A stretch of 64,000 bases of DNA from a virus, in the IMG/VR virus record IMGVR_UViG_3300025759_000063, positions 1-64,000 of that record; one strand, written 5' to 3'. Under the pieces are notes generated by a model. That model saw only the letters and a list, made by a program, of their open reading frames with translations. It was not told the DNA's origin and ran no database searches. The stretch's first letter is position 1. Every line of letters starts with the position of its first letter. A program made the position numbers and the translations under genes. Below are positions 1 through 64,000 of this stretch, piece after piece.

Positions 1-663
1 AGACTGTTCTCCACCTTCAGATTGACCCTGAGGTTGACTTTCAGAAGACTGAGAACCCTCATCCGATTGAGTATTTCCCTCAGGATTCTGCTCTGCTGGA
101 GACTCTTCTTTATCTTCTTGTTCTTTCTTACAATACTTATAAAGTTCCTCAGCAGCAATCAGAACATCGGCAAAAGTTTCAGTATTGGCAATTAGATCAA
201 TGATTTCTGCCTCTTCACCTTGCTCAATACGAACATCAACAAAGTTACCAATCTTAAAGTAAAGGTTGGCACGGTCGGCAAGATTAAACTTAGAGATATC
301 CTCATCAGTAATATTAAAGAAGTCTTGCTCGTTCAGTTCTTTATATCCACGATAGAAAGACTTGCCTATACCAAGATACTTACGCTTCATCAGTTTCTCA
401 ATGCGAGCATCCTCCACTACATTGACAAACTGCATTGGAATCTCAAACCCCCATTCATCGCTGGGAGTGAAGAGTGCATGTCCCACTTCATGCCCCACCA
501 GCATATCGTATACGGTGCTGGAAGCGCGTTCCCACATAGGAAGGGTTAGAACCCTATTCAGCACGTCAAAGGACGCCGTAGAGACCTTCTTGTGCTCCAC
601 CACCAAATCCTCAGTGGCAAGCAGTTTGGCGAGTTGGGATTTGATTTCGTGGTTGACGGTCAT
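1..663 (-). CDS. HExxH metallopeptidase-like protein (partial, C-terminus off window)
   Basis: The reading frame starts with ATG at 661-663 and is open to the window edge, giving 221 residues. A zinc-metallopeptidase motif GHEVGHA lies at residues 57-63 (H58, E59, H62) and is followed by a mixed alpha/beta region. The last visible part is a low-complexity tail rich in Glu, Gln, Ser and Pro. T4-like cyanophages carry a conserved gene of this kind, often annotated as a peptidase or VWA/CoxE-like protein; a metal-binding C-terminal domain would lie outside the window. It sits downstream of the 55-codon gene and is separated from it by a terminator. The substrate is unknown. Catalytic activity is inferred only from the motif. 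Confidence 0.8.
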   Translation of the reverse strand, partial: MTVNHEIKSQLAKLLATEDLVVEHKKVSTASFDVLNRVLTLPMWERASSTVYDMLVGHEVGHALFTPSDEWGFEIPMQFVNVVEDARIEKLMKRKYLGIGKSFYRGYKELNEQDFFNITDEDISKFNLADRANLYFKIGNFVDVRIEQGEEAEIIDLIANTETFADVLIAAEELYKYCKKEQEDKEESPAEQNPEGNTQSDEGSQSSESQPQGQSEGGEQS

Positions 664-696
664 TGGTCTCTCTGTTGCTTATGAAGCCATTATACG

Positions 697-721
697 AAAA
701 AAGGGTGCCTTGTGGGCACCC
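697..721 (-). terminator. rho-independent terminator
   Basis: A 7-bp perfect stem (703-709 with 715-721) has a 5-nt loop. On the minus strand it is followed by six T residues (A-run at 697-702). It would end transcription of the 55-codon gene before the metallopeptidase gene. Confidence 0.85.
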
Positions 722-742
722 CTCAGACGGTTTGAAAACTGG

Positions 743-910
743 TTACGCTGTGAGGATCTTTCTACATACCTTCCTACACGTCTGTGTATCCTCATCACAA
801 TCAGTCAAACAGTCAAAGTATTCAGAAATCAAATCATTTTCATTCTCCTTATCATAAGACCCATTACTATACCAATAAGCAAGTTGATTATACGAAACTA
901 AATTATGCAT
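743..910 (-). CDS. small hypothetical phage protein, 55 aa
   Basis: The product is short and acidic in the middle, with a Cys-rich C-terminal half (CLTDCDEDTQTCRKVC), which could bind metal or form disulfides. A longer frame exists, but GGAGG sits 5 nt before the ATG at 908-910 and fixes the start there. The terminator at 697-721 closes the unit, and two TATAAT-like hexamers lie upstream. I do not recognise a functional family. Confidence 0.7.
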   Translation of the reverse strand: MHNLVSYNQLAYWYSNGSYDKENENDLISEYFDCLTDCDEDTQTCRKVCRKILTA

Positions 911-983
911 GATAACCTCCACGCACAAAGAACTCATAACAAAGAAATTTCAGATCATTGTTTTCTCACTCCTACATTCTACC

Positions 984-1002
984 ATTATATATGCAAATTA
1001 TA
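984..1002 (-). promoter_or_regulatory. possible -10 hexamers for the 55-codon gene
   Basis: Two minus-strand TATAAT hexamers (984-989 and 997-1002) lie in a 120-bp AT-rich gap before the small gene. No good -35 box is visible at 16-18 bp from either, so the call is weak. Confidence 0.3.
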
Positions 1003-1030
1003 ACAAAATCTTAATAAAAATTTATGCCTA

Positions 1031-1177
1031 CTAGTTTATACCTATAAAAGAAGCACCCCTTTCGGAGTGCTTTTTCTTGAATGCCTTGAGTCTTGCCTTT
1101 GCTTGCCTCAGTGCTTGGGGTTTAAGTTTTCGTTTCTGTTCTTTCTTGGAATGATGCTTCCAGTTTGGTACTTGCAT
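1031..1177 (-). CDS. small basic protein, 48 aa
   Basis: Starts with ATG 14 nt after the gp46 stop codon and ends with TAG at 1031-1033. The product MQVPNWKHHSKKEQKRKLKP... has about 40 percent Lys, Arg and His, suggesting nucleic-acid binding (inference). Its last third overlaps the terminator hairpin at 1045-1071, so the same bases would encode the C-terminus and end the gp46 operon. The SD is weak. It is below usual gene-finder cut-offs. The absence of stop codons and highly biased composition support it, but it could be fortuitous. Confidence 0.55.
   Translation of the reverse strand: MQVPNWKHHSKKEQKRKLKPQALRQAKARLKAFKKKHSERGASFIGIN
1045..1071 (-). terminator. terminator of the gp55-gp47-gp46 operon
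   Basis: On the minus strand an 8-bp stem (one G-T pair) with a GAAA tetraloop is followed by TCTTTTA. On the plus strand the same stem has a C-A mismatch, so the minus orientation is preferred. Confidence 0.65.
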
Positions 1178-1191
1178 TGTTCTTAGGTGGT

Positions 1192-2904
1192 TTAGGCCAC
1201 CATACGGGAAAAACCTTTGACTTTTTCAAACTTTATGACACTTTCAAATTTGTCCTCCAAACCAACTTTGTGAGAGATAACAAAAACATTTGCATCTTTG
1301 ATTACATAACGAATAATCTTAAGAAACTCTTCTGTTCCAAAACCATCAAGAGAACTATCAAAAACTTCATCCATGATAAGAAGATTTGTATTTACTGAGT
1401 TCTTCATTCTTGCAACCTCACGCCAGGTGAAGAGGAGTGCAAGATCGATCCTCATTTTTTCACCCTCACTAAAGGAAGCATATGAAAAGTCTTCATGAAT
1501 TGGTGACTGGACGGTTTCGTTAAATTCCTCATCAAGTGTGAAGTTAATGTAAAAGTCCATCATTTGCAGATAACGATTGACTTGCTGATTTATCAGCGGT
1601 AGATACTTCTTAATGATTTTGGATTTAACTCCACCGTCTTTAAGTAGACTATACGAAAAGTCGTAATAGTTAATTTTGTCTTTTTTAGAGGCTAGTTCTT
1701 CGTATGTAGTTTTTAGATTTTCTTTAAAGGAACTTAACTTCTCATGTTCAGAATTTCTGTTTTGTAACTGTTCGGTAATTCTTTGAATTTCAGATTCCAG
1801 ATTTTGGATCTGTCTTCTACACCCAGAAATCTTAATGTTGTTTTGAGAAATGCCATGCGTTAATTTTGTAATCTCCTTAGATAGAGCAATGAATTGACGC
1901 TCTCGCTCTTCTTCCTCTTTAATTGCCTCTTCCAGCTCTTTGTAACCAGATTGCAACTCCTTTGCTTTATTTTGAGCGTCCTTAATCCTATTTATTCTAA
2001 ACTCTTCTTCAATCGACCTTGTACATGTAGGGCATACCGAATTCTCATTGAAGAACTTGTGTTCTTGTGTAATGGTCGATACCTTTTGAGAAATCTTACC
2101 TTTCATGTTATTAAGTTTTTTCAACTTATCACTAACAGAAACCAAAGACTCTTGTTCTTTTGTGTATTGTACCAAATGAGATTCTATAATATCATTAGCA
2201 TCAACATAATCGCCAATTTCTTTGTCTAGATTGGCAATCTTTTCTTCATTGGCATTTATATTGGCATTACCACGATTCTCAAGTTCATCAATAAAGTTTT
2301 GCTGCATCTCAACTTTATCATCTAAAGATTCTTTTTTGAGATTAAGGGTTTTAATCTCATCCTTTATAAGTCGAATCTTATCTTTGATGATTGAATTCAT
2401 AGAAGAAAAAATCTTGATGTCAAGGAGATCTTCAATTACTTCTCTACGATTTGCTGCAGAGAGTTGCATAAATGGAACAAAAGTGCTGCTACCCAGAATC
2501 ACAATCTGAGTAAAAGACTTATAGTTCATTTTGATTACATTCTGCTCCAACCACTTTTGTTGGTCTAAAGCTGCTGACTTTTGATCTAAAAGTTTATTAT
2601 CCCTATAAATCTCAAAAACGTTTGGTTTAATTCCTCTTACAACTTTCCATTCAGTGTTTCCTATAGAAAATTCAATCTCAACAACACAATCCTTTTCATT
2701 TATTGTATTGATAAGTTGTGGTTTATTAATTTTTCTAAAAGGCTTTCCAAAAAGAGAAAATGTAAGTGCATCAAGAACGGTACTTTTTCCTGCACCATTT
2801 GTACCAATAATCAGATTATTTGAATTTTCAGTAAAGCAAATTTCTGTAAATTGATTTCCTGTTGACAGAAAGTTTTTCCAACGAACATTTTTAAATAAAA
2901 TCAT
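1192..2904 (-). CDS. 46: gp46 recombination endonuclease subunit (SbcC/Rad50-like)
   Basis: An SMC-type ATPase of 570 residues (T4 gp46 is 560). The Walker A motif GTNGAGKS is at residues 34-41, a zinc hook CPTC lies near residue 289 between two long coiled-coil arms, and the C-terminal lobe has the signature FSEGEKMR and Walker B LLIMDEVFD. With gp47 it forms the complex that resects DNA ends for recombination-dependent replication and helps degrade host DNA. The start overlaps the end of the DUF3110-like gene by 14 bp, implying coupled translation. It is the last large gene of the gp55 operon. Confidence 0.97.
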   Translation of the reverse strand: MILFKNVRWKNFLSTGNQFTEICFTENSNNLIIGTNGAGKSTVLDALTFSLFGKPFRKINKPQLINTINEKDCVVEIEFSIGNTEWKVVRGIKPNVFEIYRDNKLLDQKSAALDQQKWLEQNVIKMNYKSFTQIVILGSSTFVPFMQLSAANRREVIEDLLDIKIFSSMNSIIKDKIRLIKDEIKTLNLKKESLDDKVEMQQNFIDELENRGNANINANEEKIANLDKEIGDYVDANDIIESHLVQYTKEQESLVSVSDKLKKLNNMKGKISQKVSTITQEHKFFNENSVCPTCTRSIEEEFRINRIKDAQNKAKELQSGYKELEEAIKEEEERERQFIALSKEITKLTHGISQNNIKISGCRRQIQNLESEIQRITEQLQNRNSEHEKLSSFKENLKTTYEELASKKDKINYYDFSYSLLKDGGVKSKIIKKYLPLINQQVNRYLQMMDFYINFTLDEEFNETVQSPIHEDFSYASFSEGEKMRIDLALLFTWREVARMKNSVNTNLLIMDEVFDSSLDGFGTEEFLKIIRYVIKDANVFVISHKVGLEDKFESVIKFEKVKGFSRMVA

Positions 2905-3163
2905 ATTCCATATCTGGTGGGATCACAATATCATCTGGGGTTATAATAGTATACTTACAATCTTGAATTTCGCAAGTTTTTATGATAACAGAATCTTCAA
3001 TTTCTATAATATGCATTTCAGGAAATCCACTTTCCTCTAACATCATTGCATATCTCACTGCATCATCTTCAGCAGAAAATAGATACAATATTCTTTCACC
3101 ATCTTCGTTTTTTACAGAATAAGCACCTTCCTTTTCCTTTCCATCAATAGTTAGAATAAACAT
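2891..3163 (-). CDS. DUF3110-like small protein between gp46 and gp47
   Basis: 90 residues. The pattern of a short extended start, then FSAEDDAVRYAMMLEESGFP and an acidic end, matches my recollection of DUF3110, a family of small cyanobacterial proteins of unknown function. It sits between gp47 and gp46 with tight spacing (1 nt after the gp47 stop; overlapping the gp46 start), so it is co-translated with the nuclease. Host origin followed by fixation in cyanophages is an inference. It might be a cofactor of the gp46/47 complex, but nothing in the sequence proves this. Confidence 0.8.
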   Translation of the reverse strand: MFILTIDGKEKEGAYSVKNEDGERILYLFSAEDDAVRYAMMLEESGFPEMHIIEIEDSVIIKTCEIQDCKYTIITPDDIVIPPDMEYDFI

Positions 3164-3164
3164 T

Positions 3165-4205
3165 TTAAACCATTTCGCAAGCTTCTTGATAGATTTCCTT
3201 TATCATACTCTGTATGAGTTGTTTATCAAGACCTATTTCGGCCTCCTTAATATATCTATCAAGGATAGAAAGAGTATCTTCAGATTCAAGAACTTCAAAA
3301 TCTTCATTAGATTCTAATTGAAAATTTTCAACAATCTTGAGTTCTGCAACATTTGACTTATAGAGTTTATCTACAAACTTTTCAAATTTTTTAGTGTCAC
3401 TCTTCTTTCTTACAATTACCTTTACAATTTTACTCTCATACTCGGTGGTGTCAAACGTTTGATATGGAGTATCCTCATAATAAATGTTATAAAACATTCT
3501 GAAAGGATTATTAATAGGAGTATGCTCTAAGGTTTTAGTATCAAAAATATGAAACCCACGATTGTCTTTTAAATCTGTCCAATAAATTTCATATGGATTT
3601 CCTAGATAGTGGACTGTTCCATTAGTCGATCTAGTGTGATAGTGTCCCGAGAAGACATGACTGAACTTCTCAAATAGTTTGCTCTCCAAACCATGCTCCA
3701 TGACGATTTGAGAGTTAACTCTAAATCCTGCGAGCTCAAGGTGCCCCATCGCACACTTGCAAGATGTCTTTTTAATAAGTTTGAAAGTGTTTTCTTCATT
3801 TTCAGAGTTAATCCAAGGAATAAAAAGTGTGTTTAGATTGTCAAGTTTAACTTCTGTTGCTTCAGAATATACTTTTACATTATCATATTCTCTCAACAAC
3901 AAATCTACAGAGTTTACATTATTGGTATTCTTATAATATGTTGTATGATTTCCAACAATGGTATGTACTTCTACACCCATTTCTTGAAGACGATCATAGT
4001 AGTTATTTTTTGCCCAAGCAAGAGCAGAGAAATCAATACCTTTACGACTATCAAAAGTATCTCCCATATCTACGATTGTGGTAATCCCGTACTGTTCCAG
4101 CGTCGGGAAAAACACTTCATCATAGAACTTTAGGAAATAATCATGAAAGAGTTTAGAGTTCTTTCTCGCTCCAAAATGTTGGTCAGTAATAATTGCTATT
4201 TTCAT
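3165..4205 (-). CDS. 47: gp47 recombination endonuclease subunit (SbcD/Mre11-like)
   Basis: A calcineurin-type phosphoesterase of 346 residues (T4 gp47 is 339). Metal-binding motifs appear in order: TDQH (D8, H10), GDTFD near 45, GNHTT near 85 and GHYH near 195. It is the nuclease partner of gp46. The open frame could begin at a TTG one codon earlier, but the ATG at 4203-4205 shares its A with the gp55 stop TGA (TGATG), so I use that start. Confidence 0.97.
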   Translation of the reverse strand: MKIAIITDQHFGARKNSKLFHDYFLKFYDEVFFPTLEQYGITTIVDMGDTFDSRKGIDFSALAWAKNNYYDRLQEMGVEVHTIVGNHTTYYKNTNNVNSVDLLLREYDNVKVYSEATEVKLDNLNTLFIPWINSENEENTFKLIKKTSCKCAMGHLELAGFRVNSQIVMEHGLESKLFEKFSHVFSGHYHTRSTNGTVHYLGNPYEIYWTDLKDNRGFHIFDTKTLEHTPINNPFRMFYNIYYEDTPYQTFDTTEYESKIVKVIVRKKSDTKKFEKFVDKLYKSNVAELKIVENFQLESNEDFEVLESEDTLSILDRYIKEAEIGLDKQLIQSMIKEIYQEACEMV

Positions 4206-4741
4206 CAATAACGAAGTTTGGAGTGAACTGCATCCTTAATACTATTGTAGTCGGAATAGTTGTCTCCGTCAAGCTTGTTCTCATCAAATACTTCAGAGTA
4301 TCCAGAGCGTTCAATAATCTTGTTCTTGATTTCTAACTGACGCTTCTCTCTTTGAATCCTACGGAGAAAAGCATAATGAATAATTTGAGTAAAGTATGCA
4401 AAAGGATTTTGAGACTTCTCTGGATTGAAATTGTGAATATACTGAACACAATTTTCAATGCCATCACTAATCATATCTTCCTTGAACATATAGTTCACGA
4501 AGTTTGGTTTAAATGAAAGATGGTTGGCAATCTTCAGGAAACACTCACCAATGTAGCGAGGAATAGGTGGTTTTGTGTCCCATGTTGTCTTTCTATCCTC
4601 ATCAGTAATCTCTCTACCATACTTCTGAATGAAGGTGATTTCAATATCCTCACGATATTTAATTAGAGCAGCAAGAAACTCTTTGTTATTTACATAGTGC
4701 TCTGACCTTTTTCTTTTGGCCATGACGTTTGTGGTTATCAT
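4205..4741 (-). CDS. 55: gp55 late-transcription sigma factor
   Basis: 178 residues (T4 gp55 is 185). The segment MISDGIENCVQYIHNFNPEKSQNPFAYFTQIIHYAFLRRI resembles a reduced sigma region 2, which contacts core polymerase and the -10 region. With a gp45-type clamp and gp33 it should direct host polymerase to the NATAAATA promoters found throughout the virion genes here. First gene of the gp55-gp47-gp46 operon, 25 bp after a sigma70-type -10 box. An alternative start is the ATG at 4721-4723 (MAKRKRSEHY); neither start has a clear SD. Confidence 0.95.
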   Translation of the reverse strand: MITTNVMAKRKRSEHYVNNKEFLAALIKYREDIEITFIQKYGREITDEDRKTTWDTKPPIPRYIGECFLKIANHLSFKPNFVNYMFKEDMISDGIENCVQYIHNFNPEKSQNPFAYFTQIIHYAFLRRIQREKRQLEIKNKIIERSGYSEVFDENKLDGDNYSDYNSIKDAVHSKLRY

Positions 4742-4766
4742 AAGTTTTCATCATTACTATGTAGAT

Positions 4767-4795
4767 ATTATAACATTTATCCATATAGTTGACAA
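4767..4795 (-). promoter_or_regulatory. sigma70-type promoter for the gp55-gp47-gp46 operon
   Basis: On the minus strand TTGTCA (4790-4795), a 17-bp spacer and a perfect TATAAT (4767-4772). This is a host-type early or middle promoter in the 115-bp gap before gp55. A plus-strand TTGACA-N17-TAGAAT (4789-4817) overlaps its -35 box. Confidence 0.85.
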
Positions 4796-4856
4796 GATAA
4801 CAAATTGTCTGTAGAATACCTTTGTTAGGGTTGATGGATAAGACTTAGCTACTTAA

Positions 4857-5252
4857 TTAGCTCTCTTTAAATATCTTTTCTAGTAGTATCTTTGCTTCAT
4901 TAACAGAAGAGATGTATCCCATTTTACGATCTATTTCTAATTGATTATTTCCATTAGACCTTAATTGATTGATAAAATCTTGATGCATCATAATCATTTC
5001 GACATCATAGGATTCTGACATTGTTAATACATCATCAGAATTGATGACAAATAAATCTTCTGTTGTTGTTTTTAACCAAGGTTCTAATTTGTAACCAACA
5101 ACTTCATTTTGTTTTTTTATTTCTTCAACAATAATTGCATTAGATACTAATAGAAGAGTTCTGTCTGAAGTTTCTTCGGTTACAACTACCTTACAGAAAA
5201 TCTCTTCTCCATTCTTAAATTTTATTGTTGCATAAAAGTCTTCTTCCGTCAT
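4857..5252 (-). CDS. conserved hypothetical protein downstream of UvsW
   Basis: 131 residues with no transmembrane segment. The N-terminal 60 residues form a short beta-rich pattern (FYATIKFKNGEEIFCKVVV ... LLLVSNAIIVEE), reminiscent of a small Lsm/SH3-like barrel; this is a pattern impression only. The C-terminal half is helical and polar. Its ATG lies 3 nt after the UvsW stop, so the two are co-translated. Role unknown. Confidence 0.75.
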   Translation of the reverse strand: MTEEDFYATIKFKNGEEIFCKVVVTEETSDRTLLLVSNAIIVEEIKKQNEVVGYKLEPWLKTTTEDLFVINSDDVLTMSESYDVEMIMMHQDFINQLRSNGNNQLEIDRKMGYISSVNEAKILLEKIFKES

Positions 5253-5255
5253 TGT

Positions 5256-6728
5256 TTATTTTATTTTAACTGTGACTATTTCATAATTAAAGTTTTCTTC
5301 ATTGTATATTTTGATTCTTTCTATAAAATGATTTAATGTGTAATTTTTTCTTGATTTAAATGTACAATCATCAGCAATATCGTAAAGTACGGCTTTTGTT
5401 TTATTTTTTCCTTTCCTTAGAATTCTTCCAATTGATTGTAAATTTCTAACTCTTGATTTACTTGGTGAAGCAAAGATTACATTATGCAAATTTTTAATAT
5501 TGATGCCAGTGCTAAAAGTGCCATAAGAAGCAACAATAATTGCATTGTTTTCTCTCTCTGTGATTTCTCTGACTAATTCTCTTTCCTCAGTATCAACACC
5601 ACCATGAACAAAGAAAATCTTTCGATCTCCCTGTTTGTTATTATTTATTCTGTCATATAATATCTGCCCATGAGCTTCTACTCTACTGAACAAAACCAAA
5701 GTATTGCCTTTCAGGTCCAATGCAAGATTTGTTATAAATTTATTTCTTTGATCATGACCAATTAAGTATTGAATCTCATCTTCATATTTTTCAAAATTTT
5801 GAGGATCGTGCTTTAGAACTACACATTGAATATCAAGTTGAGACAAGTGACCTTGCTTCATTAATTCGTCAGTTCTAGTCACCTTATATGAGGGACCAAA
5901 TAATCCTTCAAGAACCCACTTATGTGTTTGTGTTCCATCAAGAGTTCCTGTAAATCCAAATCTATATTTTGCATGATGCAACTTAGTCATAATCTGAACT
6001 AATGATTTGCTCTTGAATAAATGTGCCTCATCACCTATAATTACACCATAATCTTCGAAGAAAGATCTTTCTAACTTATAAACAGATTGCCATGTTGTAA
6101 TTGTAACTGGAGCATCATTTGTCTTCTCTCTTCCCGAATAAATCCTGTGACAATATGAATCTGCATTCCAACCATAGTCAAGAAAATCCTTATACATCTG
6201 CTCTACAAGAGATGTCGTTGGAACAACTAGAAGAATTTTTTGTCCTTTATCTACATAGTATCTTACTAGGGAATAAATCATCAGTGATTTGCCTGATGCA
6301 GTGGGACTTATCAATAGTTTTCTGTTATGCCTTAATGCATCATATACTCCCTCAACTTGATATTTTCTTGGAGAGTGAGTACAAATAGAGTTCATATAAT
6401 CATTTACTCCTTCATATGAAATATTATCATTTTCTTCGTATGGAGTTCCGTAAAACTTATTATTTTCAAACTTATAAGTGTATCCATATTGCTTACAAAA
6501 AGATACAATCTTATCTAAGAGACCCACATAGATCTGCTTGGACCTCATATCATATAAATGAATTTCTCCATTCCAGTTCTTACCCCTATATTGAGGCATG
6601 AATTTTGCATTTGGGACCTCAAACTTGAAATGATCTCTAAGTTCATATTCAATATGAGGCTCTGTGTTAATCTTCAAAAATACTTCGTTGGATTTTGATA
6701 TTACAAGATTTGCTGTAGTGTCAATCAC
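5256..6728 (-). CDS. uvsW: UvsW RNA-DNA / DNA-DNA helicase
   Basis: An SF2 helicase of 490 residues. Walker A SPTASGKS is at 141-148, the DEAH box at 233-236, and motif VI QSIGRILR near 445. The N-terminal 110 residues form the UvsW accessory domain. It unwinds R-loops and branched intermediates and helps switch replication from origin- to recombination-dependent mode. The only good start is GTG at 6726-6728: upstream in-frame codons contain no ATG before a stop, and a late promoter at 6750-6757 would put the transcript start about 15 nt before it. Late expression is also the T4 pattern. Confidence 0.96.
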   Translation of the reverse strand: MIDTTANLVISKSNEVFLKINTEPHIEYELRDHFKFEVPNAKFMPQYRGKNWNGEIHLYDMRSKQIYVGLLDKIVSFCKQYGYTYKFENNKFYGTPYEENDNISYEGVNDYMNSICTHSPRKYQVEGVYDALRHNRKLLISPTASGKSLMIYSLVRYYVDKGQKILLVVPTTSLVEQMYKDFLDYGWNADSYCHRIYSGREKTNDAPVTITTWQSVYKLERSFFEDYGVIIGDEAHLFKSKSLVQIMTKLHHAKYRFGFTGTLDGTQTHKWVLEGLFGPSYKVTRTDELMKQGHLSQLDIQCVVLKHDPQNFEKYEDEIQYLIGHDQRNKFITNLALDLKGNTLVLFSRVEAHGQILYDRINNNKQGDRKIFFVHGGVDTEERELVREITERENNAIIVASYGTFSTGINIKNLHNVIFASPSKSRVRNLQSIGRILRKGKNKTKAVLYDIADDCTFKSRKNYTLNHFIERIKIYNEENFNYEIVTVKIK

Positions 6729-6749
6729 ATGAATCCATTCATCTGAAGG

Positions 6750-6757
6750 TATTTATT
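6750..6757 (-). promoter_or_regulatory. late promoter (AATAAATA) for uvsW
   Basis: Minus-strand AATAAATA, an NATAAATA match. It abuts the UvsY stop codon and lies 22 nt before the UvsW GTG. Confidence 0.65.
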
Positions 6758-7194
6758 TACCCTAGGCCAGAACTAAATCTCATAAACTCAATTGCATTCT
6801 TGATTTGATATGTTCTGTTTTGTATCACTTTCAGAATGCTTTCGAGATAGACAAGCATAGTTTCATAGTAATCAAGTTTCAAATTAACCGTAGATAACTT
6901 TTCATCAGCATCAAGATATTTTTGCATCGTATCTTTGTCGCGGATTTTTTTAGGAAATGGATCCTCTATGTAAACATCGGGATCTGCTTTTCCAGAATAG
7001 TACTCATATCTTTCGTGCCTAATATTTCTTTTTTGTTGTTCTGCTTTCTTTTTTAGAAGAATGATTGTATTATAAAGTTCAAAGTATTTTGCATGAAGTG
7101 TGGGAATATTTGTAGATTCTGTATGAAGATTATCCATATCTATCTTAGAATCCTTCTCCCACATTTTTTGAATAGTATCAAGATCAATTGTCAT
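6757..7194 (-). CDS. uvsY: UvsY recombination mediator
   Basis: 145 residues (T4 UvsY is 137). The family pattern is visible: a short N-terminal helix, a basic segment KKKAEQQKRNIRHERYEYYSG around residues 48-68 that aligns with T4 ALKARLDYYSGRG, and a C-terminal helical oligomerisation region ending KNAIEFMRF. UvsY loads the UvsX recombinase onto SSB (gp32)-coated DNA. Its ATG overlaps the stop of the upstream tail-tube paralogue, so it is co-expressed with structural genes. Confidence 0.94.
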   Translation of the reverse strand: MTIDLDTIQKMWEKDSKIDMDNLHTESTNIPTLHAKYFELYNTIILLKKKAEQQKRNIRHERYEYYSGKADPDVYIEDPFPKKIRDKDTMQKYLDADEKLSTVNLKLDYYETMLVYLESILKVIQNRTYQIKNAIEFMRFSSGLG

Positions 7195-7754
7195 AAAAGA
7201 TTTCCACTTAAATCAGTGATGTTGTAAATAGTATACTTGAAAGATACCTCTGCTGTAAAGTACTGAATGTCCGTATCCGTAGCATCAAAATCCAATGTTG
7301 TCAAAGAATATGGCCAAAGATCTTTAAACATCACTTTAAAATTTGGTTGGAAGTTGCTATTTAATATTGTCAAAGTTCCATCGGAATATATGTCTTGAGA
7401 GTTAGAATCTTTAAGTTCAACTCTTCCTGGTTGTCTTTGTAAATTATATATTTCTTTGAGAGAGTCTGGATATCCCAATCCACGTATCCAGTTTTGAACT
7501 TCTAGATAGTTTTTTAAATCTTCATCTACAATAAATCTCAAATTAAAATCATCAAATTGAATTTTATCTCCAGGAACATCAATATCTTTCAAATAAGTTG
7601 GTTGAATTGCACCACCAAGAGTAAGTCCTGGAATATTTGCAGAGTTGCTAAAAAAAGAAACTTTGGGTGCTCTATTTAAAGTAAATTCAAAACCAGTTGG
7701 AGATAGAAAATTTCTATTTGCTATCTGACTATTATTGATATTCGATAATGCCAT
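7191..7754 (-). CDS. gp19-like tail tube paralogue
   Basis: 187 residues resembling gp19: FLSPTGFEFTLNRAPKVSFF, then a segment (VPGDKIQFDDFNLRFIVDED) comparable to VAGDRTIDAWTVTIINDED of the gp19 at 13544-14185, and an equivalent C-terminal strand region (FKDLWPYSLTTLDFD versus FYDIFPTNVSQIDLS). In T4, gp48 and gp54 are known gp19 homologues that start the tube. The equivalent position in other cyanophage maps is sometimes labelled gp3 (tail terminator). I assign the fold, not the exact role. It follows the gp23 terminator and overlaps uvsY by 4 bp. Confidence 0.8.
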   Translation of the reverse strand: MALSNINNSQIANRNFLSPTGFEFTLNRAPKVSFFSNSANIPGLTLGGAIQPTYLKDIDVPGDKIQFDDFNLRFIVDEDLKNYLEVQNWIRGLGYPDSLKEIYNLQRQPGRVELKDSNSQDIYSDGTLTILNSNFQPNFKVMFKDLWPYSLTTLDFDATDTDIQYFTAEVSFKYTIYNITDLSGNLL

Positions 7755-7772
7755 TTTTTTAATTATTTAGAT

Positions 7773-7801
7773 AAAAAAAGAGGGTTCCGAAGAACCCTCT
7801 T
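7773..7801 (-). terminator. strong terminator after gp23
   Basis: A perfect 10-bp stem (7778-7787 with 7792-7801) has, on the minus strand, a TTCG tetraloop and a run of seven T. This is a textbook intrinsic terminator 25 nt after the gp23 stop. Confidence 0.95.
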
Positions 7802-7825
7802 AAAATGTTATGGCGTGAACCAATA

Positions 7826-9244
7826 TCACATGAGATTTCTGACTTGAACTCTTCTGTAATAACGGTTGCTGTTTGACTGCAGTCTGCCAAGACCTTGACC
7901 GTCCTGAACAGCACCTTCTGCGAATGGATTTGCGACAAGACCATAACGGGTCTTAAATCCAATCTTGGGTTGGAAGGTGTCCTCACCAACTGAACGAACC
8001 ATCTGGAGAGGAACGTATGGGCAATAGAACATACCTGCGTCATAAGGTGATGAACCCTTATAACCAACAACGTAGTATTGGTTGGCAGCGTTATTTGCAG
8101 CATAAGGATCGATATAAACACGATACTTACCTTGCAGAACACCAGCAAAGGTGTTGCCAGTGTCATCAACGTTCAGGTTAGCGTTGAGTGCTGGGGTGTA
8201 ATCGAGTACACCAGCCATGGTGAGTGCAGAAGCAACATCAGCAGAACAAAGGATGATGTTACCCTTTCCTCTACGAGTACGCTGTGCAATCTGGTTAGCA
8301 TCGCGCTCGATTTGGAACAGAAGACCCTTGAACTTCTCAACTGACCAACGACCGTTGGAGTCAACGTCGAGGTCGAATACACCTGCGGTTGCTGTATTTA
8401 CTTGAGCACCAGCTTCTGCAGTGATGTATACGCTGCGGATAACTTCGCGGTTGATTTCAGCAAGAATCTCAGATGACAGAATGTTGGCGAGTTCTGCTTC
8501 TGCGTTCAGACCGTGAATTGCCTTCAGGTCCTGAGCGAGTTCGAGTGAATACTCGGCCTTCAGTGCTCTTGAACGTGCAGTAACCGTAACTTTCTCGATT
8601 GAGAAAGCCATTTGGTTAAACTGATTGTTGGTAGCATCGCCAAGTGCTTCTGAATCGCCGGTATCCATACCAGCAGAAGTTTTGTAACTGCCAACTGGAC
8701 TATCGTTGAGTACTGATGGATTTGCCTCTTGAAGAGTCAGTGCGGCAGTAGTACCAATACCAACTCCGTTTGCATAACCATCTTGGGTCAGGGTGTTGGC
8801 AGCATTCTGCGCAGAGAAACGCTGATCTGCTTCATCGAACAGGGCTTCGTTTCCAGACTGACTACCATAACGTGCACGCATTGCAAAGATAAGTCCAGTA
8901 GGACCTGTCATTGGTTGAACGCCTGCGATGTCATATGCAACCAGGTTAGGCATTGAACGTCTGATCAACGAAATCAGAACGGGATCAAAACCTGCAACTG
9001 GACCTGCAGCAGCAGCATCAGCACCAAAACCTCCTTGAGCGCCAGCAGCGTTGCCGACATTGGTTGGTGCCTCAGTCAGGAATGAACCTGATGTTGCGAA
9101 AGCATTTTGCTCTCTTAAAAATTTTTCTTGGTTTTCGAGCAGGACTGCGGTTACAGCTCTCTTATGCGAATCTTTGATTGAATCAAGACCCTCATGATTG
9201 AGGAGAGGTGCCCACTTTTCCTGCAGATGCTCTGAATGGAACAT
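7826..9244 (-). CDS. 23: gp23 major capsid protein precursor
   Basis: 472 residues (T4 gp23 is 521), HK97 fold. Typical segments include MPNLVAYDIAGVQPMTGPTGLIFAMRARYG and ALKAEYSLELAQDLKAIHGLNAEAEL. The N-terminal about 60 residues would be removed by the gp21 protease. The SD is AAAGG at a distance of about 10. Its base composition is more GC-rich than the neighbours, as expected for a highly expressed gene. A perfect NATAAATA box is not seen upstream; AAATAAAC is the nearest. The gene is closed by the 7773-7801 terminator. Confidence 0.98.
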   Translation of the reverse strand: MFHSEHLQEKWAPLLNHEGLDSIKDSHKRAVTAVLLENQEKFLREQNAFATSGSFLTEAPTNVGNAAGAQGGFGADAAAAGPVAGFDPVLISLIRRSMPNLVAYDIAGVQPMTGPTGLIFAMRARYGSQSGNEALFDEADQRFSAQNAANTLTQDGYANGVGIGTTAALTLQEANPSVLNDSPVGSYKTSAGMDTGDSEALGDATNNQFNQMAFSIEKVTVTARSRALKAEYSLELAQDLKAIHGLNAEAELANILSSEILAEINREVIRSVYITAEAGAQVNTATAGVFDLDVDSNGRWSVEKFKGLLFQIERDANQIAQRTRRGKGNIILCSADVASALTMAGVLDYTPALNANLNVDDTGNTFAGVLQGKYRVYIDPYAANNAANQYYVVGYKGSSPYDAGMFYCPYVPLQMVRSVGEDTFQPKIGFKTRYGLVANPFAEGAVQDGQGLGRLQSNSNRYYRRVQVRNLM

Positions 9245-9326
9245 TTGCTTTATACCTTTAGTAAGTGTTTATTTTGGGGTTTGAATTATATTAAATTCAA
9301 TTGTTTACTTAATCAAAAACTGAATA

Positions 9327-10454
9327 TCACTTAGACATTCTTGCAATCATGTCAACATATGCCGACATTGAACCTGAAACAATTTCAGGAGAATGATCTA
9401 CACCTTCAGATAAAGTTTCTGATTTAGTTTTTGTTGGAGTAACTGACTTTGAAGTGAAATATGATTCCTTCAGCATCTCCACCTTTTCACGATATTGTGC
9501 CTCACTTTCAAACTCAACACTTTCGGCAAGTGAAGCGAGCTTCTCTTTCTGAGTAGACGCAAGTCCCTCAGAAACTTGATCTAAGATTCCTTCTGCAACC
9601 GACTCGGAGAGACGCTTGTTAAGGAAAATATTTTTCTCAATTTGCTCGTTGAGTTTTGTCTCCATATCATCAAGTTTTTCTACCATGCTCTCAAGCACAT
9701 CATATTTATCTTCAGGAATTGATACATAATGTTCTTCAAAAAGTCCCTTCATACCAGCAATGAAGGTCTCGGTCATTTCAGTCTTAAGACCATGCTCAAT
9801 TGCGAGTGCATTTTCAGTCATCCACTCGTCAGAAACATACTCAAGATAAGAATCAACACGCTCTGTGAGTGATTCTTTGATTTCTGCAACTTCTTCTTCA
9901 AGTGCAGTTGCATAAACTTTTTGCAGAGACTCTTCAATTTGTGCAACTTTCGAATTGATTGCTGCCTCAAAAATAGTCTTTGCCTTTTCCTTAAACTCTT
10001 CGGAAAGTTCCTCACCTGCTACAAGAGCTTCAACATCCTCATCAATGCTATACTCTTGAACTACTTCTTGCTCTTGGGAAGTAACTTCTTCTTCCTCAAA
10101 AACTTCTTGCGTATCTTCTACTTCTTCTTCAGAAATTACTTCTTCACCTTCAATTTCTTCCTCCTCTTTCATTTTTTGCATTCCTTCGGCAGGCTTAGCA
10201 CCTCTATTTACAACATCTTTAACTGTTGCAAGTGTTGGTTCCTTGAATTTTGCCGAATCATCATCAACTTTATAACTTTCTGGAGTTGGACCGCCAAGAT
10301 CTTCCCAACTACCAGTTTGACCTGGAGTAGAAACATTGGAAGCATTTGAACCTGCTGATGACATTGAATCTGCTGCTTTTGCACCAGAGTTAACAGCGGT
10401 TTGGGATTGCTTAGTGCCTACTTCCATTTCTTGTAATTCTGTACCACGAGACAT
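9327..10454 (-). CDS. 22: gp22 prohead scaffold core protein
   Basis: 375 residues, very acidic and mostly helical. Residues about 90-140 are a Glu-rich run, followed by coiled-coil segments (KAKTIFEAAINSKVAQIEES, MVEKLDDMETKLNEQIEKN). This is the usual composition of T4 scaffold gp22 (269 residues), here longer. It forms the prohead core, is degraded by gp21 and leaves as peptides. Located between gp21 and gp23 as in T4. GGAG lies 7 nt before the ATG; a late promoter is at 10491-10498. Confidence 0.94.
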   Translation of the reverse strand: MSRGTELQEMEVGTKQSQTAVNSGAKAADSMSSAGSNASNVSTPGQTGSWEDLGGPTPESYKVDDDSAKFKEPTLATVKDVVNRGAKPAEGMQKMKEEEEIEGEEVISEEEVEDTQEVFEEEEVTSQEQEVVQEYSIDEDVEALVAGEELSEEFKEKAKTIFEAAINSKVAQIEESLQKVYATALEEEVAEIKESLTERVDSYLEYVSDEWMTENALAIEHGLKTEMTETFIAGMKGLFEEHYVSIPEDKYDVLESMVEKLDDMETKLNEQIEKNIFLNKRLSESVAEGILDQVSEGLASTQKEKLASLAESVEFESEAQYREKVEMLKESYFTSKSVTPTKTKSETLSEGVDHSPEIVSGSMSAYVDMIARMSK

Positions 10455-10490
10455 TTGAACTCTCCGATTTACCTGTATTAAATCTATATT

Positions 10491-10498
10491 TATTTATC
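10491..10498 (-). promoter_or_regulatory. late promoter (GATAAATA) for gp22
   Basis: Minus-strand GATAAATA, 37 nt before the gp22 ATG and just after the gp21 stop. Confidence 0.75.
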
Positions 10499-10501
10499 AA
10501 T

Positions 10502-11152
10502 TTATAAATTTGAAAGAAACTCATTAAACAAGTCTAACTTGTGTTCCTCCAAGCGTTTTTGATCAACTAAGGTATTAATTCTTCTTTGAGTTTGTGCTGC
10601 AAACTTTTCACGAAGAATACCTCCTTCCCATACCCACTCTTTACCCTCCATAATTCCCTGAACAAATGCATCAGGTGCAGATGGATCGGCAACAATATCA
10701 GCAGCAGTTGCTAACATAAAATCTTCACCAACTTGACTATAACCTTCTTTGGTTGGTCTTAATGAACCAATACCGCGAGAAGAAACGCCGAGACAAACAC
10801 CTTCTTTTAAAAGTGATTCTGCAATCTTACCCATTGGGGTTGAAAGAATCTGTGCCTTTCCGATAAAGTTGTTACCCTTCTGCTCAAGTGCAACAATCTT
10901 ATGAGAAACTCTGTCCAGGTTTACTGTTGGACCATCGGGGTGTCCGAGTTCTCCAAGAGCACGACCCTTATTGACATATTGCTCAGTATATCTTCTTACT
11001 TCCTTTTCCATAATGGACATAGGATACATACGTCCATTTCTGTTTACACACTCTGCCTGAAGGAAAGGTCCGGTAATATAGAGTTTTGCCTCTTTACCGA
11101 CACCTTCGGTAATAACCTCTACCTTTTCGATTTCCTCTCTAATAAGTTTCAT
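10502..11152 (-). CDS. 21: gp21 prohead core protease
   Basis: 216 residues (T4 gp21 is 212), serine protease of the herpesvirus-like prohead protease clan. The catalytic His lies in GELGHPDGP (H71) and the Ser in LGVSSRG (S124 or S125). It cleaves scaffold and capsid proteins during head maturation. Order gp20, gp67-like, gp21, gp22, gp23 is the T4 order. A late promoter lies 23 nt upstream. Confidence 0.97.
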   Translation of the reverse strand: MKLIREEIEKVEVITEGVGKEAKLYITGPFLQAECVNRNGRMYPMSIMEKEVRRYTEQYVNKGRALGELGHPDGPTVNLDRVSHKIVALEQKGNNFIGKAQILSTPMGKIAESLLKEGVCLGVSSRGIGSLRPTKEGYSQVGEDFMLATAADIVADPSAPDAFVQGIMEGKEWVWEGGILREKFAAQTQRRINTLVDQKRLEEHKLDLFNEFLSNL

Positions 11153-11174
11153 CTTTTTATTAGTTCTTTAACTT

Positions 11175-11182
11175 TATTTATT
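11175..11182 (-). promoter_or_regulatory. late promoter (AATAAATA) for gp21
   Basis: Minus-strand AATAAATA, 23 nt before the gp21 start. The surrounding gap 11153-11364 (212 bp, AT-rich) holds no ATG-started minus frame and nothing else I can support. Confidence 0.7.
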
Positions 11183-11364
11183 ATTTAAAGTAACTTTCTA
11201 TATTTTAAAAGGTACTTACTGCAATAGAAATTGGTTGAGAAGAAACGACCGTCAATGGCAAGGGTATTTGTAATATTAATAGAAATATTATCAATGATAG
11301 TTTTTTAAGGTTGTTGAGAATTTGTAGTAATTATTCTACTTATCTTATATTGGTTTAATTTAAC

Positions 11365-11631
11365 TCATCCAGTATACCCTACTTTTGATGCCTTAATCGA
11401 GGGACTTGTCCAAATGACATCAGAACCGTTTTTTTCCAAAAATTCTACAGTGTTTGCTGGCATTGTAAAATATGTTGTTGTTGCAGCTCCAACACTTGTA
11501 GAAAGTCCGACTGTTGCTATACCTGAAGTATCGTTGTGAAGTCTAACTACAGTAGCACTTGATATGCTCGTAGATGAACCAGCAACAGTTGCTGTTGCAA
11601 CTTCAGTTTCAATAATTTTAGTCTTAGCCAT
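11365..11631 (-). CDS. small virion-type protein between gp20 and gp21
   Basis: 88 residues, rich in Ala, Thr, Ser and Val with alternating hydrophobic residues, so probably all-beta (MAKTKIIETEVATATVAGSS ... TTTYFTMPANTVEFLEKNGSD). It lies in the head-assembly block, preceded by its own late promoter, so a head or decoration role is plausible but inferred. Composition resembles small capsid-binding or fibre-like proteins. No recognised family. Confidence 0.75.
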   Translation of the reverse strand: MAKTKIIETEVATATVAGSSTSISSATVVRLHNDTSGIATVGLSTSVGAATTTYFTMPANTVEFLEKNGSDVIWTSPSIKASKVGYTG

Positions 11632-11651
11632 TTCTAATATTGTTTATTAGT

Positions 11652-11659
11652 TATTTATT
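11652..11659 (-). promoter_or_regulatory. late promoter (AATAAATA) for the 88-residue protein
   Basis: Minus-strand AATAAATA 21 nt before the ATG and only 2 nt past the stop codon of the gp67-like gene. Confidence 0.7.
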
Positions 11660-11661
11660 AA

Positions 11662-11820
11662 CTACTGATTCCCTGAAGAATAATCAAACATGGAAGATGC
11701 AACTTCTGGTCTTTTGACTTCAATTTTTTCGGCTGATTTTGAGTATAGAATTTCTTTTACTCTATCGCTGATATCGGAAATCGAAGAGTTGTCCATAATC
11801 ATGTCCATTAATTCATCCAT
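11662..11820 (-). CDS. gp67-like prohead core protein, 52 aa
   Basis: ATG at 11818-11820, TAG at 11662-11664. The product begins MDELMDMIMDNSSISDISDR and continues with VKEILYSKSAEKIEVKRPEVASSMF. In T4 the slot directly after the portal gene holds gp67 (PIP), a small acidic internal prohead protein cut by gp21. Position, size, acidic helical start and the late promoter in front support the assignment. Sequence identity to T4 gp67 is not something I can demonstrate here. Confidence 0.7.
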   Translation of the reverse strand: MDELMDMIMDNSSISDISDRVKEILYSKSAEKIEVKRPEVASSMFDYSSGNQ

Positions 11821-11847
11821 TTTTTTAAATAAAAATTAACTAAGTAA

Positions 11848-11855
11848 TATTTATA
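11848..11855 (-). promoter_or_regulatory. late promoter (TATAAATA) overlapping the gp20 stop
   Basis: A perfect minus-strand TATAAATA overlaps the TAA of gp20 (11851-11853) and lies 28 nt before the gp67-like ATG. Confidence 0.8.
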
Positions 11856-13500
11856 TCTCTCCGCCTTCTGGTGGTTCTACAACTTTAGAAGATTTATTTA
11901 AATCTGGTTCCATAATCGGTGCTCCCAAGTCCATTTGCACATTTTGATCTGCAGGAATTCCAGTTTCTGGATCTACTGGAATTGATGGATCTGGTATTAT
12001 ACCATCTTTAATTTCTTTTTTAATCAATTCATCCTGCTCAATAATTTCTTTATCTGTTTGTCTGAGCACCTTCCTTCGTAAATAGTCTTGAGAAAAGTAT
12101 TTTCCAACATAAGGTTCTGCTGTTTGGACTAAAGTCAATCTTTCATTCATCAATTCCGCTTCTTTAAGCTCTGAGAAATGATTATCATAAAGGAAGTCAT
12201 ACTGAATATGCTCTTCCATTTTCTCCCAATCTTCTGGAGTGATGATATTCTTAAGAAGAAGTTGAGTTCTCAACATATCATTAAACATATGTGAGAATCT
12301 CTTCCTCAGACGACCGACAAACTTAGTAAATTTGAGTTCGTCTCTTAGAATTTCAGAAGAACGGCCAAGATTAAATCCACCTTCTCCATCCATTCTTGAC
12401 GGTGGAACATTCAGTGAACGATATAACTTCTTCTTGAAATATTCAATATCAGTAATCTCACCAAGGTTTTGACCACCGGGAAGTGTAGAGATTTCAGTTC
12501 CTCTACCACCTTCTCTTCTTGGAAGCCAGAAATCTTCAAGCATACTCATATACTTTTTATCGTCACGGATTTCTCCCGTGCTTGCATCGTATACAAGTTT
12601 GTTGCGATAACGCATCATAACATCACGAAGATATTGCTCTGCCTTTACCTTTGGAAGATTGCCAACATCAATGTAGAAAATACGACGTTCTGGTGCTCTT
12701 GACAATCTGTAAATTACCAGAGAATCCTCAATCATTCTCAGTTGATTGAGTGACTTAATTGCTTTGTGTAGATATGATAAAGTCAATCCTTTATTCCTAT
12801 CAACCAAACCAGATGTGCAATATGCAATAGAATCTTTAGACATTTTTATGCCTTTAGATGAATTTATCATGGATTGATTATTCAACTTTGGAGTATACAT
12901 AAAATACTCTTCTATTTCGGGAAAATTATAATCCATTGGATCACTGTCCCTCAAATTGGGCATTCTTATGTTTACTCTATCATCATTCTTTTTTTCTTGC
13001 CTAACATATCTCATTTTCATTGAATCAATATATCTCAATTCCTGCAATCCTTCTTGGGGATTTTTGAGATCTATTACTTTGTGATAATAAATTCTACCAT
13101 CAATATACCAATTCCTATAAATTTCGTGAGATTTTCTATCAAAATCTAAAAGTTCCAAAATATATTTGAACTCTTCTCTTATTTTATTTTTAATTCCATC
13201 ACTTGCATTTAAATTTGATAATTCTATTTGTATCGGACTATCATCAACATCAGATACTATAGCTTCATTAACAATATCCTCAATGGCACTATCACACTCA
13301 GGATGAAGTGCCATTTCTCGATATCTTCTAATTAGGTCAAATTCGCTTTTATATACTCCTTCAAGGTCAACATAAGAACCAAAAAAACCACTAGAGAGAT
13401 AGTGGTCAACCCCATCATCATTGGTTTGAGGAATGGGGGAGACTGTACTCTTAGTGGGTTTTTGGTTATTTTCTATTGAAAATCCAAATAATTTTGACAT
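11851..13500 (-). CDS. 20: gp20 portal vertex protein
   Basis: 549 residues (T4 gp20 is 524). Recognisable conserved segments are YREMALHPECDSAIEDIVNEAI, NLPKVKAEQYLRDVMMRYRN, FWLPRREGGRGTEISTLPGG and PPSRMDGEGGFNLGRSSEI. It forms the dodecameric portal that nucleates the prohead, is the DNA channel and docks terminase gp17. The C-terminus is Pro/Glu-rich. A late promoter lies 32 nt upstream, and a 6-bp hairpin follows it in the leader. Confidence 0.98.
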   Translation of the reverse strand: MSKLFGFSIENNQKPTKSTVSPIPQTNDDGVDHYLSSGFFGSYVDLEGVYKSEFDLIRRYREMALHPECDSAIEDIVNEAIVSDVDDSPIQIELSNLNASDGIKNKIREEFKYILELLDFDRKSHEIYRNWYIDGRIYYHKVIDLKNPQEGLQELRYIDSMKMRYVRQEKKNDDRVNIRMPNLRDSDPMDYNFPEIEEYFMYTPKLNNQSMINSSKGIKMSKDSIAYCTSGLVDRNKGLTLSYLHKAIKSLNQLRMIEDSLVIYRLSRAPERRIFYIDVGNLPKVKAEQYLRDVMMRYRNKLVYDASTGEIRDDKKYMSMLEDFWLPRREGGRGTEISTLPGGQNLGEITDIEYFKKKLYRSLNVPPSRMDGEGGFNLGRSSEILRDELKFTKFVGRLRKRFSHMFNDMLRTQLLLKNIITPEDWEKMEEHIQYDFLYDNHFSELKEAELMNERLTLVQTAEPYVGKYFSQDYLRRKVLRQTDKEIIEQDELIKKEIKDGIIPDPSIPVDPETGIPADQNVQMDLGAPIMEPDLNKSSKVVEPPEGGEI

Positions 13501-13531
13501 TATGTATTTCTAGCGTACTTTATCTAAGTAC

Positions 13532-13539
13532 TATTTATT
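13532..13539 (-). promoter_or_regulatory. late promoter (AATAAATA) for gp20
   Basis: Minus-strand AATAAATA 32 nt before the gp20 ATG, in the 43-bp gap after gp19. Confidence 0.75.
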
Positions 13540-13543
13540 ACTA

Positions 13544-14185
13544 TTAAGAAATCTCAGTACTTGTTTGATCTCTAGAACCAGATCCTTCTCCTGCAGTCCA
13601 CCATTGAACTTGGAATTCAACTGTATATTCTTCAATAGTATCTCCACTATCATATGAAAGATCAATCTGAGAAACATTGGTTGGGAAAATGTCATAGAAC
13701 TTGTAAGTTCTTAGTGGAAGTATTGCCGAACCATTATCCAAATTGGAATTATTTGTAGAGAACAACTGCCCCGCACCTCTACCAAGTTGATGCACAAGAG
13801 CATCTGACATATATGATGCTGGATTTGTTGCACCAGTATTGTTTGATAACTTACTGATAGAATTCATCCAGAGTTCAAAGGCTGTTCTAAGTTTGAAATC
13901 TTCATCATTAATGATTGTCACTGTCCAAGCATCGATTGTTCTATCACCAGCTACCTTTAAAGTTCTTCCTCTAAAGGGAACTTCAATTGGCGAAATATTC
14001 GATGCGGGAAGTGCTGCAGCCTTGCAAAGAAACTTAAAAGTTTCTGACTCTTGCCCAGCACCCGTTCCCCAAAGGGACTGAAGTGGTGCGGGGAAAGACC
14101 CCAACTCCACTTCAAACAGATTAGGTCTTGCACCACCACCTGCGAGTCTTTCTTTAAATCCTGAAATTGTTCTGAGAGTAGACAT
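13544..14185 (-). CDS. 19: gp19 tail tube protein
   Basis: 213 residues (T4 gp19 is 163). The tube-fold pattern includes NLFEVELGSFP, LPASNISPIEVPFRGRTLKVAGDR and the C-terminal IEEYTVEFQVQWW. It stacks as hexamers inside the sheath. A strong AAGGAGG precedes the ATG, matching high expression. It follows gp18 and precedes gp20 as in T4. A paralogue is encoded at 7191-7754. Confidence 0.97.
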   Translation of the reverse strand: MSTLRTISGFKERLAGGGARPNLFEVELGSFPAPLQSLWGTGAGQESETFKFLCKAAALPASNISPIEVPFRGRTLKVAGDRTIDAWTVTIINDEDFKLRTAFELWMNSISKLSNNTGATNPASYMSDALVHQLGRGAGQLFSTNNSNLDNGSAILPLRTYKFYDIFPTNVSQIDLSYDSGDTIEEYTVEFQVQWWTAGEGSGSRDQTSTEIS

Positions 14186-14220
14186 TTTTAAAACCTCCTT
14201 ATTTGTTAATTAATAAAAAA

Positions 14221-16383
14221 TCAAATTCTACCTGCTACTTCTTCAAAAGAAATCCCAGTTCTAGTAGCAACAAAGGTTAATGTGATGTAGTTGATTGATC
14301 TTGTTGGCTTCAGAAAAATGTCCGCTCTAAATTCATTATTGTCGATAACATCTGAAGTGTTATTGGTTTCATCACAAATGACTAAGAAATCAAATACACC
14401 TTGCTTAGATTGAACATCTCTCAAGTATGGTTCAACAATGTTTGTGAAGTTTGCTCTTGTTGTTTGGTTATTCAATTCAAACAATTGAGCTTCTCCTGCT
14501 GACTTAAGTGCCTGCTCAACAGTCAAGAACAATCTGCGAACATTGATTCTATCAAATGCAGATGGATATGAAAGGGCAGTTTTATCGCCAAACAGTAATA
14601 TTCCAGCACCTGGTTGATTAATTATTGAATTTACTCTTGCCTTATAAAGAGAATCTCTTTGGGATTTTGTTGGAGTATATGCAAGTTTTACCGCATTATT
14701 CAATATACCTCTTTGCTGTCCTGCAGGAGAGAACCAGGGGAAAGAAGTTAAACTTGTTCTTGCCATTAGACCTGCAACATCTGCACTACAAGGAACATAC
14801 CTAAAAGTATTATTGTATTTGTCAAATGTATACTTGTAACCACTATCAAATATTGCATATGATGAAGATTGGAGTGGTGAGAAGAACTTAATTATGTTAT
14901 TTGTCTGAGTTTCTTTATTTGAAACGTTTACAACATCTGATCTATATGGCGAAATGACTGCAAGGCAATCTTTACGGGATTCTGCGGTAGTGATTAATTT
15001 ATTTGCGAGTGCTTGAGTATCTTCTATGTTACTTAATGATGGACCTGCAATTAAGAAATCAACATCAACCTCATCTTCATTTGTGAATAAATCATAAGCA
15101 AGACTCAGTTTCCCAAGATTGGATTTATAATCATCCACACCATCCGAAAGAACAAAAGTTTGAGCACCAATTGCACTAAATGTTGCTCCTTGAGCATTTT
15201 GATTCCAACCACCATTCGTAGTAGAAACTGGTGCAAATGTTGTTGAAGTAGTGAATCCAGTTGCTACAGGAGTGATATTGTTTGTTGTATCCGTGCTTGT
15301 ATAATATGTATTTCCTGCATAAATGTAATTTGAAACATTTGCAAGATAATCTCTATAATAAATTCTTTGTGGCGAACTTACTCCAGAAATTGCATCTTTT
15401 GCTTTGGAGATTCCAATATGCTTTTCAAGAATATTTCCTTGAACACCTGAAATAGAACCATTATCATCAACAATTACAATATTTAATGCGTCATTTTTTG
15501 AACTTCTTCCAAGTCCATACTGAGAAGTTACTGGTTTTGGTGCGATAGACTTCCAAAATACTGTAGAATTTGTAAGTCCTAATGTTTGTTGATCGTACCA
15601 ATCAACTGCAGTAATTGTAGTGCTAGCAATTCCAATATTAACTGGTCCTGCAGTGCTAGAAATTCCAATATCAACCGAACCATTTACAAATGAAGTATAT
15701 GCACTTCCTTCAGCATATTGAATGGCATCATATGTAACTCCACTATCAGTAGTTCTATTTGTAATCTTTACGTCAAGGGTGTATGTTTCAGTATTAATAC
15801 CAGTAATAATTCCTTTAAGTGCACCAGATACGATACTAGTTGATCCAGCTCCAGGTACAACAAGATTGCTAAAGGGAACTGTAATTCCATATCCAACTTG
15901 AATTCTGGAGAATAATGTTGCTCCAGCGCCTACTGTTATGATTTGATCTGCTTTATCATCAACGACACAAACTTTTAATCCATTCGCCCAAGTTCCTGGA
16001 GTTTTTGCTGCATAGTGATAGTTTCCAGTTTCTTGATTATCATAATCATCACGATTTTTAATATCTACTGTAGCATCAGAACTGTATCCAGTTCTAGAGT
16101 TCTTCAGACTATCTGAATCAGTTCTAACAACCTTTAAAATGCCACCATAAGAAAGATATGATGCTGCAGATAACCAATACTCATATTGGGATTCTGTAGA
16201 AATTGGTTTTCCGAAGGTTTTTACAAGTTCTTGTTCGGTTGCAATCTCTACAACTTCCTCTACAGGTCCGATTTGGAATGGTCCTGCAATACATCCAATG
16301 TTGTCAAGAACATTTTCAGCTCTTCCTACGGTTAAATCAACTTCTCGGACAAGTGTGCCTGGAGATAATTGAGGAGTCGCCAT
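14221..16383 (-). CDS. 18: gp18 contractile tail sheath protein
   Basis: 720 residues (T4 gp18 is 659). The N-terminus TPQLSPGTLVREVDLTVGR and C-terminal LFLTVEQALKSAGEAQLFELNNQTTRANFTNIVEPYLRDVQSKQGVFDFLVICDE are typical of the conserved sheath core. The middle (about 150-420) is a variable Ser/Thr/Gly-rich insertion that should face outward. GGAG is 7 nt from the ATG and a late promoter lies upstream. It drives tail contraction. Confidence 0.98.
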   Translation of the reverse strand: MATPQLSPGTLVREVDLTVGRAENVLDNIGCIAGPFQIGPVEEVVEIATEQELVKTFGKPISTESQYEYWLSAASYLSYGGILKVVRTDSDSLKNSRTGYSSDATVDIKNRDDYDNQETGNYHYAAKTPGTWANGLKVCVVDDKADQIITVGAGATLFSRIQVGYGITVPFSNLVVPGAGSTSIVSGALKGIITGINTETYTLDVKITNRTTDSGVTYDAIQYAEGSAYTSFVNGSVDIGISSTAGPVNIGIASTTITAVDWYDQQTLGLTNSTVFWKSIAPKPVTSQYGLGRSSKNDALNIVIVDDNGSISGVQGNILEKHIGISKAKDAISGVSSPQRIYYRDYLANVSNYIYAGNTYYTSTDTTNNITPVATGFTTSTTFAPVSTTNGGWNQNAQGATFSAIGAQTFVLSDGVDDYKSNLGKLSLAYDLFTNEDEVDVDFLIAGPSLSNIEDTQALANKLITTAESRKDCLAVISPYRSDVVNVSNKETQTNNIIKFFSPLQSSSYAIFDSGYKYTFDKYNNTFRYVPCSADVAGLMARTSLTSFPWFSPAGQQRGILNNAVKLAYTPTKSQRDSLYKARVNSIINQPGAGILLFGDKTALSYPSAFDRINVRRLFLTVEQALKSAGEAQLFELNNQTTRANFTNIVEPYLRDVQSKQGVFDFLVICDETNNTSDVIDNNEFRADIFLKPTRSINYITLTFVATRTGISFEEVAGRI

Positions 16384-16417
16384 TTTTTTCTCCGTGATTC
16401 TCAGTTTATCTAAAAAA

Positions 16418-16425
16418 TATTTATT
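16418..16425 (-). promoter_or_regulatory. late promoter (AATAAATA) for gp18
   Basis: Minus-strand AATAAATA 35 nt before the gp18 ATG. Confidence 0.75.
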
Positions 16426-16465
16426 AAAAAGTTACTTTACGTGGGGGGAAACTGGTGGTGAATGT

Positions 16466-16690
16466 CTACCAATCTGGATATTGCCAAAATCCAATATCCT
16501 TTTTTGTAGTATTTAAAATTCTTTTCTTTGTACACTCTTTACATTCATATGAATATGAGGAAGGAACGGGTCCTTTATACTTTCTTGTCCGATAAAAATC
16601 ATCTACTAAATTTTTAATCATCCCACACTTCTTACACTTTCTATCACTTAATAAAAGATGACCAAGCCTTATTTGCTTATCTAATTCCAT
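16466..16690 (-). CDS. small zinc-ribbon-like protein downstream of gp17
   Basis: 74 residues from an ATG overlapping the gp17 stop (TAATG), so it is probably coupled. Two CxxC knuckles (CKKCG near residue 18 and CKECTKK near 50) frame a basic segment KNLVDDFYRTRKYKG. This CxxC-(about 28)-CxxC arrangement with an aromatic FYR segment is common at the N-terminus of phage endonuclease VII-like and HNH proteins. No nuclease domain follows, so it may be a free-standing zinc finger or a remnant. Function unknown. Confidence 0.7.
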   Translation of the reverse strand: MELDKQIRLGHLLLSDRKCKKCGMIKNLVDDFYRTRKYKGPVPSSYSYECKECTKKRILNTTKKDIGFWQYPDW

Positions 16691-18336
16691 TATTGATAGT
16701 CCCACATATAAGACATATCTCCATATTCATCAGTAAACCACCTATCTCCACTATCATCAACAAAAGTTTCTTCACCATTCAATCCATCAACAATAAAACC
16801 AAAAGGTGACATATCTTGCTCTATCTGGTTTTTTTGCTCTTCATATAATCTTTTTCTAATATCTTGGTCAGTAAGTTCCTTGAAATAATCCTGAGCAACT
16901 AACCAAGCATATATCACTAAGCACATCGCAAGGTCATCATTGCACCCATCTTCTGCCTCAAAAGAATTATGCTTTGAAATAAAAGTAGTAAGTTCAGAAA
17001 TAATCTCATAGTCATTAAATATGAGTTTATCTTCTTCAATAATTGTCTTTAAGTTAAGTGCTCCAACCTTCTTAACGGTCTTGGACATTTTAACTCCAAG
17101 TTGTGTTTTCTTTCCAGAAAAACCTTGACCTACAATTTGACCTGCTCTTCCTCTCATAGAGCACATCAAAACATTTTGATACTCCAAGTCATAGTGAAGC
17201 AATGATGCTACCTGATCTCCAATATCATTAACTTCGCAAAGAATATATGCCCCATTATAACTTTTTGCTAATTCATATATTATATTTGGGAACATCATAG
17301 GTTTAATTTCATTGTTCCTATATTTTGCCACCAATCTATGAGGAAACTCTGTAATATCAATAACAACAAATGCCGAGTAGTCCTCACTAACTCCCCTAGC
17401 AACGTCAACAGTTACAACATAGTCGTGATTTTCTTTTGGATTTTCGTATACATCTAGTCCAGCATTTCTTTTTATTGGGTCACTAAAAACAAGAGATTTT
17501 AACTTTGATGGTGCAATCAAAGTATCAACAGAGCCTAGGAACTCACACTCAAACTCAACTTTAAACTGCTGTTCTGATGTGTTTGCAATAGTTTGTGCTT
17601 TCCATGCAGAGTCTCTTCCTGGAACTTCCGACCAGTGAACATCTGTGGGAACATATTCATTCTTTCCCCTCTCAGAATCGTGCCAATACCTATAAAAATG
17701 ATTCATCCCGTGAGGGGTTGAAACCATTATGACTTTTGTGCTTTTACCAGAAGTAATAGTAGGATAAACAGATGCAAAGAAGGAATCTGCGATATGGTTC
17801 GGAACGAAAGCAAACTCATCGAGAAAGAGGATATTGAATGACATGCCTCGGACAGCACTTGCAGACGTAGAAGCAGCCAGTATCTTTGATCCATTTTCTA
17901 ACTCGATGTTACCTCTGTTCCAGGCTATAATACCCTGTTGCATCCATTTAGGCAAGTTCTCATAAGCAGTGGCAAGTCTTCCAAGAAGTTCTCTTGCAGT
18001 TGCTGCTTTGTTTGCCAGAATGCCAATGTTTACACTATCATTAAAAATAAGATAATGAAGAAGATAAGATACCACAGTTGTAGACTTTCCAGTCTGCCTA
18101 GGCATCTTACAAATATTAAATCTATTTTCGTGGAATCTATTAATTAATTTCTCTTGGAAATCGTAGGGTTTAAATTGTGTTAATCCTTCGTCAAGAGAAA
18201 CAATTTTTATATAATTGTTGGCAAAATAAACAGGATCATCTTTACACCTCATAAATTCTAAAATTTGTTCTTGTGTAAACTCAATCTGAGTATTTGCCTT
18301 TTTTAATAAAGGATTGCCAAGATATACTTCACTCAT
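16690..18336 (-). CDS. 17: gp17 large terminase subunit
   Basis: 548 residues (T4 gp17 is 610). Walker A PRQTGKST at 79-86, Walker B NILFLDEF at 168-175 and the coupling segment VSTPHG form the packaging ATPase. The C-terminal nuclease shows VVTVDVARGVSEDYSAF near 308 with a metal-binding Asp. It cuts concatemeric DNA and pumps it through gp20. No intein or intron is seen, although gp17 is a frequent target of these in phages. Confidence 0.98.
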   Translation of the reverse strand: MSEVYLGNPLLKKANTQIEFTQEQILEFMRCKDDPVYFANNYIKIVSLDEGLTQFKPYDFQEKLINRFHENRFNICKMPRQTGKSTTVVSYLLHYLIFNDSVNIGILANKAATARELLGRLATAYENLPKWMQQGIIAWNRGNIELENGSKILAASTSASAVRGMSFNILFLDEFAFVPNHIADSFFASVYPTITSGKSTKVIMVSTPHGMNHFYRYWHDSERGKNEYVPTDVHWSEVPGRDSAWKAQTIANTSEQQFKVEFECEFLGSVDTLIAPSKLKSLVFSDPIKRNAGLDVYENPKENHDYVVTVDVARGVSEDYSAFVVIDITEFPHRLVAKYRNNEIKPMMFPNIIYELAKSYNGAYILCEVNDIGDQVASLLHYDLEYQNVLMCSMRGRAGQIVGQGFSGKKTQLGVKMSKTVKKVGALNLKTIIEEDKLIFNDYEIISELTTFISKHNSFEAEDGCNDDLAMCLVIYAWLVAQDYFKELTDQDIRKRLYEEQKNQIEQDMSPFGFIVDGLNGEETFVDDSGDRWFTDEYGDMSYMWDYQ

Positions 18337-18342
18337 GAAAAA

Positions 18343-19902
18343 TTAGTCCTCAATAAATGTTATTGCACAATCTGCTTTTTGTAAAACGGATTCTGATGAA
18401 ACTGCCATCGTTAATCTTCTTTGGGGTGGCAGAACAATTCTTAATGCATCAAGATCAATTGTTTCAGGCGCACCAGATGTGACACAAAATACTGCTATTG
18501 GGTCTCCAGCAGTAATTGTTGTATCTGTTCTTGAGTATGAAGATGCGTTTCCGAGAGGTGTAAAATCTAAAGGACCAGCAGTTATTGGGTCAAGATATAA
18601 GTAGATAAAGCATGGTGCCGATGAGGATGCTGTTGTTAGAGCACTAATTTTTTTTATTATAAGTTCTCTTGTATTAATTTTATCGTTAACTATCATACCA
18701 CCTTTGATTGTAAGAAGATGGAATTTTGTTCCAGTAGCATTCATTCCACCGCTTTTGGTTCTGAAAGCTGCAAGTGGATTTGTTGTGGTATTAATTATAC
18801 CCTCAATAGCACCCATCATAGATGCACCAGAAACGGTTACACCAACACCAGAATTTCCATCCAAATTAGCAGCAACATAACCAATTTTAAGTGATGGATT
18901 ATCCAAATGAACTGTGTTGTTTCTATTTGAATAATGAATGTGGTGAATGGGCATCATATCACCAGTATCTGGATTTTCAACTGCAAATCTCATTTCACCA
19001 ACACCCAACCAACGGAAATTGATTTGATATACATTCAGTTTAGTTGGATCTAATGTAACTCCCGATGGATTTGTAGTTCCACCAACACCAGTAAGAGTAT
19101 CAAAATTCCAATCTTCTTGATATGTCCAATTACTAGTATGATTTACTCCCGACTGTGCAGTTGTGGAGGTTGCTACAAAATCTCCATTACTTACAATAGA
19201 AAATGTTCCTGCCTTTGGACCTACACTTGTAGATAGAAAATCAATAAATCCATTGCTATAATCAGTAATCCAACCAGGAAAAGTGTTGGTGCCAATACCA
19301 GTTGCATTCTGTGTCGCTGTTCCAGATCCAATAGTAACTGTAGTCGCAACTCCGGCCAAAGTTATGGTTATATTTTCTGTTCCACTTGTTGGCGTTGTAA
19401 TAGAAAATCTATGAATATGTGCTTTACCACCATTCTCGCGAAGAATACCAAATCTTCCATTGGTATTAAAACCAACTTGAAGTGCTTGTTCCTGCGCAAA
19501 GAATCCTGCTCTTTGAGTGTATCCTTCTACACTCCCAGAAAATTGTGCTGTAAATCTTGCCAGAGCACCTTGTCCTGGACGGTATCTTACCGACCTTTTA
19601 GAACGTATAACACCATATCCATAAGCACCAGTTCCTGTTGATGCCTCCATTAAGGTATTGGAAGTTGTTGCCCCAGTTCCAAATGAATATGTTTCAAACC
19701 TATCCGAATTTAATCCATAAAGACCATCAAGTTGAAATACAGGAGTAATAGGGACAGAAACGTTTTCTCCAAAAGCACTACTTCCACTTGCAGTTCCATG
19801 GCACCCATCAATATTGCCGTATCTATCGGCACACATATAAACTTCAAAAAGACTTCTTTCTTGATTTAGATAGTCTTGATTATTTTTATTCCATTGTGCC
19901 AT
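18343..19902 (-). CDS. virion structural / fibre-like protein between the terminase subunits
   Basis: 519 residues from ATG 19900-19902; the longer open frame starts with TTG. It begins MAQWNKNNQDYLNQERSLFE, has a beta-rich Gly/Thr/Ser body, a segment TVTIGSGTATQNATGIGT and a conserved-looking centre RFAVENPDTGDMMPIHHIHYSN. It is encoded 6 nt before gp17. Similar proteins sit between gp16 and gp17 in many cyanophages and are annotated as structural. I infer a surface or fibre role from composition only. Confidence 0.75.
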   Translation of the reverse strand: MAQWNKNNQDYLNQERSLFEVYMCADRYGNIDGCHGTASGSSAFGENVSVPITPVFQLDGLYGLNSDRFETYSFGTGATTSNTLMEASTGTGAYGYGVIRSKRSVRYRPGQGALARFTAQFSGSVEGYTQRAGFFAQEQALQVGFNTNGRFGILRENGGKAHIHRFSITTPTSGTENITITLAGVATTVTIGSGTATQNATGIGTNTFPGWITDYSNGFIDFLSTSVGPKAGTFSIVSNGDFVATSTTAQSGVNHTSNWTYQEDWNFDTLTGVGGTTNPSGVTLDPTKLNVYQINFRWLGVGEMRFAVENPDTGDMMPIHHIHYSNRNNTVHLDNPSLKIGYVAANLDGNSGVGVTVSGASMMGAIEGIINTTTNPLAAFRTKSGGMNATGTKFHLLTIKGGMIVNDKINTRELIIKKISALTTASSSAPCFIYLYLDPITAGPLDFTPLGNASSYSRTDTTITAGDPIAVFCVTSGAPETIDLDALRIVLPPQRRLTMAVSSESVLQKADCAITFIED

Positions 19903-19904
19903 AA

Positions 19905-20222
19905 TCAATCAATCCACTCTAATTTTGATGGGTGATACCTTTTTGCATTTTTGATATTAAAATTCTTTTCCTGTATCGGATAAATTTGATGCACAACAAC
20001 TCCAGGATATTCACCTTGGAGTTGTTCTCCAAGTTCTTGCTTTGATGGTAAACCAGACTTAGTTACCATCTCAAGTCGGTATAAACTTCCTTGCCACATT
20101 ACATCTGCAATGTAACTTTCGCCAACTTGTTGTTGTTCTGGTTGGGAGTTGATGTAAAGATTTCCGTTAAAGTCCCCAGAAATAGTTACTGATTCTGATA
20201 AAAACTCTTTAAAACTTTTCAT
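19905..20222 (-). CDS. MKSFKEF-type small protein, 105 aa
   Basis: An internal ATG at 20220-20222 is chosen because it follows the upstream stop directly and gives MKSFKEFLSES, a common start of packaged cyanophage proteins; the longer frame overlaps the neighbour by more than 100 bp. Residues about 37-100 (IADVMWQGSLYRLEMVTKSG ... EYPGVVVHQIYPI) resemble a domain in the preceding 397-residue protein (IVAMVIWRGKTYTLQMFFPSG ... VYPDSRLTYFNIR). Role unknown; possibly a virion accessory. Confidence 0.7.
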   Translation of the reverse strand: MKSFKEFLSESVTISGDFNGNLYINSQPEQQQVGESYIADVMWQGSLYRLEMVTKSGLPSKQELGEQLQGEYPGVVVHQIYPIQEKNFNIKNAKRYHPSKLEWID

Positions 20223-20223
20223 A

Positions 20224-21417
20224 CTAGCACTTCCAGCGACGACGGGCTTTACAAACTGGTTTATCTGGTGTGGATGAGCAATCAATGTTATGCATGTCTT
20301 GCTGACCCTTAGAGCGTGCGCAGAATGATTTACGACGCTTGGCATCCTTGCTTCCTGGTTTTGGATCGCCAGTTACGGCAGTCTTAAGTTTAGAACCTGG
20401 ATTCTCTCTGCGATATGCTTTGACTGCGGCAGGACTCATTCCATCAGTTTTATCCGACTTATTAACTTTCTGCCAGTCTTCAACTTGAAGAAGTGGTTGA
20501 CCAGGATCATAATCTCTGATATTGAAGTAAGTAAGTCTAGAATCTGGATACACTTTTCTTACTTGATCTTGAACTTCTGTTCTTGTGGGTCTCTTTCCTG
20601 ATGGGAAGAACATTTGTAATGTATATGTCTTACCTCTCCAAATGACCATTGCAACTATTATGTTTCCAGTTTTTGTTGGAAGTCTAGTCGCCTCCTCAAG
20701 ATCACCCATAGGTTTTACATAATTTTTGTCTGGACCTGGTTTTGCTCCACTTCCACCATAAAATTTCTTTGTTTTACACTCACAAGGATCCTTTCCACAT
20801 TTTTTGCAACACTCTTCGGAAATAATTGGTTCTGGTTTAATCAAATCAATGAACTCATATTCCATTGCCTTAAAATCTTCTCTCCAATTTGAAAACTGAT
20901 ACTCCTCAGTTTTATTTCCCCAATTTGCTGCTCCTTTTTTGCGACACTTAACCAATGCTCCAGAAGCATATGCGGAAGGCCAAACTTTATATCTACTTTT
21001 TACCTTTTTGTAGCAGGCATCCTTTTCTCCAGCAGCCTCTTCTATTGCTGGTTTGGAGTAATCGTCCCAATATTTTGGTCCAAATGCACATTCAGATCTA
21101 GTCTCATTCTTCTTACACTTTGGACAATATCTAATAGTTTGTTTTTCTTCTGTAGCCACGTTCTTTGCCTTCCCTCTTCTATCTGGATTTGGATCTTGAC
21201 GGTTTTTTCGTTCAAATGCTCTTTGCTCTTCCCCATCATCAAGATCTCTTTTCATTTTAGAAGACCCGCATTTTGGTTTTGATGTTTGACCTGGTTGCTT
21301 TGCACAAGGTTTACCTGCATACTTGCCACCAAGTTGAACCCAACCAGGTTTACCATCAGAAGACTTGCTTTTAGTAAACCAATCGTGTAATGAACTGTCA
21401 CCAGATTTGTTGGGCAT
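20224..21417 (-). CDS. multi-domain Cys-rich basic protein, 397 aa
   Basis: Modules in order: an N-terminal SLHDWFTKSKSSDGKPGWVQL region with paired Cys (1-50); a zinc-knuckle-like CPKCKKNETRSEC (near 95); the segment CYKKVKSRYKVWPSAYASGALVKC (near 135), a motif I know from many phage proteins; another CxxC pair, CCKKCGKDPCEC; the beta domain shared with the next gene; and a C-terminal KDAKRRKSFCARSKGQ...RRRWKC module common in phage structural accessory proteins. It is strongly basic. Located between the terminase subunits with its own late promoter. A DNA-associated virion role is inferred. Confidence 0.75.
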   Translation of the reverse strand: MPNKSGDSSLHDWFTKSKSSDGKPGWVQLGGKYAGKPCAKQPGQTSKPKCGSSKMKRDLDDGEEQRAFERKNRQDPNPDRRGKAKNVATEEKQTIRYCPKCKKNETRSECAFGPKYWDDYSKPAIEEAAGEKDACYKKVKSRYKVWPSAYASGALVKCRKKGAANWGNKTEEYQFSNWREDFKAMEYEFIDLIKPEPIISEECCKKCGKDPCECKTKKFYGGSGAKPGPDKNYVKPMGDLEEATRLPTKTGNIIVAMVIWRGKTYTLQMFFPSGKRPTRTEVQDQVRKVYPDSRLTYFNIRDYDPGQPLLQVEDWQKVNKSDKTDGMSPAAVKAYRRENPGSKLKTAVTGDPKPGSKDAKRRKSFCARSKGQQDMHNIDCSSTPDKPVCKARRRWKC

Positions 21418-21437
21418 TTTTATATAATATTCTTCTT

Positions 21438-21878
21438 TTATTTATCTTTTTGGGATTCATCTTGTTGTTTAATCAATTTTGCCAACTCTGCGGTAGATCC
21501 AACAAAAAGTGCATTTGTTACATTTGTTGGACCTTTTGATTCTTTAGTCTCCTCAATATCTTTTAATTTTTTCTGTACATCTATTAATTTTTCTGTTGCA
21601 TCGGAAACGTTCTTTATAAGTTGGCCAGCAACCTCATATGCCCTAGGCAATTCAGTTTCCTGTGCCAGTTCCAATATACCATTAATTGCTTCTTGACCTT
21701 TTTCTATAATAGAATATAAATTTGCCCTAGTATATTCGTAATCTTTTTTTAAGTCGGTTTTTTTATTATCTTGTTGATTAGCCTCTACTACTTCTGGAAT
21801 TATTGAAGTATCTTCTTCATCAAAACCTTCAGTATTAAATTCTTCATTCAACTTCTCATATTTTTTTGTCATAATCAT
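21438..21878 (-). CDS. 16: gp16 small terminase subunit
   Basis: 146 residues (T4 gp16 is 164). An acidic N-terminus is followed by LKKDYEYTRANLYSIIEKGQEAINGILELAQETELPRAYEVAGQLIKNV, matching the T4 [20 protein letters not shown]...ADSPRHMEVFATLM pattern, and the C-terminal TNVTNALFVGSTAELAKLI matches T4 QNATVFMGSPTELMDEI. It recognises DNA and regulates gp17. The ATG overlaps the gp15 TGA. An alternative ATG lies two codons in. Confidence 0.95.
   Translation of the reverse strand: MIMTKKYEKLNEEFNTEGFDEEDTSIIPEVVEANQQDNKKTDLKKDYEYTRANLYSIIEKGQEAINGILELAQETELPRAYEVAGQLIKNVSDATEKLIDVQKKLKDIEETKESKGPTNVTNALFVGSTAELAKLIKQQDESQKDK
21439..21446 (-). promoter_or_regulatory. late promoter (GATAAATA) inside the gp16 end
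   Basis: Minus-strand GATAAATA overlapping the gp16 stop region, 22 nt before the ATG of the 397-residue protein. Confidence 0.7.
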
Positions 21879-22888
21879 ACAAATCCACCACTAAATCCAA
21901 AATCATCACCAACTTCAATTTGAGCATTGTCAGAATCTGTTATTAATTTTACATCTGATCCAAGAACATGGTTAGAAATTGTAGTTCCATCAGCACCTCT
22001 TTCTACAGTAATTTTGTTAGAAGTTTTTGATATTATTTTCATTTCTTCATTGCCAATTACAATATAAGATCCTTTAGTTATTGATGTTGAATCTGCAAGT
22101 TCGAAAGTTTTTGTTTGGGAATCTATGTCTTCTGAAAGTGTTGTGACTACATTTCCAGAATAACTCTTTGTTGCTCTTGGTTCTACCGAATAAGAAGTAT
22201 CTCTTTCTCTTGTCTTAAGACTTCTTGCATCCGAAGAACCTGCAACATAACCAATATTAACTTTTTTAATAATATCTTTTGTAACAGAAGATACTGGACC
22301 AAACAGATAAATTTTTGCAGTAAATCTTAAAGTATATATTAATGCCCTTCTTGTACTGAAGTCTCCTTCATAATCGTCATTCATTGTTATGCTATCAAGG
22401 ATAATCGGAATATCTCTCTTTTCAGATATCTCTTCAACTAAATTTACTGATAAATTATATGATGGTTGAAAGTAAGGTAAAATTTGTTCCAATATTTGAA
22501 GCATATCATCATTCAGTTTTGACATTATACTAAGTTCAAATTCCATATTATATGGAACGGGCATATATGCCTTTTTTTCTTCTGATGAATTTGTTGAAGA
22601 TGAAGTTACGAATGTTTGAGTTGAAGTTACTTTTCTTGATGCATCATAACTCAAACCAATAAATTCAAATGACATTCTTGGTAGTGTCATTTGAACAGAT
22701 CTATTTAAATCTGGTGATTGCTCAAGTCTCGCTAAAAATTTTTGCGTGGGTCCATACGCAAGGGGAACTTTAACAATGCTAACCACATTGTCTGAGTTAT
22801 TTTTGTGACTAATTGAAATATCATTAAACAATGTGCCAAAAGATATGACAGTTTTTCTTAATATTTCGTGATAAAAATACTCAAACAT
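21875..22888 (-). CDS. 15: gp15 tail completion and sheath stabiliser
   Basis: 337 residues (T4 gp15 is 272) from ATG at 22886-22888 (MFEYFYHEILRK, as T4 MFGYFYN); the longer frame begins with TTG. Shared segments with T4 are LPRMSFEFIGLSYDA and MLQILEQILPYFQP. It forms the ring at the top of the tail that joins the neck. The last about 75 residues (SEDIDSQTKTFELADSTSITKGSYIVIGNEEMKIIS) are an extra small beta domain of the kind seen in other tail proteins here. Confidence 0.96.
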   Translation of the reverse strand: MFEYFYHEILRKTVISFGTLFNDISISHKNNSDNVVSIVKVPLAYGPTQKFLARLEQSPDLNRSVQMTLPRMSFEFIGLSYDASRKVTSTQTFVTSSSTNSSEEKKAYMPVPYNMEFELSIMSKLNDDMLQILEQILPYFQPSYNLSVNLVEEISEKRDIPIILDSITMNDDYEGDFSTRRALIYTLRFTAKIYLFGPVSSVTKDIIKKVNIGYVAGSSDARSLKTRERDTSYSVEPRATKSYSGNVVTTLSEDIDSQTKTFELADSTSITKGSYIVIGNEEMKIISKTSNKITVERGADGTTISNHVLGSDVKLITDSDNAQIEVGDDFGFSGGFV

Positions 22889-22919
22889 TTTATTATTGAC
22901 CAAATTTTTTTACTTAATT

Positions 22920-22927
22920 TATTTATG
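22920..22927 (-). promoter_or_regulatory. late promoter (CATAAATA) for gp15
   Basis: Minus-strand CATAAATA overlapping the end of gp14 and 32 nt before the gp15 ATG. Confidence 0.7.
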
Positions 22928-24299
22928 GCAAACCAAATGGATTCTTCTCAGAAAAATCAATAATAAAATCTGCTTCTCTTTCAATATTTAAGTTGTCTGC
23001 ATAAGAGTCTGTAGTTTCAGAATTTAATGTAATTAATTGCCTTGAAGAATTGCTTTCGGATCCAACAATAAATTCTTCTAATATAAATGTTCCTGTAATA
23101 TTAGAAACCTCTAAAATATTTGTAGTTTGATCCCATTTTTTAACTATTGCTGTAGTTCCACTTACAGAACCTGTAATAGTCTCATTGAACATATAGGTTC
23201 CGGAACCAATTTGTGCCGGTGAACCTATAGTTATTGATGGAATTTCAGTATATCCAAGACCAGCATTTGTAATTAATATTGATTGAATTGTCCCTGCAGC
23301 AGAAACAACTGCGGTTACGGCTGCAGAAACTGTAGAAATTCCCGCAATAGTTATTTCTGGAGATGTAATATATCCAGAACCACCATTAGTTACTGTGACA
23401 ATTCCAACAACACCATCACCAATTAAAGTATTTGCTTCGGCACCTGACCCATATCCATCCGTACTTTGAAATGATACACTTGGAGCAACAGTGTAACCAT
23501 ATCCAGAATTGGATAGATTGACAGATTGAACCCTATCGGATTCTATTCCATTGCAATCAATTAATCCAGAAATAATGGAAGATTCTGCTTGAGCATTCAA
23601 ACCTCCTGCAGGTGCTTTGGATAAAATAACAGTTGGTGCTGAAAGATATCCAGTTCCCCTATTTGTGATGGTTATAGTTCTGACACCACCATTTACAATT
23701 GAAATAGATGCTGTTGCTGTTGTAGAGGATCCAACTAATGTGAGAGATTGTGTATATCCTTCATCTATAAAATTATCATCAATTTCTTCAATACCAGTAT
23801 TTACTATTTCGTCTTCATATCTAAACAATTCGCATCTAAGTTGATATATATAATTTTTTTGAAGTTGGTAGAAAGGTTTTTCGTGCTCAACATATTTAAT
23901 TTCAAATATTCTGTCTCCAAGAGGAAAATAAATTAAATCCCCTTCTTTTGGTCTGCTTATTAACTTAGTATCCGAAATATCTTCTAATAATGGTGCAATG
24001 TAAGTTTCATATCTTTCTCTAGATATGACAATATTTAAATCATCTTTATCCTGGATTCCAAATTTTGTTAATAAAGTTCCTAGTCCATCATATCCTTCAT
24101 AAGTTTCAACATATGCCTCTATTGGATATGCATTATCAAATTTTGATTCTATTACTTCTTTAATTACAGTATTTGATGTAATATATTTTCTTGGAATATA
24201 ATATACCTCAACACCATACATTCTCAATTGTTCATTTACTAAATCTTGAATTAAAGATTGCTCTGATTTTGAACCCTGAAGAAAAAACGGATTAAGCAT
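22923..24299 (-). CDS. 14: gp14 neck protein with repeat insertion
   Basis: 458 residues against 256 in T4. Residues 1-190 are the conserved neck core (LRMYGVEVYYIPRKY, RPKEGDLIYFPLGDRIFEIKYVEHEKPFYQLQ). About residues 200-395 hold four repeats of the form V-x-N-x-G-x-GY-x-x-x-P-x-V, for example VTVTNGGSGYITSPEITI. The end (DNLNIEREADFIIDFSEKNPFG) returns to the core. It joins head to tail with gp13. The insertion explains the extra length and is shared with several baseplate proteins in this window. Confidence 0.95.
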   Translation of the reverse strand: MLNPFFLQGSKSEQSLIQDLVNEQLRMYGVEVYYIPRKYITSNTVIKEVIESKFDNAYPIEAYVETYEGYDGLGTLLTKFGIQDKDDLNIVISRERYETYIAPLLEDISDTKLISRPKEGDLIYFPLGDRIFEIKYVEHEKPFYQLQKNYIYQLRCELFRYEDEIVNTGIEEIDDNFIDEGYTQSLTLVGSSTTATASISIVNGGVRTITITNRGTGYLSAPTVILSKAPAGGLNAQAESSIISGLIDCNGIESDRVQSVNLSNSGYGYTVAPSVSFQSTDGYGSGAEANTLIGDGVVGIVTVTNGGSGYITSPEITIAGISTVSAAVTAVVSAAGTIQSILITNAGLGYTEIPSITIGSPAQIGSGTYMFNETITGSVSGTTAIVKKWDQTTNILEVSNITGTFILEEFIVGSESNSSRQLITLNSETTDSYADNLNIEREADFIIDFSEKNPFGLP

Positions 24300-24303
24300 T
24301 TAA

Positions 24304-25152
24304 TTATCCTATCATATCTAAAGGTGGTAATTCATAAGAATTTGACATCTTTTCCATTATCATGTCTATTTCTCGTTGTGCATCATCATAGAGTTGTCTT
24401 CCATTTAACTCAATTCCTCCTGGAAGTTTTACTCCTTGAAATTTTATTAAATTTTGACCCCACTGCCTTTTAATCAATGAAGTAAGATATTGCTTCAACC
24501 AAGAATCGTTCCATACTCTAGTAAAATCATTTGGATTAAGTGAGCGGAAACAGTCAATCACTAGATAATTTCCAACTGAGATGCTTCCCCAATCAATATC
24601 CAAATATAACCTATCCATTCTTTGATTAAATCTTATTTGCTTTTGGGTACTTAATAAAAAATCTATATCTTCCAAATAAGTTTTAGTCATTGCATAAGTC
24701 AATAATTCGGTAGAACCCCAATAATATACATCATTTAAAAATAATTGATACTTAACACTGAACATATTATTTGTTGCAGTATTAGTTCCGTCAAATTGAT
24801 ATATTTTATTAATTCCAATAACTGAAGATGGTATTTGTAAATAATTACTATTTTCTTTGTATGTAAATGTAGTAGCAGTACCAACAATATTTGTAGTTGC
24901 TGATGTTACTACAATTCCTGCAGATGAACTTGTTCCTGCTGGAGCTCTACCTCTATCAATATCATCTTGAGTTATTTGATATTTTAAATAAACCTGAGAT
25001 ACCCCATCAAAATGCCTTTCCTGAAAGAATTGAATAGCATCGTCAACTAAGTCATCAATTTGTTCATCAGCAACGTTAATTTCCAAAACTGGCGCCCCCA
25101 GTTTTCTTTTACAATAATTTATTAATTCTTGTCTAGAAGATGGTTGCGCCAT
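24304..25152 (-). CDS. 13: gp13 neck protein
   Basis: 282 residues (T4 gp13 is 309). The N-terminus RQELINYCKRKLGAPVLEINVADEQIDDLVDDAIQFFQERHFDGV matches the T4 pattern LSEYCLRQLGHPVVEVNISDTQLQDCVDLAIEKFQMYHFEGV. It binds the portal and completes the head for tail joining. GGAG lies 12 nt before the ATG, and a late promoter is 25 nt upstream. Confidence 0.96.
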   Translation of the reverse strand: MAQPSSRQELINYCKRKLGAPVLEINVADEQIDDLVDDAIQFFQERHFDGVSQVYLKYQITQDDIDRGRAPAGTSSSAGIVVTSATTNIVGTATTFTYKENSNYLQIPSSVIGINKIYQFDGTNTATNNMFSVKYQLFLNDVYYWGSTELLTYAMTKTYLEDIDFLLSTQKQIRFNQRMDRLYLDIDWGSISVGNYLVIDCFRSLNPNDFTRVWNDSWLKQYLTSLIKRQWGQNLIKFQGVKLPGGIELNGRQLYDDAQREIDMIMEKMSNSYELPPLDMIG

Positions 25153-25176
25153 TTAACTATTTTTCTCCATATAAAA

Positions 25177-25184
25177 TATTTATG
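25177..25184 (-). promoter_or_regulatory. late promoter (CATAAATA) for gp13
   Basis: Minus-strand CATAAATA 25 nt before the gp13 ATG, in the 46-bp gap. Confidence 0.75.
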
Positions 25185-25198
25185 ATTCACAAAGAATT

Positions 25199-25423
25199 TT
25201 ATTTATTTTCAATAATTTGCTTCAGTAAAAATTTTATTTCTTTCAACTCACCCTTTACATCTTCCAATTCATTTTCTATACAGTCAATTTTTTGTTTTTG
25301 TTTTTCACTGATATTTTTTCTTCTCAAATAAGATTCATACTCTTGTTTATTTGTATTTACTATTGCGTTTGAATTCGAATCTCTATAAAGATTTTCAAAT
25401 CCTTCTACAGGAATTAGTGACAT
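25199..25423 (-). CDS. small coiled-coil protein, 74 aa
   Basis: Residues 1-25 (MSLIPVEGFENLYRDSNSNA) are polar. Residues about 34-74 form a strong coiled coil (KIDCIENELEDVKGELKEIKFLLKQIIE). The ATG overlaps the stop of the preceding 2523-residue gene closely (TAACATG). This is a typical small companion gene before gp13 in cyanophage maps; it is probably an oligomeric virion or assembly protein, but the role is unknown. Confidence 0.75.
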   Translation of the reverse strand: MSLIPVEGFENLYRDSNSNAIVNTNKQEYESYLRRKNISEKQKQKIDCIENELEDVKGELKEIKFLLKQIIENK

Positions 25424-25424
25424 G

Positions 25425-28400
25425 TTATGCTAATGCAAGTGCTCTAAAGTTTCTAATTATCGGTACAAAAGCTTGGTTTTCTGATGAACCTACCAATTTA
25501 ATTCTAAAATCTTCAAATGAAGTGTTAAGATTTACTGTAAATACATATTCCTTAAACTCATAACTTCTGGGATTTCCAAGATTTCTGTCAACTTTCACTT
25601 GTTTTTTATCTGGTTTTCCATTACTATTTAATGGATTTATGATAGATCCATTGGTTGCTATATTTAAATCTCCAGGGAAAAGGGTAAATCTATCACTTCC
25701 ATTTATCGAATAAAGAACTCTCACATCAGATCCTTGACGAATGTATGCATCAAACAAAACTTTAATTGAAGATGCTGGATTTTCCAGTCTTATTGGAGTT
25801 GTTATATATGAGAATAAATGTGGGTCTTCTTTAATCGTATTGACTCTAGAATCATTGGCATAATCAGTAATTGGATTGTTAATTCTATTACTGACTAAAG
25901 TCAATGATGTGTTAGATAAATCTATAGCAGGACTAATTCTAGAATCATTGGTAAAGAAGTTTACGGAAATATTGGTTGATTTATTTCCTGGGAAATCAGT
26001 CAAGAAATTACTTTCATTTACTTTTGATGCAATAAGTCTTGGGGAATCAAAATATTGCATCTTTGAATTTGTTAGGTCTTCAAATCCATTATCGATAAAT
26101 GATATTTCATTTCCACCCAAACTTTTTCCACTAATAGTTCTTATTTTCAAATTGATATTTGTTCCTGTAGGAGTTACTTGGGTTATATTTGGAATAATCA
26201 TTTCATATTGAACATTATATGATGCTTCTGCTCCAGCTCCACCAACATTTTTTGTGTTATTAAACTTTAATTTACCAAGACCAGTATTTACACTTCGATC
26301 GACTCCATTGGAAGACATATCAATCTTAATATTATATGTATCGACTCCAATTGGATTTGGAATTGTAACATTAGAAAGATTATGTTGTTTGTTTATTCTT
26401 CTTAAAGAAACTCCACCGACTTCATATTTTTCGACCAAAGTATTTACTGAGTAATTGTAACCCCTAGTATTGTCAATTTCTCTTTCTACTCCAGTTAAAG
26501 TATTTGATGTTGTCCCAGTGTAACTCAAAATTTCTTCATTTATTTTAATATATCCTTTATTGGTAACGCTTACTGGATTATTTTCAAAGACTTCGAATAT
26601 TGATGTATTTGAAACAAATAATTCACTTTCGACTCCAGATTCAGTTGGATAAACTGCTTCAAGTTTTTGCTTAGAAATATCTGATTCAATTCCAGAGATT
26701 TCAACAATATTTGTAGAAGAGTGCATTCCATGATTTCTATGGAAAACTTTAACATGCTCTCCATCATTAATTGTTGAAATGTTTATTGTCGAAAGAGATG
26801 TACCTATATCGGTGAAATCAGTTACAATTCCGGAGGAATTAATAAATTTAATATCCTTATTTGGACTAAATTCGCCATGGATTCTATCAACTACAAGTTC
26901 GTTGTTTCCAACTATATTGGATACACTTAATTTTATTCCACTACCCAATCCAGAACCTATTGACACAGGTTCAAGAACATCACCAATAACATAACCAATT
27001 CCTCCATTTGCTATAGTTGCTGCTATCGCAACATTATTCAATATTGTAATATCTGCAGTTGCATTAAATCCAGTTCCAGTTAGACTTCTAAGAGAAACTC
27101 CATTAAAAGTTCCTGGTCCAGTATAACCAGTTCCTGCATTGATTATCGATAAATTTGAAAAGGCACTTCCACCATAACCAACCAAGTATCCTGTAGCCGT
27201 TGCTAAACCAGCAATTTCTTGAATTACAGTTTGTCCAATTGCAACTTCCGTATTTGTAATAGTTGATGATAAAGAAATCCTTGCACTATTTGAATAAATT
27301 GTTAAAGGATTATTTGTCATTACATTTTTTGCATCATCCAAATCAGAATTAAACAATTCAGTAAATCCTGAAGATTTGAATTCCGATCTATAAAGTTCAA
27401 ATTTCAAGTCTTCATATTGACTTGGGGTCCAAGAAGATGCATTTTGGGATTTAAATAATGAACCAAGAAGTTTTTGAGTTGTTACAAGAATTTGATTTCT
27501 TTCCGAATTTAAAGTAGAAACATCTGGTTCTCCCAATCTTGAAATCCAAACATTATATTCGTTAGAATTTGAAAGCACGACTATAGCATATTCTCTTTGA
27601 CCTTCCAGGTAAACTGGAGATTCAAATTCAAATGTTGTTGCAACTGAAGCATCTTCCGATAAATTAATTTTATTGGGAGACAACTCAACTTCTGAGAAAG
27701 CTAATATTTTTTGTGAGGGAATTCCCAAATTAACTTCTCTAATCTGAACTGTTACTGGTAATGAATCGTCCTTTGTCCTAAAATACAAATCGAGTTTTGA
27801 TAAGTATACTCCAGTTTCATCATCAACGATAAAGGACTGTGCAAGAGGATCTATATATCTTCCAGTCAATCTAGTACTAGATGATGAAGAAGTGCTTGTT
27901 CTAGAATCTATTAATTCTGAACTAACAGTAGTAGATCTTTCCTGCTCAAGAGTATCATTTACATCAACTCTTGCATTTCTTAGTGATAGTGTTGTTTCTT
28001 GATATGTATCAACTTGTCCTTCGGAATAGAATGTTTCCTCCGCAACAGTTGTTATTACTCCGGGAATTCTTGAATTTGTTGAACTGCTCGTTAACCTCAA
28101 TCTACTTCTTCCTGTCTCAAATTTTTGATCCTCTACATCGTTAGGAATAAAGAAAGAAGCGATTAAAGTTCCAACTCTATCAGTAACCAAACGAACATTA
28201 GTAACTCTTGCAAATGCTCTAGAAGTTCCTCCAAAAATTAAAGATCCACTAACGATATTTCCATAAAATTTTGGCGTTGAATTATCTGCAAGAGACTCTG
28301 TATCAATATTCAATATTGTACTAGTTGAAGAATAGTTTTCTGGAATCGTTTCATTTCTATTATAAGGATTCCTATCAAAAGTGTCCGTAGGGTTATCATA

Positions 28401-31400
28401 TGGACCATATTTGTGATTTGAATTTGCAACTCTAACTCTAAAATTGCCTTTTTTAATCGATTTTCTATTAAGTACTGTAGTTGGGGGAATAATAGTGACA
28501 GTTTCTCCAGGTATAAAAGTACCTCTAGTCATTTGAATTTCGACTAGTTTGCTAAAGCAGAATTTAGAAATTGCGGAACCTTCAAAAAATGGATATACTC
28601 TCGTGTATGGTTTTAGTCTTCTTGCAGTAAATTCAAGATTCCTTGATCTCAAATAATTAACAACATCTCTTTTTACAATTCTATCGCCAAGAGATTCGGT
28701 ATCAATACTTTCATTTACTATATACTGAACTCCAGATCTTCTTTGATCTAAATTAGTATCAGAAAACGTATTTGTAGTAGTTGTAGTTGAACTCCAACTT
28801 GTAACTTCCGCAACTCTAAAGTTTCGTGGAACGGTTCCTGTTCTGTTTGTACCTCTCAATTCATTGAATTCTGCAAGAGTTGCTGGTCTCCAACCACCAT
28901 TACTTGAACCTGTTGATGTTGAAGAACTAGTTTCAAACCTTCTATCAAATTCAACACCAGTAGTTTCCCAAGAATTCCATATAACGGGACTTACTCCAAG
29001 TCTTTCTCCATCTTCTGTTGTTGTTATTTCTGCCCTCAGTGCTTCTGCAACCCCTAAGAAAGAACCTTCAAAATCTATATTTTTAGCTTCTATTCTTTTG
29101 GTATCAACCCAAACATCAACTGATGGGTTTATTTGGATAGAACCTTCCCACAATTTGACAAAGAATGGTGTTACATTTTCAGTTCTTGTTGCAAATGGTT
29201 GCTTTAACCAAGAAACACTGTCGTAATCCAAAAGAAGAGTATCTCCAACTCTTTTTAAAGAAGACCCAACAATATTGGAAAACCTCTTATCACCATTTTC
29301 TTGAGTTGTAGATCCTACTCCAGGGATTGTGTTATTTGCAATTTCTAAGTTTATATTTGTTGTATAATGTGATGGTCTCAATTCTCCTTTTCTGGTATCA
29401 ATAGAATTTTTAACTCCATTTGAAAGATCTTGTCCCAATAATGTTGAAAAATTGTCAACGTAAAAACCTGACTTAAACCTATTTAAACCAGTTCCTGTTC
29501 CATCATCAATGAATAGATTTTGTGTTGCAGTTTCTAGCAAAGAAAGTGATGTATAATATTCTAAGTTCTTAATTCTTTTTTCTAATCCAAAAATATCTTT
29601 CATTTGATATCTCTTATGAGATATAAATTCAATCCGAGCATCTGAAGTATTGTATAAGTATGCAGGGAGATATATATTTGCAATATTCATTGCCCCAGCA
29701 ACTTCTTGGGGAAGAACTGGGTTGTCTGCAGGATTTCCAAACTTAACAACAAAAGATTTATCTTTTGTCAAATAAATTCTATCAATTCTTGGTAGATAAT
29801 ATGAATAATCTAAGATAAGAGGTTCTTCTGGAGAAATTACACTACTCGAACTGTGCCTAGAATTGTTAAAATTTCTACCTTCAAACTCAAATGGAGATTT
29901 TCCATTCAAAGTTACATTATAATTAGAAACTCTTGGTCTATAATCAATAATATCGGTTAATCTATTTCCCTCAATAGTTTCAATATCATCTTTATAGTTG
30001 AAAGTATTGTAGGAATTGGCAGTAGTTACATCTGCAACATCTGATAAATCATAATAAAATCTAGAAAATAAAACTTTAAGTTTTCTTGTTGGTTTCGGTG
30101 CATCTTCATTTCTAATAATTCTTGAGTAATCATAATAAGTGAGTTTTTGTCCAGAATTAAGTTTATAATTATCTATTATATTCTTACTACCAACCTTGAT
30201 TGATGAGATTGAACCAATCACATTTGATTTTGAAAATGAAACTAATTCACCTTCAATAAATTCTGTGTCTTTTTGGTATATGAAACCTACTTCAGTATCA
30301 TTTTTTCTTTCCACATAAAGAGCTTTTGTGCCACTAGTCTTTCCAGTTATAACTTCTCCAATAATTAAATCATTGGTCGTTGATGTTTGTCCATTAAGAG
30401 AATTTAAGACTAATGATGGAACTTCTGGGTCTGAAGTTGATTCTGATTCAAATATTCCATACAAAGTTCTTACATCGGGATAATTTAAACAAATCTCATC
30501 ATCATCAACTCTAGTACCAAACGGATAGTTTCCAAAAGTTAATCCATCATTCAAACTTTCTTCACCAGTGCCTGATGCAGGATTTGATGATTTGTTGATA
30601 ATGATACTTTCTACTATTTTCTTTTTCTTTACTTTAGACTTTATCTTACTTTTTCTTAATGATGCCGTTAAAATGCAATTAGTATCATTTGAACCGAGAT
30701 TGTTTAATCTTATCCTTTTGTTTCCACTTCCAGATACAAACTCTATTTTATCCGAACTCAATCTTTCAAGTGAACCATCACTTCTTGTTAATGTATATCT
30801 TTCTTCATCAAATGGTAAGAATATTTCATTATCTCCGGCATCTATATTATTAGTAGACCCATCTGTAATTGTTATTCCAGTAAACTGTTTTCTCAATGTT
30901 AATTGAGAGTTATCTAAATTAACAGATTCTACATTTTTCTTTGCCAGTGTGCTGTAGAGTGTTCTATTTGAAGCACTATTCCCACTTTCTGCTATTGGAG
31001 ATATATTAGAACCACATCTAACCAAATTATTTACGTTAATAGTGGTTGTAGGCAATTTTCCATATACGACATTTCCAACATCTTCTACAGACTCGATCGT
31101 AAACCTATTTTCATCTTCATTAATTGAAGTTACTCTAGAGAATGAGAATGTGCTAATTCCTGGTTGAGTGCATCTAATAATATTACCAACATTCAATTGT
31201 TTAGTAATATCGAAACCCTCAACGGTAACTGTCGATATTCCTGATAAACCTTCTGTTATTTGTGCTTGACCAAATCTTAAGTTTGCATTTTGTACAACAT
31301 CAGCAGAAAATGTTACTCCGGCACCTGCGGCCGCAGTTGAAAATACTGATTTTACGTCTGAGGTCTCATAGTTTCTAATTGTTTCAATAAATCTTACATT

Positions 31401-32996
31401 ATTATCCTGATCAGCATTTGAAAATTCAATTACTTCTTTCTCTGAAAAATTTCCGTTTATTTGATATATTGTAATTGTACTAGCAGAAGATACTGAACTT
31501 TTTAAAAAAGCAGTAGCACCAGTAGACTTACCTTTAATGTATATTGGTGTTGTTAAAGTTACTGGTTCAGTAAGATTTAATGTCGAAAAAATTTGAACAT
31601 CAAATAATGATAATCCCCATTTGTTATTCTTCAGGTTTCCAGTGTATCCTCCTTCATCTAGATAAAAATCATAAACTCTGGCAGATCCAATTTCAATTCC
31701 AGATTCAGAACCAGAATCTATTCCAACTTTTTGGTCTCTTAAACTTAATACGCTGGAGGTATTAAATTCGATAAGAGGAGTTCCCGTAAGATTGTTGACA
31801 AAAAACGTTGGAGAATATCCAAAATTTACTGATTGTTCCTTTAAAGTTTTTGTTGTTCTCGGTTTTTGTGCATCCAAAAATGTGGGACCTTCTAATGAAA
31901 CTTCATATCCTTTTACATATGCCTTTCCTGCACTTATTTTATAAGTTGCTAAGGATTCACTTGGAACCGAACCACCGTAAGTTATTTGACCATCTTCAAA
32001 TATTCCACCATTTCCATTTCCATCATCCAAACTGTCTTTACAAAATGTATTAAATGCTTTGACATAATAATGTCCCGATTCATCAAAAGTTCTTCTTGCC
32101 AGTTCGTCAGCTAAAATATTATAATCGGTTCCAGTATTTACTTCTCTTAAAACCCCATTTTGTACAGTAGCTAACTGAACAAAATTCGTATCATCAAAAT
32201 CGTCAAGAGACTTTTTAAATAATTTTGTTTCTATTTTTAATCTGTCTGCACCGGGAGCAGAAAAATTGCTAAATCCTTGAGAGTTATCATTTAAAGAGGA
32301 ATCATCGTCCGAATTAACCAATTGCTCATCGACAAATAAACCAACTCTATAACTTGGTTTATTATCATATTGATCTAGAATTAAAATTTCATCCTTTACC
32401 TGTACAAAATTTCCTCTTAAAAAATAAATTCCATTAGATAAGCAAAATGCAGAACCTGTTGAGGTGGAATTGTTCAAAATTGTGTTTGCAAATCCTTCAT
32501 TTGACGAAATAAAACTATTTCCAAATGATATAGGAGTTTCTGCCAATAAAACTTCATTATCTAAAAATTCTCTACCTTCTAAATTTTCCGATGAAGATTC
32601 TAAGTAACTTACATATAATGTTATTCTTCCTCTATCAGATTCTTCCGCTTTCAATACCTTTTCTACCTTGGCTTTTATTCCAGAAGTTCTTCCTGAAATT
32701 ATTTTTCCCACTAAGTTATTTAAATACAAAGAAACTGGTATTCCAGAAAAATCTGATTCAATTTCTACAGCATAAAAATTACTAAGATAGGTAAGTTGTC
32801 CTGGAACTACCTTAGAACCCTCCTTAAATATATTTGTTCCAAACTGTTCAATTTGATTTTGCAAAATTGATTGCAAATTATTTAATTCTCTAGCTTGAAT
32901 TGGGTATCCTGGTTTAAATAATACCTTATAGTAATCCTTTTCTTTATCAAAGTCGTCAAAATAAGGGGATACGTTGAGGTTAGTTTCTTGTGGCAT
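25425..32996 (-). CDS. giant baseplate/tail structural protein, 2523 aa (DUF4815-like start)
   Basis: The N-terminus (YYKVLFKPGYPIQARELNNLQSILQNQIEQFGTNIFKEGSKVVPGQL) is the start I associate with DUF4815-type tail proteins. A long body of small beta domains follows, with a coiled/arginine-rich centre (NTRGYNY..., SLLETATQNLFIDDGTGTGLNRFKSGFYVDNF). Gly-Tyr-Pro repeats appear near residues 1940-2000 (SNLSIINAGTGYTGPGTF). The C-terminal part is a jelly-roll-like ending. It lies between gp8 and gp13, where T4 has gp9-gp12. A peripheral wedge or fibre-network role (gp10-like) is inferred. Exact T4 homology is not established. Confidence 0.8.
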   Translation of the reverse strand: MPQETNLNVSPYFDDFDKEKDYYKVLFKPGYPIQARELNNLQSILQNQIEQFGTNIFKEGSKVVPGQLTYLSNFYAVEIESDFSGIPVSLYLNNLVGKIISGRTSGIKAKVEKVLKAEESDRGRITLYVSYLESSSENLEGREFLDNEVLLAETPISFGNSFISSNEGFANTILNNSTSTGSAFCLSNGIYFLRGNFVQVKDEILILDQYDNKPSYRVGLFVDEQLVNSDDDSSLNDNSQGFSNFSAPGADRLKIETKLFKKSLDDFDDTNFVQLATVQNGVLREVNTGTDYNILADELARRTFDESGHYYVKAFNTFCKDSLDDGNGNGGIFEDGQITYGGSVPSESLATYKISAGKAYVKGYEVSLEGPTFLDAQKPRTTKTLKEQSVNFGYSPTFFVNNLTGTPLIEFNTSSVLSLRDQKVGIDSGSESGIEIGSARVYDFYLDEGGYTGNLKNNKWGLSLFDVQIFSTLNLTEPVTLTTPIYIKGKSTGATAFLKSSVSSASTITIYQINGNFSEKEVIEFSNADQDNNVRFIETIRNYETSDVKSVFSTAAAGAGVTFSADVVQNANLRFGQAQITEGLSGISTVTVEGFDITKQLNVGNIIRCTQPGISTFSFSRVTSINEDENRFTIESVEDVGNVVYGKLPTTTINVNNLVRCGSNISPIAESGNSASNRTLYSTLAKKNVESVNLDNSQLTLRKQFTGITITDGSTNNIDAGDNEIFLPFDEERYTLTRSDGSLERLSSDKIEFVSGSGNKRIRLNNLGSNDTNCILTASLRKSKIKSKVKKKKIVESIIINKSSNPASGTGEESLNDGLTFGNYPFGTRVDDDEICLNYPDVRTLYGIFESESTSDPEVPSLVLNSLNGQTSTTNDLIIGEVITGKTSGTKALYVERKNDTEVGFIYQKDTEFIEGELVSFSKSNVIGSISSIKVGSKNIIDNYKLNSGQKLTYYDYSRIIRNEDAPKPTRKLKVLFSRFYYDLSDVADVTTANSYNTFNYKDDIETIEGNRLTDIIDYRPRVSNYNVTLNGKSPFEFEGRNFNNSRHSSSSVISPEEPLILDYSYYLPRIDRIYLTKDKSFVVKFGNPADNPVLPQEVAGAMNIANIYLPAYLYNTSDARIEFISHKRYQMKDIFGLEKRIKNLEYYTSLSLLETATQNLFIDDGTGTGLNRFKSGFYVDNFSTLLGQDLSNGVKNSIDTRKGELRPSHYTTNINLEIANNTIPGVGSTTQENGDKRFSNIVGSSLKRVGDTLLLDYDSVSWLKQPFATRTENVTPFFVKLWEGSIQINPSVDVWVDTKRIEAKNIDFEGSFLGVAEALRAEITTTEDGERLGVSPVIWNSWETTGVEFDRRFETSSSTSTGSSNGGWRPATLAEFNELRGTNRTGTVPRNFRVAEVTSWSSTTTTTNTFSDTNLDQRRSGVQYIVNESIDTESLGDRIVKRDVVNYLRSRNLEFTARRLKPYTRVYPFFEGSAISKFCFSKLVEIQMTRGTFIPGETVTIIPPTTVLNRKSIKKGNFRVRVANSNHKYGPYDNPTDTFDRNPYNRNETIPENYSSTSTILNIDTESLADNSTPKFYGNIVSGSLIFGGTSRAFARVTNVRLVTDRVGTLIASFFIPNDVEDQKFETGRSRLRLTSSSTNSRIPGVITTVAEETFYSEGQVDTYQETTLSLRNARVDVNDTLEQERSTTVSSELIDSRTSTSSSSSTRLTGRYIDPLAQSFIVDDETGVYLSKLDLYFRTKDDSLPVTVQIREVNLGIPSQKILAFSEVELSPNKINLSEDASVATTFEFESPVYLEGQREYAIVVLSNSNEYNVWISRLGEPDVSTLNSERNQILVTTQKLLGSLFKSQNASSWTPSQYEDLKFELYRSEFKSSGFTELFNSDLDDAKNVMTNNPLTIYSNSARISLSSTITNTEVAIGQTVIQEIAGLATATGYLVGYGGSAFSNLSIINAGTGYTGPGTFNGVSLRSLTGTGFNATADITILNNVAIAATIANGGIGYVIGDVLEPVSIGSGLGSGIKLSVSNIVGNNELVVDRIHGEFSPNKDIKFINSSGIVTDFTDIGTSLSTINISTINDGEHVKVFHRNHGMHSSTNIVEISGIESDISKQKLEAVYPTESGVESELFVSNTSIFEVFENNPVSVTNKGYIKINEEILSYTGTTSNTLTGVEREIDNTRGYNYSVNTLVEKYEVGGVSLRRINKQHNLSNVTIPNPIGVDTYNIKIDMSSNGVDRSVNTGLGKLKFNNTKNVGGAGAEASYNVQYEMIIPNITQVTPTGTNINLKIRTISGKSLGGNEISFIDNGFEDLTNSKMQYFDSPRLIASKVNESNFLTDFPGNKSTNISVNFFTNDSRISPAIDLSNTSLTLVSNRINNPITDYANDSRVNTIKEDPHLFSYITTPIRLENPASSIKVLFDAYIRQGSDVRVLYSINGSDRFTLFPGDLNIATNGSIINPLNSNGKPDKKQVKVDRNLGNPRSYEFKEYVFTVNLNTSFEDFRIKLVGSSENQAFVPIIRNFRALALA

Positions 32997-33005
32997 GATT
33001 TTTAA

Positions 33006-34550
33006 TTAGAATTGAAAAATAACTTTGATATCTTCTTTTTGGTTTATTGATCTAGTAATAGATGGTCTATTATCGATGTAGATCATGTCTCCAGAGTATT
33101 TTTTAACTTCAGGATTCGAAACCCCGTTTTCAAACAATTGTCCAAGATTATATGTCTTACTATCTATAGAAGTAGTCAACCCACTAAATTCTATTTGAAT
33201 TGGTAAACTACTAATAGTTCCATCAATATTTCCGCCTGAGGAGGAGAATCTATACTGTTCATATCCATATGATGGTTCTGTGGAAGACAAATCGCTAGTG
33301 CCTGTAGTAAATCCAACCAAACTTCTATCTTGCCAATATTTTAATACACCAGTTCTATTGTCATAAGAAACAACTCTACCAACAGCAGTTTTCCCAACTC
33401 CAATTTGTTGAGTTATGATACTGTTAAATGGATAATTTGCATTTGAAATATTTCCTTGAAGTTTTAGTGCATATGTATTGCTCACCTTTTCTTCACTCAA
33501 TAATGAAGAAGTGCCAAATTGTAAAGGATTTTTTACAATTCCAACTCTAGCAATTTTATTTCCAACAACAAAATCTGGATTTAAATTATCATTCTCAATT
33601 CTGGAATAAATTAGTACGTTTTTTGCTCCAAGATCGCGGTAAATATCAAAACCATGTCCCTCTAAAGGTGGAACTATTACATCAAATGTTGGTAAAATAT
33701 CTCCACTTATACTAGCAGATTCTAAATCAATCTTTGCGAAAGTATATCCACTTCCACCTGATGTAATGTCAATACTATCTACTGTAGCATCATTACCCAC
33801 AACTATTGTTGCAGTTGCTCCAAAACCATCTCCTATAATTTTTACATTTTCATAAGTTTTTGGTGCAACTCCTAAATTAGTTCCTCTATTTTTTATTAGA
33901 GCAACTTTTAATTGACCACTCACATCCGGATTTGCATTTTCTCTTACTGCAGCATTTTCGATGCTTGTCGCCCAGTTTTGGGGAGTAAAAATATAATCGA
34001 TAGAATCAAATTTTACAATATCTGATGGTTTTAATGTGTAAAGATACTTCCAAATATAACCATCACCACTTACACCAGCTGCTTTTGGTTCTAAATCTGT
34101 AAATGTTGGTTCATCCAAAGATGGGTTTCCGTTGAGATTATCTGGGTCTGTTCCATTGGAAAGACAAATGTAAACTCTAAAGTCACTATTCACAACATAA
34201 AAGTTTGATTCATATAAACTTGTCCTTTCTGAAGGAATTGATAATTTATTTCTACTCACATCCTGCCTATACATATCATAAGTATTTCCACTTGTCCAAG
34301 TATTCTTTTTTACAACTTTTCGCACATCTTGAGAATTTAATCTTTTTAAAGCGACAACCGTGTCCCAAATATCATTGTAATTGTCAAAAGAATCTATCGG
34401 AGATCTTGGTGATGTTTCCCAATCGGAATCATAATCTGTTGAGTTTGTCAACCCAACAAAGGCATAGTAACAATTTGCTGTAGAAGCAACCGATGTTATG
34501 AAGTTATCAGCATTCAGAATTCTAAATTGATCTGTTATAATCGCAGACAT
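33006..34550 (-). CDS. 8: gp8 baseplate wedge subunit
   Basis: 514 residues (T4 gp8 is 334). The end NPEVKKYSGDMIYIDNRPSITRSINQKEDIKVIFQF matches the T4 end MRHSGEMIYMENRPPIIMAMDQTEEINILFTF. The middle SGDGYIWKYLYTLKPSD matches T4 GDGYVWEYLFEIPPD. The extra length is an insertion near residues 210-330 with Gly-Tyr repeats (VDSIDITSGGSGYTFAKIDL). It joins the wedge arms. A late promoter lies 21 nt upstream. Confidence 0.95.
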   Translation of the reverse strand: MSAIITDQFRILNADNFITSVASTANCYYAFVGLTNSTDYDSDWETSPRSPIDSFDNYNDIWDTVVALKRLNSQDVRKVVKKNTWTSGNTYDMYRQDVSRNKLSIPSERTSLYESNFYVVNSDFRVYICLSNGTDPDNLNGNPSLDEPTFTDLEPKAAGVSGDGYIWKYLYTLKPSDIVKFDSIDYIFTPQNWATSIENAAVRENANPDVSGQLKVALIKNRGTNLGVAPKTYENVKIIGDGFGATATIVVGNDATVDSIDITSGGSGYTFAKIDLESASISGDILPTFDVIVPPLEGHGFDIYRDLGAKNVLIYSRIENDNLNPDFVVGNKIARVGIVKNPLQFGTSSLLSEEKVSNTYALKLQGNISNANYPFNSIITQQIGVGKTAVGRVVSYDNRTGVLKYWQDRSLVGFTTGTSDLSSTEPSYGYEQYRFSSSGGNIDGTISSLPIQIEFSGLTTSIDSKTYNLGQLFENGVSNPEVKKYSGDMIYIDNRPSITRSINQKEDIKVIFQF

Positions 34551-34570
34551 TGATTTATTACTTTTTTCTA

Positions 34571-34578
34571 TATTTATT
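34571..34578 (-). promoter_or_regulatory. late promoter (AATAAATA) for gp8
   Basis: Minus-strand AATAAATA 21 nt before the gp8 ATG, in the 48-bp gap after the 1505-residue gene. Confidence 0.75.
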
Positions 34579-34598
34579 TAATATAAATGTAAATAAAA

Positions 34599-37500
34599 TC
34601 AAATATTATCATAATTAGCGAATCTGAGTCTATTTACTCTTCTTATTGTTGGTGTTGTATTCAATCCAACAACTCCATATTCTGGAGATACAGAATATTC
34701 ATTATCTATTGTAGGTATTTCAATCAATCCCCAACTAAAATCTCCAAAATACGTTCCATATCCAATTGAAGAATCTATTTGATTATAATCGGAAACACTA
34801 ACAGTAACTTTGATTACATCTTCAGTTCCTCCCCCATAGACCTCTGTTGTAGCTGCAGACACAGAAATTGCTTGATATATGTTATCAATATTTTCTGTTC
34901 CGATTCCAATAATACTTCCATCACTTCTCAAACTCGTCAATCCACTACCAACTTTTGAGTTTGATAATTTGAAATAATAGTTTTCTGATATATTACTTGT
35001 ATTAGTTGTTGGGTTATTTACATTAATATTTCTTAAATATGAATCATTTGGTATAAAGAAATCAAACACTAATCCTGTAGAAGCCAATCCGACACTTGTT
35101 GTTGCTATTCCCGTTATGATTCCAAAATCGCCCAAGTACGAAACATTTTTAATTTCATTGACTTTTGCACTTCTTTCTTCTATCAAAACTAGTGGTGGAT
35201 TTGTTTGAGTGTATCCAAAACCCGGAGAAATTACATCAATTGATGATATTGATCCTCCAACCAGATTTGTTTTTAAAGTAGCAACACCACTTTTTCCTAT
35301 TCCTATTGGATATTGTATAGAAGCAGATATTTCTGGTTTTAATAAACTTGTAGTATATCCAACTCCACCGTTGGATATGACTATAGATTGTATAGTCCCT
35401 GCTGCAGAAACTATTGCAGTGGCTGCTGCAGAAACTAATTCGCTATTATCAATGATTTGAATTGTTTTTAAAATTTCTGGAGATGTTGGACTTATATTTT
35501 CCTGCTGTGGGTCAAAAATAGTTTTAACTGAATCTACAAATATTTGTGTAGAACCTATTCCTACAGATTGGATTAATTTTGCTGTTGGATTTACATATGA
35601 TTCATATCTAACCCTACTCTTGTTAACTTCTTTTTTATCTATTATCAAATCATTTCTTTGCCTATACCAATTTAATGGTCGGAATAAATTAGAATCTTCA
35701 GTGATTCCTTTTCCAGAATATGGATTTGTTTCTAAAACATCCGGTAATAATATGTCAGTTACCAATCTCTTCTGCTCAATAAGATTAAATTTATCTCCAA
35801 CCAATTCAACCTTATCACCCGTTTTTATCGTTTCCAACAAATCAACATCAATAACATCTATATTTGGAGTTCCTTTATAAAATATTATTCTTCCTTTATC
35901 GCCATTTTTTGGTGCTTCAGTGAAAGTAATTGTACTTCCTCCATTAAATTTGTAAGCGACATCGGGTTCCTGAAGGACATCATTAATAAAAACTAATAAT
36001 ACTGTATTTAATTCAATATTTCCACCTTTTTCTTTAATTATTGCAAATCTGTTTCCCCCTCTAGAAATTGGGAAAGTAGTTTTATTACCATCAAATAATT
36101 CGTCTAACTCATCGAGAGTTTCTAGTTCTCCTAATGACCATCCACTAAAATCGTCGGAAAAAACTCTTTCCACTACCAACTTAAATTCTCTATATGGTAA
36201 TGCTGTATTGGTTGGTATTCCTGTAGTTCCTCCTACATCTAAGGTTAAAACATCTCCAATATTATAAGAATAACCAAAGTTTTTTATGGTAAAATCTATT
36301 ACACTAGAACCCTGACCAACAACAATATCAATAGATGCTTCTGTACCAATTCCAGAATTGACTTTTAATCTTAAATCTGAGTATGAAAATGGAGAATCAA
36401 AAATTACCTCTGGTGGATTTGTTGATGTATATCCAGATCCTGGATTTGTTATATTGACGCCAACAACATTACCATCTGATATTGAAGCAACACCAACAAA
36501 CTCTGTATTTAACTTCCCATTACTATAAGATTGAACTTTGACATTGACCGATGTTTGAATTCCGCTTCTGTATCCAGAACCACTATTTCCAATACTTATA
36601 GATTGAATTGTACCCGCAATAGAAACTACTGCGGTTCCTCCAGCAGAAACCAATGGTTGATATCCAAATCCATTACTAGATGCTGTAGCAACTATTATAC
36701 CCCTTCTAGGTATTGATGCATTATTGACATCATATTTGATTGAAGTTCCAGTTCCAGTGAAGTTTAATTGAGTTTGGGATAAATTTTCTGTTAAATTAAA
36801 ATTATCTGTTGGTATTTGAATAATATTGTTTATTAATACTATAGAATTTAATTCTGAAAATCCTACAATATCTTGCTTGTCAGATTTTACGGTAAATGAT
36901 TTTGTAGATGCGTCAAATTGATCGCTTATATCATCAAATACATAATTTCTATTATATGCACTTTCTCCAGAACTAACATCTGCTGATCTTAAAAATACTC
37001 TTCCCTGAAAAGATGATCTAACATTAATGTCACCATTGACACCATCAACTATTGGACCATAAGGAGCTTCATCAAAATAAAGGATATTTTTTTTAATTTT
37101 ATAATTGCCTTTTAGTTTAGTTATTAAAGTATTTTGAGAGTGTTCTTTTAATGATGAACCCAAAATTGGTCTTGAAACTTCCACAGAATTGCCGACACCA
37201 ACTGCAATAATTTTCATTATTTCATCTTCTATTTCAATCAAATCTCCACTAAAAAATGATGTTATTCCGGTAAAAGATAAAATATTTGAAGATAGATTTA
37301 AATTTGATGCTAAAGATGAAGTTACTGATGTTGCAACTATAGGTGCTTGAGCAATATTATCAATTAATATTAAGGATTTGGAATTTTGATTTGTTGAAGT
37401 GATAAAATGATTTATTCCCACACCAAGTCCAGTAAACTGAATTAATTTTGGTGGATTTAACAGTGCATCCGCTGGGGAAGTTGTAAATCCAATAAATCTA

Positions 37501-39116
37501 TCATCTTGTTTATATACATATAAGTTTCCACTAAGTTTATCAGTTACCCCAACTCCAGAAATAAATGTATTTTCTATAGGAATGGCACTAATAGTTGATA
37601 CCTCTTCGGTATCAAATAATCTGGAAAATGTAATTGCTACTCCAGAAAGAATTTGTTGTGTTATTGTACTGGAAATAGAAACTGAACTTACTCCAACTTG
37701 ACTTAGAGATATATACTTTCCACCATTAAAAATATAATCTCCAACTTGCAGACCTGTAGTATTATCTACTTCAACATTAGTGTCTCCCAAGTCTACTTGT
37801 GCTGTTGTATTTGCTGTAAGAATATCTACGTATTGTAATGGATCTGGTTCATATTCAACTCTTTCTCCAGAAACAAAATAATGACCTGGTAAGTAAATTA
37901 AATTCCTTTCGAGATCAACACTCGCGGGATTTGTTGCTGAAGATTGCAGTTCTGCATTAAATCTTCTCTGAAAAATTGGAATTTTTTTGGAAGTTAAATT
38001 AAATTCTTTTGCAAAATCTTTTCCGCTAATTAATTGAGTAACGCCTGAAATTACTGCTCCAACATTTAAATCAATTAGAGAATCAATATCTCCTAAATTT
38101 AAATTCGTTATCGAATGCTGTAAAAGAGTTATTTCAACATCAATATCTGGATTTGGTGTAAAAATGAGTTCCGTTATCGCTGCACTATTTGAGGTAAAAG
38201 TTCCTAATATATTGTTAGTTGCAACAACTCCATATTCAATTATTCTAGAATCAGCATCATTATTTAATACTACAATTTCTGAAAGTTGAACACTATTATT
38301 TGTTGTGTCGGTTATTTGCACTACAAAATAACCAAAATTATAGTCTGAGGTATAATCTGCAATTACACTAGCAGATGGATCTATTGATGATGCTATTGAA
38401 ACATTCACAGACTCTAATAGTCCGCCAGATAAAAGTTTTTGAGTTACTATTGTTTTCGTGGTATTTGCTACAGAAACTGAAATAGAACTACAGTTAAAGT
38501 CTGTATTTAATCTCGGATAAAATAATACATCAATATCCGTCCCATTAAAAACTAAACCATAAGTTCCTATTCCAGAAGTTTCTATTGAAGAATTATTGGA
38601 TATTGTAATTCTTCCAAAATTAGAACTACTAATATTTGAACCATCATGAGCAAAGTTTATTTCATTATGTTCATAGTTTAAATCATCTAAAGATGATAAC
38701 GAAAATGATAACTTTCCTGAAGTGTATTCGGTAGAATCTATTTTAACAATAGTAGTTGTTCCTATTCCAGCAGAAATTTGTGTATATGCAGTATCAAGTT
38801 TTACAGTATTTCCAAAAAAATATGAATCTGGAATAAATTCATCTTTTTTTGTGTCATATATCAAAAAACTAAAATTATAAAGATTATTCCTACCATCAAT
38901 TGGTGCAAAAGTAACTTGTAGTGATGCTTGATCGTCAAATTCAGATCTTTCTAGATTGAAACTGCCAATCTCGTCTAAAGTAAATAATTTTCCATATTCA
39001 TTTGTAAAAATCTCATTACCATCAGTCACAAAACTAATAATAGAGGATTGTCTTCTATCAGGATTTTCAGTATCCTTTACATTTAAATATACCCTACTTG
39101 ATCTTACTTTTGCCAT
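34599..39116 (-). CDS. large virion structural protein, 1505 aa
   Basis: Begins VRSSRVYLNVKDTENPDRRQSSIISFVTDGNEIFTN, then a long series of predicted beta segments rich in Ser, Asn, Ile and Gly. At least four Gly-Tyr-Pro repeats are visible (for example VNITNPGSGYTSTNPPEVIF, IVISNGGVGYTTSLLKPEI, IDVISPGFGYTQTNPPLVLI). It is encoded between gp8 and the 2573-residue gene with 1-nt spacing to the latter, so it is one transcription unit. It is probably a baseplate or tail-fibre protein; no T4 counterpart is recognised. Confidence 0.78.
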   Translation of the reverse strand: MAKVRSSRVYLNVKDTENPDRRQSSIISFVTDGNEIFTNEYGKLFTLDEIGSFNLERSEFDDQASLQVTFAPIDGRNNLYNFSFLIYDTKKDEFIPDSYFFGNTVKLDTAYTQISAGIGTTTIVKIDSTEYTSGKLSFSLSSLDDLNYEHNEINFAHDGSNISSSNFGRITISNNSSIETSGIGTYGLVFNGTDIDVLFYPRLNTDFNCSSISVSVANTTKTIVTQKLLSGGLLESVNVSIASSIDPSASVIADYTSDYNFGYFVVQITDTTNNSVQLSEIVVLNNDADSRIIEYGVVATNNILGTFTSNSAAITELIFTPNPDIDVEITLLQHSITNLNLGDIDSLIDLNVGAVISGVTQLISGKDFAKEFNLTSKKIPIFQRRFNAELQSSATNPASVDLERNLIYLPGHYFVSGERVEYEPDPLQYVDILTANTTAQVDLGDTNVEVDNTTGLQVGDYIFNGGKYISLSQVGVSSVSISSTITQQILSGVAITFSRLFDTEEVSTISAIPIENTFISGVGVTDKLSGNLYVYKQDDRFIGFTTSPADALLNPPKLIQFTGLGVGINHFITSTNQNSKSLILIDNIAQAPIVATSVTSSLASNLNLSSNILSFTGITSFFSGDLIEIEDEIMKIIAVGVGNSVEVSRPILGSSLKEHSQNTLITKLKGNYKIKKNILYFDEAPYGPIVDGVNGDINVRSSFQGRVFLRSADVSSGESAYNRNYVFDDISDQFDASTKSFTVKSDKQDIVGFSELNSIVLINNIIQIPTDNFNLTENLSQTQLNFTGTGTSIKYDVNNASIPRRGIIVATASSNGFGYQPLVSAGGTAVVSIAGTIQSISIGNSGSGYRSGIQTSVNVKVQSYSNGKLNTEFVGVASISDGNVVGVNITNPGSGYTSTNPPEVIFDSPFSYSDLRLKVNSGIGTEASIDIVVGQGSSVIDFTIKNFGYSYNIGDVLTLDVGGTTGIPTNTALPYREFKLVVERVFSDDFSGWSLGELETLDELDELFDGNKTTFPISRGGNRFAIIKEKGGNIELNTVLLVFINDVLQEPDVAYKFNGGSTITFTEAPKNGDKGRIIFYKGTPNIDVIDVDLLETIKTGDKVELVGDKFNLIEQKRLVTDILLPDVLETNPYSGKGITEDSNLFRPLNWYRQRNDLIIDKKEVNKSRVRYESYVNPTAKLIQSVGIGSTQIFVDSVKTIFDPQQENISPTSPEILKTIQIIDNSELVSAAATAIVSAAGTIQSIVISNGGVGYTTSLLKPEISASIQYPIGIGKSGVATLKTNLVGGSISSIDVISPGFGYTQTNPPLVLIEERSAKVNEIKNVSYLGDFGIITGIATTSVGLASTGLVFDFFIPNDSYLRNINVNNPTTNTSNISENYYFKLSNSKVGSGLTSLRSDGSIIGIGTENIDNIYQAISVSAATTEVYGGGTEDVIKVTVSVSDYNQIDSSIGYGTYFGDFSWGLIEIPTIDNEYSVSPEYGVVGLNTTPTIRRVNRLRFANYDNI

Positions 39117-39117
39117 T

Positions 39118-42100
39118 TTAAATACTAAATGTAGTTACTGTTGTTTTTGATGTCGTTGATGTACTAAATTGTGAACTTATATCATCAATCAGCAATACCC
39201 TATTTCCTATTGATTCTGCATAATCTTGTAAGAATACTGAATTGAATGTTATTTCATCACTTGTTAGATTTTCTTCAATTAAAACCCCATTTTCAGACGC
39301 TAAATCGTAATCATAAACTGCATCAATATTAGTTATATTAGTTAAATCACACGTCGCAATGACCGCACCATTATTCTGATTTGAATCAATTTCTGCAGTA
39401 ACTGTTTTTTCAACAATCAAATCACCAAATCTTTTATATCCCAAAGTATGATTCAAATTACTTACGATACTATTCCACTCTTTAAATTCAATTTCGGATT
39501 TTAATGAATATGAAAAAAGTTGATAATAATCACTATCTTGTATTCTCTGAATATTATCATTAAGAAAACCTATAGTATCTTTCCACCCCTGAACAATAAT
39601 GGATGAAGAATCTATATTGTATCTTGTTTCATATTCTAAAACTTCTTTAATTAAAGCTAAAGAATTTGAAGATCTGCCAAAAATACTCACATTATTTGGA
39701 ATTTTTTCCTTTGTTTTTATAGTCAAGTACTCATTTACTGAATCATATTTCTGCACCTCACCAACAATTCCTTCAGAAATTGTAGTTTCTCCAACCAAAA
39801 ATTCATTCTTTTTTAAATTGATTTTAAATTTTGGAAAATCATCTTCAGATATTATTCTTCCAATAGAATTTTCTAAATCAAAATCTCCAGGAATTTCGGA
39901 AGAATCCAAGTAATCTTCAAGTGAATACTTAACAGACGCTCCAGAACCTCCAATTGAAGGAACAACTTCTATCAACTTAAATGTCGAATAATTATAATTT
40001 ATAGAATTAAACCCTTTTGTGATTATCGAGGAGTCAGTATTTTCTTTAATAGAAACTCCCTCAATTAAAACTTTTTGATTGAGAGAAAATGGAAAATCTT
40101 CAATAGAACTAAATTGTGTATCCAATTTTATGGTTACAATTTTTGTTGCATTGTCATATTCAACCTCAAGTATCCCAACACCATTACTATTGTTAATTGG
40201 AATTATTTTTGGTGATACATTATAAATTCCTTTTGTATTTTGTATTACTGTTACTTTTTGATTTTCTAAGTCACAATCAAGAATAATATCTTCAACTTGT
40301 TTATTTGTAAACCCATCAATTAAAACTAAATTAGGATTTGTATTATAATTATTTCCAACTGAAGAAATTTTTATAGATTCTATAGATGTTAATGGTTCAA
40401 CTCTTAATATTGTTGGGAATTTTAAAAGGGGTTTTAATGTTTTGTCAGATGAATAATTTGCACCAATATCTAAAATTCTGGTTTTTTGTATTTTTCCTAT
40501 AGATTTGCTCTGTGGAATTAGAATTGCACCAGTTCCTGCCGCAGAAACTACTCCATTTATTTTTGGAAGCTTGTCATACAATTTTCCTGAAGAATTTATT
40601 TTTATATTGTTTATTGGTCCAGATTCATTGAGAGAAGTTGTATAATATTCACTTGCAGAATTTGTAGAATTAAATGTTTTATCAACGTAAAAATCTCCAG
40701 TAAAACTAAATGAATTTGTTTGAATTCCAGTTATTATATGTTTTCCATTCAAACCTGAGGAATTTAATTTAATTAAATTGAAATTGTCTACTTCCCTGTC
40801 TGTAAAAAGTTCATTTTTAATTTGGTTAGTGTTACCATCCAATATTTTAAGATTATAGTATAAGTTATTTGGAAAATCTTCATCTAGTGTAAATGATAAA
40901 GTTGCAGGAGATAATCCAATAGAACCATTTTTTGTGATTTTTGATGTCCCCAATGTTGTTATTGGAAAATATTCATCATTAAAAAACTTATTCTTATATA
41001 TTTTAAAGTCAAAAGAAGAAGTTCTTCCTACTCCAAATGGTTGTGATAGTGAGGAATCTGATAAATCAAATATTACCGATTGATTTCTATTTAAATTTAT
41101 TTTTGGATTTATTGGTGAAATTGTACCTGAGAATTGGGATGTTAAATTTATTGGTACAATATCTAAAGATGTTGAGTTATAATAAGTTGCTGAAAGTCTA
41201 ATATGATCTTTATCAAAAACAATAACATAATAAATTTGATTATCTTCCAATCCTCCAATTGTATTTGAAGAATTGTATATTATTTTTTGTCCAGAGTCAA
41301 AATTATGATTGACTATCCTTATGGTATTTTTTGTAGTATCAACATCAGAATTGGAAAAATCTTGAGGATTGATAATTAGTCTTCTGTGATAATCATTATA
41401 TTTTACCGCAATATTTACCGAATCTTTTTCTTTTACATTTAAGAATATTTCATCACCTCCCCTTAATCCAAAAGAAGATGCTGTTGATACTGTTATTTTG
41501 TTAACGGAAAGTGCACCAGTAAGAACGTTATCATAATTTGTGGTAAAACTGTGATAATCTCCAGTTCCTACTCCATTGAAATATAGTAGTGATGTGCTAG
41601 TTTCTATTCCAACAAATTCTCCTTCTGTTCCCAATGCAACTTTATTTGTGGATATTCCAATTAAATCATTTGATAACCTTGCAACATAAACTGTTATACC
41701 ATCATTTAACGTAAATGTATTAAATATATTAGATACTGATATTCCAATTCCACTATTTGCATTGTAAATTAATTTATCTCCTGTTTCTAATTTGTGGTCT
41801 TTTAGGTAAATTGATTTTAATGGAATTTGTATTGAAGTCTGTCCAACTCCGGGGTTGGAAAAAATTACAGTGGATCCTATTCCTACTGTCCCTATACCTA
41901 AAGATTCTATGGGGTTAAAATATAATTCTCTATTAATTTTGTAATTAAAAGAATCTAGTTTTTTATCAAGATTGATAAAAAACTTTCTTTGATTTTCATT
42001 CAGAACAGAATAAGCCTGGTGTGCGGAAGAAGTTGTAGAATTTTGTTCTCTAAGGACTTTAATTCTAGAAGACTCTTTATCAATAGATAAAACTTTAACG

Positions 42101-45100
42101 TCTTCAGAACCTATCGTTAATATGTCGTTTTCTCTAATATTTGGAAAACTTAAAGACCCATAAACAGAAAAATAAGTAGATAATCCAGTTATACTGGTAT
42201 TTCCAACTGCAGCATTTAAAATTAAATTATCCGTTCTTACTCCCACATTAAATGAATTTTGGATAATTGGATTATTTTTTGATAAGGATTCTATTTTAAA
42301 GAAATCTCCATTACTTAATAAATGTGGAGCGGTGGCAAATCCGACCAATCTATTTTCTATGTTTGTCTTATAAAACTCAATGTTCGGTAAGAATCTACTT
42401 TCGTTTGTGATAGATTCTATAGTTTTTCCTTTAATAGACTCTACTTTAGCCGCTACTCCATTACCAGAAGTAATTGTATTGTTGAAAGAAAGTCTTTCTC
42501 CAATTTTATATCCATCTCCAGGAGAAATTATTTTGACGTTTTCAACTCCACCCCTTATTATAGATAAAACCTCAGATTCTTGAGAATTTAAATCTTCATT
42601 ATTAAGCAGATAATTGTACCTTGAATTATCACTACCTATATTGAGAGCAAAAGTATTTCGTAAAACCTTAGTATTTTCAAATTCAAACTGCTCTTGATTT
42701 GAATTTGGGTCAAAATTAAAAAATGTTGGCTTTGATTTATAATAATTTCCAACGATATATGGAAACACTGGTTCCTTTCTCGCATCAAAAGATATTTCTG
42801 ATGAAAAATCTTCACTTATTGTCATAAAGTATGCATAAATTCCATTAGGATACTCTGGAGTTACACAATATCTTCCATTACTTTCATCCAAATCACCATT
42901 TCCCACAAATTCGTAATCTTCAACAAAATATCCTGTTGGATAAAAACGAAAGATTTCTCTATCTGCACCTTCTCGGATTCCGGTTAATTTATACCCACTA
43001 ACCATTCTCCTAACTTTTTTATTATTTGGAGAATCATATCCATATGGGCCATAAATTGGGTATCCATCATACGACCATCCTAAAATTGGAGAATGATACT
43101 TGTCTTCATTTATATCATTCTGAAAATCAGATCTGTAATTTGTTCCATTCGAAAATGTTTTACTTCTAAAAACAGAGTCTCTAAATTTATTTGGTGCATA
43201 TAAATGAGTATATTGTAATCCATAATTTTCCTTCAATCCCCTATAAACAACACTATCATCTTCTGATGATATTCTATTTGTTTTCAATAATCTAAAGAAT
43301 TCATTTATTGTAAATTGTTGTGGATATAATTTTAAAATACACCCTTGAGATTCATCTATAATGTCAATTATAGTTTCCTTAGTGTATCCCGTTCCGCCGG
43401 ATATTACCTTTATTTCTGATAATTTTTTATCCTTAATGATTGGGGTTAATATTGCACCAATTCCAAATCCGCGAACAACTACTTTTGGTGGAGCAGTATA
43501 TCCATTTCCTTTATTATTAATTAAAACTGACGTTATCTTTCCGTTCGATATAATTGGAACTGCCGTTGCTTTGGACGATATTTTTCCTAGAGAATAATTT
43601 GGTTGTTTAACATAATTTATTATCTCTGGAGATCCATATCTTGTTCCTCCTTCATATATAAAGGTGGATTTGATTTGACCTTGAAATATTGGTTGCAGTT
43701 TGGCATTTATATCCACTCTACTTAATGTAGATATCCCAACCTCTCCCTCAACAGTTACTGTAATGGGTTCATAATCAAAAGTATAGTTGCCGGAACCAAC
43801 ACTTTCTATATTTACATATTCCTTTGTATCATAATAAAAATATCTGTTAGTTACTCCAACGCCAAGTATTGATAACTTAAAGGAAGTTTCATCGACTGTT
43901 GTTACAATATATTTGCTTCCAGTTGTTAGTCCAACTACAGTAGAATCTCCCCCAAGATATTGTATTATATCTTTATCACTATAAGGAGATTTATTTGAAT
44001 TATTTACTTTTATTGTATTTGTGGAAGTAATAATTCCTGAAGATGGTACAGTGATTTTTGCTGTTTTATATCCTTCTCCGGAACTAAGTATTTCAATTGA
44101 ATTTATCTTTTGCTTTCTTATAGTCGATTCAAATCTATGATTGCCTATCCCATATCCCGTCAAATTTACTGGATTAGAAGAACTTAGTGAATCTTCTAAA
44201 TTTTTGTGTAAAGTAATTTTATTATCATCAATTACTTTCACATAATACTTTGCATCTGTAGATAATCCTCCAATTACTTGGTTATTATTTGTTCTGTATA
44301 TTATAGATTCTCCATCTCTAAACTTATGATATGTTGAAAATCCGAGAGTATTTGTAGAAAGGTTTATATTTTCATTTGTTGTAGATGAATTTATATCAAT
44401 AAAATAATCATAACTAATCATTTTTGCTTCTGCCGAAGCTCCACTTCCAGACCCTCCCTTAATAGTAATGATAGGTACATCTAGATAATCAAATCCACCA
44501 TCTATAACATCTATTCTCTTTAAAGATCCTTCTACAGAAACATATCCTTTAGCCTGATCTCCACTTTCTTTATCAATAACTAACTCTGGCGGATTTATAA
44601 TATCATAGTTGTTTCCTTGAGAAACAACCTCTGCTGTTCTTATAGGGCCATAATAAATGGAGTCTTTTGATTTGTAGTTGAGTATTTCAACGCCATTTAT
44701 AAGAATCCCGACAGTTCCTGGTTCAGTTTTATATTTTTTTTCGTCAATTTCTGGATTTTTTATGAGTCTTACTAATCTTTGTGTGTCTACTTCAGAAACT
44801 GTAAGGTTTTTATTTTTAGAAAACTTTTTAAGAGATAACGTACCTGCTGATTCGAATGTAGATTCTTGCGGGTCAAAATTTTCTACAGATAAGTAAGAAT
44901 CTTTTGCTAAGTCTGACCTACTTTTTGCCAACTTAATTGATTTATCATCAATTTTTTTGACGTAATATGAACCAGTTATAACTGTTAAACCAAGTCCAGA
45001 TTGATTGCTCGAATTTACGAAAAATGATACTTCATCTCCCGTCAAAAATCCATGATTTTCTCCAAAAGAAACAAGATTAATTAATTCTCCAGAATCTATT

Positions 45101-46839
45101 TTATTTTTTAAAATTACCTTTGATGTGTTTATTTCCTGTCTATTTGGATATGATGGTAGAGATGAAGATGTAATATATTCAATATTTTCATCAAAGTCTT
45201 TATATACATTTGATACATTTGAAATGTATTTTTTATCGTATTTTGAAAGTAATTTTTTGACAGAAAAAATATTTTTTATGTTTTTGTCAGTATTTGTTAT
45301 TGTAAAAGATCTTCCAGGAACATTTCCTGAAGTATATAATATACTTTCTCCGGATATGATATCAGTCTTTCTTTGATCATCTATTCCATCTACATAGTCA
45401 ATCTCTACAGAATCTCCTTTGTAAATTCCATTAAAATCAAAAGTTTCTACAAAATAATTTCCATTACCTTTTATTGAGAATGTTTTAACATTACATAGTA
45501 CCGAAGTATTGAAAAACCAATTGTTTTCTTGGTAATTTTTTCCAATATATCCAAGATTTGTGATACTTGCTTTATCACCTTTTTCATAGTAAAAATTTTC
45601 TCTGGAAAGTTCTACTTCAGATAAAACTCCAGTAATTCTAAATCTTATTTCATCACCATTGTCATCAAAAGCATAGGCATAGGTATTCAAAGAAATTTCC
45701 GATTCGTTGGGAATAGTCTGAGTTATTCCTGAACAACCTAAAAATTCATTAATTGTTTTTGATTTGTAATTAATTACTAAATCAGTTCCATTTAAATTTA
45801 CAGTCAATTGGCCACTTTTTGGAAATCCTATTGTAGAATCGACACAAATAGTATCCGAAGATATTGATACATCATCTATTATTTTTGTTTTTGGATTTAC
45901 CTGTAAATTTCCAAAAATAGAACCTGAAACAATAACATCTTTATCAAAATCAAAATCAACACTTAATGTATAATATATTTTTCCTTTTCTAATTATTTTT
46001 TGTACGTTGCTTACTGTACCAAAAGATTTTGTGATATTTGCAAATTGATTTTGAAATATGGTTCTATTTCTAAGGTCTTCAATATTTCCTTGTACTCCCT
46101 CAGCAACAAAATTTCTTGATACTCTATAATTTGCTGATGATGGTTGAATTAGATTATTTTTTGGTAAAATAACTTCAACATCTTTTCCATAAAGAATTCT
46201 GAATAATATTTCAAAAGATCTTTCTGTTCCTTTTGATGAATAAAAATCCTTAGACTGCTTAAGAACTATATTTTTATTTACTTCAGAAAATAATTCTCTA
46301 CCTTCAAATCCAAAAAGATATTGACTTTTTGTTTTCTTAAAAAACTCTTTTAAAAATAGTGAGCCAATGTTTTTAACTCTATTTGGATTTTCTCCAGTAA
46401 TATCAAGTTGGGAATGAAAATCTGCCAAACTATCAGAAAAAGTTAAGTCTTCAGTATCATTTTCTGAGTATCCTATAACTGAACTAAATCCCCTTGAACA
46501 ATTTAAAAATTGAGTTTCTGTTTTTGACTTATATAAAATTAATTCATTATCAATGCTAACAATACCATAAGTATTTGGAAATCCTTTTGTAGTTTCTACA
46601 TTGATAATATCATCAAATATTTGTACATCTTGTGTGAGATTAGTAGTTTCTGTAAAATTTATTAAGTTATTAGCATCAACATATTGGTCTATATTTTGTA
46701 AGATATCGTATGCAGAACCTTTTGATTCTAGTGATTTGTAATATTCTCTTAAAAGTTCGCCTACAAGAGGATAATCTTCTCTAACAAAAGAAGGTAATTG
46801 AGATTCTACAATAGAACTGATTTTTACTCTGCTTTCCAT
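39118..46839 (-). CDS. giant baseplate-associated protein with YHYH-type domain, 2573 aa
   Basis: The helical N-terminus (QLPSFVREDYPLVGELLREYYKSLESKG) resembles the attachment end of tail proteins. Residues about 1235-1370 contain WSYDGYPIYGPYGY, then VEDYEFVGNGDLDESNGRY and YPNGIYAYFMTISEDF, the hallmarks of a YHYH domain. Gly-Tyr-Pro repeats occur throughout. Position after gp6 corresponds to gp7 in T4; cyanophage relatives of this gene are sometimes labelled VrlC or gp7. I call it a virion structural protein; the enzymatic or adhesive role of the YHYH domain is unknown. Confidence 0.82.
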   Translation of the reverse strand: MESRVKISSIVESQLPSFVREDYPLVGELLREYYKSLESKGSAYDILQNIDQYVDANNLINFTETTNLTQDVQIFDDIINVETTKGFPNTYGIVSIDNELILYKSKTETQFLNCSRGFSSVIGYSENDTEDLTFSDSLADFHSQLDITGENPNRVKNIGSLFLKEFFKKTKSQYLFGFEGRELFSEVNKNIVLKQSKDFYSSKGTERSFEILFRILYGKDVEVILPKNNLIQPSSANYRVSRNFVAEGVQGNIEDLRNRTIFQNQFANITKSFGTVSNVQKIIRKGKIYYTLSVDFDFDKDVIVSGSIFGNLQVNPKTKIIDDVSISSDTICVDSTIGFPKSGQLTVNLNGTDLVINYKSKTINEFLGCSGITQTIPNESEISLNTYAYAFDDNGDEIRFRITGVLSEVELSRENFYYEKGDKASITNLGYIGKNYQENNWFFNTSVLCNVKTFSIKGNGNYFVETFDFNGIYKGDSVEIDYVDGIDDQRKTDIISGESILYTSGNVPGRSFTITNTDKNIKNIFSVKKLLSKYDKKYISNVSNVYKDFDENIEYITSSSLPSYPNRQEINTSKVILKNKIDSGELINLVSFGENHGFLTGDEVSFFVNSSNQSGLGLTVITGSYYVKKIDDKSIKLAKSRSDLAKDSYLSVENFDPQESTFESAGTLSLKKFSKNKNLTVSEVDTQRLVRLIKNPEIDEKKYKTEPGTVGILINGVEILNYKSKDSIYYGPIRTAEVVSQGNNYDIINPPELVIDKESGDQAKGYVSVEGSLKRIDVIDGGFDYLDVPIITIKGGSGSGASAEAKMISYDYFIDINSSTTNENINLSTNTLGFSTYHKFRDGESIIYRTNNNQVIGGLSTDAKYYVKVIDDNKITLHKNLEDSLSSSNPVNLTGYGIGNHRFESTIRKQKINSIEILSSGEGYKTAKITVPSSGIITSTNTIKVNNSNKSPYSDKDIIQYLGGDSTVVGLTTGSKYIVTTVDETSFKLSILGVGVTNRYFYYDTKEYVNIESVGSGNYTFDYEPITVTVEGEVGISTLSRVDINAKLQPIFQGQIKSTFIYEGGTRYGSPEIINYVKQPNYSLGKISSKATAVPIISNGKITSVLINNKGNGYTAPPKVVVRGFGIGAILTPIIKDKKLSEIKVISGGTGYTKETIIDIIDESQGCILKLYPQQFTINEFFRLLKTNRISSEDDSVVYRGLKENYGLQYTHLYAPNKFRDSVFRSKTFSNGTNYRSDFQNDINEDKYHSPILGWSYDGYPIYGPYGYDSPNNKKVRRMVSGYKLTGIREGADREIFRFYPTGYFVEDYEFVGNGDLDESNGRYCVTPEYPNGIYAYFMTISEDFSSEISFDARKEPVFPYIVGNYYKSKPTFFNFDPNSNQEQFEFENTKVLRNTFALNIGSDNSRYNYLLNNEDLNSQESEVLSIIRGGVENVKIISPGDGYKIGERLSFNNTITSGNGVAAKVESIKGKTIESITNESRFLPNIEFYKTNIENRLVGFATAPHLLSNGDFFKIESLSKNNPIIQNSFNVGVRTDNLILNAAVGNTSITGLSTYFSVYGSLSFPNIRENDILTIGSEDVKVLSIDKESSRIKVLREQNSTTSSAHQAYSVLNENQRKFFINLDKKLDSFNYKINRELYFNPIESLGIGTVGIGSTVIFSNPGVGQTSIQIPLKSIYLKDHKLETGDKLIYNANSGIGISVSNIFNTFTLNDGITVYVARLSNDLIGISTNKVALGTEGEFVGIETSTSLLYFNGVGTGDYHSFTTNYDNVLTGALSVNKITVSTASSFGLRGGDEIFLNVKEKDSVNIAVKYNDYHRRLIINPQDFSNSDVDTTKNTIRIVNHNFDSGQKIIYNSSNTIGGLEDNQIYYVIVFDKDHIRLSATYYNSTSLDIVPINLTSQFSGTISPINPKINLNRNQSVIFDLSDSSLSQPFGVGRTSSFDFKIYKNKFFNDEYFPITTLGTSKITKNGSIGLSPATLSFTLDEDFPNNLYYNLKILDGNTNQIKNELFTDREVDNFNLIKLNSSGLNGKHIITGIQTNSFSFTGDFYVDKTFNSTNSASEYYTTSLNESGPINNIKINSSGKLYDKLPKINGVVSAAGTGAILIPQSKSIGKIQKTRILDIGANYSSDKTLKPLLKFPTILRVEPLTSIESIKISSVGNNYNTNPNLVLIDGFTNKQVEDIILDCDLENQKVTVIQNTKGIYNVSPKIIPINNSNGVGILEVEYDNATKIVTIKLDTQFSSIEDFPFSLNQKVLIEGVSIKENTDSSIITKGFNSINYNYSTFKLIEVVPSIGGSGASVKYSLEDYLDSSEIPGDFDLENSIGRIISEDDFPKFKINLKKNEFLVGETTISEGIVGEVQKYDSVNEYLTIKTKEKIPNNVSIFGRSSNSLALIKEVLEYETRYNIDSSSIIVQGWKDTIGFLNDNIQRIQDSDYYQLFSYSLKSEIEFKEWNSIVSNLNHTLGYKRFGDLIVEKTVTAEIDSNQNNGAVIATCDLTNITNIDAVYDYDLASENGVLIEENLTSDEITFNSVFLQDYAESIGNRVLLIDDISSQFSTSTTSKTTVTTFSI

Positions 46840-46842
46840 TTA

Positions 46843-48744
46843 TTAATTTCTGACTAAATTGCCATTTGAATAACTAGAGGTAACGATATAATTTGATCCA
46901 GAAGTATCTGAACCAGATTCAACATTATCTGGTAATACATTGACAAGTGTTCTATTAATATCTATCTGCAAATAAATGTCCTGCACTCCAAGAACATCAT
47001 TTGACTGTGGAATAGCAGATATCTCAATGATAGGAGTTCCACCGTCATTTTTTGCTGTAGAAATGATATTCAATGGATTTGTTACAATTTCTCCTGTCAA
47101 ATAATCAACAGTACCAATAGACCTTTTCACAATGACAGGAGTATTATCCGAATTTAAATAGAATAAGAACAAACTTCCAGACTTTTTATCTGGATTTGGA
47201 GAATCTCCAAAATAAACTATGTTTGATATTCCACTTACTTTAAATCCAGAAGATTTTATATTATATCCACTGACATTTTTGACATAAAATGCATTTCTAA
47301 AACAAATCTCATACTGGGCAAATTGATTCTGAGATACTTTTAAATCTCTTCTAATTTGAATTCTTGTAATATTTGAAGTAATAGCAGCATCAGTATTATC
47401 GACGAGTGTTTGATACTTACTATATTTAAATCTTGCACCATACTTATTCAACTCTTCAGAATCCGAATATGCATTTATATTGTCATATATTTTTGTTATT
47501 AGTGCATTTTGACTCAAAGTTGTATTTGAGTTGTAGTATGCGTTTGTTTCCAATTCAATATAAAGAAATTTAATATCTAATATTTCAGGTGATATGCCAG
47601 CAACTGTATATTTTTTAAGTCTTTGTTTGATATTATCTTTAATATTATTTGATATAAAAGATCCAAACTTTGGTTTTATTGAAATAAAAACCTTTCCAAA
47701 TTGTGGAGGATTTAAATCTTCTCCACCAAAAGCACTTACAGACTCTGCTTCGGAATAAATTCTAGAAACAATAGTCTCATAATCTGATGCAGTCACTGCT
47801 CTATTTTGTGCAGAATATAATCTCGGAGCAAAATTGCGAATAGAATTTACAGATTCAATTTCAGATCCAGAAGAAGAACTTAAATTTGTAGTAATTAATG
47901 AAATTTCTTCTGTAACTGGAGTTCCTTTATTGTCAAATAATGAACCAGTAAAATTAAAATTAGAAACTCCATTTGAACTTTCTCCAGAACTTATAATATA
48001 TGAAGCTTCGATGTAATTATTATTTTGAAGCTTAGACCCAAAAACTCCATCTCCAAATATTAATTCATATCTTTCATCTTCAATTTCTTGAAGAAAATAA
48101 ACTTTAGATGTTGAGGTGACATCTAAAATGCTTGAAGAATTTGTATATTTTCTAATACTTGTTGAAGATTCTGTATCCCTAACAGTTACTAAAAGAGATG
48201 TAGTATCAATTCCTCTATTTTCTAATATGAATCTTTGATTTAAATTATTTGCGTCTACTGTAAAGTTAGTTTTAAAAACAGTTCCTTCTATAACTTCAAT
48301 TGAATCAAAAACTGCAGTTCCATCTATTACTGGTACAGTAATATTATCTAAAATTGAAAATGTAAATACCAAATCTCCAAAATTTTCACTTCTACAAACA
48401 TTTCCACTTTTTAATGTCACAAATTTTATAGTAGGATTGCTAATTGCTACTGAGAATGTAATGTTTGCTTTTGAGGATCTTCTTGACCTAGGAACATATC
48501 CAATATTTCTTGCAAGAGAAACTATATTTTCCCTTAAAGTCGCACTATCAATAAAAACCTCATTACTTACCATATTAGCATTGTAAGAGGCAATATATGT
48601 ATTATATGCTAACGTATCAATAATAATTGATAGATTTGAACCTTCAAAATCATAGTCAGTAAAATTTGAATTCGATTTTAGATAATCTCGAATTGATGTT
48701 TTTATTTGATCGAAATCTAAATTTGTAAAGTTAACTAATGACAT
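46843..48744 (-). CDS. 6: gp6 baseplate wedge subunit
   Basis: 633 residues (T4 gp6 is 660). The N-terminus FDQIKTSIRDYLKSNSNFTDYDFEGSNLSIIIDTLAYNTYIASYNANM followed by NEVFIDSATLRENIVSLARNIGYVPRSRRSSKA is diagnostic of gp6/J-type wedge proteins. It forms the wedge dimer that links adjacent wedges into the baseplate ring. Its ATG shares bases with the gp25 stop (TAATG). Confidence 0.97.
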   Translation of the reverse strand: MSLVNFTNLDFDQIKTSIRDYLKSNSNFTDYDFEGSNLSIIIDTLAYNTYIASYNANMVSNEVFIDSATLRENIVSLARNIGYVPRSRRSSKANITFSVAISNPTIKFVTLKSGNVCRSENFGDLVFTFSILDNITVPVIDGTAVFDSIEVIEGTVFKTNFTVDANNLNQRFILENRGIDTTSLLVTVRDTESSTSIRKYTNSSSILDVTSTSKVYFLQEIEDERYELIFGDGVFGSKLQNNNYIEASYIISSGESSNGVSNFNFTGSLFDNKGTPVTEEISLITTNLSSSSGSEIESVNSIRNFAPRLYSAQNRAVTASDYETIVSRIYSEAESVSAFGGEDLNPPQFGKVFISIKPKFGSFISNNIKDNIKQRLKKYTVAGISPEILDIKFLYIELETNAYYNSNTTLSQNALITKIYDNINAYSDSEELNKYGARFKYSKYQTLVDNTDAAITSNITRIQIRRDLKVSQNQFAQYEICFRNAFYVKNVSGYNIKSSGFKVSGISNIVYFGDSPNPDKKSGSLFLFYLNSDNTPVIVKRSIGTVDYLTGEIVTNPLNIISTAKNDGGTPIIEISAIPQSNDVLGVQDIYLQIDINRTLVNVLPDNVESGSDTSGSNYIVTSSYSNGNLVRN

Positions 48745-49148
48745 TATCGTACTGACTGTAGTGCAAAAGTAAGTTGTTGTGGTAACGCATCTATTCCAAT
48801 AATATAATATCTAATAGTTACATTTAATTCATTTGCATCAATTTCTGAGGAGTTTATATCAACATTTATTAATTTTACTCTTGGTTCATAATTATTAATT
48901 GTATTGGTAATTTCATCACGTAGTTCTAATTCAGTTATACTGCTAAGATTTTCAAAAAGACTTTTTGATAGATTAGAACCAAGATTTTGATTAAAAAATC
49001 TTTCTCCACGTAAAGTCAATACTAGATTACGAATAGAGCGAGCAATAGATGTCTCGTTTCTAATATCAATGATATCAAATGTTATTGGATTCACCTGAAA
49101 AGTCAGACTAATATCTTTAAATTGTTTACTGACTCGCTCTACTGGCAT
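48744..49148 (-). CDS. 25: gp25 baseplate wedge protein (gpW/gp25 family)
   Basis: 134 residues from ATG 49146-49148; the open frame starts one codon earlier at TTG. T4 gp25 is 132 residues. The signature EPRVKLINVDINSS and NLVLTLRGERFFNQNLGSNLSKSLFE identify the family. It forms the first sheath-fold layer on the baseplate. It is translated directly before gp6, as in many contractile-tail loci. A late promoter lies 22 nt upstream. Confidence 0.97.
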   Translation of the reverse strand: MPVERVSKQFKDISLTFQVNPITFDIIDIRNETSIARSIRNLVLTLRGERFFNQNLGSNLSKSLFENLSSITELELRDEITNTINNYEPRVKLINVDINSSEIDANELNVTIRYYIIGIDALPQQLTFALQSVR

Positions 49149-49169
49149 CAATAGACTCTAATTCTATCT

Positions 49170-49177
49170 TATTTATC
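49170..49177 (-). promoter_or_regulatory. late promoter (GATAAATA) for gp25-gp6
   Basis: Minus-strand GATAAATA overlaps the stop of the 83-residue gene and lies 22 nt before the gp25 ATG. Confidence 0.75.
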
Positions 49178-49427
49178 ACCCAAAAATAGGTTCTGTACCG
49201 TATTCCCAGTCATCATAATCATTATCATTGCGAATTTTTTCATGAATTTCTTTCTGAACAGCAAAATCATGCTTTTTTGGTGTCATATTGTCATTATTAA
49301 TCTCACGAAGCATTTGTTTTTTTAAATCTCCAGGTGTTTTGCTCCAATAATCTGCAATTAATCCACTTGTACCCCACATTTCTCTCATATAACTTGAATC
49401 GCGGTCTGGATTGGGGTGAATTGCCAT
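49176..49427 (-). CDS. hypothetical protein, 83 aa
   Basis: A charged, probably helical protein (MAIHPNPDRDSSYMREMWG ... KKQMLREINNDNM ... DDWEYGTEPIFG). AGGAG at 7-8 nt gives a confident start. It lies between the 218-residue gene and gp25 with late promoters on both sides, so it is expressed with virion genes. No family recognised. Confidence 0.75.
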   Translation of the reverse strand: MAIHPNPDRDSSYMREMWGTSGLIADYWSKTPGDLKKQMLREINNDNMTPKKHDFAVQKEIHEKIRNDNDYDDWEYGTEPIFG

Positions 49428-49486
49428 CTGTTTTCTCCTTTTATAGGTTGAACAGAACTTTTTAAGGGGTTGCTATCCCTTATTTT

Positions 49487-50143
49487 TTATTTATTTTCAC
49501 GCTCTTGTGCTGTCTTCCAATGATATTCGTCTTCATTACCCATTCCAAGGCGCTCATAACTATTTTCAACTTGGTAATATTGTGTTGAAACCTTAAAATC
49601 AGGTATTTTTGGTTCTGTAGGTGTCAGACTGTTGTCAAAAATACGCAATCTGTTGTTTGGATAGAGTGCAAATTGACCATTATTCAGTTCAATGAGGTTA
49701 TGAGATTTGTGTTCAGCAGGATTTTCACTCGTAGCCCAATCAACATAGTCTGGATCATGATGATAATTATCGATTGTGCAAATATAAGTACCTTTTTGAA
49801 TGCCATAATCGCGAGTATAGCATTCAAAATCCATACTTCCAATAAATTTTTTATCAATACTCACTACACCATAATCCATACAATTCCAAAATTGTAAATT
49901 TGGTAGGTTTAAGTCTGGATCTGGAGTTTCTGGACGAGACAAAAAGGCACTAATTGGCAATTTGTCATACATTGCGGCATATTCTGGTAAATATGTCTCA
50001 AAATAAAAAGCGCGTCCAGGAATCGACTTTGCCGAAACCCAAACGCCCTTTACAAATTCACCGTGCCCACTCTGATGGTCTGTAAGATATTCTTTACGAA
50101 CCCATATTTCTTTTGATGGGAGGTTAGTGATAAGACAACTCAT
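49487..50143 (-). CDS. conserved hypothetical protein, 218 aa
   Basis: A soluble protein with many aromatic residues (WVRKEYLTDHQSGHGEFVKGVWVSAKSIPGRAFYFETYLPEYAAMYDKLP; FALYPNNRLRIFDNSL). No catalytic motif stands out. Composition and gene position beside gp25 suggest a structural or tail-associated role, as for similar cyanophage genes, but this is inference. The start is the only ATG consistent with the preceding 44-codon gene. Confidence 0.75.
   Translation of the reverse strand: MSCLITNLPSKEIWVRKEYLTDHQSGHGEFVKGVWVSAKSIPGRAFYFETYLPEYAAMYDKLPISAFLSRPETPDPDLNLPNLQFWNCMDYGVVSIDKKFIGSMDFECYTRDYGIQKGTYICTIDNYHHDPDYVDWATSENPAEHKSHNLIELNNGQFALYPNNRLRIFDNSLTPTEPKIPDFKVSTQYYQVENSYERLGMGNEDEYHWKTAQERENK
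49488..49495 (-). promoter_or_regulatory. late promoter (AATAAATA) for the 83-residue protein
   Basis: Minus-strand AATAAATA overlapping the end of the 218-residue gene, about 60 nt before the next ATG. Confidence 0.6.
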
Positions 50144-50165
50144 TTTTTTTTAATGAATGTTTTAT

Positions 50166-50300
50166 TTAACCCCTACCCTGTCCGCGATACTTTTTCCTCT
50201 TTCCATTACGAGATGTTGCTGAAAGCAATGTGCGAGAAGAACGTCCTTGGCGAGTCTTTTTAGGTGCTCCTGGAACAAATGTAGTCTTATTATAAGCCAT
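50166..50300 (-). CDS. small basic protein, 44 aa
   Basis: ATG at 50298-50300, TAA at 50166-50168, GGAG 10 nt upstream. The product begins MAYNKTTFVPGAPKKTRQGR and ends SRNGKRKKYRGQGRG. It is strongly basic and Gly-rich, as in small RNA- or DNA-binding or ribosome-associated peptides. I recall very similar short ORFs in other marine T4-like phages, which supports it as real. Function unknown. Confidence 0.8.
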   Translation of the reverse strand: MAYNKTTFVPGAPKKTRQGRSSRTLLSATSRNGKRKKYRGQGRG

Positions 50301-50316
50301 AAATTAAAATCTCCTA

Positions 50317-51093
50317 TCAAATTACACGAGTCTTTTCATGCCCAACACGAATTCGAGGATCGCACCAAATCTCAAATCCTTCTTCCTTTGCATCAAGACA
50401 GAATGAAACATCCTCTCCACACATATCTTGAACTGCACCAGATTCAAAGACTTGCATCTTAGGTGCAAACCATGGATACTCAAGATTCTCAAATACCCCG
50501 TTCTTAATTAATACCCAACCAAATCCTGTATAATCAACAGTAAATGGTTTACGACGCTTTGAAATACTCTCTACTGTTTCATGATTCATTACTCCACCAT
50601 TGTTACGGAAATCTTCTTCCTCCAACCAATGTGCGACAGATGTTGTGCGTCCATCTTCTGTGGCATACCATCCAGCAGTAATTTCATGCTCTGTTCCATC
50701 CTCAGAAAGTGCAAGATCGCACAATTGCCAGAACTTGTTAGTGTCAAAGACAATATCCGAGTCAATCCAAAGTTGATAATCATATTTCAACTTTCCATCC
50801 CATGGTACTTGCTTTGGACCTCTCAATACATTTGCTCCAAGACACTTGCAACGAGCAAAATTAACCATCGATGAATAATCTTGACTAATCTGAATACTCA
50901 TTCCATTCTGTACCATGTCAAAACATAATTGTACAAATGCTTTCAGAAAAATAAATGAACATCCACGACCAGGAAGACAGAATACAATTGACTTGCCTCG
51001 CATCCGCTCCTTGATTGCTGTATAATCCCACTCCTCTCCTTCTGGTTTACTGGTAGTGGGTGCTTTTGCTTTTACTGTAAATCCTTTTGCCAT
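50317..51093 (-). CDS. GT-A-type glycosyltransferase-like protein
   Basis: 258 residues. The pattern KSIVFCLPGRGCSFIFLKAFVQLCFDMVQNG, then YDYQLWIDSDIVFDTNKFW with a DxD motif, then DYTGFGWVLIKNGVFE and a late GEDVSFCLDAKEEGFEIWCDP is that of GT-A nucleotide-sugar transferases. T4 glucosylates its DNA, but whether this acts on DNA, protein or host polysaccharide cannot be read from the sequence. It has its own sigma70-type promoter (51117-51145), so it is probably expressed early although it adjoins late genes. Confidence 0.78.
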   Translation of the reverse strand: MAKGFTVKAKAPTTSKPEGEEWDYTAIKERMRGKSIVFCLPGRGCSFIFLKAFVQLCFDMVQNGMSIQISQDYSSMVNFARCKCLGANVLRGPKQVPWDGKLKYDYQLWIDSDIVFDTNKFWQLCDLALSEDGTEHEITAGWYATEDGRTTSVAHWLEEEDFRNNGGVMNHETVESISKRRKPFTVDYTGFGWVLIKNGVFENLEYPWFAPKMQVFESGAVQDMCGEDVSFCLDAKEEGFEIWCDPRIRVGHEKTRVI

Positions 51094-51116
51094 AATTGAA
51101 ATTAACTTTCAGTTCA

Positions 51117-51145
51117 ATTTTACTCCCTATTTAGGGTCTTGTCAA
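51117..51145 (-). promoter_or_regulatory. sigma70-type promoter for the glycosyltransferase gene
   Basis: TTGACA (51140-51145), a 17-bp spacer and TAAAAT (51117-51122). The spacer contains the palindrome CCCTAAATAGGG. The -35 box overlaps the stop codon of the upstream gene. Confidence 0.85.
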
Positions 51146-51342
51146 TGTGACGAATTTAATTCTGCCATACGATTGACTGTGAGTTCCTCATATGATAGGT
51201 CATCTACACAATACTCAGTCTTGAGTAGGCCTACCATATTATTCAGTGTCTTCCATGTAACACTGAACTCATCCTCACTGATAGAATGAAATATACACCT
51301 ATCCTTTGCATATATGTGATATACCTTGACTTGCTGGTTCAT
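51142..51342 (-). CDS. conserved small cyanophage protein, 66 aa
   Basis: MNQQVKVYHIYAKDRCIFHS, then ISEDEFSVTWKTLNNMVGLLKTEY and an acidic end. Start chosen at ATG 51340-51342 because AGGT lies 8 nt upstream and the family in other cyanophages begins around this residue (recollection). A longer version (ATG 51376-51378) would overlap the TGA of the next upstream gene (ATGA) and add 12 residues. The compact alpha/beta pattern suggests a small regulator; function unknown. Confidence 0.75.
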   Translation of the reverse strand: MNQQVKVYHIYAKDRCIFHSISEDEFSVTWKTLNNMVGLLKTEYCVDDLSYEELTVNRMAELNSSH

Positions 51343-51374
51343 AAAAAATACCTGAAAATTTTTTTCTTTCAGTC

Positions 51375-51530
51375 TCATTTCGATACTGCATTATATATCA
51401 CAATAATACAAAGTCCCAGTGCCGTAAACAAAGGAAATCGAAATACCTCGAAGAATCTCCCCGGATACCTTATTAACCACCCCGCAAAGATTACCTTCCA
51501 GAAATTCCAATACGGTCGGGGTTTTCTCAT
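51375..51530 (-). CDS. small membrane protein, 51 aa
   Basis: MRKPRPYWNFWKVIFAGWLI, then RYPGRFFEVFRFPLF and a hydrophobic TALGLCIIVIYNAVSK. It has one or two membrane segments with many Trp and Phe, and Arg at the ends. GGAG is 9 nt before the ATG at 51528-51530, which selects this start over an upstream Met. Its stop may be coupled to the next gene (ATGA). It could disturb or modify the host membrane; no family assigned. Confidence 0.65.
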   Translation of the reverse strand: MRKPRPYWNFWKVIFAGWLIRYPGRFFEVFRFPLFTALGLCIIVIYNAVSK

Positions 51531-51687
51531 GTTTTTTTTCTCCGCGAAATTTTTTTTCATTCTTTATATCTCTCTCGCGTTTTGTCACCTCTGTAGGTTA
51601 GGGTAGTGAGGGGTTTTTATAACGGCAGGGCGCCGCGGCGGTATAAACGACCCGGCATAATAACTGCCGAATACGCATACGAATAAG

Positions 51688-51715
51688 ACTGCCCTAAGTA
51701 TCAACGAAGGGCAGT
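51688..51715 (-). terminator. possible terminator hairpin
   Basis: An 8-bp perfect stem (51688-51695 with 51708-51715) and 12-nt loop lies 11 nt after the stop of the DUF7249-like gene. On the minus strand the following TCTTATTCG is only weakly T-rich. The 195-bp gap 51531-51725 otherwise holds GC-rich short repeats and no gene. Confidence 0.35.
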
Positions 51716-51725
51716 ACAGTAAGCA

Positions 51726-51977
51726 TCAGTAATCGAACACGTCTGTGTCTAGTTCGATAGCGTTCACTGCGGGGTCAGCATACCTTACCCCATCAGGAGT
51801 TGCTACAGTGTTTAACTCTTTGAGTACACTCAGAAAATCCTCATAAGAATCGCATTTCTGAGCGAGATTATAAAGAAACTCATCATTCTGTATCCAGAGA
51901 GAAACATTCCAGGTTTCGTAGTTAGTCCAACCGTTGTAGGTGGTATCTGTGAGATTAGTTTGGAAAGTAGCAGTCAT
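51726..51977 (-). CDS. DUF7249-like small protein, 83 aa
   Basis: The segment YNGWTNYETWNVSLWIQNDE is a well-conserved motif of small proteins found in many cyanophages and other T4-like phages (I associate it with DUF7249). The rest is an acidic helix region. ATG at 51975-51977 lies 41 nt after repeat copy R1, the longest spacing in the set. Early-type location. Function unknown. Confidence 0.8.
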   Translation of the reverse strand: MTATFQTNLTDTTYNGWTNYETWNVSLWIQNDEFLYNLAQKCDSYEDFLSVLKELNTVATPDGVRYADPAVNAIELDTDVFDY

Positions 51978-52017
51978 TTAGGAACGAATGAGAGGTTAAT
52001 TTAGTGGGGTTGTGCCC

Positions 52018-52050
52018 CTTACACTACTAGAACACTTTAAGGGGCTCAGT
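52018..52050 (-). repeat. 33-bp intergenic repeat, copy R1
   Basis: Plus-strand consensus CTTACACTACTNGNACACTT followed by TAAGKGGCTCAGT. In this copy the flank creates an 8-bp inverted repeat (GCCCCTTA/TAAGGGGC), and part is coding for the upstream gene. Confidence 0.95.
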
Positions 52051-52227
52051 AACTGTTACCACTTCGGGGAACGTCCAACGGAACTCATAAAGTAGCTGCT
52101 CATCACTAACACCTTCCAGATTTTCACGCATATAATCAGACAGTGCACATTCAAGGTCCGAAGGTGTCATTCCGTCGATAGTTGCCTCGACGAGAGCATC
52201 AATCAAAATTTGACGATTAGCAAGCAT
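52027..52227 (-). CDS. hypothetical protein, 66 aa, ending inside repeat R1
   Basis: A helical, acidic protein (MLANRQILIDALVEATIDGM ... YEFRWTFPEVVTVTEPLKVF). The last six codons and the TAG stop are formed by repeat copy R1, so the C-terminus TEPLKVF is repeat-derived; elsewhere the repeat follows the stop. The start is the ATG at 52225-52227. No family recognised. Confidence 0.72.
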   Translation of the reverse strand: MLANRQILIDALVEATIDGMTPSDLECALSDYMRENLEGVSDEQLLYEFRWTFPEVVTVTEPLKVF

Positions 52228-52290
52228 TTGAGTTACTTAAGGGGAAACGATTTAAGACTGTGAGAGGCACCTAGAAGCGCCTCTAAGGTA

Positions 52291-52443
52291 TCAGAACTCC
52301 ACGGGGAGTAGGGTAGGACCATCGGCGGCATAATTACCCGATTCGCTACCCTCACCGTCGCTCACAAGTGCATTCAGAATCTCAAGAATTTGAGTGCCAG
52401 TGTTACCTTGACGCAGGGCGGAGAGCATCAGTGTCTTGGACAT
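52291..52443 (-). CDS. small protein with LRQGN motif, 50 aa
   Basis: ATG 52441-52443, TGA 52291-52293. Begins MSKTLMLSALRQGNTGTQIL and continues EILNALVSDGEGS. I recall similar 45-60 residue proteins (LRQGNNGxxIL) in cyanobacteria and cyanophages. It starts 15 nt after repeat copy R2. No membrane segment. Function unknown. Confidence 0.75.
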   Translation of the reverse strand: MSKTLMLSALRQGNTGTQILEILNALVSDGEGSESGNYAADGPTLLPVEF

Positions 52444-52457
52444 GTTTGAGTCGGTTG

Positions 52458-52490
52458 CTTACACTACTGCTACACTTTATGTGGCTCAGT
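52458..52490 (-). repeat. 33-bp intergenic repeat, copy R2
   Basis: Copy with ATGTGGCTCAGT instead of AAGKGGCTCAGT. It fills most of the 56-nt gap between the 57-codon and 50-codon genes; the next ATG is 15 nt away. Confidence 0.92.
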
Positions 52491-52499
52491 AACTGTTAC

Positions 52500-52673
52500 T
52501 CACCAACGGTCGGGTGTACTCAAGTCCTCAACATATGCCTCACACTTTTCCGCAGGTTCAAGCTTGAAGAGTTTCTCCCAATCAAGTTGATGAGGGTTAA
52601 AGTCTGCAAGTGCTTCAATCTCCAGAGTGATACGATAACGATGCTTCTGGGCCTGAAGATAACTGAGAGACAT
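52500..52673 (-). CDS. hypothetical protein, 57 aa
   Basis: ATG 52671-52673 with a strong AGGAG 8 nt upstream and TGA at 52500-52502. The product starts MSLSYLQAQKHRYRITLEIE and ends VEDLSTPDRW. The SD, the sigma70-type promoter immediately upstream and the adjacent repeat make it a confident gene although short. It is the first gene leftward of the candidate origin. No family recognised. Confidence 0.78.
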   Translation of the reverse strand: MSLSYLQAQKHRYRITLEIEALADFNPHQLDWEKLFKLEPAEKCEAYVEDLSTPDRW

Positions 52674-52700
52674 GATTCGCTCCTTTGTTGTGACTTGAGT

Positions 52701-52729
52701 ATTCTAGGATATCGGCGCCGAAATGTCAA
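52701..52729 (-). promoter_or_regulatory. sigma70-type promoter for the 57-codon gene
   Basis: TTGACA (52724-52729), 17-bp spacer with GGCGCC, TAGAAT (52701-52706), followed by a strong SD. Host-type early promoter. Confidence 0.85.
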
Positions 52730-52801
52730 GAATCGTCGGAGTATTTATCTGGCACGGTGACAATTTGCGGACCTTATGTGTGGGATTTTTGACCTTGTGG
52801 G

Positions 52802-52830
52802 TTGACAAAGTGCGGTCCTTATGTTATGCT
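52802..52830 (+). promoter_or_regulatory. plus-strand extended -10 promoter facing the iterons
   Basis: TTGACA (52802-52807), 17-bp spacer, TATGCT (52825-52830) preceded by TGT as an extended -10. The expected transcript start, about 52837, is at the first iteron. No plus-strand gene follows, so the product would be a non-coding or primer RNA. Confidence 0.65.
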
Positions 52831-52839
52831 CGCTAAGAT

Positions 52840-52977
52840 CACAAGGTCCTGAGGGCTTTATACACAAGACTTGGAGGGCTTTATACTCAAGGGCCCACAA
52901 GGTCCTGAGGGCTTTATACACAAGACTTGGAGGGCTTTATACTCAAGGGCCCACAAGGTCCTGAGGGCTTTATACAA
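52840..52977. repeat. 56-bp tandem repeat, about 2.5 copies
   Basis: Units start at 52840, 52896 and 52952 (the last partial, first 26 bp). Units 1 and 2 look identical. The subunit GAGGGCTTTATA occurs five times (52851, 52874, 52907, 52930, 52963), with alternating 23/33-bp spacing. Its complement TATAAAGCCCTC resembles a late box only partly. Confidence 0.97.
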
Positions 52978-53001
52978 GATTTCAAGAGCTTTTCAATGAG
53001 T

Positions 53002-53042
53002 TTTTCCACAATTATCAACACTTTTCCACAAGATGTGGAAAA
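53002..53042. other. cluster of cyanobacterial-type DnaA boxes
   Basis: TTTTCCACA at 53002-53010 and 53022-53030, the related TTATCAACA at 53012-53020, and the inverted TGTGGAAAA at 53034-53042. The three direct boxes start exactly 10 bp apart. The last two form a 9-bp perfect palindrome with a 3-nt centre. TTTTCCACA is the known cyanobacterial DnaA box. Confidence 0.75.
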
Positions 53043-53092
53043 CTATAAAACTCTTAGCTATATTTTTTTAACCATTTATTAAATTAAAAACA

Positions 53093-53125
53093 TAAAAAAA
53101 AAAAAAAACACCCCTTGAGGGTGTT
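53093..53125 (-). terminator. terminator with long T tract
   Basis: A 7-bp stem (53107-53113 with 53119-53125) is followed on the minus strand by about 14 T. It directly follows the TAA of the 50-codon membrane gene and shields the origin-like region from minus-strand transcription. Confidence 0.93.
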
Positions 53126-53276
53126 ACTTAGGTCTTATAATCTCCGAGGTAGTGTATAGTACATCAGAGAGAAATTGTCTCGTTGGTGGTGACTTTGCAA
53201 TCAACACAGAGACTAGAATAAGAATCAAAATCTTCACTTGGTTAGCATAGAAGTTTGCAGATCTTGTCTTATTCAT
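53124..53276 (-). CDS. small membrane protein, 50 aa
   Basis: ATG 53274-53276, two nucleotides after the stop of the upstream gene; TAA at 53124-53126 touches the terminator stem. MNKTRSANFYANQVKILILI continues LVSVLIAKSP, a single hydrophobic segment with a basic N-terminus, followed by a polar tail (TRQFLSDVLYTTSEIIRPK). Tight spacing and a terminator placed exactly at its end support it. Probably an inner-membrane early protein; function unknown. Confidence 0.75.
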   Translation of the reverse strand: MNKTRSANFYANQVKILILILVSVLIAKSPPTRQFLSDVLYTTSEIIRPK

Positions 53277-53278
53277 TC

Positions 53279-53611
53279 TCAACCCAGACGCATCGAAGAG
53301 AAGAAAGGAACGGTAGTTAGTCCTTGAACAGTGTTCATCTTAAGAAACCATTCTCCTGCTTTTTGGAATACACGATCACCACATTCTCCGTGTGCTTGAA
53401 GAATAGCATTCAGGCGAGACTTAGTGGTATTGGATTGCCAACCACCATCAAATAAGCGAAGAAAAGTCTCACCAATCTCTGCAATCTTTTTACCATGAAG
53501 GAATACAATAGAGAGATCATTTTGCTCATCATAGGTAACAACAGTATTGGCACTTTTCCAATTCTCGTTGTTAGTGATGGCATCATTCATTTGCTTTTCG
53601 ATCTTACGCAT
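53279..53611 (-). CDS. conserved hypothetical early protein, 110 aa
   Basis: MRKIEKQMNDAITNNENWKS, later KIAEIGETFLRLFDGGWQSN and TTKSRLNAILQAH, ending VPFFSSMRLG. I recall closely similar proteins in many cyanomyoviruses, in the same type of small-gene region. Mixed alpha/beta, no catalytic motif. It starts 27 nt after repeat copy R3 and is followed by the 50-codon membrane gene in one transcript. Confidence 0.82.
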   Translation of the reverse strand: MRKIEKQMNDAITNNENWKSANTVVTYDEQNDLSIVFLHGKKIAEIGETFLRLFDGGWQSNTTKSRLNAILQAHGECGDRVFQKAGEWFLKMNTVQGLTTVPFFSSMRLG

Positions 53612-53637
53612 TTGGTTTTTTTGTTTGAGGTTTCTGT

Positions 53638-53670
53638 CTTACACTACTAGGACACTTTAAGTGGCTCAGT
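53638..53670 (-). repeat. 33-bp intergenic repeat, copy R3
   Basis: Follows the stop of the 81-residue gene by 5 nt and precedes the 110-residue gene by 27 nt. Variant with AAGTGGCTCAGT. Confidence 0.95.
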
Positions 53671-53675
53671 GAGCA

Positions 53676-53921
53676 TTAGGAAATCAAATCTTCTAGAATC
53701 TCATCACCATAGCAATCGACAATTTCTTCCTTTAATTGTTGCTCATCATAGTCATTCAGATTCTCCATGATAACATCATAGGCCATAATCATCAGAGTTT
53801 TAGTATCCATATCATCAACAATCATCTGGGCATAATTATCACGGAGATTGGAGAGTTGATCAGGAGTAAGAGGCATGATTTCAGATTTGAGGATTTCGGT
53901 GTAAAGATTAGAGTCAGACAT
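53676..53921 (-). CDS. hypothetical acidic protein, 81 aa
   Basis: Acidic, helical (MSDSNLYTEILKSEIMPLTP ... NDYDEQQLKEEIVDCYGDEILEDLIS). The start overlaps the preceding gene by 8 bp, implying coupling. Its TAA is followed directly by repeat copy R3. No family recognised; the acidic surface could mimic DNA or bind a host protein, but this is speculative. Confidence 0.72.
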   Translation of the reverse strand: MSDSNLYTEILKSEIMPLTPDQLSNLRDNYAQMIVDDMDTKTLMIMAYDVIMENLNDYDEQQLKEEIVDCYGDEILEDLIS

Positions 53922-54105
53922 TGGTCAGATCATTGATAGTGAGGACATGAACATCAGGAACAGATTCATCAAAATGTTCGGACCATTCTTGATACGATGC
54001 AACAGCATCATCAAGACGATTCTCATCTGTCAGTTTCATCACTTGTGCATGAATATCATCAAGAATGAGTGCCAACATCTTGTCTTTTTGATTGTTGTTC
54101 ATCAT
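53914..54105 (-). CDS. hypothetical protein, 63 aa
   Basis: MMNNNQKDKMLALILDDIHA, a helical, mainly acidic protein ending DVHVLTINDLTNV. Two adjacent ATGs (54103-54105 and 54100-54102) could start it. It overlaps the next gene by 8 bp and lies 6 nt after the previous one, so it is part of a four-gene operon. Function unknown. Confidence 0.68.
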   Translation of the reverse strand: MMNNNQKDKMLALILDDIHAQVMKLTDENRLDDAVASYQEWSEHFDESVPDVHVLTINDLTNV

Positions 54106-54111
54106 CAGAAA

Positions 54112-54270
54112 TTAGAGAACTTGAAAGTCAGTGAAAATCTTAAGTTGTGTTGCAGTGAAGATTCTATCATCACTACATTTTGAATACTTTTCGCGTTCTA
54201 GATCAACATAGGTTTCGAGTGCACTTTGTATTGCGCGATACTCATCATTTGACAATTCCAATTTCAGCAT
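54112..54270 (-). CDS. hypothetical protein, 52 aa
   Basis: Start set at ATG 54268-54270, one nucleotide after the stop of the preceding gene; longer frames overlap that gene in another frame. The product MLKLELSNDEYRAIQSALET continues YVDLEREKYSKCSDDR, a helix-rich pattern I recall from cyanophage small early proteins. It is followed 6 nt later by the 63-residue gene. Confidence 0.75.
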   Translation of the reverse strand: MLKLELSNDEYRAIQSALETYVDLEREKYSKCSDDRIFTATQLKIFTDFQVL

Positions 54271-54271
54271 A

Positions 54272-54499
54272 TCAATCAAAACGGGATGAAACATCTTTTC
54301 CTGGGTTTTCATAGAATGAAACAGTCTCTGTAATCTGCGAAACATCATATGTGAATTGAACCATCTTTCCATCCTTCAGAATACGATACTGAGTCAATTC
54401 TTTCCAGAATGGTTGACCATTATCATCCCAACTCTGACGCTTTTCTTTGACAGGAACAATCTCATAATCCTGATTCGTTTTTAATGAGGTGTAAATCAT
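54272..54499 (-). CDS. hypothetical protein, 75 aa
   Basis: A beta-rich, strongly polar protein (MIYTSLKTNQDYEIVPVKEK ... WKELTQYRILKDGKMVQFTYD). ATG 54497-54499 lies 17 nt after repeat copy R4. First gene of a tight four-gene run (75, 52, 63 and 81 residues) ending at repeat R3. No family recognised. Confidence 0.72.
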   Translation of the reverse strand: MIYTSLKTNQDYEIVPVKEKRQSWDDNGQPFWKELTQYRILKDGKMVQFTYDVSQITETVSFYENPGKDVSSRFD

Positions 54500-54514
54500 C
54501 TTTTTCGTTTGAAC

Positions 54515-54547
54515 GTCTCACTACTAGGACACTTTAAGGGGCTCAGT
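54515..54547 (-). repeat. 33-bp intergenic repeat, copy R4
   Basis: The core is identical to the consensus but the outer end reads TCTCACTAC instead of CTTACACTAC. It overlaps the region just after the stop of the 113-residue gene. Confidence 0.92.
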
Positions 54548-54884
54548 AACCCTTACTCATCATGGAAAGTGCAGCATCCTGAGTGGTGCTATCTTGTGGC
54601 AGTTGTACTTTGCGAGCACAATCAATTGCATCAGCAAAGTTATCGAAACTACCGAAGTTCTTTTGATTGCCAACCCAGCAACCTTTGTACTCATAGATCA
54701 TTGCTTCGACAGAGAATACATCGACTTTGGTATCACGATTCACACCGTGCTTAATATAAACTTTTCCATCATTTCGAGTGTACTTATCAAAGGTGTTAGA
54801 CTTGAAAGTACGGGAGAAATCAGTCACAAACTCAGAGGTGAGATCAGTATTCTGAGCGAAGAGATTAGCAAAGTGAATTGTCAT
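54543..54884 (-). CDS. hypothetical protein, 113 aa
   Basis: MTIHFANLFAQNTDLTSEFV, a central KVYIKHGVNRDTKVDVFSVEAMIYEYKGCWVGNQKNFGSFDNFADAID and an Ala/Ser-rich end. A predicted alpha/beta fold without catalytic residues. It lies between repeats R5 (20 nt upstream) and R4. No family recognised. Confidence 0.72.
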   Translation of the reverse strand: MTIHFANLFAQNTDLTSEFVTDFSRTFKSNTFDKYTRNDGKVYIKHGVNRDTKVDVFSVEAMIYEYKGCWVGNQKNFGSFDNFADAIDCARKVQLPQDSTTQDAALSMMSKGY

Positions 54885-54903
54885 TTTTGAATTTCGTTTG
54901 AAC

Positions 54904-54936
54904 CTTACACTACTGGTACACTTTAAGTGGCTCAGT
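54904..54936 (-). repeat. 33-bp intergenic repeat, copy R5
   Basis: Variant GGTACACTTTAAGTGGCTCAGT. Five nucleotides after the stop of the 80-residue gene and 20 nt before the next ATG. Confidence 0.95.
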
Positions 54937-54941
54937 AGACA

Positions 54942-55184
54942 TTAGAGAGTGAACGTTTGCTCTACAATCACATCAAAATCTTCCGTCATTTTGACATAAT
55001 TCCACTCACCAATATCCTCTCCTTCTTGATAACAATGAATCAGATCATTTGCATCAGTCTTGACATAACAACCATCATCAAAGTTATCCTCATCGAGAAC
55101 ATAACCAGATGCAATCAGTGCTTCAGTAAAAGTCATTTTGTTGTGAAGATAAGTCTTAATCAGTGACATTTTTTCGTTATTCAT
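54942..55184 (-). CDS. hypothetical protein, 80 aa
   Basis: MNNEKMSLIKTYLHNKMTFT ... SGYVLDEDNFDDGCYVKTDANDLIHCYQEGEDIGEWNYVKM. Its ATG overlaps the TGA of the preceding gene (ATGA), favouring this start; a second ATG (55167-55169) is possible. Small alpha/beta protein of unknown function, followed by repeat R5. Confidence 0.7.
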   Translation of the reverse strand: MNNEKMSLIKTYLHNKMTFTEALIASGYVLDEDNFDDGCYVKTDANDLIHCYQEGEDIGEWNYVKMTEDFDVIVEQTFTL

Positions 55185-55528
55185 CGGAGATAAAGAAACC
55201 CACCGTATTGATCACAAATAGTGGGATTCTCAGTGAGTTGCTCAACATAGAATCGAATACCCTTTGCAGGTGCTTTTACACTGGCAGGTTTGTAACATGC
55301 ACCAGTGTTATTCTCCACAAACATATATGCAGAGCGTCCATGTTTACGTTCACCACCAGAGACCAAATAAGTCATCAGTTTGATGTACTTACGACCGAAA
55401 TCTGCTTCGACTTGGTAATAAGTATCATGACCAGATTCGATGGCATTAACTTTCCATTGGTCATTCAATTGCTCAATCAGAGTATCAACAAGGAACTCAG
55501 ATTTGGTTTGATTCAGAATAGCAGACAT
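55181..55528 (-). CDS. hypothetical protein, 115 aa
   Basis: Start set at ATG 55526-55528 (MSAILNQTKSEFLVDTLIEQ); the longer frame overlaps the neighbour. The rest includes FGRKYIKLMTYLVSGGERKHGRSAYMFVENNTGACYKPAS, a basic, strand-rich region. A minus-strand TATAAT lies just upstream without a convincing -35. Coupled to the 80-residue gene. Function unknown. Confidence 0.72.
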   Translation of the reverse strand: MSAILNQTKSEFLVDTLIEQLNDQWKVNAIESGHDTYYQVEADFGRKYIKLMTYLVSGGERKHGRSAYMFVENNTGACYKPASVKAPAKGIRFYVEQLTENPTICDQYGGFLYLR

Positions 55529-55565
55529 TTTCTTTTGATTATAATTTAAGTGTTGAATTGTGCAA

Positions 55566-55817
55566 TCAGCAGGCACAGGTAAGTGCAGAATTGAACAGTT
55601 GCGGTTCGGTGTGCATATCAGTCACAATGTAACCATAACCCTCAACACGGGAATCTACCTCATACTGGAAATCTTTCTTGGTAATGTAGCGAATAGATTG
55701 CTTGCAGTTAGAGAAAGTCAGAATCTTGAGAATATGACGATTGGAGATAGTTCCATCCGCATACTTTACGGGATAGAAATCAACAATCATGTTAGCATCT
55801 TTGGAAGTGAGTTGCAT
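55566..55817 (-). CDS. hypothetical protein, 83 aa
   Basis: MQLTSKDANMIVDFYPVKYA, with DGTISNRHILKILTFSNCKQSIRYITKKDF in the centre. AAGGAG 5-6 nt before the ATG is one of the best SD sites in this region. It starts 22 nt after repeat copy R6. No family recognised. Confidence 0.72.
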   Translation of the reverse strand: MQLTSKDANMIVDFYPVKYADGTISNRHILKILTFSNCKQSIRYITKKDFQYEVDSRVEGYGYIVTDMHTEPQLFNSALTCAC

Positions 55818-55838
55818 TTTTCTCCTTTGGGTTTCTGT

Positions 55839-55871
55839 CTTACACTACTGGAACACTTTAAGGGGCTCAGT
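55839..55871 (-). repeat. 33-bp intergenic repeat, copy R6
   Basis: Consensus copy, five nucleotides after the stop of the 47-codon gene. The only copy followed by a strong SD before the ATG. Confidence 0.95.
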
Positions 55872-55876
55872 GAGCA

Positions 55877-56020
55877 CTACTTGAAAACTGCTGTGCATCC
55901 TACAATCTTTGCCTTAGGATTACGTGCTAATGCAGTCTCACGCGCATCCTGATAGTTTACAGCTTCCACAATCTCTGAGAATACCTTACCTGCAACATAC
56001 AAATCAACTTTAACTCTCAT
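55877..56020 (-). CDS. small conserved protein, 47 aa
   Basis: ATG 56018-56020, TAG 55877-55879. MRVKVDLYVAGKVFSEIVEA continues VNYQDARETALARNPKAKIVG, a compact beta-alpha-beta unit I recall from cyanophage genomes. It follows the 65-residue gene after 9 nt. Role unknown. Confidence 0.75.
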   Translation of the reverse strand: MRVKVDLYVAGKVFSEIVEAVNYQDARETALARNPKAKIVGCTAVFK

Positions 56021-56029
56021 GTGCTTAAA

Positions 56030-56227
56030 TTATAGAGTTTGCCATGATTGTGCTTCCTTGACATCAGAATCATAATACTTCTGCATTATGCTGTCAATGA
56101 TAGGATACCACTCTTCATTAGAACTTGGATACCCACATTCTCTTGCTTCACGAAGAAACCTTAAAATGCAAGTTTCCTCATTAGGAGTAAGGTCAACGCG
56201 GTTCAAACTGTAAGTCCAGATGTTCAT
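56030..56227 (-). CDS. hypothetical protein, 65 aa
   Basis: MNIWTYSLNRVDLTPNEETC, helical, ending YYDSDVKEAQSWQTL. Start 3 nt after the upstream stop. Part of a tight operon of genes of 63, 38, 53, 65 and 47 residues between repeats R7 and R6. Function unknown. Confidence 0.68.
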   Translation of the reverse strand: MNIWTYSLNRVDLTPNEETCILRFLREARECGYPSSNEEWYPIIDSIMQKYYDSDVKEAQSWQTL

Positions 56228-56230
56228 GAT

Positions 56231-56392
56231 TTAGACAGAAGGAGTAACAGAAACTTCTTTAATGTTTAGTCCACAGAGTTGATTGTAGACACGATTATTG
56301 ATAAGGTCACAAGCACGTTTTGCACTCGATTTCTCATACCAAACGGTCACACATCCGTCGTTGGTCTCAACTCGAACTCGATAGTTTTTCAT
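56231..56392 (-). CDS. hypothetical protein, 53 aa
   Basis: Start at ATG 56390-56392 (MKNYRVRVETNDGCVTVWYE), which overlaps the TGA of the 38-codon gene (ATGA). The upstream part of the open frame overlaps that gene out of frame and is not used. The protein looks like a small beta-alpha-beta domain with a basic helix (SSAKRACDLINNRVYNQL). Function unknown. Confidence 0.7.
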   Translation of the reverse strand: MKNYRVRVETNDGCVTVWYEKSSAKRACDLINNRVYNQLCGLNIKEVSVTPSV

Positions 56393-56505
56393 ACTTTTGG
56401 AATTGAATGTGCTTTGTTGATGATTGTAACCCATTCGGTTGGGGGTGATAGTTTGTTGGAAACTTTCACCCACCGACCCTTAAACTTAACGATTGTGTAT
56501 TTCAT
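56389..56505 (-). CDS. very small protein, 38 aa
   Basis: ATG 56503-56505, three nucleotides after the stop of the 63-residue gene, and a TGA overlapping the next ATG. MKYTIVKFKGRWVKVSNKLS continues PPTEWVTIINKAHS, a basic strand-rich peptide. The start/stop junctions on both sides support translation, but no family is known. Confidence 0.6.
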   Translation of the reverse strand: MKYTIVKFKGRWVKVSNKLSPPTEWVTIINKAHSIPKV

Positions 56506-56508
56506 AAA

Positions 56509-56700
56509 TCACCACTCAGTTTGATGTGAACGATAATTCATCAGATAAGTTAGACAATCGTCTGCCTTTTTGAGTTCCTTTTCTTTCTGATACCTATCAG
56601 AGTGATATACACTCAAGCGGTCAACTTCTTTGAGAAGATTGAGTCGAAAGAAAGTGAACTCATCATCAGCAAAAAGTGTGCGGGGGTCTTGTGCTTTCAT
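56509..56700 (-). CDS. hypothetical protein, 63 aa
   Basis: MKAQDPRTLFADDEFTFFRL, then a charged helix (EVDRLSVYHSDRYQKEKELKKADDCLTYLMNYRS), which might form a coiled coil. It starts 15 nt after repeat R7. First gene of the operon running to R6. Function unknown. Confidence 0.7.
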   Translation of the reverse strand: MKAQDPRTLFADDEFTFFRLNLLKEVDRLSVYHSDRYQKEKELKKADDCLTYLMNYRSHQTEW

Positions 56701-56714
56701 GTTTGAGTATGCTT

Positions 56715-56747
56715 CTTACACTACTGGGACACTTTAAGGGGCTCAGT
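56715..56747 (-). repeat. 33-bp intergenic repeat, copy R7
   Basis: Consensus copy, five nucleotides after the TGA of the 56-codon gene and 15 nt before the next ATG. Confidence 0.95.
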
Positions 56748-56752
56748 AACTA

Positions 56753-56923
56753 TCAGGCAACTGCATCCTCATCACTCACAAGAGAAAGATCTGGCAGGTT
56801 ATTTACACGCGACTTCATACGGTTGTGCTTAGAAATTGTCCATCCGTTAGCATCAGCATCGTGCAGAACTCCATCTAGTTGACGACGCTCAGATTCGGTG
56901 TGAAAATGCCTTTCTTGGTTCAT
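56753..56923 (-). CDS. hypothetical protein, 56 aa
   Basis: Start at ATG 56921-56923: the longer frame begins upstream of the predicted transcript start of the promoter at 56951-56979. MNQERHFHTESERRQLDGVL continues HDADANGWTISKHNRMKS, a helix-turn-helix-sized basic protein that could bind DNA (inference). It is followed by repeat R7. Confidence 0.68.
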   Translation of the reverse strand: MNQERHFHTESERRQLDGVLHDADANGWTISKHNRMKSRVNNLPDLSLVSDEDAVA

Positions 56924-56950
56924 GATTTCAAATCTCAAGAGAACATAAAG

Positions 56951-56979
56951 ATTGTACCAGATTTTATTCACTCTGGCAA
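56951..56979 (-). promoter_or_regulatory. sigma70-type promoter
   Basis: TTGCCA (56974-56979), 17-bp spacer, TACAAT (56951-56956), 5/6 matches to each consensus box. It lies 27 nt before the 56-codon gene and inside the gap before the secreted-protein stop. Confidence 0.75.
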
Positions 56980-56988
56980 TGGTAGCTT

Positions 56989-57246
56989 TTACCTACCGCA
57001 AGGCACCTCTTCGTACCACGTTCTGACATAACCAGGACGCCATCTGTTGCCAGGAACATATTCTTCTCTGCGAATACGTTTGATACAATATCTGTGATAG
57101 AAGTGGTCTCTGTAATTATCACGCTTTCTTTCATGGCGATGATCACTATCCTCATGAACAAATGGCTCCCAGAACTGTTGCCAGGTGATAGCATTTGCAG
57201 GGATGGGAGAGAGTGCTAAGAGCACAGCAGTTAGTAACAGTTTCAT
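56989..57246 (-). CDS. small exported protein with signal peptide, 85 aa
   Basis: Start at ATG 57244-57246. MKLLLTAVLLALSPIPANA is a typical cleavable signal peptide. The mature part is about 66 residues, rich in His, Arg, Tyr and Trp (ITWQQFWEPFVHEDSDHRHE ... RRWRPGYVRTWYEEVPCGR), with Cys near the end. It should reach the periplasm of the host and could be a metal-binding, cell-wall or superinfection-exclusion factor, none of which is proven. It follows the nucleotidyltransferase gene. Confidence 0.75.
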   Translation of the reverse strand: MKLLLTAVLLALSPIPANAITWQQFWEPFVHEDSDHRHERKRDNYRDHFYHRYCIKRIRREEYVPGNRWRPGYVRTWYEEVPCGR

Positions 57247-57268
57247 GGTTAAAATAGACTCCATTTAT

Positions 57269-58171
57269 TTAACTCCAAACCTTTTCCATGTTGAAGTTTG
57301 CATAACTAAACTCTTCACGGTCAACAACCTTGAAAGTCCCATAATTGTTAGAGATAACATAACCTTCATGGCAAACAAACGTATTACCAATCATACAAGC
57401 AATGTCATCGGTTTCTTTAATGAACAAGAACAAATCATCCTTCATAGATGCAACCAACTTCCAAAGCCGTAGCAGGTTGATGTCACATTCACATTTTTCT
57501 GCAATTTCATCCTCAACAATGGGTTGACCCTCACGGATGCAGGCATTGATTGCTTTTTTGATTTGTGTTGCCTTGCGAGCACTTACAAAATCACATAGAG
57601 TGGACATTTGACGGGCAAATGCTGCAACATCTGCCAAATCTTCACGGTATGGGTTTAACTCAACCTCGGGTTGAATAAACAGACAATTTTGGGTGCTGGG
57701 AAGGTCAAGAACCAAAGGATAAGCATCAACCTCACGCAAATCATTCCCACCACTATAAACAGTGTGTGGGGCTACAATTATATCTTGAGAGATAAACTCT
57801 GGGAAGACATATGTCAAAGTGTTGGGGCGATAGGTATCAGAACCACCGACACCAATCCAATCACCTTGGACAATAGTTTTGGTGCGAGGAAGATACTTAA
57901 AGCAAAGATGCAGAATATCTGCAACTCTACCCTCATAGAACTTATCAATCTCCCGATGAGAATGTGCAATCTTGATTTTTACTTTGTTAAAGGCACTTTT
58001 TGTAGCCACAAACCATTTCCCATTTGCAGGATTTGTTCCCCAAACCAAGCTAGGACTCCCATCAATTTTTGTGCTGATGATAGAATCAGGGTCCGAGAAC
58101 CAATCAAGAACCGAAAGGTCACCCGTTAGGATAGAATCTTCTACGTGTTCAAGGTGGATATTTTGTGCCAT
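57269..58171 (-). CDS. nucleotidyltransferase-superfamily protein (DNA/RNA ligase or capping fold)
   Basis: 300 residues from ATG 58169-58171 (the open frame begins one codon earlier at TTG). Motif I is STKIDGSPSLVWG with K35, D37, G38 (KxDG). A candidate motif III is QGDWIG near 106. Motif IV is HEGYVI near 268-273 and motif V TFKVVD near 280. Motif spacing fits covalent nucleotidyltransferases that form a lysyl-AMP or -GMP. The middle is not obviously a known ligase. Related proteins occur in cyanophages as uncharacterised. Its start lies 13 nt after repeat R8. Confidence 0.72.
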   Translation of the reverse strand: MAQNIHLEHVEDSILTGDLSVLDWFSDPDSIISTKIDGSPSLVWGTNPANGKWFVATKSAFNKVKIKIAHSHREIDKFYEGRVADILHLCFKYLPRTKTIVQGDWIGVGGSDTYRPNTLTYVFPEFISQDIIVAPHTVYSGGNDLREVDAYPLVLDLPSTQNCLFIQPEVELNPYREDLADVAAFARQMSTLCDFVSARKATQIKKAINACIREGQPIVEDEIAEKCECDINLLRLWKLVASMKDDLFLFIKETDDIACMIGNTFVCHEGYVISNNYGTFKVVDREEFSYANFNMEKVWS

Positions 58172-58183
58172 CAATTTACCATC

Positions 58184-58216
58184 GCTACACTACTAGGACA
58201 CTTTAAGGGGCTCAGA
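58184..58216 (-). repeat. 33-bp intergenic repeat, copy R8
   Basis: Copy whose TGAGCC contains the stop codon (TGA 58212-58214) of the upstream gene. The next ATG is 13 nt away. Confidence 0.95.
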
Positions 58217-58679
58217 TAGAAACAATCTCTTTAATGTAATAGGTGGAAGAATTGTAGCATTCATATTGCTTTTCTTTCTTATACTTTGTCCGATGAACTA
58301 TTGCTTTAATATTACTATATGTGTGACCCTTATTGCGTGCCCAAGTTGATAACTGCTTTACAATTTCTTCTGTCCCATCTCTAAAAATTATCTTATAAGT
58401 CTTTGCGTTAGGATTATTTTCTTTTAGTTGTTTTAGGTTTGCCTTTTTACCCTCTTCACTATGAACATTCACCCGTCCTCTATACCAACCATCTGGGATT
58501 TCATCACATTTGACCATCTTATTATCTGTTCCATTTGTTATCCAAATCTTACCTTTATTTGGAGGTGGTATATTCATTTCTTGTGGTGACAATAGCTCAT
58601 AATCATCTTCCATCAAGATGAAATCTTTTCCAGATACGTTGAAACATTCGTTCAACGATTGAACGCTTACTTTATTCAT
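58212..58679 (-). CDS. homing-endonuclease-associated protein (no nuclease domain seen)
   Basis: 155 residues. KGKIWITNGTDNKMVKCDEI-PDGWYRGR is the short DNA-binding-type segment that accompanies GIY-YIG and HNH homing endonucleases (the WINNG...IPEGWxxGR motif). The C-terminal YKIIFRDGTEEIVKQLSTWARNKGHTYSNIK is like the small C-terminal repeats of such enzymes. No GIY-YIG, LAGLIDADG or HNH motif is visible, so it may be a cut-down or regulatory version. It has its own late promoter within an inverted repeat, unlike its neighbours. No obvious tract of interrupted gene is seen. Confidence 0.65.
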   Translation of the reverse strand: MNKVSVQSLNECFNVSGKDFILMEDDYELLSPQEMNIPPPNKGKIWITNGTDNKMVKCDEIPDGWYRGRVNVHSEEGKKANLKQLKENNPNAKTYKIIFRDGTEEIVKQLSTWARNKGHTYSNIKAIVHRTKYKKEKQYECYNSSTYYIKEIVSI

Positions 58680-58701
58680 TCTGCTTTATGTGTCGCAGTA
58701 T

Positions 58702-58709
58702 TATTTATA
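58702..58709 (-). promoter_or_regulatory. late promoter (TATAAATA) for the homing-associated gene
   Basis: A perfect minus-strand TATAAATA 23 nt before the ATG and inside the loop of the inverted repeat. Confidence 0.82.
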
Positions 58710-58710
58710 C

Positions 58711-58734
58711 AAGAAAAGGGGCATTTCTGCCCCC
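58711..58734 (-). terminator. terminator after the CAAD gene
   Basis: A 6-bp stem (58718-58723 with 58728-58733) with a 4-nt loop, followed on the minus strand by TTTTCTT. It separates two late-promoter-like boxes. Confidence 0.82.
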
Positions 58735-58769
58735 ATTCTCTTTGCTTAGTTGCGACACATAAGCATCAT

Positions 58770-58777
58770 TATTTATA
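58770..58777 (-). promoter_or_regulatory. second late-promoter-like box (TATAAATA)
   Basis: A perfect minus-strand TATAAATA abuts the CAAD stop codon. The sequence after it (TAATGATGC) parallels that after the 58702-58709 box. A transcript from here would meet the terminator at 58711-58734. Confidence 0.55.
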
Positions 58778-59071
58778 TCACTCAACAATGTCGTTGTAAG
58801 TATTTTGAACTTTACCAACAAACTCTTGACGCTGTTCGGGAGTCAGAAGATTGTTGCGAACAAAATTAATCAAAGTGAAAAGTCCAACAAGTTGCATTAT
58901 ACCATTGAACACAGGAATTGCATCCACAACCATCACAACCTCATGAATTATCAGTTGTGCAACAATTACAACAAAGAGAATAGTTGCGGAGATTCCAACT
59001 TTTTTGAGAACATCGTTGGTAACATTCTCATTGACGAAGGTCTTGATTTGTGCGATTTTGTCGTTCATCAT
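58778..59071 (-). CDS. CAAD-domain-like membrane protein
   Basis: 97 residues. Two hydrophobic helices (VGISATILFVVIVAQLIIHEVV and IPVFNGIMQLVGLFTLINFV) are followed by the CAAD-type ending NNLLTPEQRQEFVGKVQNTY. The CAAD domain is known from cyanobacterial aminoacyl-tRNA synthetases and thylakoid proteins. A phage copy is probably host-derived and could alter thylakoid organisation (inference). Two adjacent ATGs exist (59069-59071, 59066-59068). It follows repeat R9 by 39 nt and a hairpin. Confidence 0.75.
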   Translation of the reverse strand: MMNDKIAQIKTFVNENVTNDVLKKVGISATILFVVIVAQLIIHEVVMVVDAIPVFNGIMQLVGLFTLINFVRNNLLTPEQRQEFVGKVQNTYNDIVE

Positions 59072-59109
59072 TTCAAAAGTTTAATAGTTTTTGTGGGAGC
59101 AGTGTGCTC

Positions 59110-59142
59110 CTCACACTACTGGAACACTTTAAGGGGCTCAGT
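59110..59142 (-). repeat. 33-bp intergenic repeat, copy R9
   Basis: Consensus copy overlapping the last codons and stop of dam. A perfect 6-bp hairpin lies between it and the CAAD start. Confidence 0.95.
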
Positions 59143-59956
59143 AGACAGCAATCAATTCATTTGCTTTCTTTCTACTTCCACCATTTGCTGCAATAGTTCT
59201 AGACACTTGAATTGGATAGATTGTGGCATTTTTGTATAGTTCTCTGGTGATGGAAACGTCATTATTAGATACAATCACTTTAATACCCTTTGCAGCAAGA
59301 GATTCTGCAAGTTGTGCTAGTTTAACCTGCTGGTCTGATGTAAACCCATCAGTCGCATAGCTTGTGAAGTTTGATGTATCAGATGCAGGAACATATGGTG
59401 GGTCAAAATAGACAACATCACCTGCTTCCAAATCTTCATAAAGAGATAAATCTTCAAATGAAAGTGATGTGAACCGCACCAATTGTTTGGTGAGGAAATA
59501 CATCCTAAATTTCATCATCTCTTCAGATGGACAAGTTGGTTTTTCATATTTACCAAAAGGAACATTAAATCCACCATTTTTATTGTATCTTGACAGTCCA
59601 TTAAAGCAGTGGCGATTCAAATAGATGAATAGTCTTGCCCTTTCTTTAGAATCTGTTGATTGATTGAAGTGTTCTCTCAAATCAAGATATGACTCTTTAG
59701 TATTATTCTCTGGAATGAACAGTTCTTTACAATACTGAATAAAACTATCCTCATTTGGATCTAACAAATTCTGATAAATTGCCACCAAATCTTTATTCAC
59801 ATCATTGAGAATATACTGCTCTGCTGATGTGTTCAGTGCAACAGCAAGGCTCCCACCAAAGGGTTCACAATAACGCTTTGGACTACCAATATGGGGAGTA
59901 AGATGGGGAAGGACTCTATATTTGTTTCCTGCCCACTTTAGAAAGGGTTTATGCAT
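59138..59956 (-). CDS. dam: Dam-type DNA adenine N6-methyltransferase
   Basis: 272 residues. The AdoMet motif FLKWAGNK at 5-12 (FxGxG-type variant), the catalytic DPPY in VVYFDPPYVPASDTSNF (near 185), and intervening NRHCFNGLSRYNKNGGFNVPFGKY, a T4 Dam-type segment, are present. Target is expected to be GATC. The ATG overlaps the end of the upstream 467-residue gene by 8 bp, so the two are translated together from the promoter at 61420-61448. It lies one gene from a MutH/Sau3AI-like GATC nuclease. Confidence 0.95.
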   Translation of the reverse strand: MHKPFLKWAGNKYRVLPHLTPHIGSPKRYCEPFGGSLAVALNTSAEQYILNDVNKDLVAIYQNLLDPNEDSFIQYCKELFIPENNTKESYLDLREHFNQSTDSKERARLFIYLNRHCFNGLSRYNKNGGFNVPFGKYEKPTCPSEEMMKFRMYFLTKQLVRFTSLSFEDLSLYEDLEAGDVVYFDPPYVPASDTSNFTSYATDGFTSDQQVKLAQLAESLAAKGIKVIVSNNDVSITRELYKNATIYPIQVSRTIAANGGSRKKANELIAVY

Positions 59957-61352
59957 ACAAATAATTTTTTAGAATAACACGGAGTGTAGTATGTGTTCCT
60001 GTTTTCTTGATACTACCAAGTTTAATAAGATCACTAGCAGAAGAAAGATAACAATTTCTTGGATACTCAAACTCATTAGTATTATCGCACCATTCATTCA
60101 AATCTTCAAGTGTAAAAGATTTTTTAAGTCCATTCTGCATAGCATAAATGAACACCAGACGCAGGAAATTCAGTTCCTTATACATGTGCTCATTTCTATT
60201 TTTAGAGCCCAAAATGTTAGCACCACCATTAACATAGATGTTATGGTCACAGACATCTGCATTTTTACCAGCATCTCTTTCAATGTAAAAGAGTTCCCAC
60301 AAAATCCAATCAATGGCAGTCAATCGTAGTTTCCAAACATCTGCGGCACGATTACGAATCCAGGAAGAAAAATTCTTTTCTCCTTGCCAGTTGATTGTAG
60401 AACCATTGCGAACTTTGTTTCTACCAAACAATTTGTCTTGCCAATAATCTTCAACATTACTATCTTTGATGATTTTAATCTCAGAAATAAGTTGATTCAA
60501 AAACTGATTAAAATATGGTGCCTTACCATTCATATATGCTGCTGTCATGTCAACACAGAGAGCACGATAGATTTTGCTATACGTTGACCCGTTGTTGATA
60601 ATTTGAGAAGTTATTGCAGGTACATTTTCAAAAACAGGTAGATATGGTTTCACGACATCTGTCATTGTATCTACATCTTTAGGAACAGTATTATTGTCAA
60701 TCAAACTGATAGGTCCGTCCATGTCATTTAGCAACCATGGAGTTAAATTTGATTGTCCAGTTGTTGCATTTAAGTAACCGAAACCATTCAGAACAGAGGT
60801 ATAGTTATCGTTCTTAGATTTACCAGATGCAGTATGATCAATGGTACGATAAATTCGATTATATTCATCGTTGCTAGAAATTAGAACAATTTCATATCGA
60901 AGTGTTGATTCTGCCTCAGGAACACAATCTGAGAGAAGATAATCCTTTGGAATATCTAACTCACCATTAAGAAGTTTGCATAGGGTAACAATAAGAGTGT
61001 TACCATTCATCTGCTTAGGTGTCCATGCTTTAAAAGTATTGCCAAAATTATCTACAAAATCAGTGGTTGAAACCACTATCATATTTTCACGATTTGCTGT
61101 GTCATGATTATAAAGAACATATCTTCCATTCTCATCTTTCTGTAAGAAGTAAGTTCGATAAACATCACCTTCTGCCCTGTCTTCGCTATTTCTTTGAAGT
61201 GAAACTGGGTCTAAAACTTTGCTGTAAGAAGTGCCTCTTTTCTCAACCAATCCATTATAGAAAGGGAGATTTACATGGTTAGAGGATTCTCCATTTTCGT
61301 GTATTTGTTTTGCGAGCAGCACAATTTGCTCGATAAGAGTTTGAGTCAACAT
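59949..61352 (-). CDS. unknown 467-aa protein co-transcribed with dam
   Basis: Start at ATG 61350-61352: GGAG lies 7 nt upstream; the longer frame has no SD. Motifs that stand out: LVEKRGTSYSKVLDPVSLQRN, the segment NTLIVTLCKLLNGELDIPKDYLLSDC followed by LRYEIVLISSNDEYNRIYRTIDHTASGKSKND, and a helical C-terminus. The latter pattern faintly recalls the DUF262/GmrS family of restriction-like NTPases, but the usual DGQQR motif is absent. I do not recognise a family with confidence. The 8-bp overlap with dam makes a joint function with DNA methylation likely. Confidence 0.7.
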   Translation of the reverse strand: MLTQTLIEQIVLLAKQIHENGESSNHVNLPFYNGLVEKRGTSYSKVLDPVSLQRNSEDRAEGDVYRTYFLQKDENGRYVLYNHDTANRENMIVVSTTDFVDNFGNTFKAWTPKQMNGNTLIVTLCKLLNGELDIPKDYLLSDCVPEAESTLRYEIVLISSNDEYNRIYRTIDHTASGKSKNDNYTSVLNGFGYLNATTGQSNLTPWLLNDMDGPISLIDNNTVPKDVDTMTDVVKPYLPVFENVPAITSQIINNGSTYSKIYRALCVDMTAAYMNGKAPYFNQFLNQLISEIKIIKDSNVEDYWQDKLFGRNKVRNGSTINWQGEKNFSSWIRNRAADVWKLRLTAIDWILWELFYIERDAGKNADVCDHNIYVNGGANILGSKNRNEHMYKELNFLRLVFIYAMQNGLKKSFTLEDLNEWCDNTNEFEYPRNCYLSSASDLIKLGSIKKTGTHTTLRVILKNYLYA

Positions 61353-61419
61353 AGATTTTCTCCGTGTATAGATTTGGAGTGTCAAAACGGGTATAGATTT
61401 GTTTTGACTGAACTTATTT

Positions 61420-61448
61420 AGTATAAACTATTTTCAGTTAGTTGTCAA
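61420..61448 (-). promoter_or_regulatory. sigma70-type promoter for the 467-aa / dam operon
   Basis: TTGACA (61443-61448), a 17-bp spacer and TATACT (61420-61425). Located in the 99-bp gap after the MutH-like gene; gives the cassette its own early transcription. Confidence 0.9.
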
Positions 61449-61451
61449 CTA

Positions 61452-62039
61452 TCAGAAAAGATTGCGTCCAAATTGACCACAAAGATAAAATGCCATTCCC
61501 TTATCCTTAAGAGTCACACCTGCAAATTTCAGAGGAACATAGTGACCGTTGGTTTTAGATGCTTTGGTGCGAATCTGAAGCAATCCGTTAGGGCCAGTGA
61601 TGGTATTCAATTCACTTTCCTCATCAAATGCCGTGCGAATATGGTTACAAATGAATTCGTAATCCTCTTTCAGTTCCCGATAGTGCTCAGAATGAGTTTC
61701 TGAATTTAGAAGTTCAGTTCCCACATAATCGTTGGTGCGAGTGAAACCAACGTAGATGGTCTGATTGAGTTTCTCAGCAACTTTACTTTCAGCGAAAGGA
61801 ACATTATCCTCAATAATTTCGCTAAGGCAGTGCTTTAACTGTGTCACAGCAATAGATTCACCAACCGTGAACGTCTTAAGTTCACCGTCCACAAGATCTT
61901 TGAGGTTGGAGCTGTTAGGAATGCCCAGAGCAGTTTCAATCAGTTGTCCGCGAGAACCTTTGTTCTTGCCAGGTTTGGCATATGCAGAGAAATCAGTTAC
62001 TTTCAATTTAGCAAAAGTTTGAATAGTTGTGAGAGTCAT
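61452..62039 (-). CDS. MutH/Sau3AI-family GATC endonuclease-like protein
   Basis: 195 residues from ATG 62037-62039 (AAGGA 11 nt upstream). The segment NKGSRGQLIETALGIPNSSN and KDLVDGELKTFTVG match the MutH pattern KG-x-x-GQLLE ... D-x-(n)-E-L-K-T: E35, D48/D51, E53 and K55 are the expected metal-binding catalytic residues. MutH and Sau3AI cut at GATC. The C-terminus (FAGVTLKDKGMAFYLCG) is compatible with the family's DNA-recognition end. The gene lies upstream of the promoter of the 467-aa/dam cassette. Confidence 0.85.
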   Translation of the reverse strand: MTLTTIQTFAKLKVTDFSAYAKPGKNKGSRGQLIETALGIPNSSNLKDLVDGELKTFTVGESIAVTQLKHCLSEIIEDNVPFAESKVAEKLNQTIYVGFTRTNDYVGTELLNSETHSEHYRELKEDYEFICNHIRTAFDEESELNTITGPNGLLQIRTKASKTNGHYVPLKFAGVTLKDKGMAFYLCGQFGRNLF

Positions 62040-62052
62040 TGCAAGTTTGTTC

Positions 62053-62085
62053 CTTGTACTACTACAACACTTTAAGTGGCTCAGT
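62053..62085 (-). repeat. 33-bp intergenic repeat, copy R10
   Basis: The most diverged copy (GTACTACTACAACACTTTAA then GTGGCTCAGT). It lies 14 nt before the MutH-like ATG and directly after the 72-residue gene. Confidence 0.88.
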
Positions 62086-62089
62086 ATCA

Positions 62090-62308
62090 TCAATCAATCG
62101 GAAGTTTAGCAACACTCTTACCTCTACGATGTTTTTGAATAAACTTGCGGGCAGATTCCTCCGTTGTGCACACTTTAAGCTGCTTGCCATTGTGAATGAT
62201 CATCAATCGGTTACAGTAAGGAACTGCTGCATAGATTCCACCATCAACAATAAATCCATTTTGGGGTGGGTTTGAGTCAAGAATGCTTGAATTAGTTGGT
62301 TGGTTCAT
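62090..62308 (-). CDS. hypothetical protein, 72 aa
   Basis: Start at ATG 62306-62308 (MNQPTNSSILDSNPPQNGFI), because the longer frame runs through two terminator hairpins and the HNH gene. The core VDGGIYAAVPYCNRLMIIHNGKQLKVCTTEESARKFIQKHRRGKS is a basic strand-strand-helix unit. No catalytic motif is seen. Located between the HNH gene and repeat R10. Confidence 0.65.
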   Translation of the reverse strand: MNQPTNSSILDSNPPQNGFIVDGGIYAAVPYCNRLMIIHNGKQLKVCTTEESARKFIQKHRRGKSVAKLPID

Positions 62309-62323
62309 GATACTTTCAAAAAA

Positions 62324-62353
62324 ATCGTGATTTTTGTTGGGGCGGATGCCCCA
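62324..62353 (-). terminator. second terminator-like hairpin after HNH gene
   Basis: TGGGGC/GCCCCA stem (62338-62343 with 62348-62353), followed on the minus strand by an A-rich stretch and then a T run within the dyad AAAAATCACGATTTTT. Weaker than the hairpin at 62377-62398. Confidence 0.5.
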
Positions 62354-62376
62354 TAGGGTCTGTGCAGTGAAATTGC

Positions 62377-62398
62377 AAAAAAATCGGGGTTTTACCCC
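62377..62398 (-). terminator. terminator after the HNH gene
   Basis: GGGGT/ACCCC stem (62386-62390 with 62394-62398), followed on the minus strand by GATTTTTTTG. It ends the HNH transcript 29 nt after its stop. Confidence 0.82.
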
Positions 62399-62426
62399 TG
62401 ATGGCCACTTGAGTCTTGGGTGAGAC

Positions 62427-62867
62427 TCACCGCCTGTAGATGATGGTGATGGTTTTTCCATCATCCACTATACTCTCTAGAGTGCATTCTTTCAAGAGTT
62501 CTGCATTGTCGTGATTTGCTCTGGTTTTGATACGATGACACTCCTTGCAGAGTAATTGGCATTTCTCAACTTCTGGAATAATTCTAGACATATCCCAGTC
62601 GATGATTTTTCCAATAGTGTATGCTTTGTCTGCTCGGTTGATGTGGTCAAACTGAAGGTTTTCTGTCGTTCTACACCCTACACAGACTCCACCCAGATGC
62701 TCAACAAGTTGCTGCCTCTTTTTCTTGCGAAGTTCTCTGAGTTTTTCTGTCTTGTAAGCTCTATTTTTCTTTGCCCATTCACTGTTCCTTTCAAGTTTTT
62801 CCTCCCTGTAAGTTTCATCATTTTGGTATTTGTTTCGGTGCCAATCTGCACCAGTGTTCTTACTCAT
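62427..62867 (-). CDS. HNH endonuclease
   Basis: 146 residues. A basic N-terminus (1-58) is followed by the HNH domain: CVGC (C62, C65), LQFDHINRADK (D74, H75) and CQLLCKECHRIKT (C107, C110, H111). The zinc ligands and catalytic His are all present, so it should be active as a homing or packaging-type nuclease. It has its own late promoter in the loop of a 10-bp inverted repeat just upstream, and two terminators after it. Probably a mobile homing endonuclease (inference). Confidence 0.92.
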   Translation of the reverse strand: MSKNTGADWHRNKYQNDETYREEKLERNSEWAKKNRAYKTEKLRELRKKKRQQLVEHLGGVCVGCRTTENLQFDHINRADKAYTIGKIIDWDMSRIIPEVEKCQLLCKECHRIKTRANHDNAELLKECTLESIVDDGKTITIIYRR

Positions 62868-62871
62868 AAGA

Positions 62872-62906
62872 ATGACACAACTGATTTATTTATATAGTTG
62901 TGTCAT
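62872..62906. repeat. 10-bp inverted repeat around late promoter
   Basis: Arms 62872-62881 and 62897-62906 are perfectly complementary (ATGACACAAC/GTTGTGTCAT), with a 15-nt loop. The left arm lies 5 nt from the HNH start codon. Confidence 0.9.
62887..62894 (-). promoter_or_regulatory. late promoter (TATAAATA) for the HNH gene
   Basis: A perfect minus-strand TATAAATA entirely inside the loop of the inverted repeat, 20 nt before the HNH ATG. Confidence 0.85.
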
Positions 62907-62911
62907 TTCAA

Positions 62912-64000
62912 TCACCTCCGCACAACAGAATCCAACATCTCACCTTTATGAAATACGGTATCAACAACGTTCTGCAATGCTCGCTCGGTGCTGATACCAA
63001 CCTGGGAATACACAGGTACAACACAAAGACCAAACTTCTTGGTATCGCTACCCAAACGCAGGACACGGCCGATGGTTTGAACCATTTCGATGGTGTCCAT
63101 ATTGCGAAGGAAAACAACAGTCTCCAATTCGCTCACGTTGATACCCTCAGAGAGAATAGAACGGTGAAGAACAACAAACTTCTTGCTAGGATCTTTACCC
63201 CAAGCATTGAGAGTGTTGAAGAACTCCTCTCGGTTAGCTTTCTTGCCGTCAATTACAGCACCAGTCTTGCTAGTGATGTAGAGATAAGAGTAACCACGTT
63301 GTTGTAATTCAGAAGCAAAATCAGTGAATCCCATCAGGTTCATCAGTTGCTTGCTAGTCTTAACACAAACAAGAATCTTCTTGGTGTCAGTGTCATCAAT
63401 CGTGTCCAAAACATTGGCACAATCAATGTTAGGATTGATTTGTTTTGCCTTGTGAATGTCAAACTTCTTTGCCTGAATCTTAGGAGGAATGATGTAACCA
63501 CCCTCCACCAGTTCAGGTGCAGAAACGCGACAAATAATGTCACCATAAACCTCAACATCGTTCATACCAGGTTTGTTGATAGTGACAGAAGTCTTGCGGG
63601 TTGCAGTAAAGAAGTAGCAACGTTCTGCATCGCCAGAGAAGAACTCTGTAGGAGCAAAGAAGTTACGCTTTACAGAATTGTGTGCCTCATCAAAGTAAAT
63701 GGTGTTCACTTCGATGTCTGCTTGACGCAAACGATCAAGAGAATTGTAGGTCGTGAAGATAATGCAAGCATCACCAGCCGTGCGGGCAACATTAGCAAAC
63801 ATATGAATTTGCTTGGGGTTGGTGCTGCTGAAGTGAGAAGTTTCACCACTGTGAGCGTGCATTACGTGCACATTCTTGGTGTCGATAACCTCAAGAAATT
63901 CGCTACAGAGTTGCTCTGCAAGCAAAATACGAGGGCAAACAACAACAATGGTGGTGGCACCAATGTTGTCAATCTGTGCCTTAGCATCAGTAATCATTGT
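62912..64000 (-). CDS. SF2 DEAH-box helicase (partial, N-terminus off window)
   Basis: At least 362 residues are visible and the frame is open to the window edge. Motif Ia TIVVVCPRILLAEQL, motif II DEAH in IYFDEAHNSVKRNFF, motif III FFTATRKT, and motif VI QTIGRVLRLG are present. The Walker A motif must lie outside. The family includes phage helicases and type III restriction subunits. A DNA-repair or replication helicase is likely, but the exact role cannot be assigned from the part seen. The stop lies 5 nt from the hairpin that precedes the HNH gene. Confidence 0.9.
   Translation of the reverse strand, partial: TMITDAKAQIDNIGATTIVVVCPRILLAEQLCSEFLEVIDTKNVHVMHAHSGETSHFSSTNPKQIHMFANVARTAGDACIIFTTYNSLDRLRQADIEVNTIYFDEAHNSVKRNFFAPTEFFSGDAERCYFFTATRKTSVTINKPGMNDVEVYGDIICRVSAPELVEGGYIIPPKIQAKKFDIHKAKQINPNIDCANVLDTIDDTDTKKILVCVKTSKQLMNLMGFTDFASELQQRGYSYLYITSKTGAVIDGKKANREEFFNTLNAWGKDPSKKFVVLHRSILSEGINVSELETVVFLRNMDTIEMVQTIGRVLRLGSDTKKFGLCVVPVYSQVGISTERALQNVVDTVFHKGEMLDSVVRR

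Follow-up and report, generated by a model that had tools for sequence, protein, structure and literature searches.

Described origins closest to the locus

T4-like phages are the textbook case of replication that is independent of the host initiator, and cyanophages are among the most abundant viruses of the ocean. Plasmid-type origins that combine iterons with DnaA boxes include P1 oriR, pSC101 and RK2. The T4 origins oriF and oriG are R-loop origins, in which a promoter points into easily melted DNA; oriE carries direct repeats and an early-type promoter (PMC3016281). In cyanobacteria, the DnaA boxes of the chromosomal oriC lie beside dnaN or dnaA. Domain IV of the Cyanothece DnaA binds pairs of such boxes cooperatively, and TTATCAACA is a box found at the origin of the Cyanothece linear chromosome (PMC4674748). 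The site and mode of replication start in cyanophages appear to be undescribed in the open-licence literature searched, in which no description of DnaA boxes in cyanophages or of the present locus as an origin was found.

The locus lies in a stretch of 64,000 nucleotides (positions 1 to 64,000 of IMGVR_UViG_3300025759_000063, hereafter the window), part of a 112,201-bp IMG/VR contig. Positions 52802-53092 are probably a replication-origin module of a T4-like cyanophage, whose form here would use the host DnaA. The module shares with oriF and oriG a promoter facing easily melted DNA, and with oriE the direct repeats and the early-type promoter. It differs from the T4 origins, which share no local motif and for which the T4 review names no DnaA boxes (PMC3016281); T4 uses several origins, whereas one box-bearing locus per genome was seen in cyanophages. 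Repeats, DnaA boxes and an AT-rich tract are common to the module and the iteron plasmid-type origins; unlike in the latter, no adjacent Rep gene was identified in the phage, and the repeats vary between close relatives. The module and the cyanobacterial oriC are alike in box sequence, 12-bp box pairs and AT-rich DNA beside the boxes. Unlike oriC, the module has neither dnaA nor dnaN next to it, contains fewer boxes and shows no CTACTAC trio-like repeats; a promoter fires into it, its repeats are transcribed, and it belongs to a lytic phage genome.

Organization of the module

The source phage is, on the basis of gp25, gp6-like baseplate genes and cyanophage PHROG families, a T4-like cyanophage (Kyanoviridae). 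Nearly all genes around the module are on the minus strand, and no convincing gene was found in 52674-53123. The left-hand neighbour (52500-52673, minus strand; 57 aa; PHROG 12516) is conserved. A 110-aa gene (53279-53611, minus strand; Pfam PF23790, Kyano_Gp96; PHROG 554) often adjoins the module in relatives. The divergent promoter TTGACA-N17-TAGAAT (52701-52729, minus strand) serves the small-gene operon whose first gene is 52500-52673; transcription from the plus-strand promoter is thus opposed to that of all genes. The minus-strand genes on the right side end at an intrinsic terminator (53107-53125, minus strand; stem 53125-53107), whose T-tail corresponds to the poly-A at ~53093-53107.

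The plus-strand promoter is a strong one of the sigma70 type, TTGACA-N17-TATGCT with a TG before the -10 (52802-52830; -35, 52802-52807; -10, 52825-52830), and matches the consensus at 10 of 12 positions; it is the extended -10 promoter of the original prediction. It is followed by a conserved start region, CGCTAAGATCAC, on the same strand. Across seven aligned modules, TTGACA is invariant and CTAAGATCAC is conserved. Repeats, boxes and AT-rich DNA come downstream in this order. A promoter faces the core in 27 of 43 clusters, against 8.6% at random positions.

The 56-bp tandem repeat, also predicted, is found at 52840-52976 (plus strand; 2.4 copies; 100% match); it is iteron-like and lies within the transcribed part. 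Each 56-bp unit contains two GAGGGCTTTATAC sub-repeats, spaced 23/33 bp. The closest relative covering the site (L004) has fewer copies, and other relatives carry different repeats at the same place; since both sequence and number vary among close relatives, the repeats may not be initiator sites. No Rep gene was identified beside them. The GC skew of the transcript strand in the repeat region is only +0.08.

Four DnaA-type boxes are present within 41 bp (53002-53042), as had been claimed: box 1, TTTTCCACA, at 53002-53010; box 2, TTATCAACA, at 53012-53020; box 3, TTTTCCACA, at 53022-53030 (all on the plus strand); and box 4, TTTTCCACA inverted, at 53034-53042 (minus strand). The phase is 10 bp in the window, the starts of the first three boxes (53002/53012/53022) being spaced exactly as predicted. 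These three exact copies of TTTTCCACA are the only ones in the whole contig. Single exact sites are expected 1.3-1.7 times per 64 kb under a Markov model, and three within this span have a chance of ~5e-7 under the same type of model. One-mismatch sites are no more frequent in the window than chance predicts (32 found, 38 expected), so the signal is the exact cluster. A functionless chance cluster of AT-rich 9-mers, suggested by the simple, AT-rich nature of TTTTCCACA and by this lack of excess, has a negligible probability, being refuted by the low chance value and by the reappearance of the cluster at this locus in many divergent phages.

The AT-rich tract (53043-53108) reaches 93% AT. Its candidate unwinding element (53043-53092) adjoins box 4, and the weak stretch continues into the terminator tail. 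The weakest 50 bp (from 53059) are the least stable duplex within 49-63 kb and stand at the 99.95th percentile of the window. The strongly AT-rich tract of the original prediction is thus present, one part of it being the terminator tail: the poly-A at its end is the T-tail of the minus-strand terminator, so that portion has its own explanation. The AT-rich portion before the poly-A is separate from the terminator and is conserved in relatives, including L004. AT-richness next to the boxes is strong in the window and in S-PM2, and modest in S-CAM3 (97th percentile).

Occurrence in other cyanophages

Clusters of exact boxes are found at one locus each in S-PM2, Syn9, S-ShM2, S-SM2, S-CREM1, S-CAM3 and S-RIM32 (whole-record search), sometimes split into two sub-clusters within ~1 kb; several IMG/VR genomes likewise have a single box locus. 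The clusters, that of the window included, are located 3-8 kb upstream of gene 25 in gene direction. The order of the window (TTTTCCACA, TTATCAACA, TTTTCCACA, inverted box) is shared by S-SM2, whose inverted box is imperfect and whose gp25 is only 49% identical. Among 80 IMG/VR loci found by the box-pair pattern alone, 41 adjoin the same neighbour proteins. In clusters unselected for spacing, neighbouring box starts are mostly separated by 12-14 or 21-24 bp, which corresponds to roughly one or two turns of the helix; the set of loci chosen by the 12-bp pair is excluded from this evidence. The cluster, its phasing and its position are therefore conserved, with one locus per genome, when checked in other cyanophages. 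The module is common in Kyanoviridae and not peculiar to this phage.

The exact-box cluster is absent from 12 of the 18 cyanophage isolates of one survey, which have scattered sites or none; the same holds for S-CAM9 and T4, where TTTTCCACA sites are scattered or lacking and form no cluster. When the region was compared at the DNA level with 50,697 phage records, no match was obtained, so what is conserved is the architecture and the motifs, not a long sequence. The complete three-box string was not found in exact form in IMG/VR.

The stretch is built like a bacterial origin and carries the exact binding motif of the host initiator; together with its recurrence at a fixed genomic position in many relatives, this suggests that these viruses borrow the host protein to begin DNA copying.

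In some relatives, small genes close to the main cluster are immediately followed by extra box pairs (L036:4841-4914, L038:1956-2113, L080:2822-2875, L073:4099-4120, L352:4402-4433). A version of these extra sites made of a pair of palindromes, also after small genes, occurs in L361, L372, L381, L389 and L392. The extra pairs seem to switch type (boxes or palindrome) together with the main core. Box pairs placed after small genes suggest a further or different role of the boxes.

Exchangeable core

The flanks of the core are ~98% identical between the window and L004, whose neighbouring protein is 91% identical: 178 of 182 bases match through the promoter, and the AT tract and beyond align over 217 bases with 5 mismatches and 8 gaps. 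Yet the TTTTCCACA box core is missing in L004, where TGATACGAATTCATATCA occupies the slot along with a second copy, half similar to it, and one TTATCAACA that has remained. The palindrome TGATATGAATTCGTATCA replaces the box core there, and it occupies the same slot in other cyanophages (L004:5573-5612; L357, ~5565; L360-L403). The box core is exchangeable, given that a different site takes the place of the TTTTCCACA boxes in the nearest relative. The nearest contig whose neighbour protein is identical (L002) ends inside the AT-rich tract.

The palindrome is present in 44 IMG/VR stretches and in the isolate SynMITS9220M01; all 19 other records tested lack it. Of the 44 stretches, 35 have it next to the same neighbour genes, and none (0/44) also contains a box cluster. 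Both forms of the core keep the promoter and the AT-rich tract; Bellamy has the promoter and the AT tract and neither core.

An initiator-binding core would be expected to behave in this way, being swapped for another site while its flanks stay constant; the swap is also a warning that the protein reading the boxes may not be DnaA in all phages. The Kyanoviridae could possess a modular origin whose core cassette is exchanged between host DnaA boxes and a palindrome for another initiator, the promoter and the unwinding element being kept; this is put forward tentatively, at somewhat short of even chances. If true, initiation in lytic T4-like phages alternates between a host-DnaA-dependent mode and another, and the exchangeable core is a natural experiment on initiator specificity.

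Relation to host DnaA and oriC

TTTTCCACA is the cyanobacterial DnaA box, and the same box is found in cyanobacterial and picocyanobacterial oriCs; the consensus named in the original prediction is thus borne out by the genomes of both groups. Five cyanobacterial genomes of 6-8 Mb each contain one or two copies of the pair TTTTCCACA-N3-TTTTCCACA (12 bp), located in oriC-like box clusters; in L206, the pair directly follows a dnaA-like 3′ end (read by eye). Of 292 genomes sampled from the phylum, only 16 had the exact 12-bp pair, and no small genome was among these; the pair as such is thus not universal.

Picocyanobacterial genomes were recognised by the carboxysomal carbonic anhydrase CsoSCA, CsoS2 having failed as a marker. 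They carry TTTTCCACA or one-letter variants upstream of dnaN, with three exact copies in two of them; the box is thus present in their oriCs, at spacings other than that of the 12-bp pair. In these oriCs (L404-L433; upstream of dnaN in L416, L421, L429 and L433), the last box is followed by a conserved CTACTACTAC-like run, resembling DnaA-trio repeats. A simple pattern search found no such repeats beside the boxes in the modules of the window, S-PM2 and S-CAM3. DnaA-trio repeats are not present in every oriC.

A phage-encoded DnaA was also sought: none was recognisable in 14 cyanophage records, and no DnaA domain IV was found in them.

Proposed mechanism and alternatives

The best reading is that the main form of a modular origin recruits the host DnaA, with the facing promoter serving to open or prime it. 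Origin function, DnaA binding, unwinding and priming are all features that we infer from the sequence. Host DnaA would bind the helically phased TTTTCCACA and TTATCAACA boxes. RNA polymerase would start at the plus-strand promoter, transcribe the repeats and enter the boxes and the AT-rich tract against the direction of all genes. This facing transcription would add negative supercoiling and perhaps an R-loop. DnaA binding and transcription together would melt the AT-rich tract. The phage helicase and primase would then be loaded and the replisome assembled, the transcript being a possible first primer in an R-loop, as at T4 origins. The relatives with the other core would have a palindromic site for a different initiator in the slot. 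The T4 origins are the precedent for the transcription, melting and loading or priming steps, and oriE for the repeats with an early promoter (PMC3016281).

Several observations restrict this reading. A universal requirement for host DnaA is excluded by the lack of the exact-box cluster in 12 of the 18 isolates and in the nearest relative. Nor is a need for DnaA obvious, since T4-like phages bring their own helicase and, in many cases, the loader gp59. The cumulative GC skew of S-PM2 and S-CAM3 shows neither an inflection nor an extremum at the cluster, as far as a skew that may follow gene direction can indicate. An origin with host-type boxes is favoured by the boxes, their conservation and the facing promoter, whereas the skew inflection sought as a sign of it is lacking in these two phages.

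Another possibility, rather unlikely, is an origin whose boxes are read by a phage-encoded protein or by a host protein other than DnaA, in either case of DnaA-like specificity; the palindrome would then belong to the same system with a changed specificity. The core does alternate between boxes and TGATATGAATTCGTATCA in the same slot, in a mutually exclusive manner, and the secondary sites after small genes seem to follow, as is expected of a coevolving phage protein. The box sequence and the 12-bp pair are nevertheless those of the host oriC, TTATCAACA as a further box also fits DnaA, and no candidate gene for such a reader was found.

The boxes could instead sequester or redirect host DnaA, either as a decoy that is present on many phage copies and halts host replication or through regulation of the antisense promoter by DnaA, with no origin here. 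This is quite unlikely: three to five boxes at one locus would be a weak sponge, and the least-stable DNA, the repeats and the swap to a non-DnaA site with promoter and AT tract kept are left unexplained. Box clusters are nonetheless able to titrate DnaA (E. coli datA), which is also a transcription factor, and additional box pairs occur between small genes in some phages.

An antisense or regulatory RNA unit is improbable. Promoter and repeats would here produce a structured non-coding RNA, and inverted boxes would act in the RNA as hairpins or belong to a terminator. The predicted fold of the plus-strand transcript is indeed more stable than those of shuffled sequences (z -3.9, a value inflated by tandem repeats) and some box pairs are inverted; many clusters, however, contain only direct repeats, which makes hairpins impossible, box spacing follows the DNA helix, and no Rfam family reaches its cut-off. 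A match to SprD (28 bits; cut-off 100) was dismissed as poly-T and AT noise.

The host-DnaA origin, if real and conserved in many T4-like phages, would link their replication to a host factor and to the cell cycle of the host. Isolates such as S-PM2, Syn9 and S-CREM1 make the question open to a direct test.

Additional observations

Open frames that start like GIY-YIG nucleases (e.g. MARGIIYLILNKQ, MAYIYSITNLESNKLYVGKT; read by eye) occur just after the box cluster in L100, L115, L118, L131, L138 and L149; these are possibly origin-adjacent homing endonucleases. A gene for a D12-class adenine DNA methyltransferase (PF02086; 59138-59956 of the window) is located ~6 kb from the module. An intergenic element around CTCAGTAACTGTTAC, following TTACACTACT..ACACTTTAAG, recurs at 52045-52059 and 52485-52499 of the window and, in weaker form, at 54542 and 56742. 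It lies between small genes of the variable region, with 10 matches (three mismatches or fewer) against 1.7 expected, and may be an operon-spacing or promoter element.
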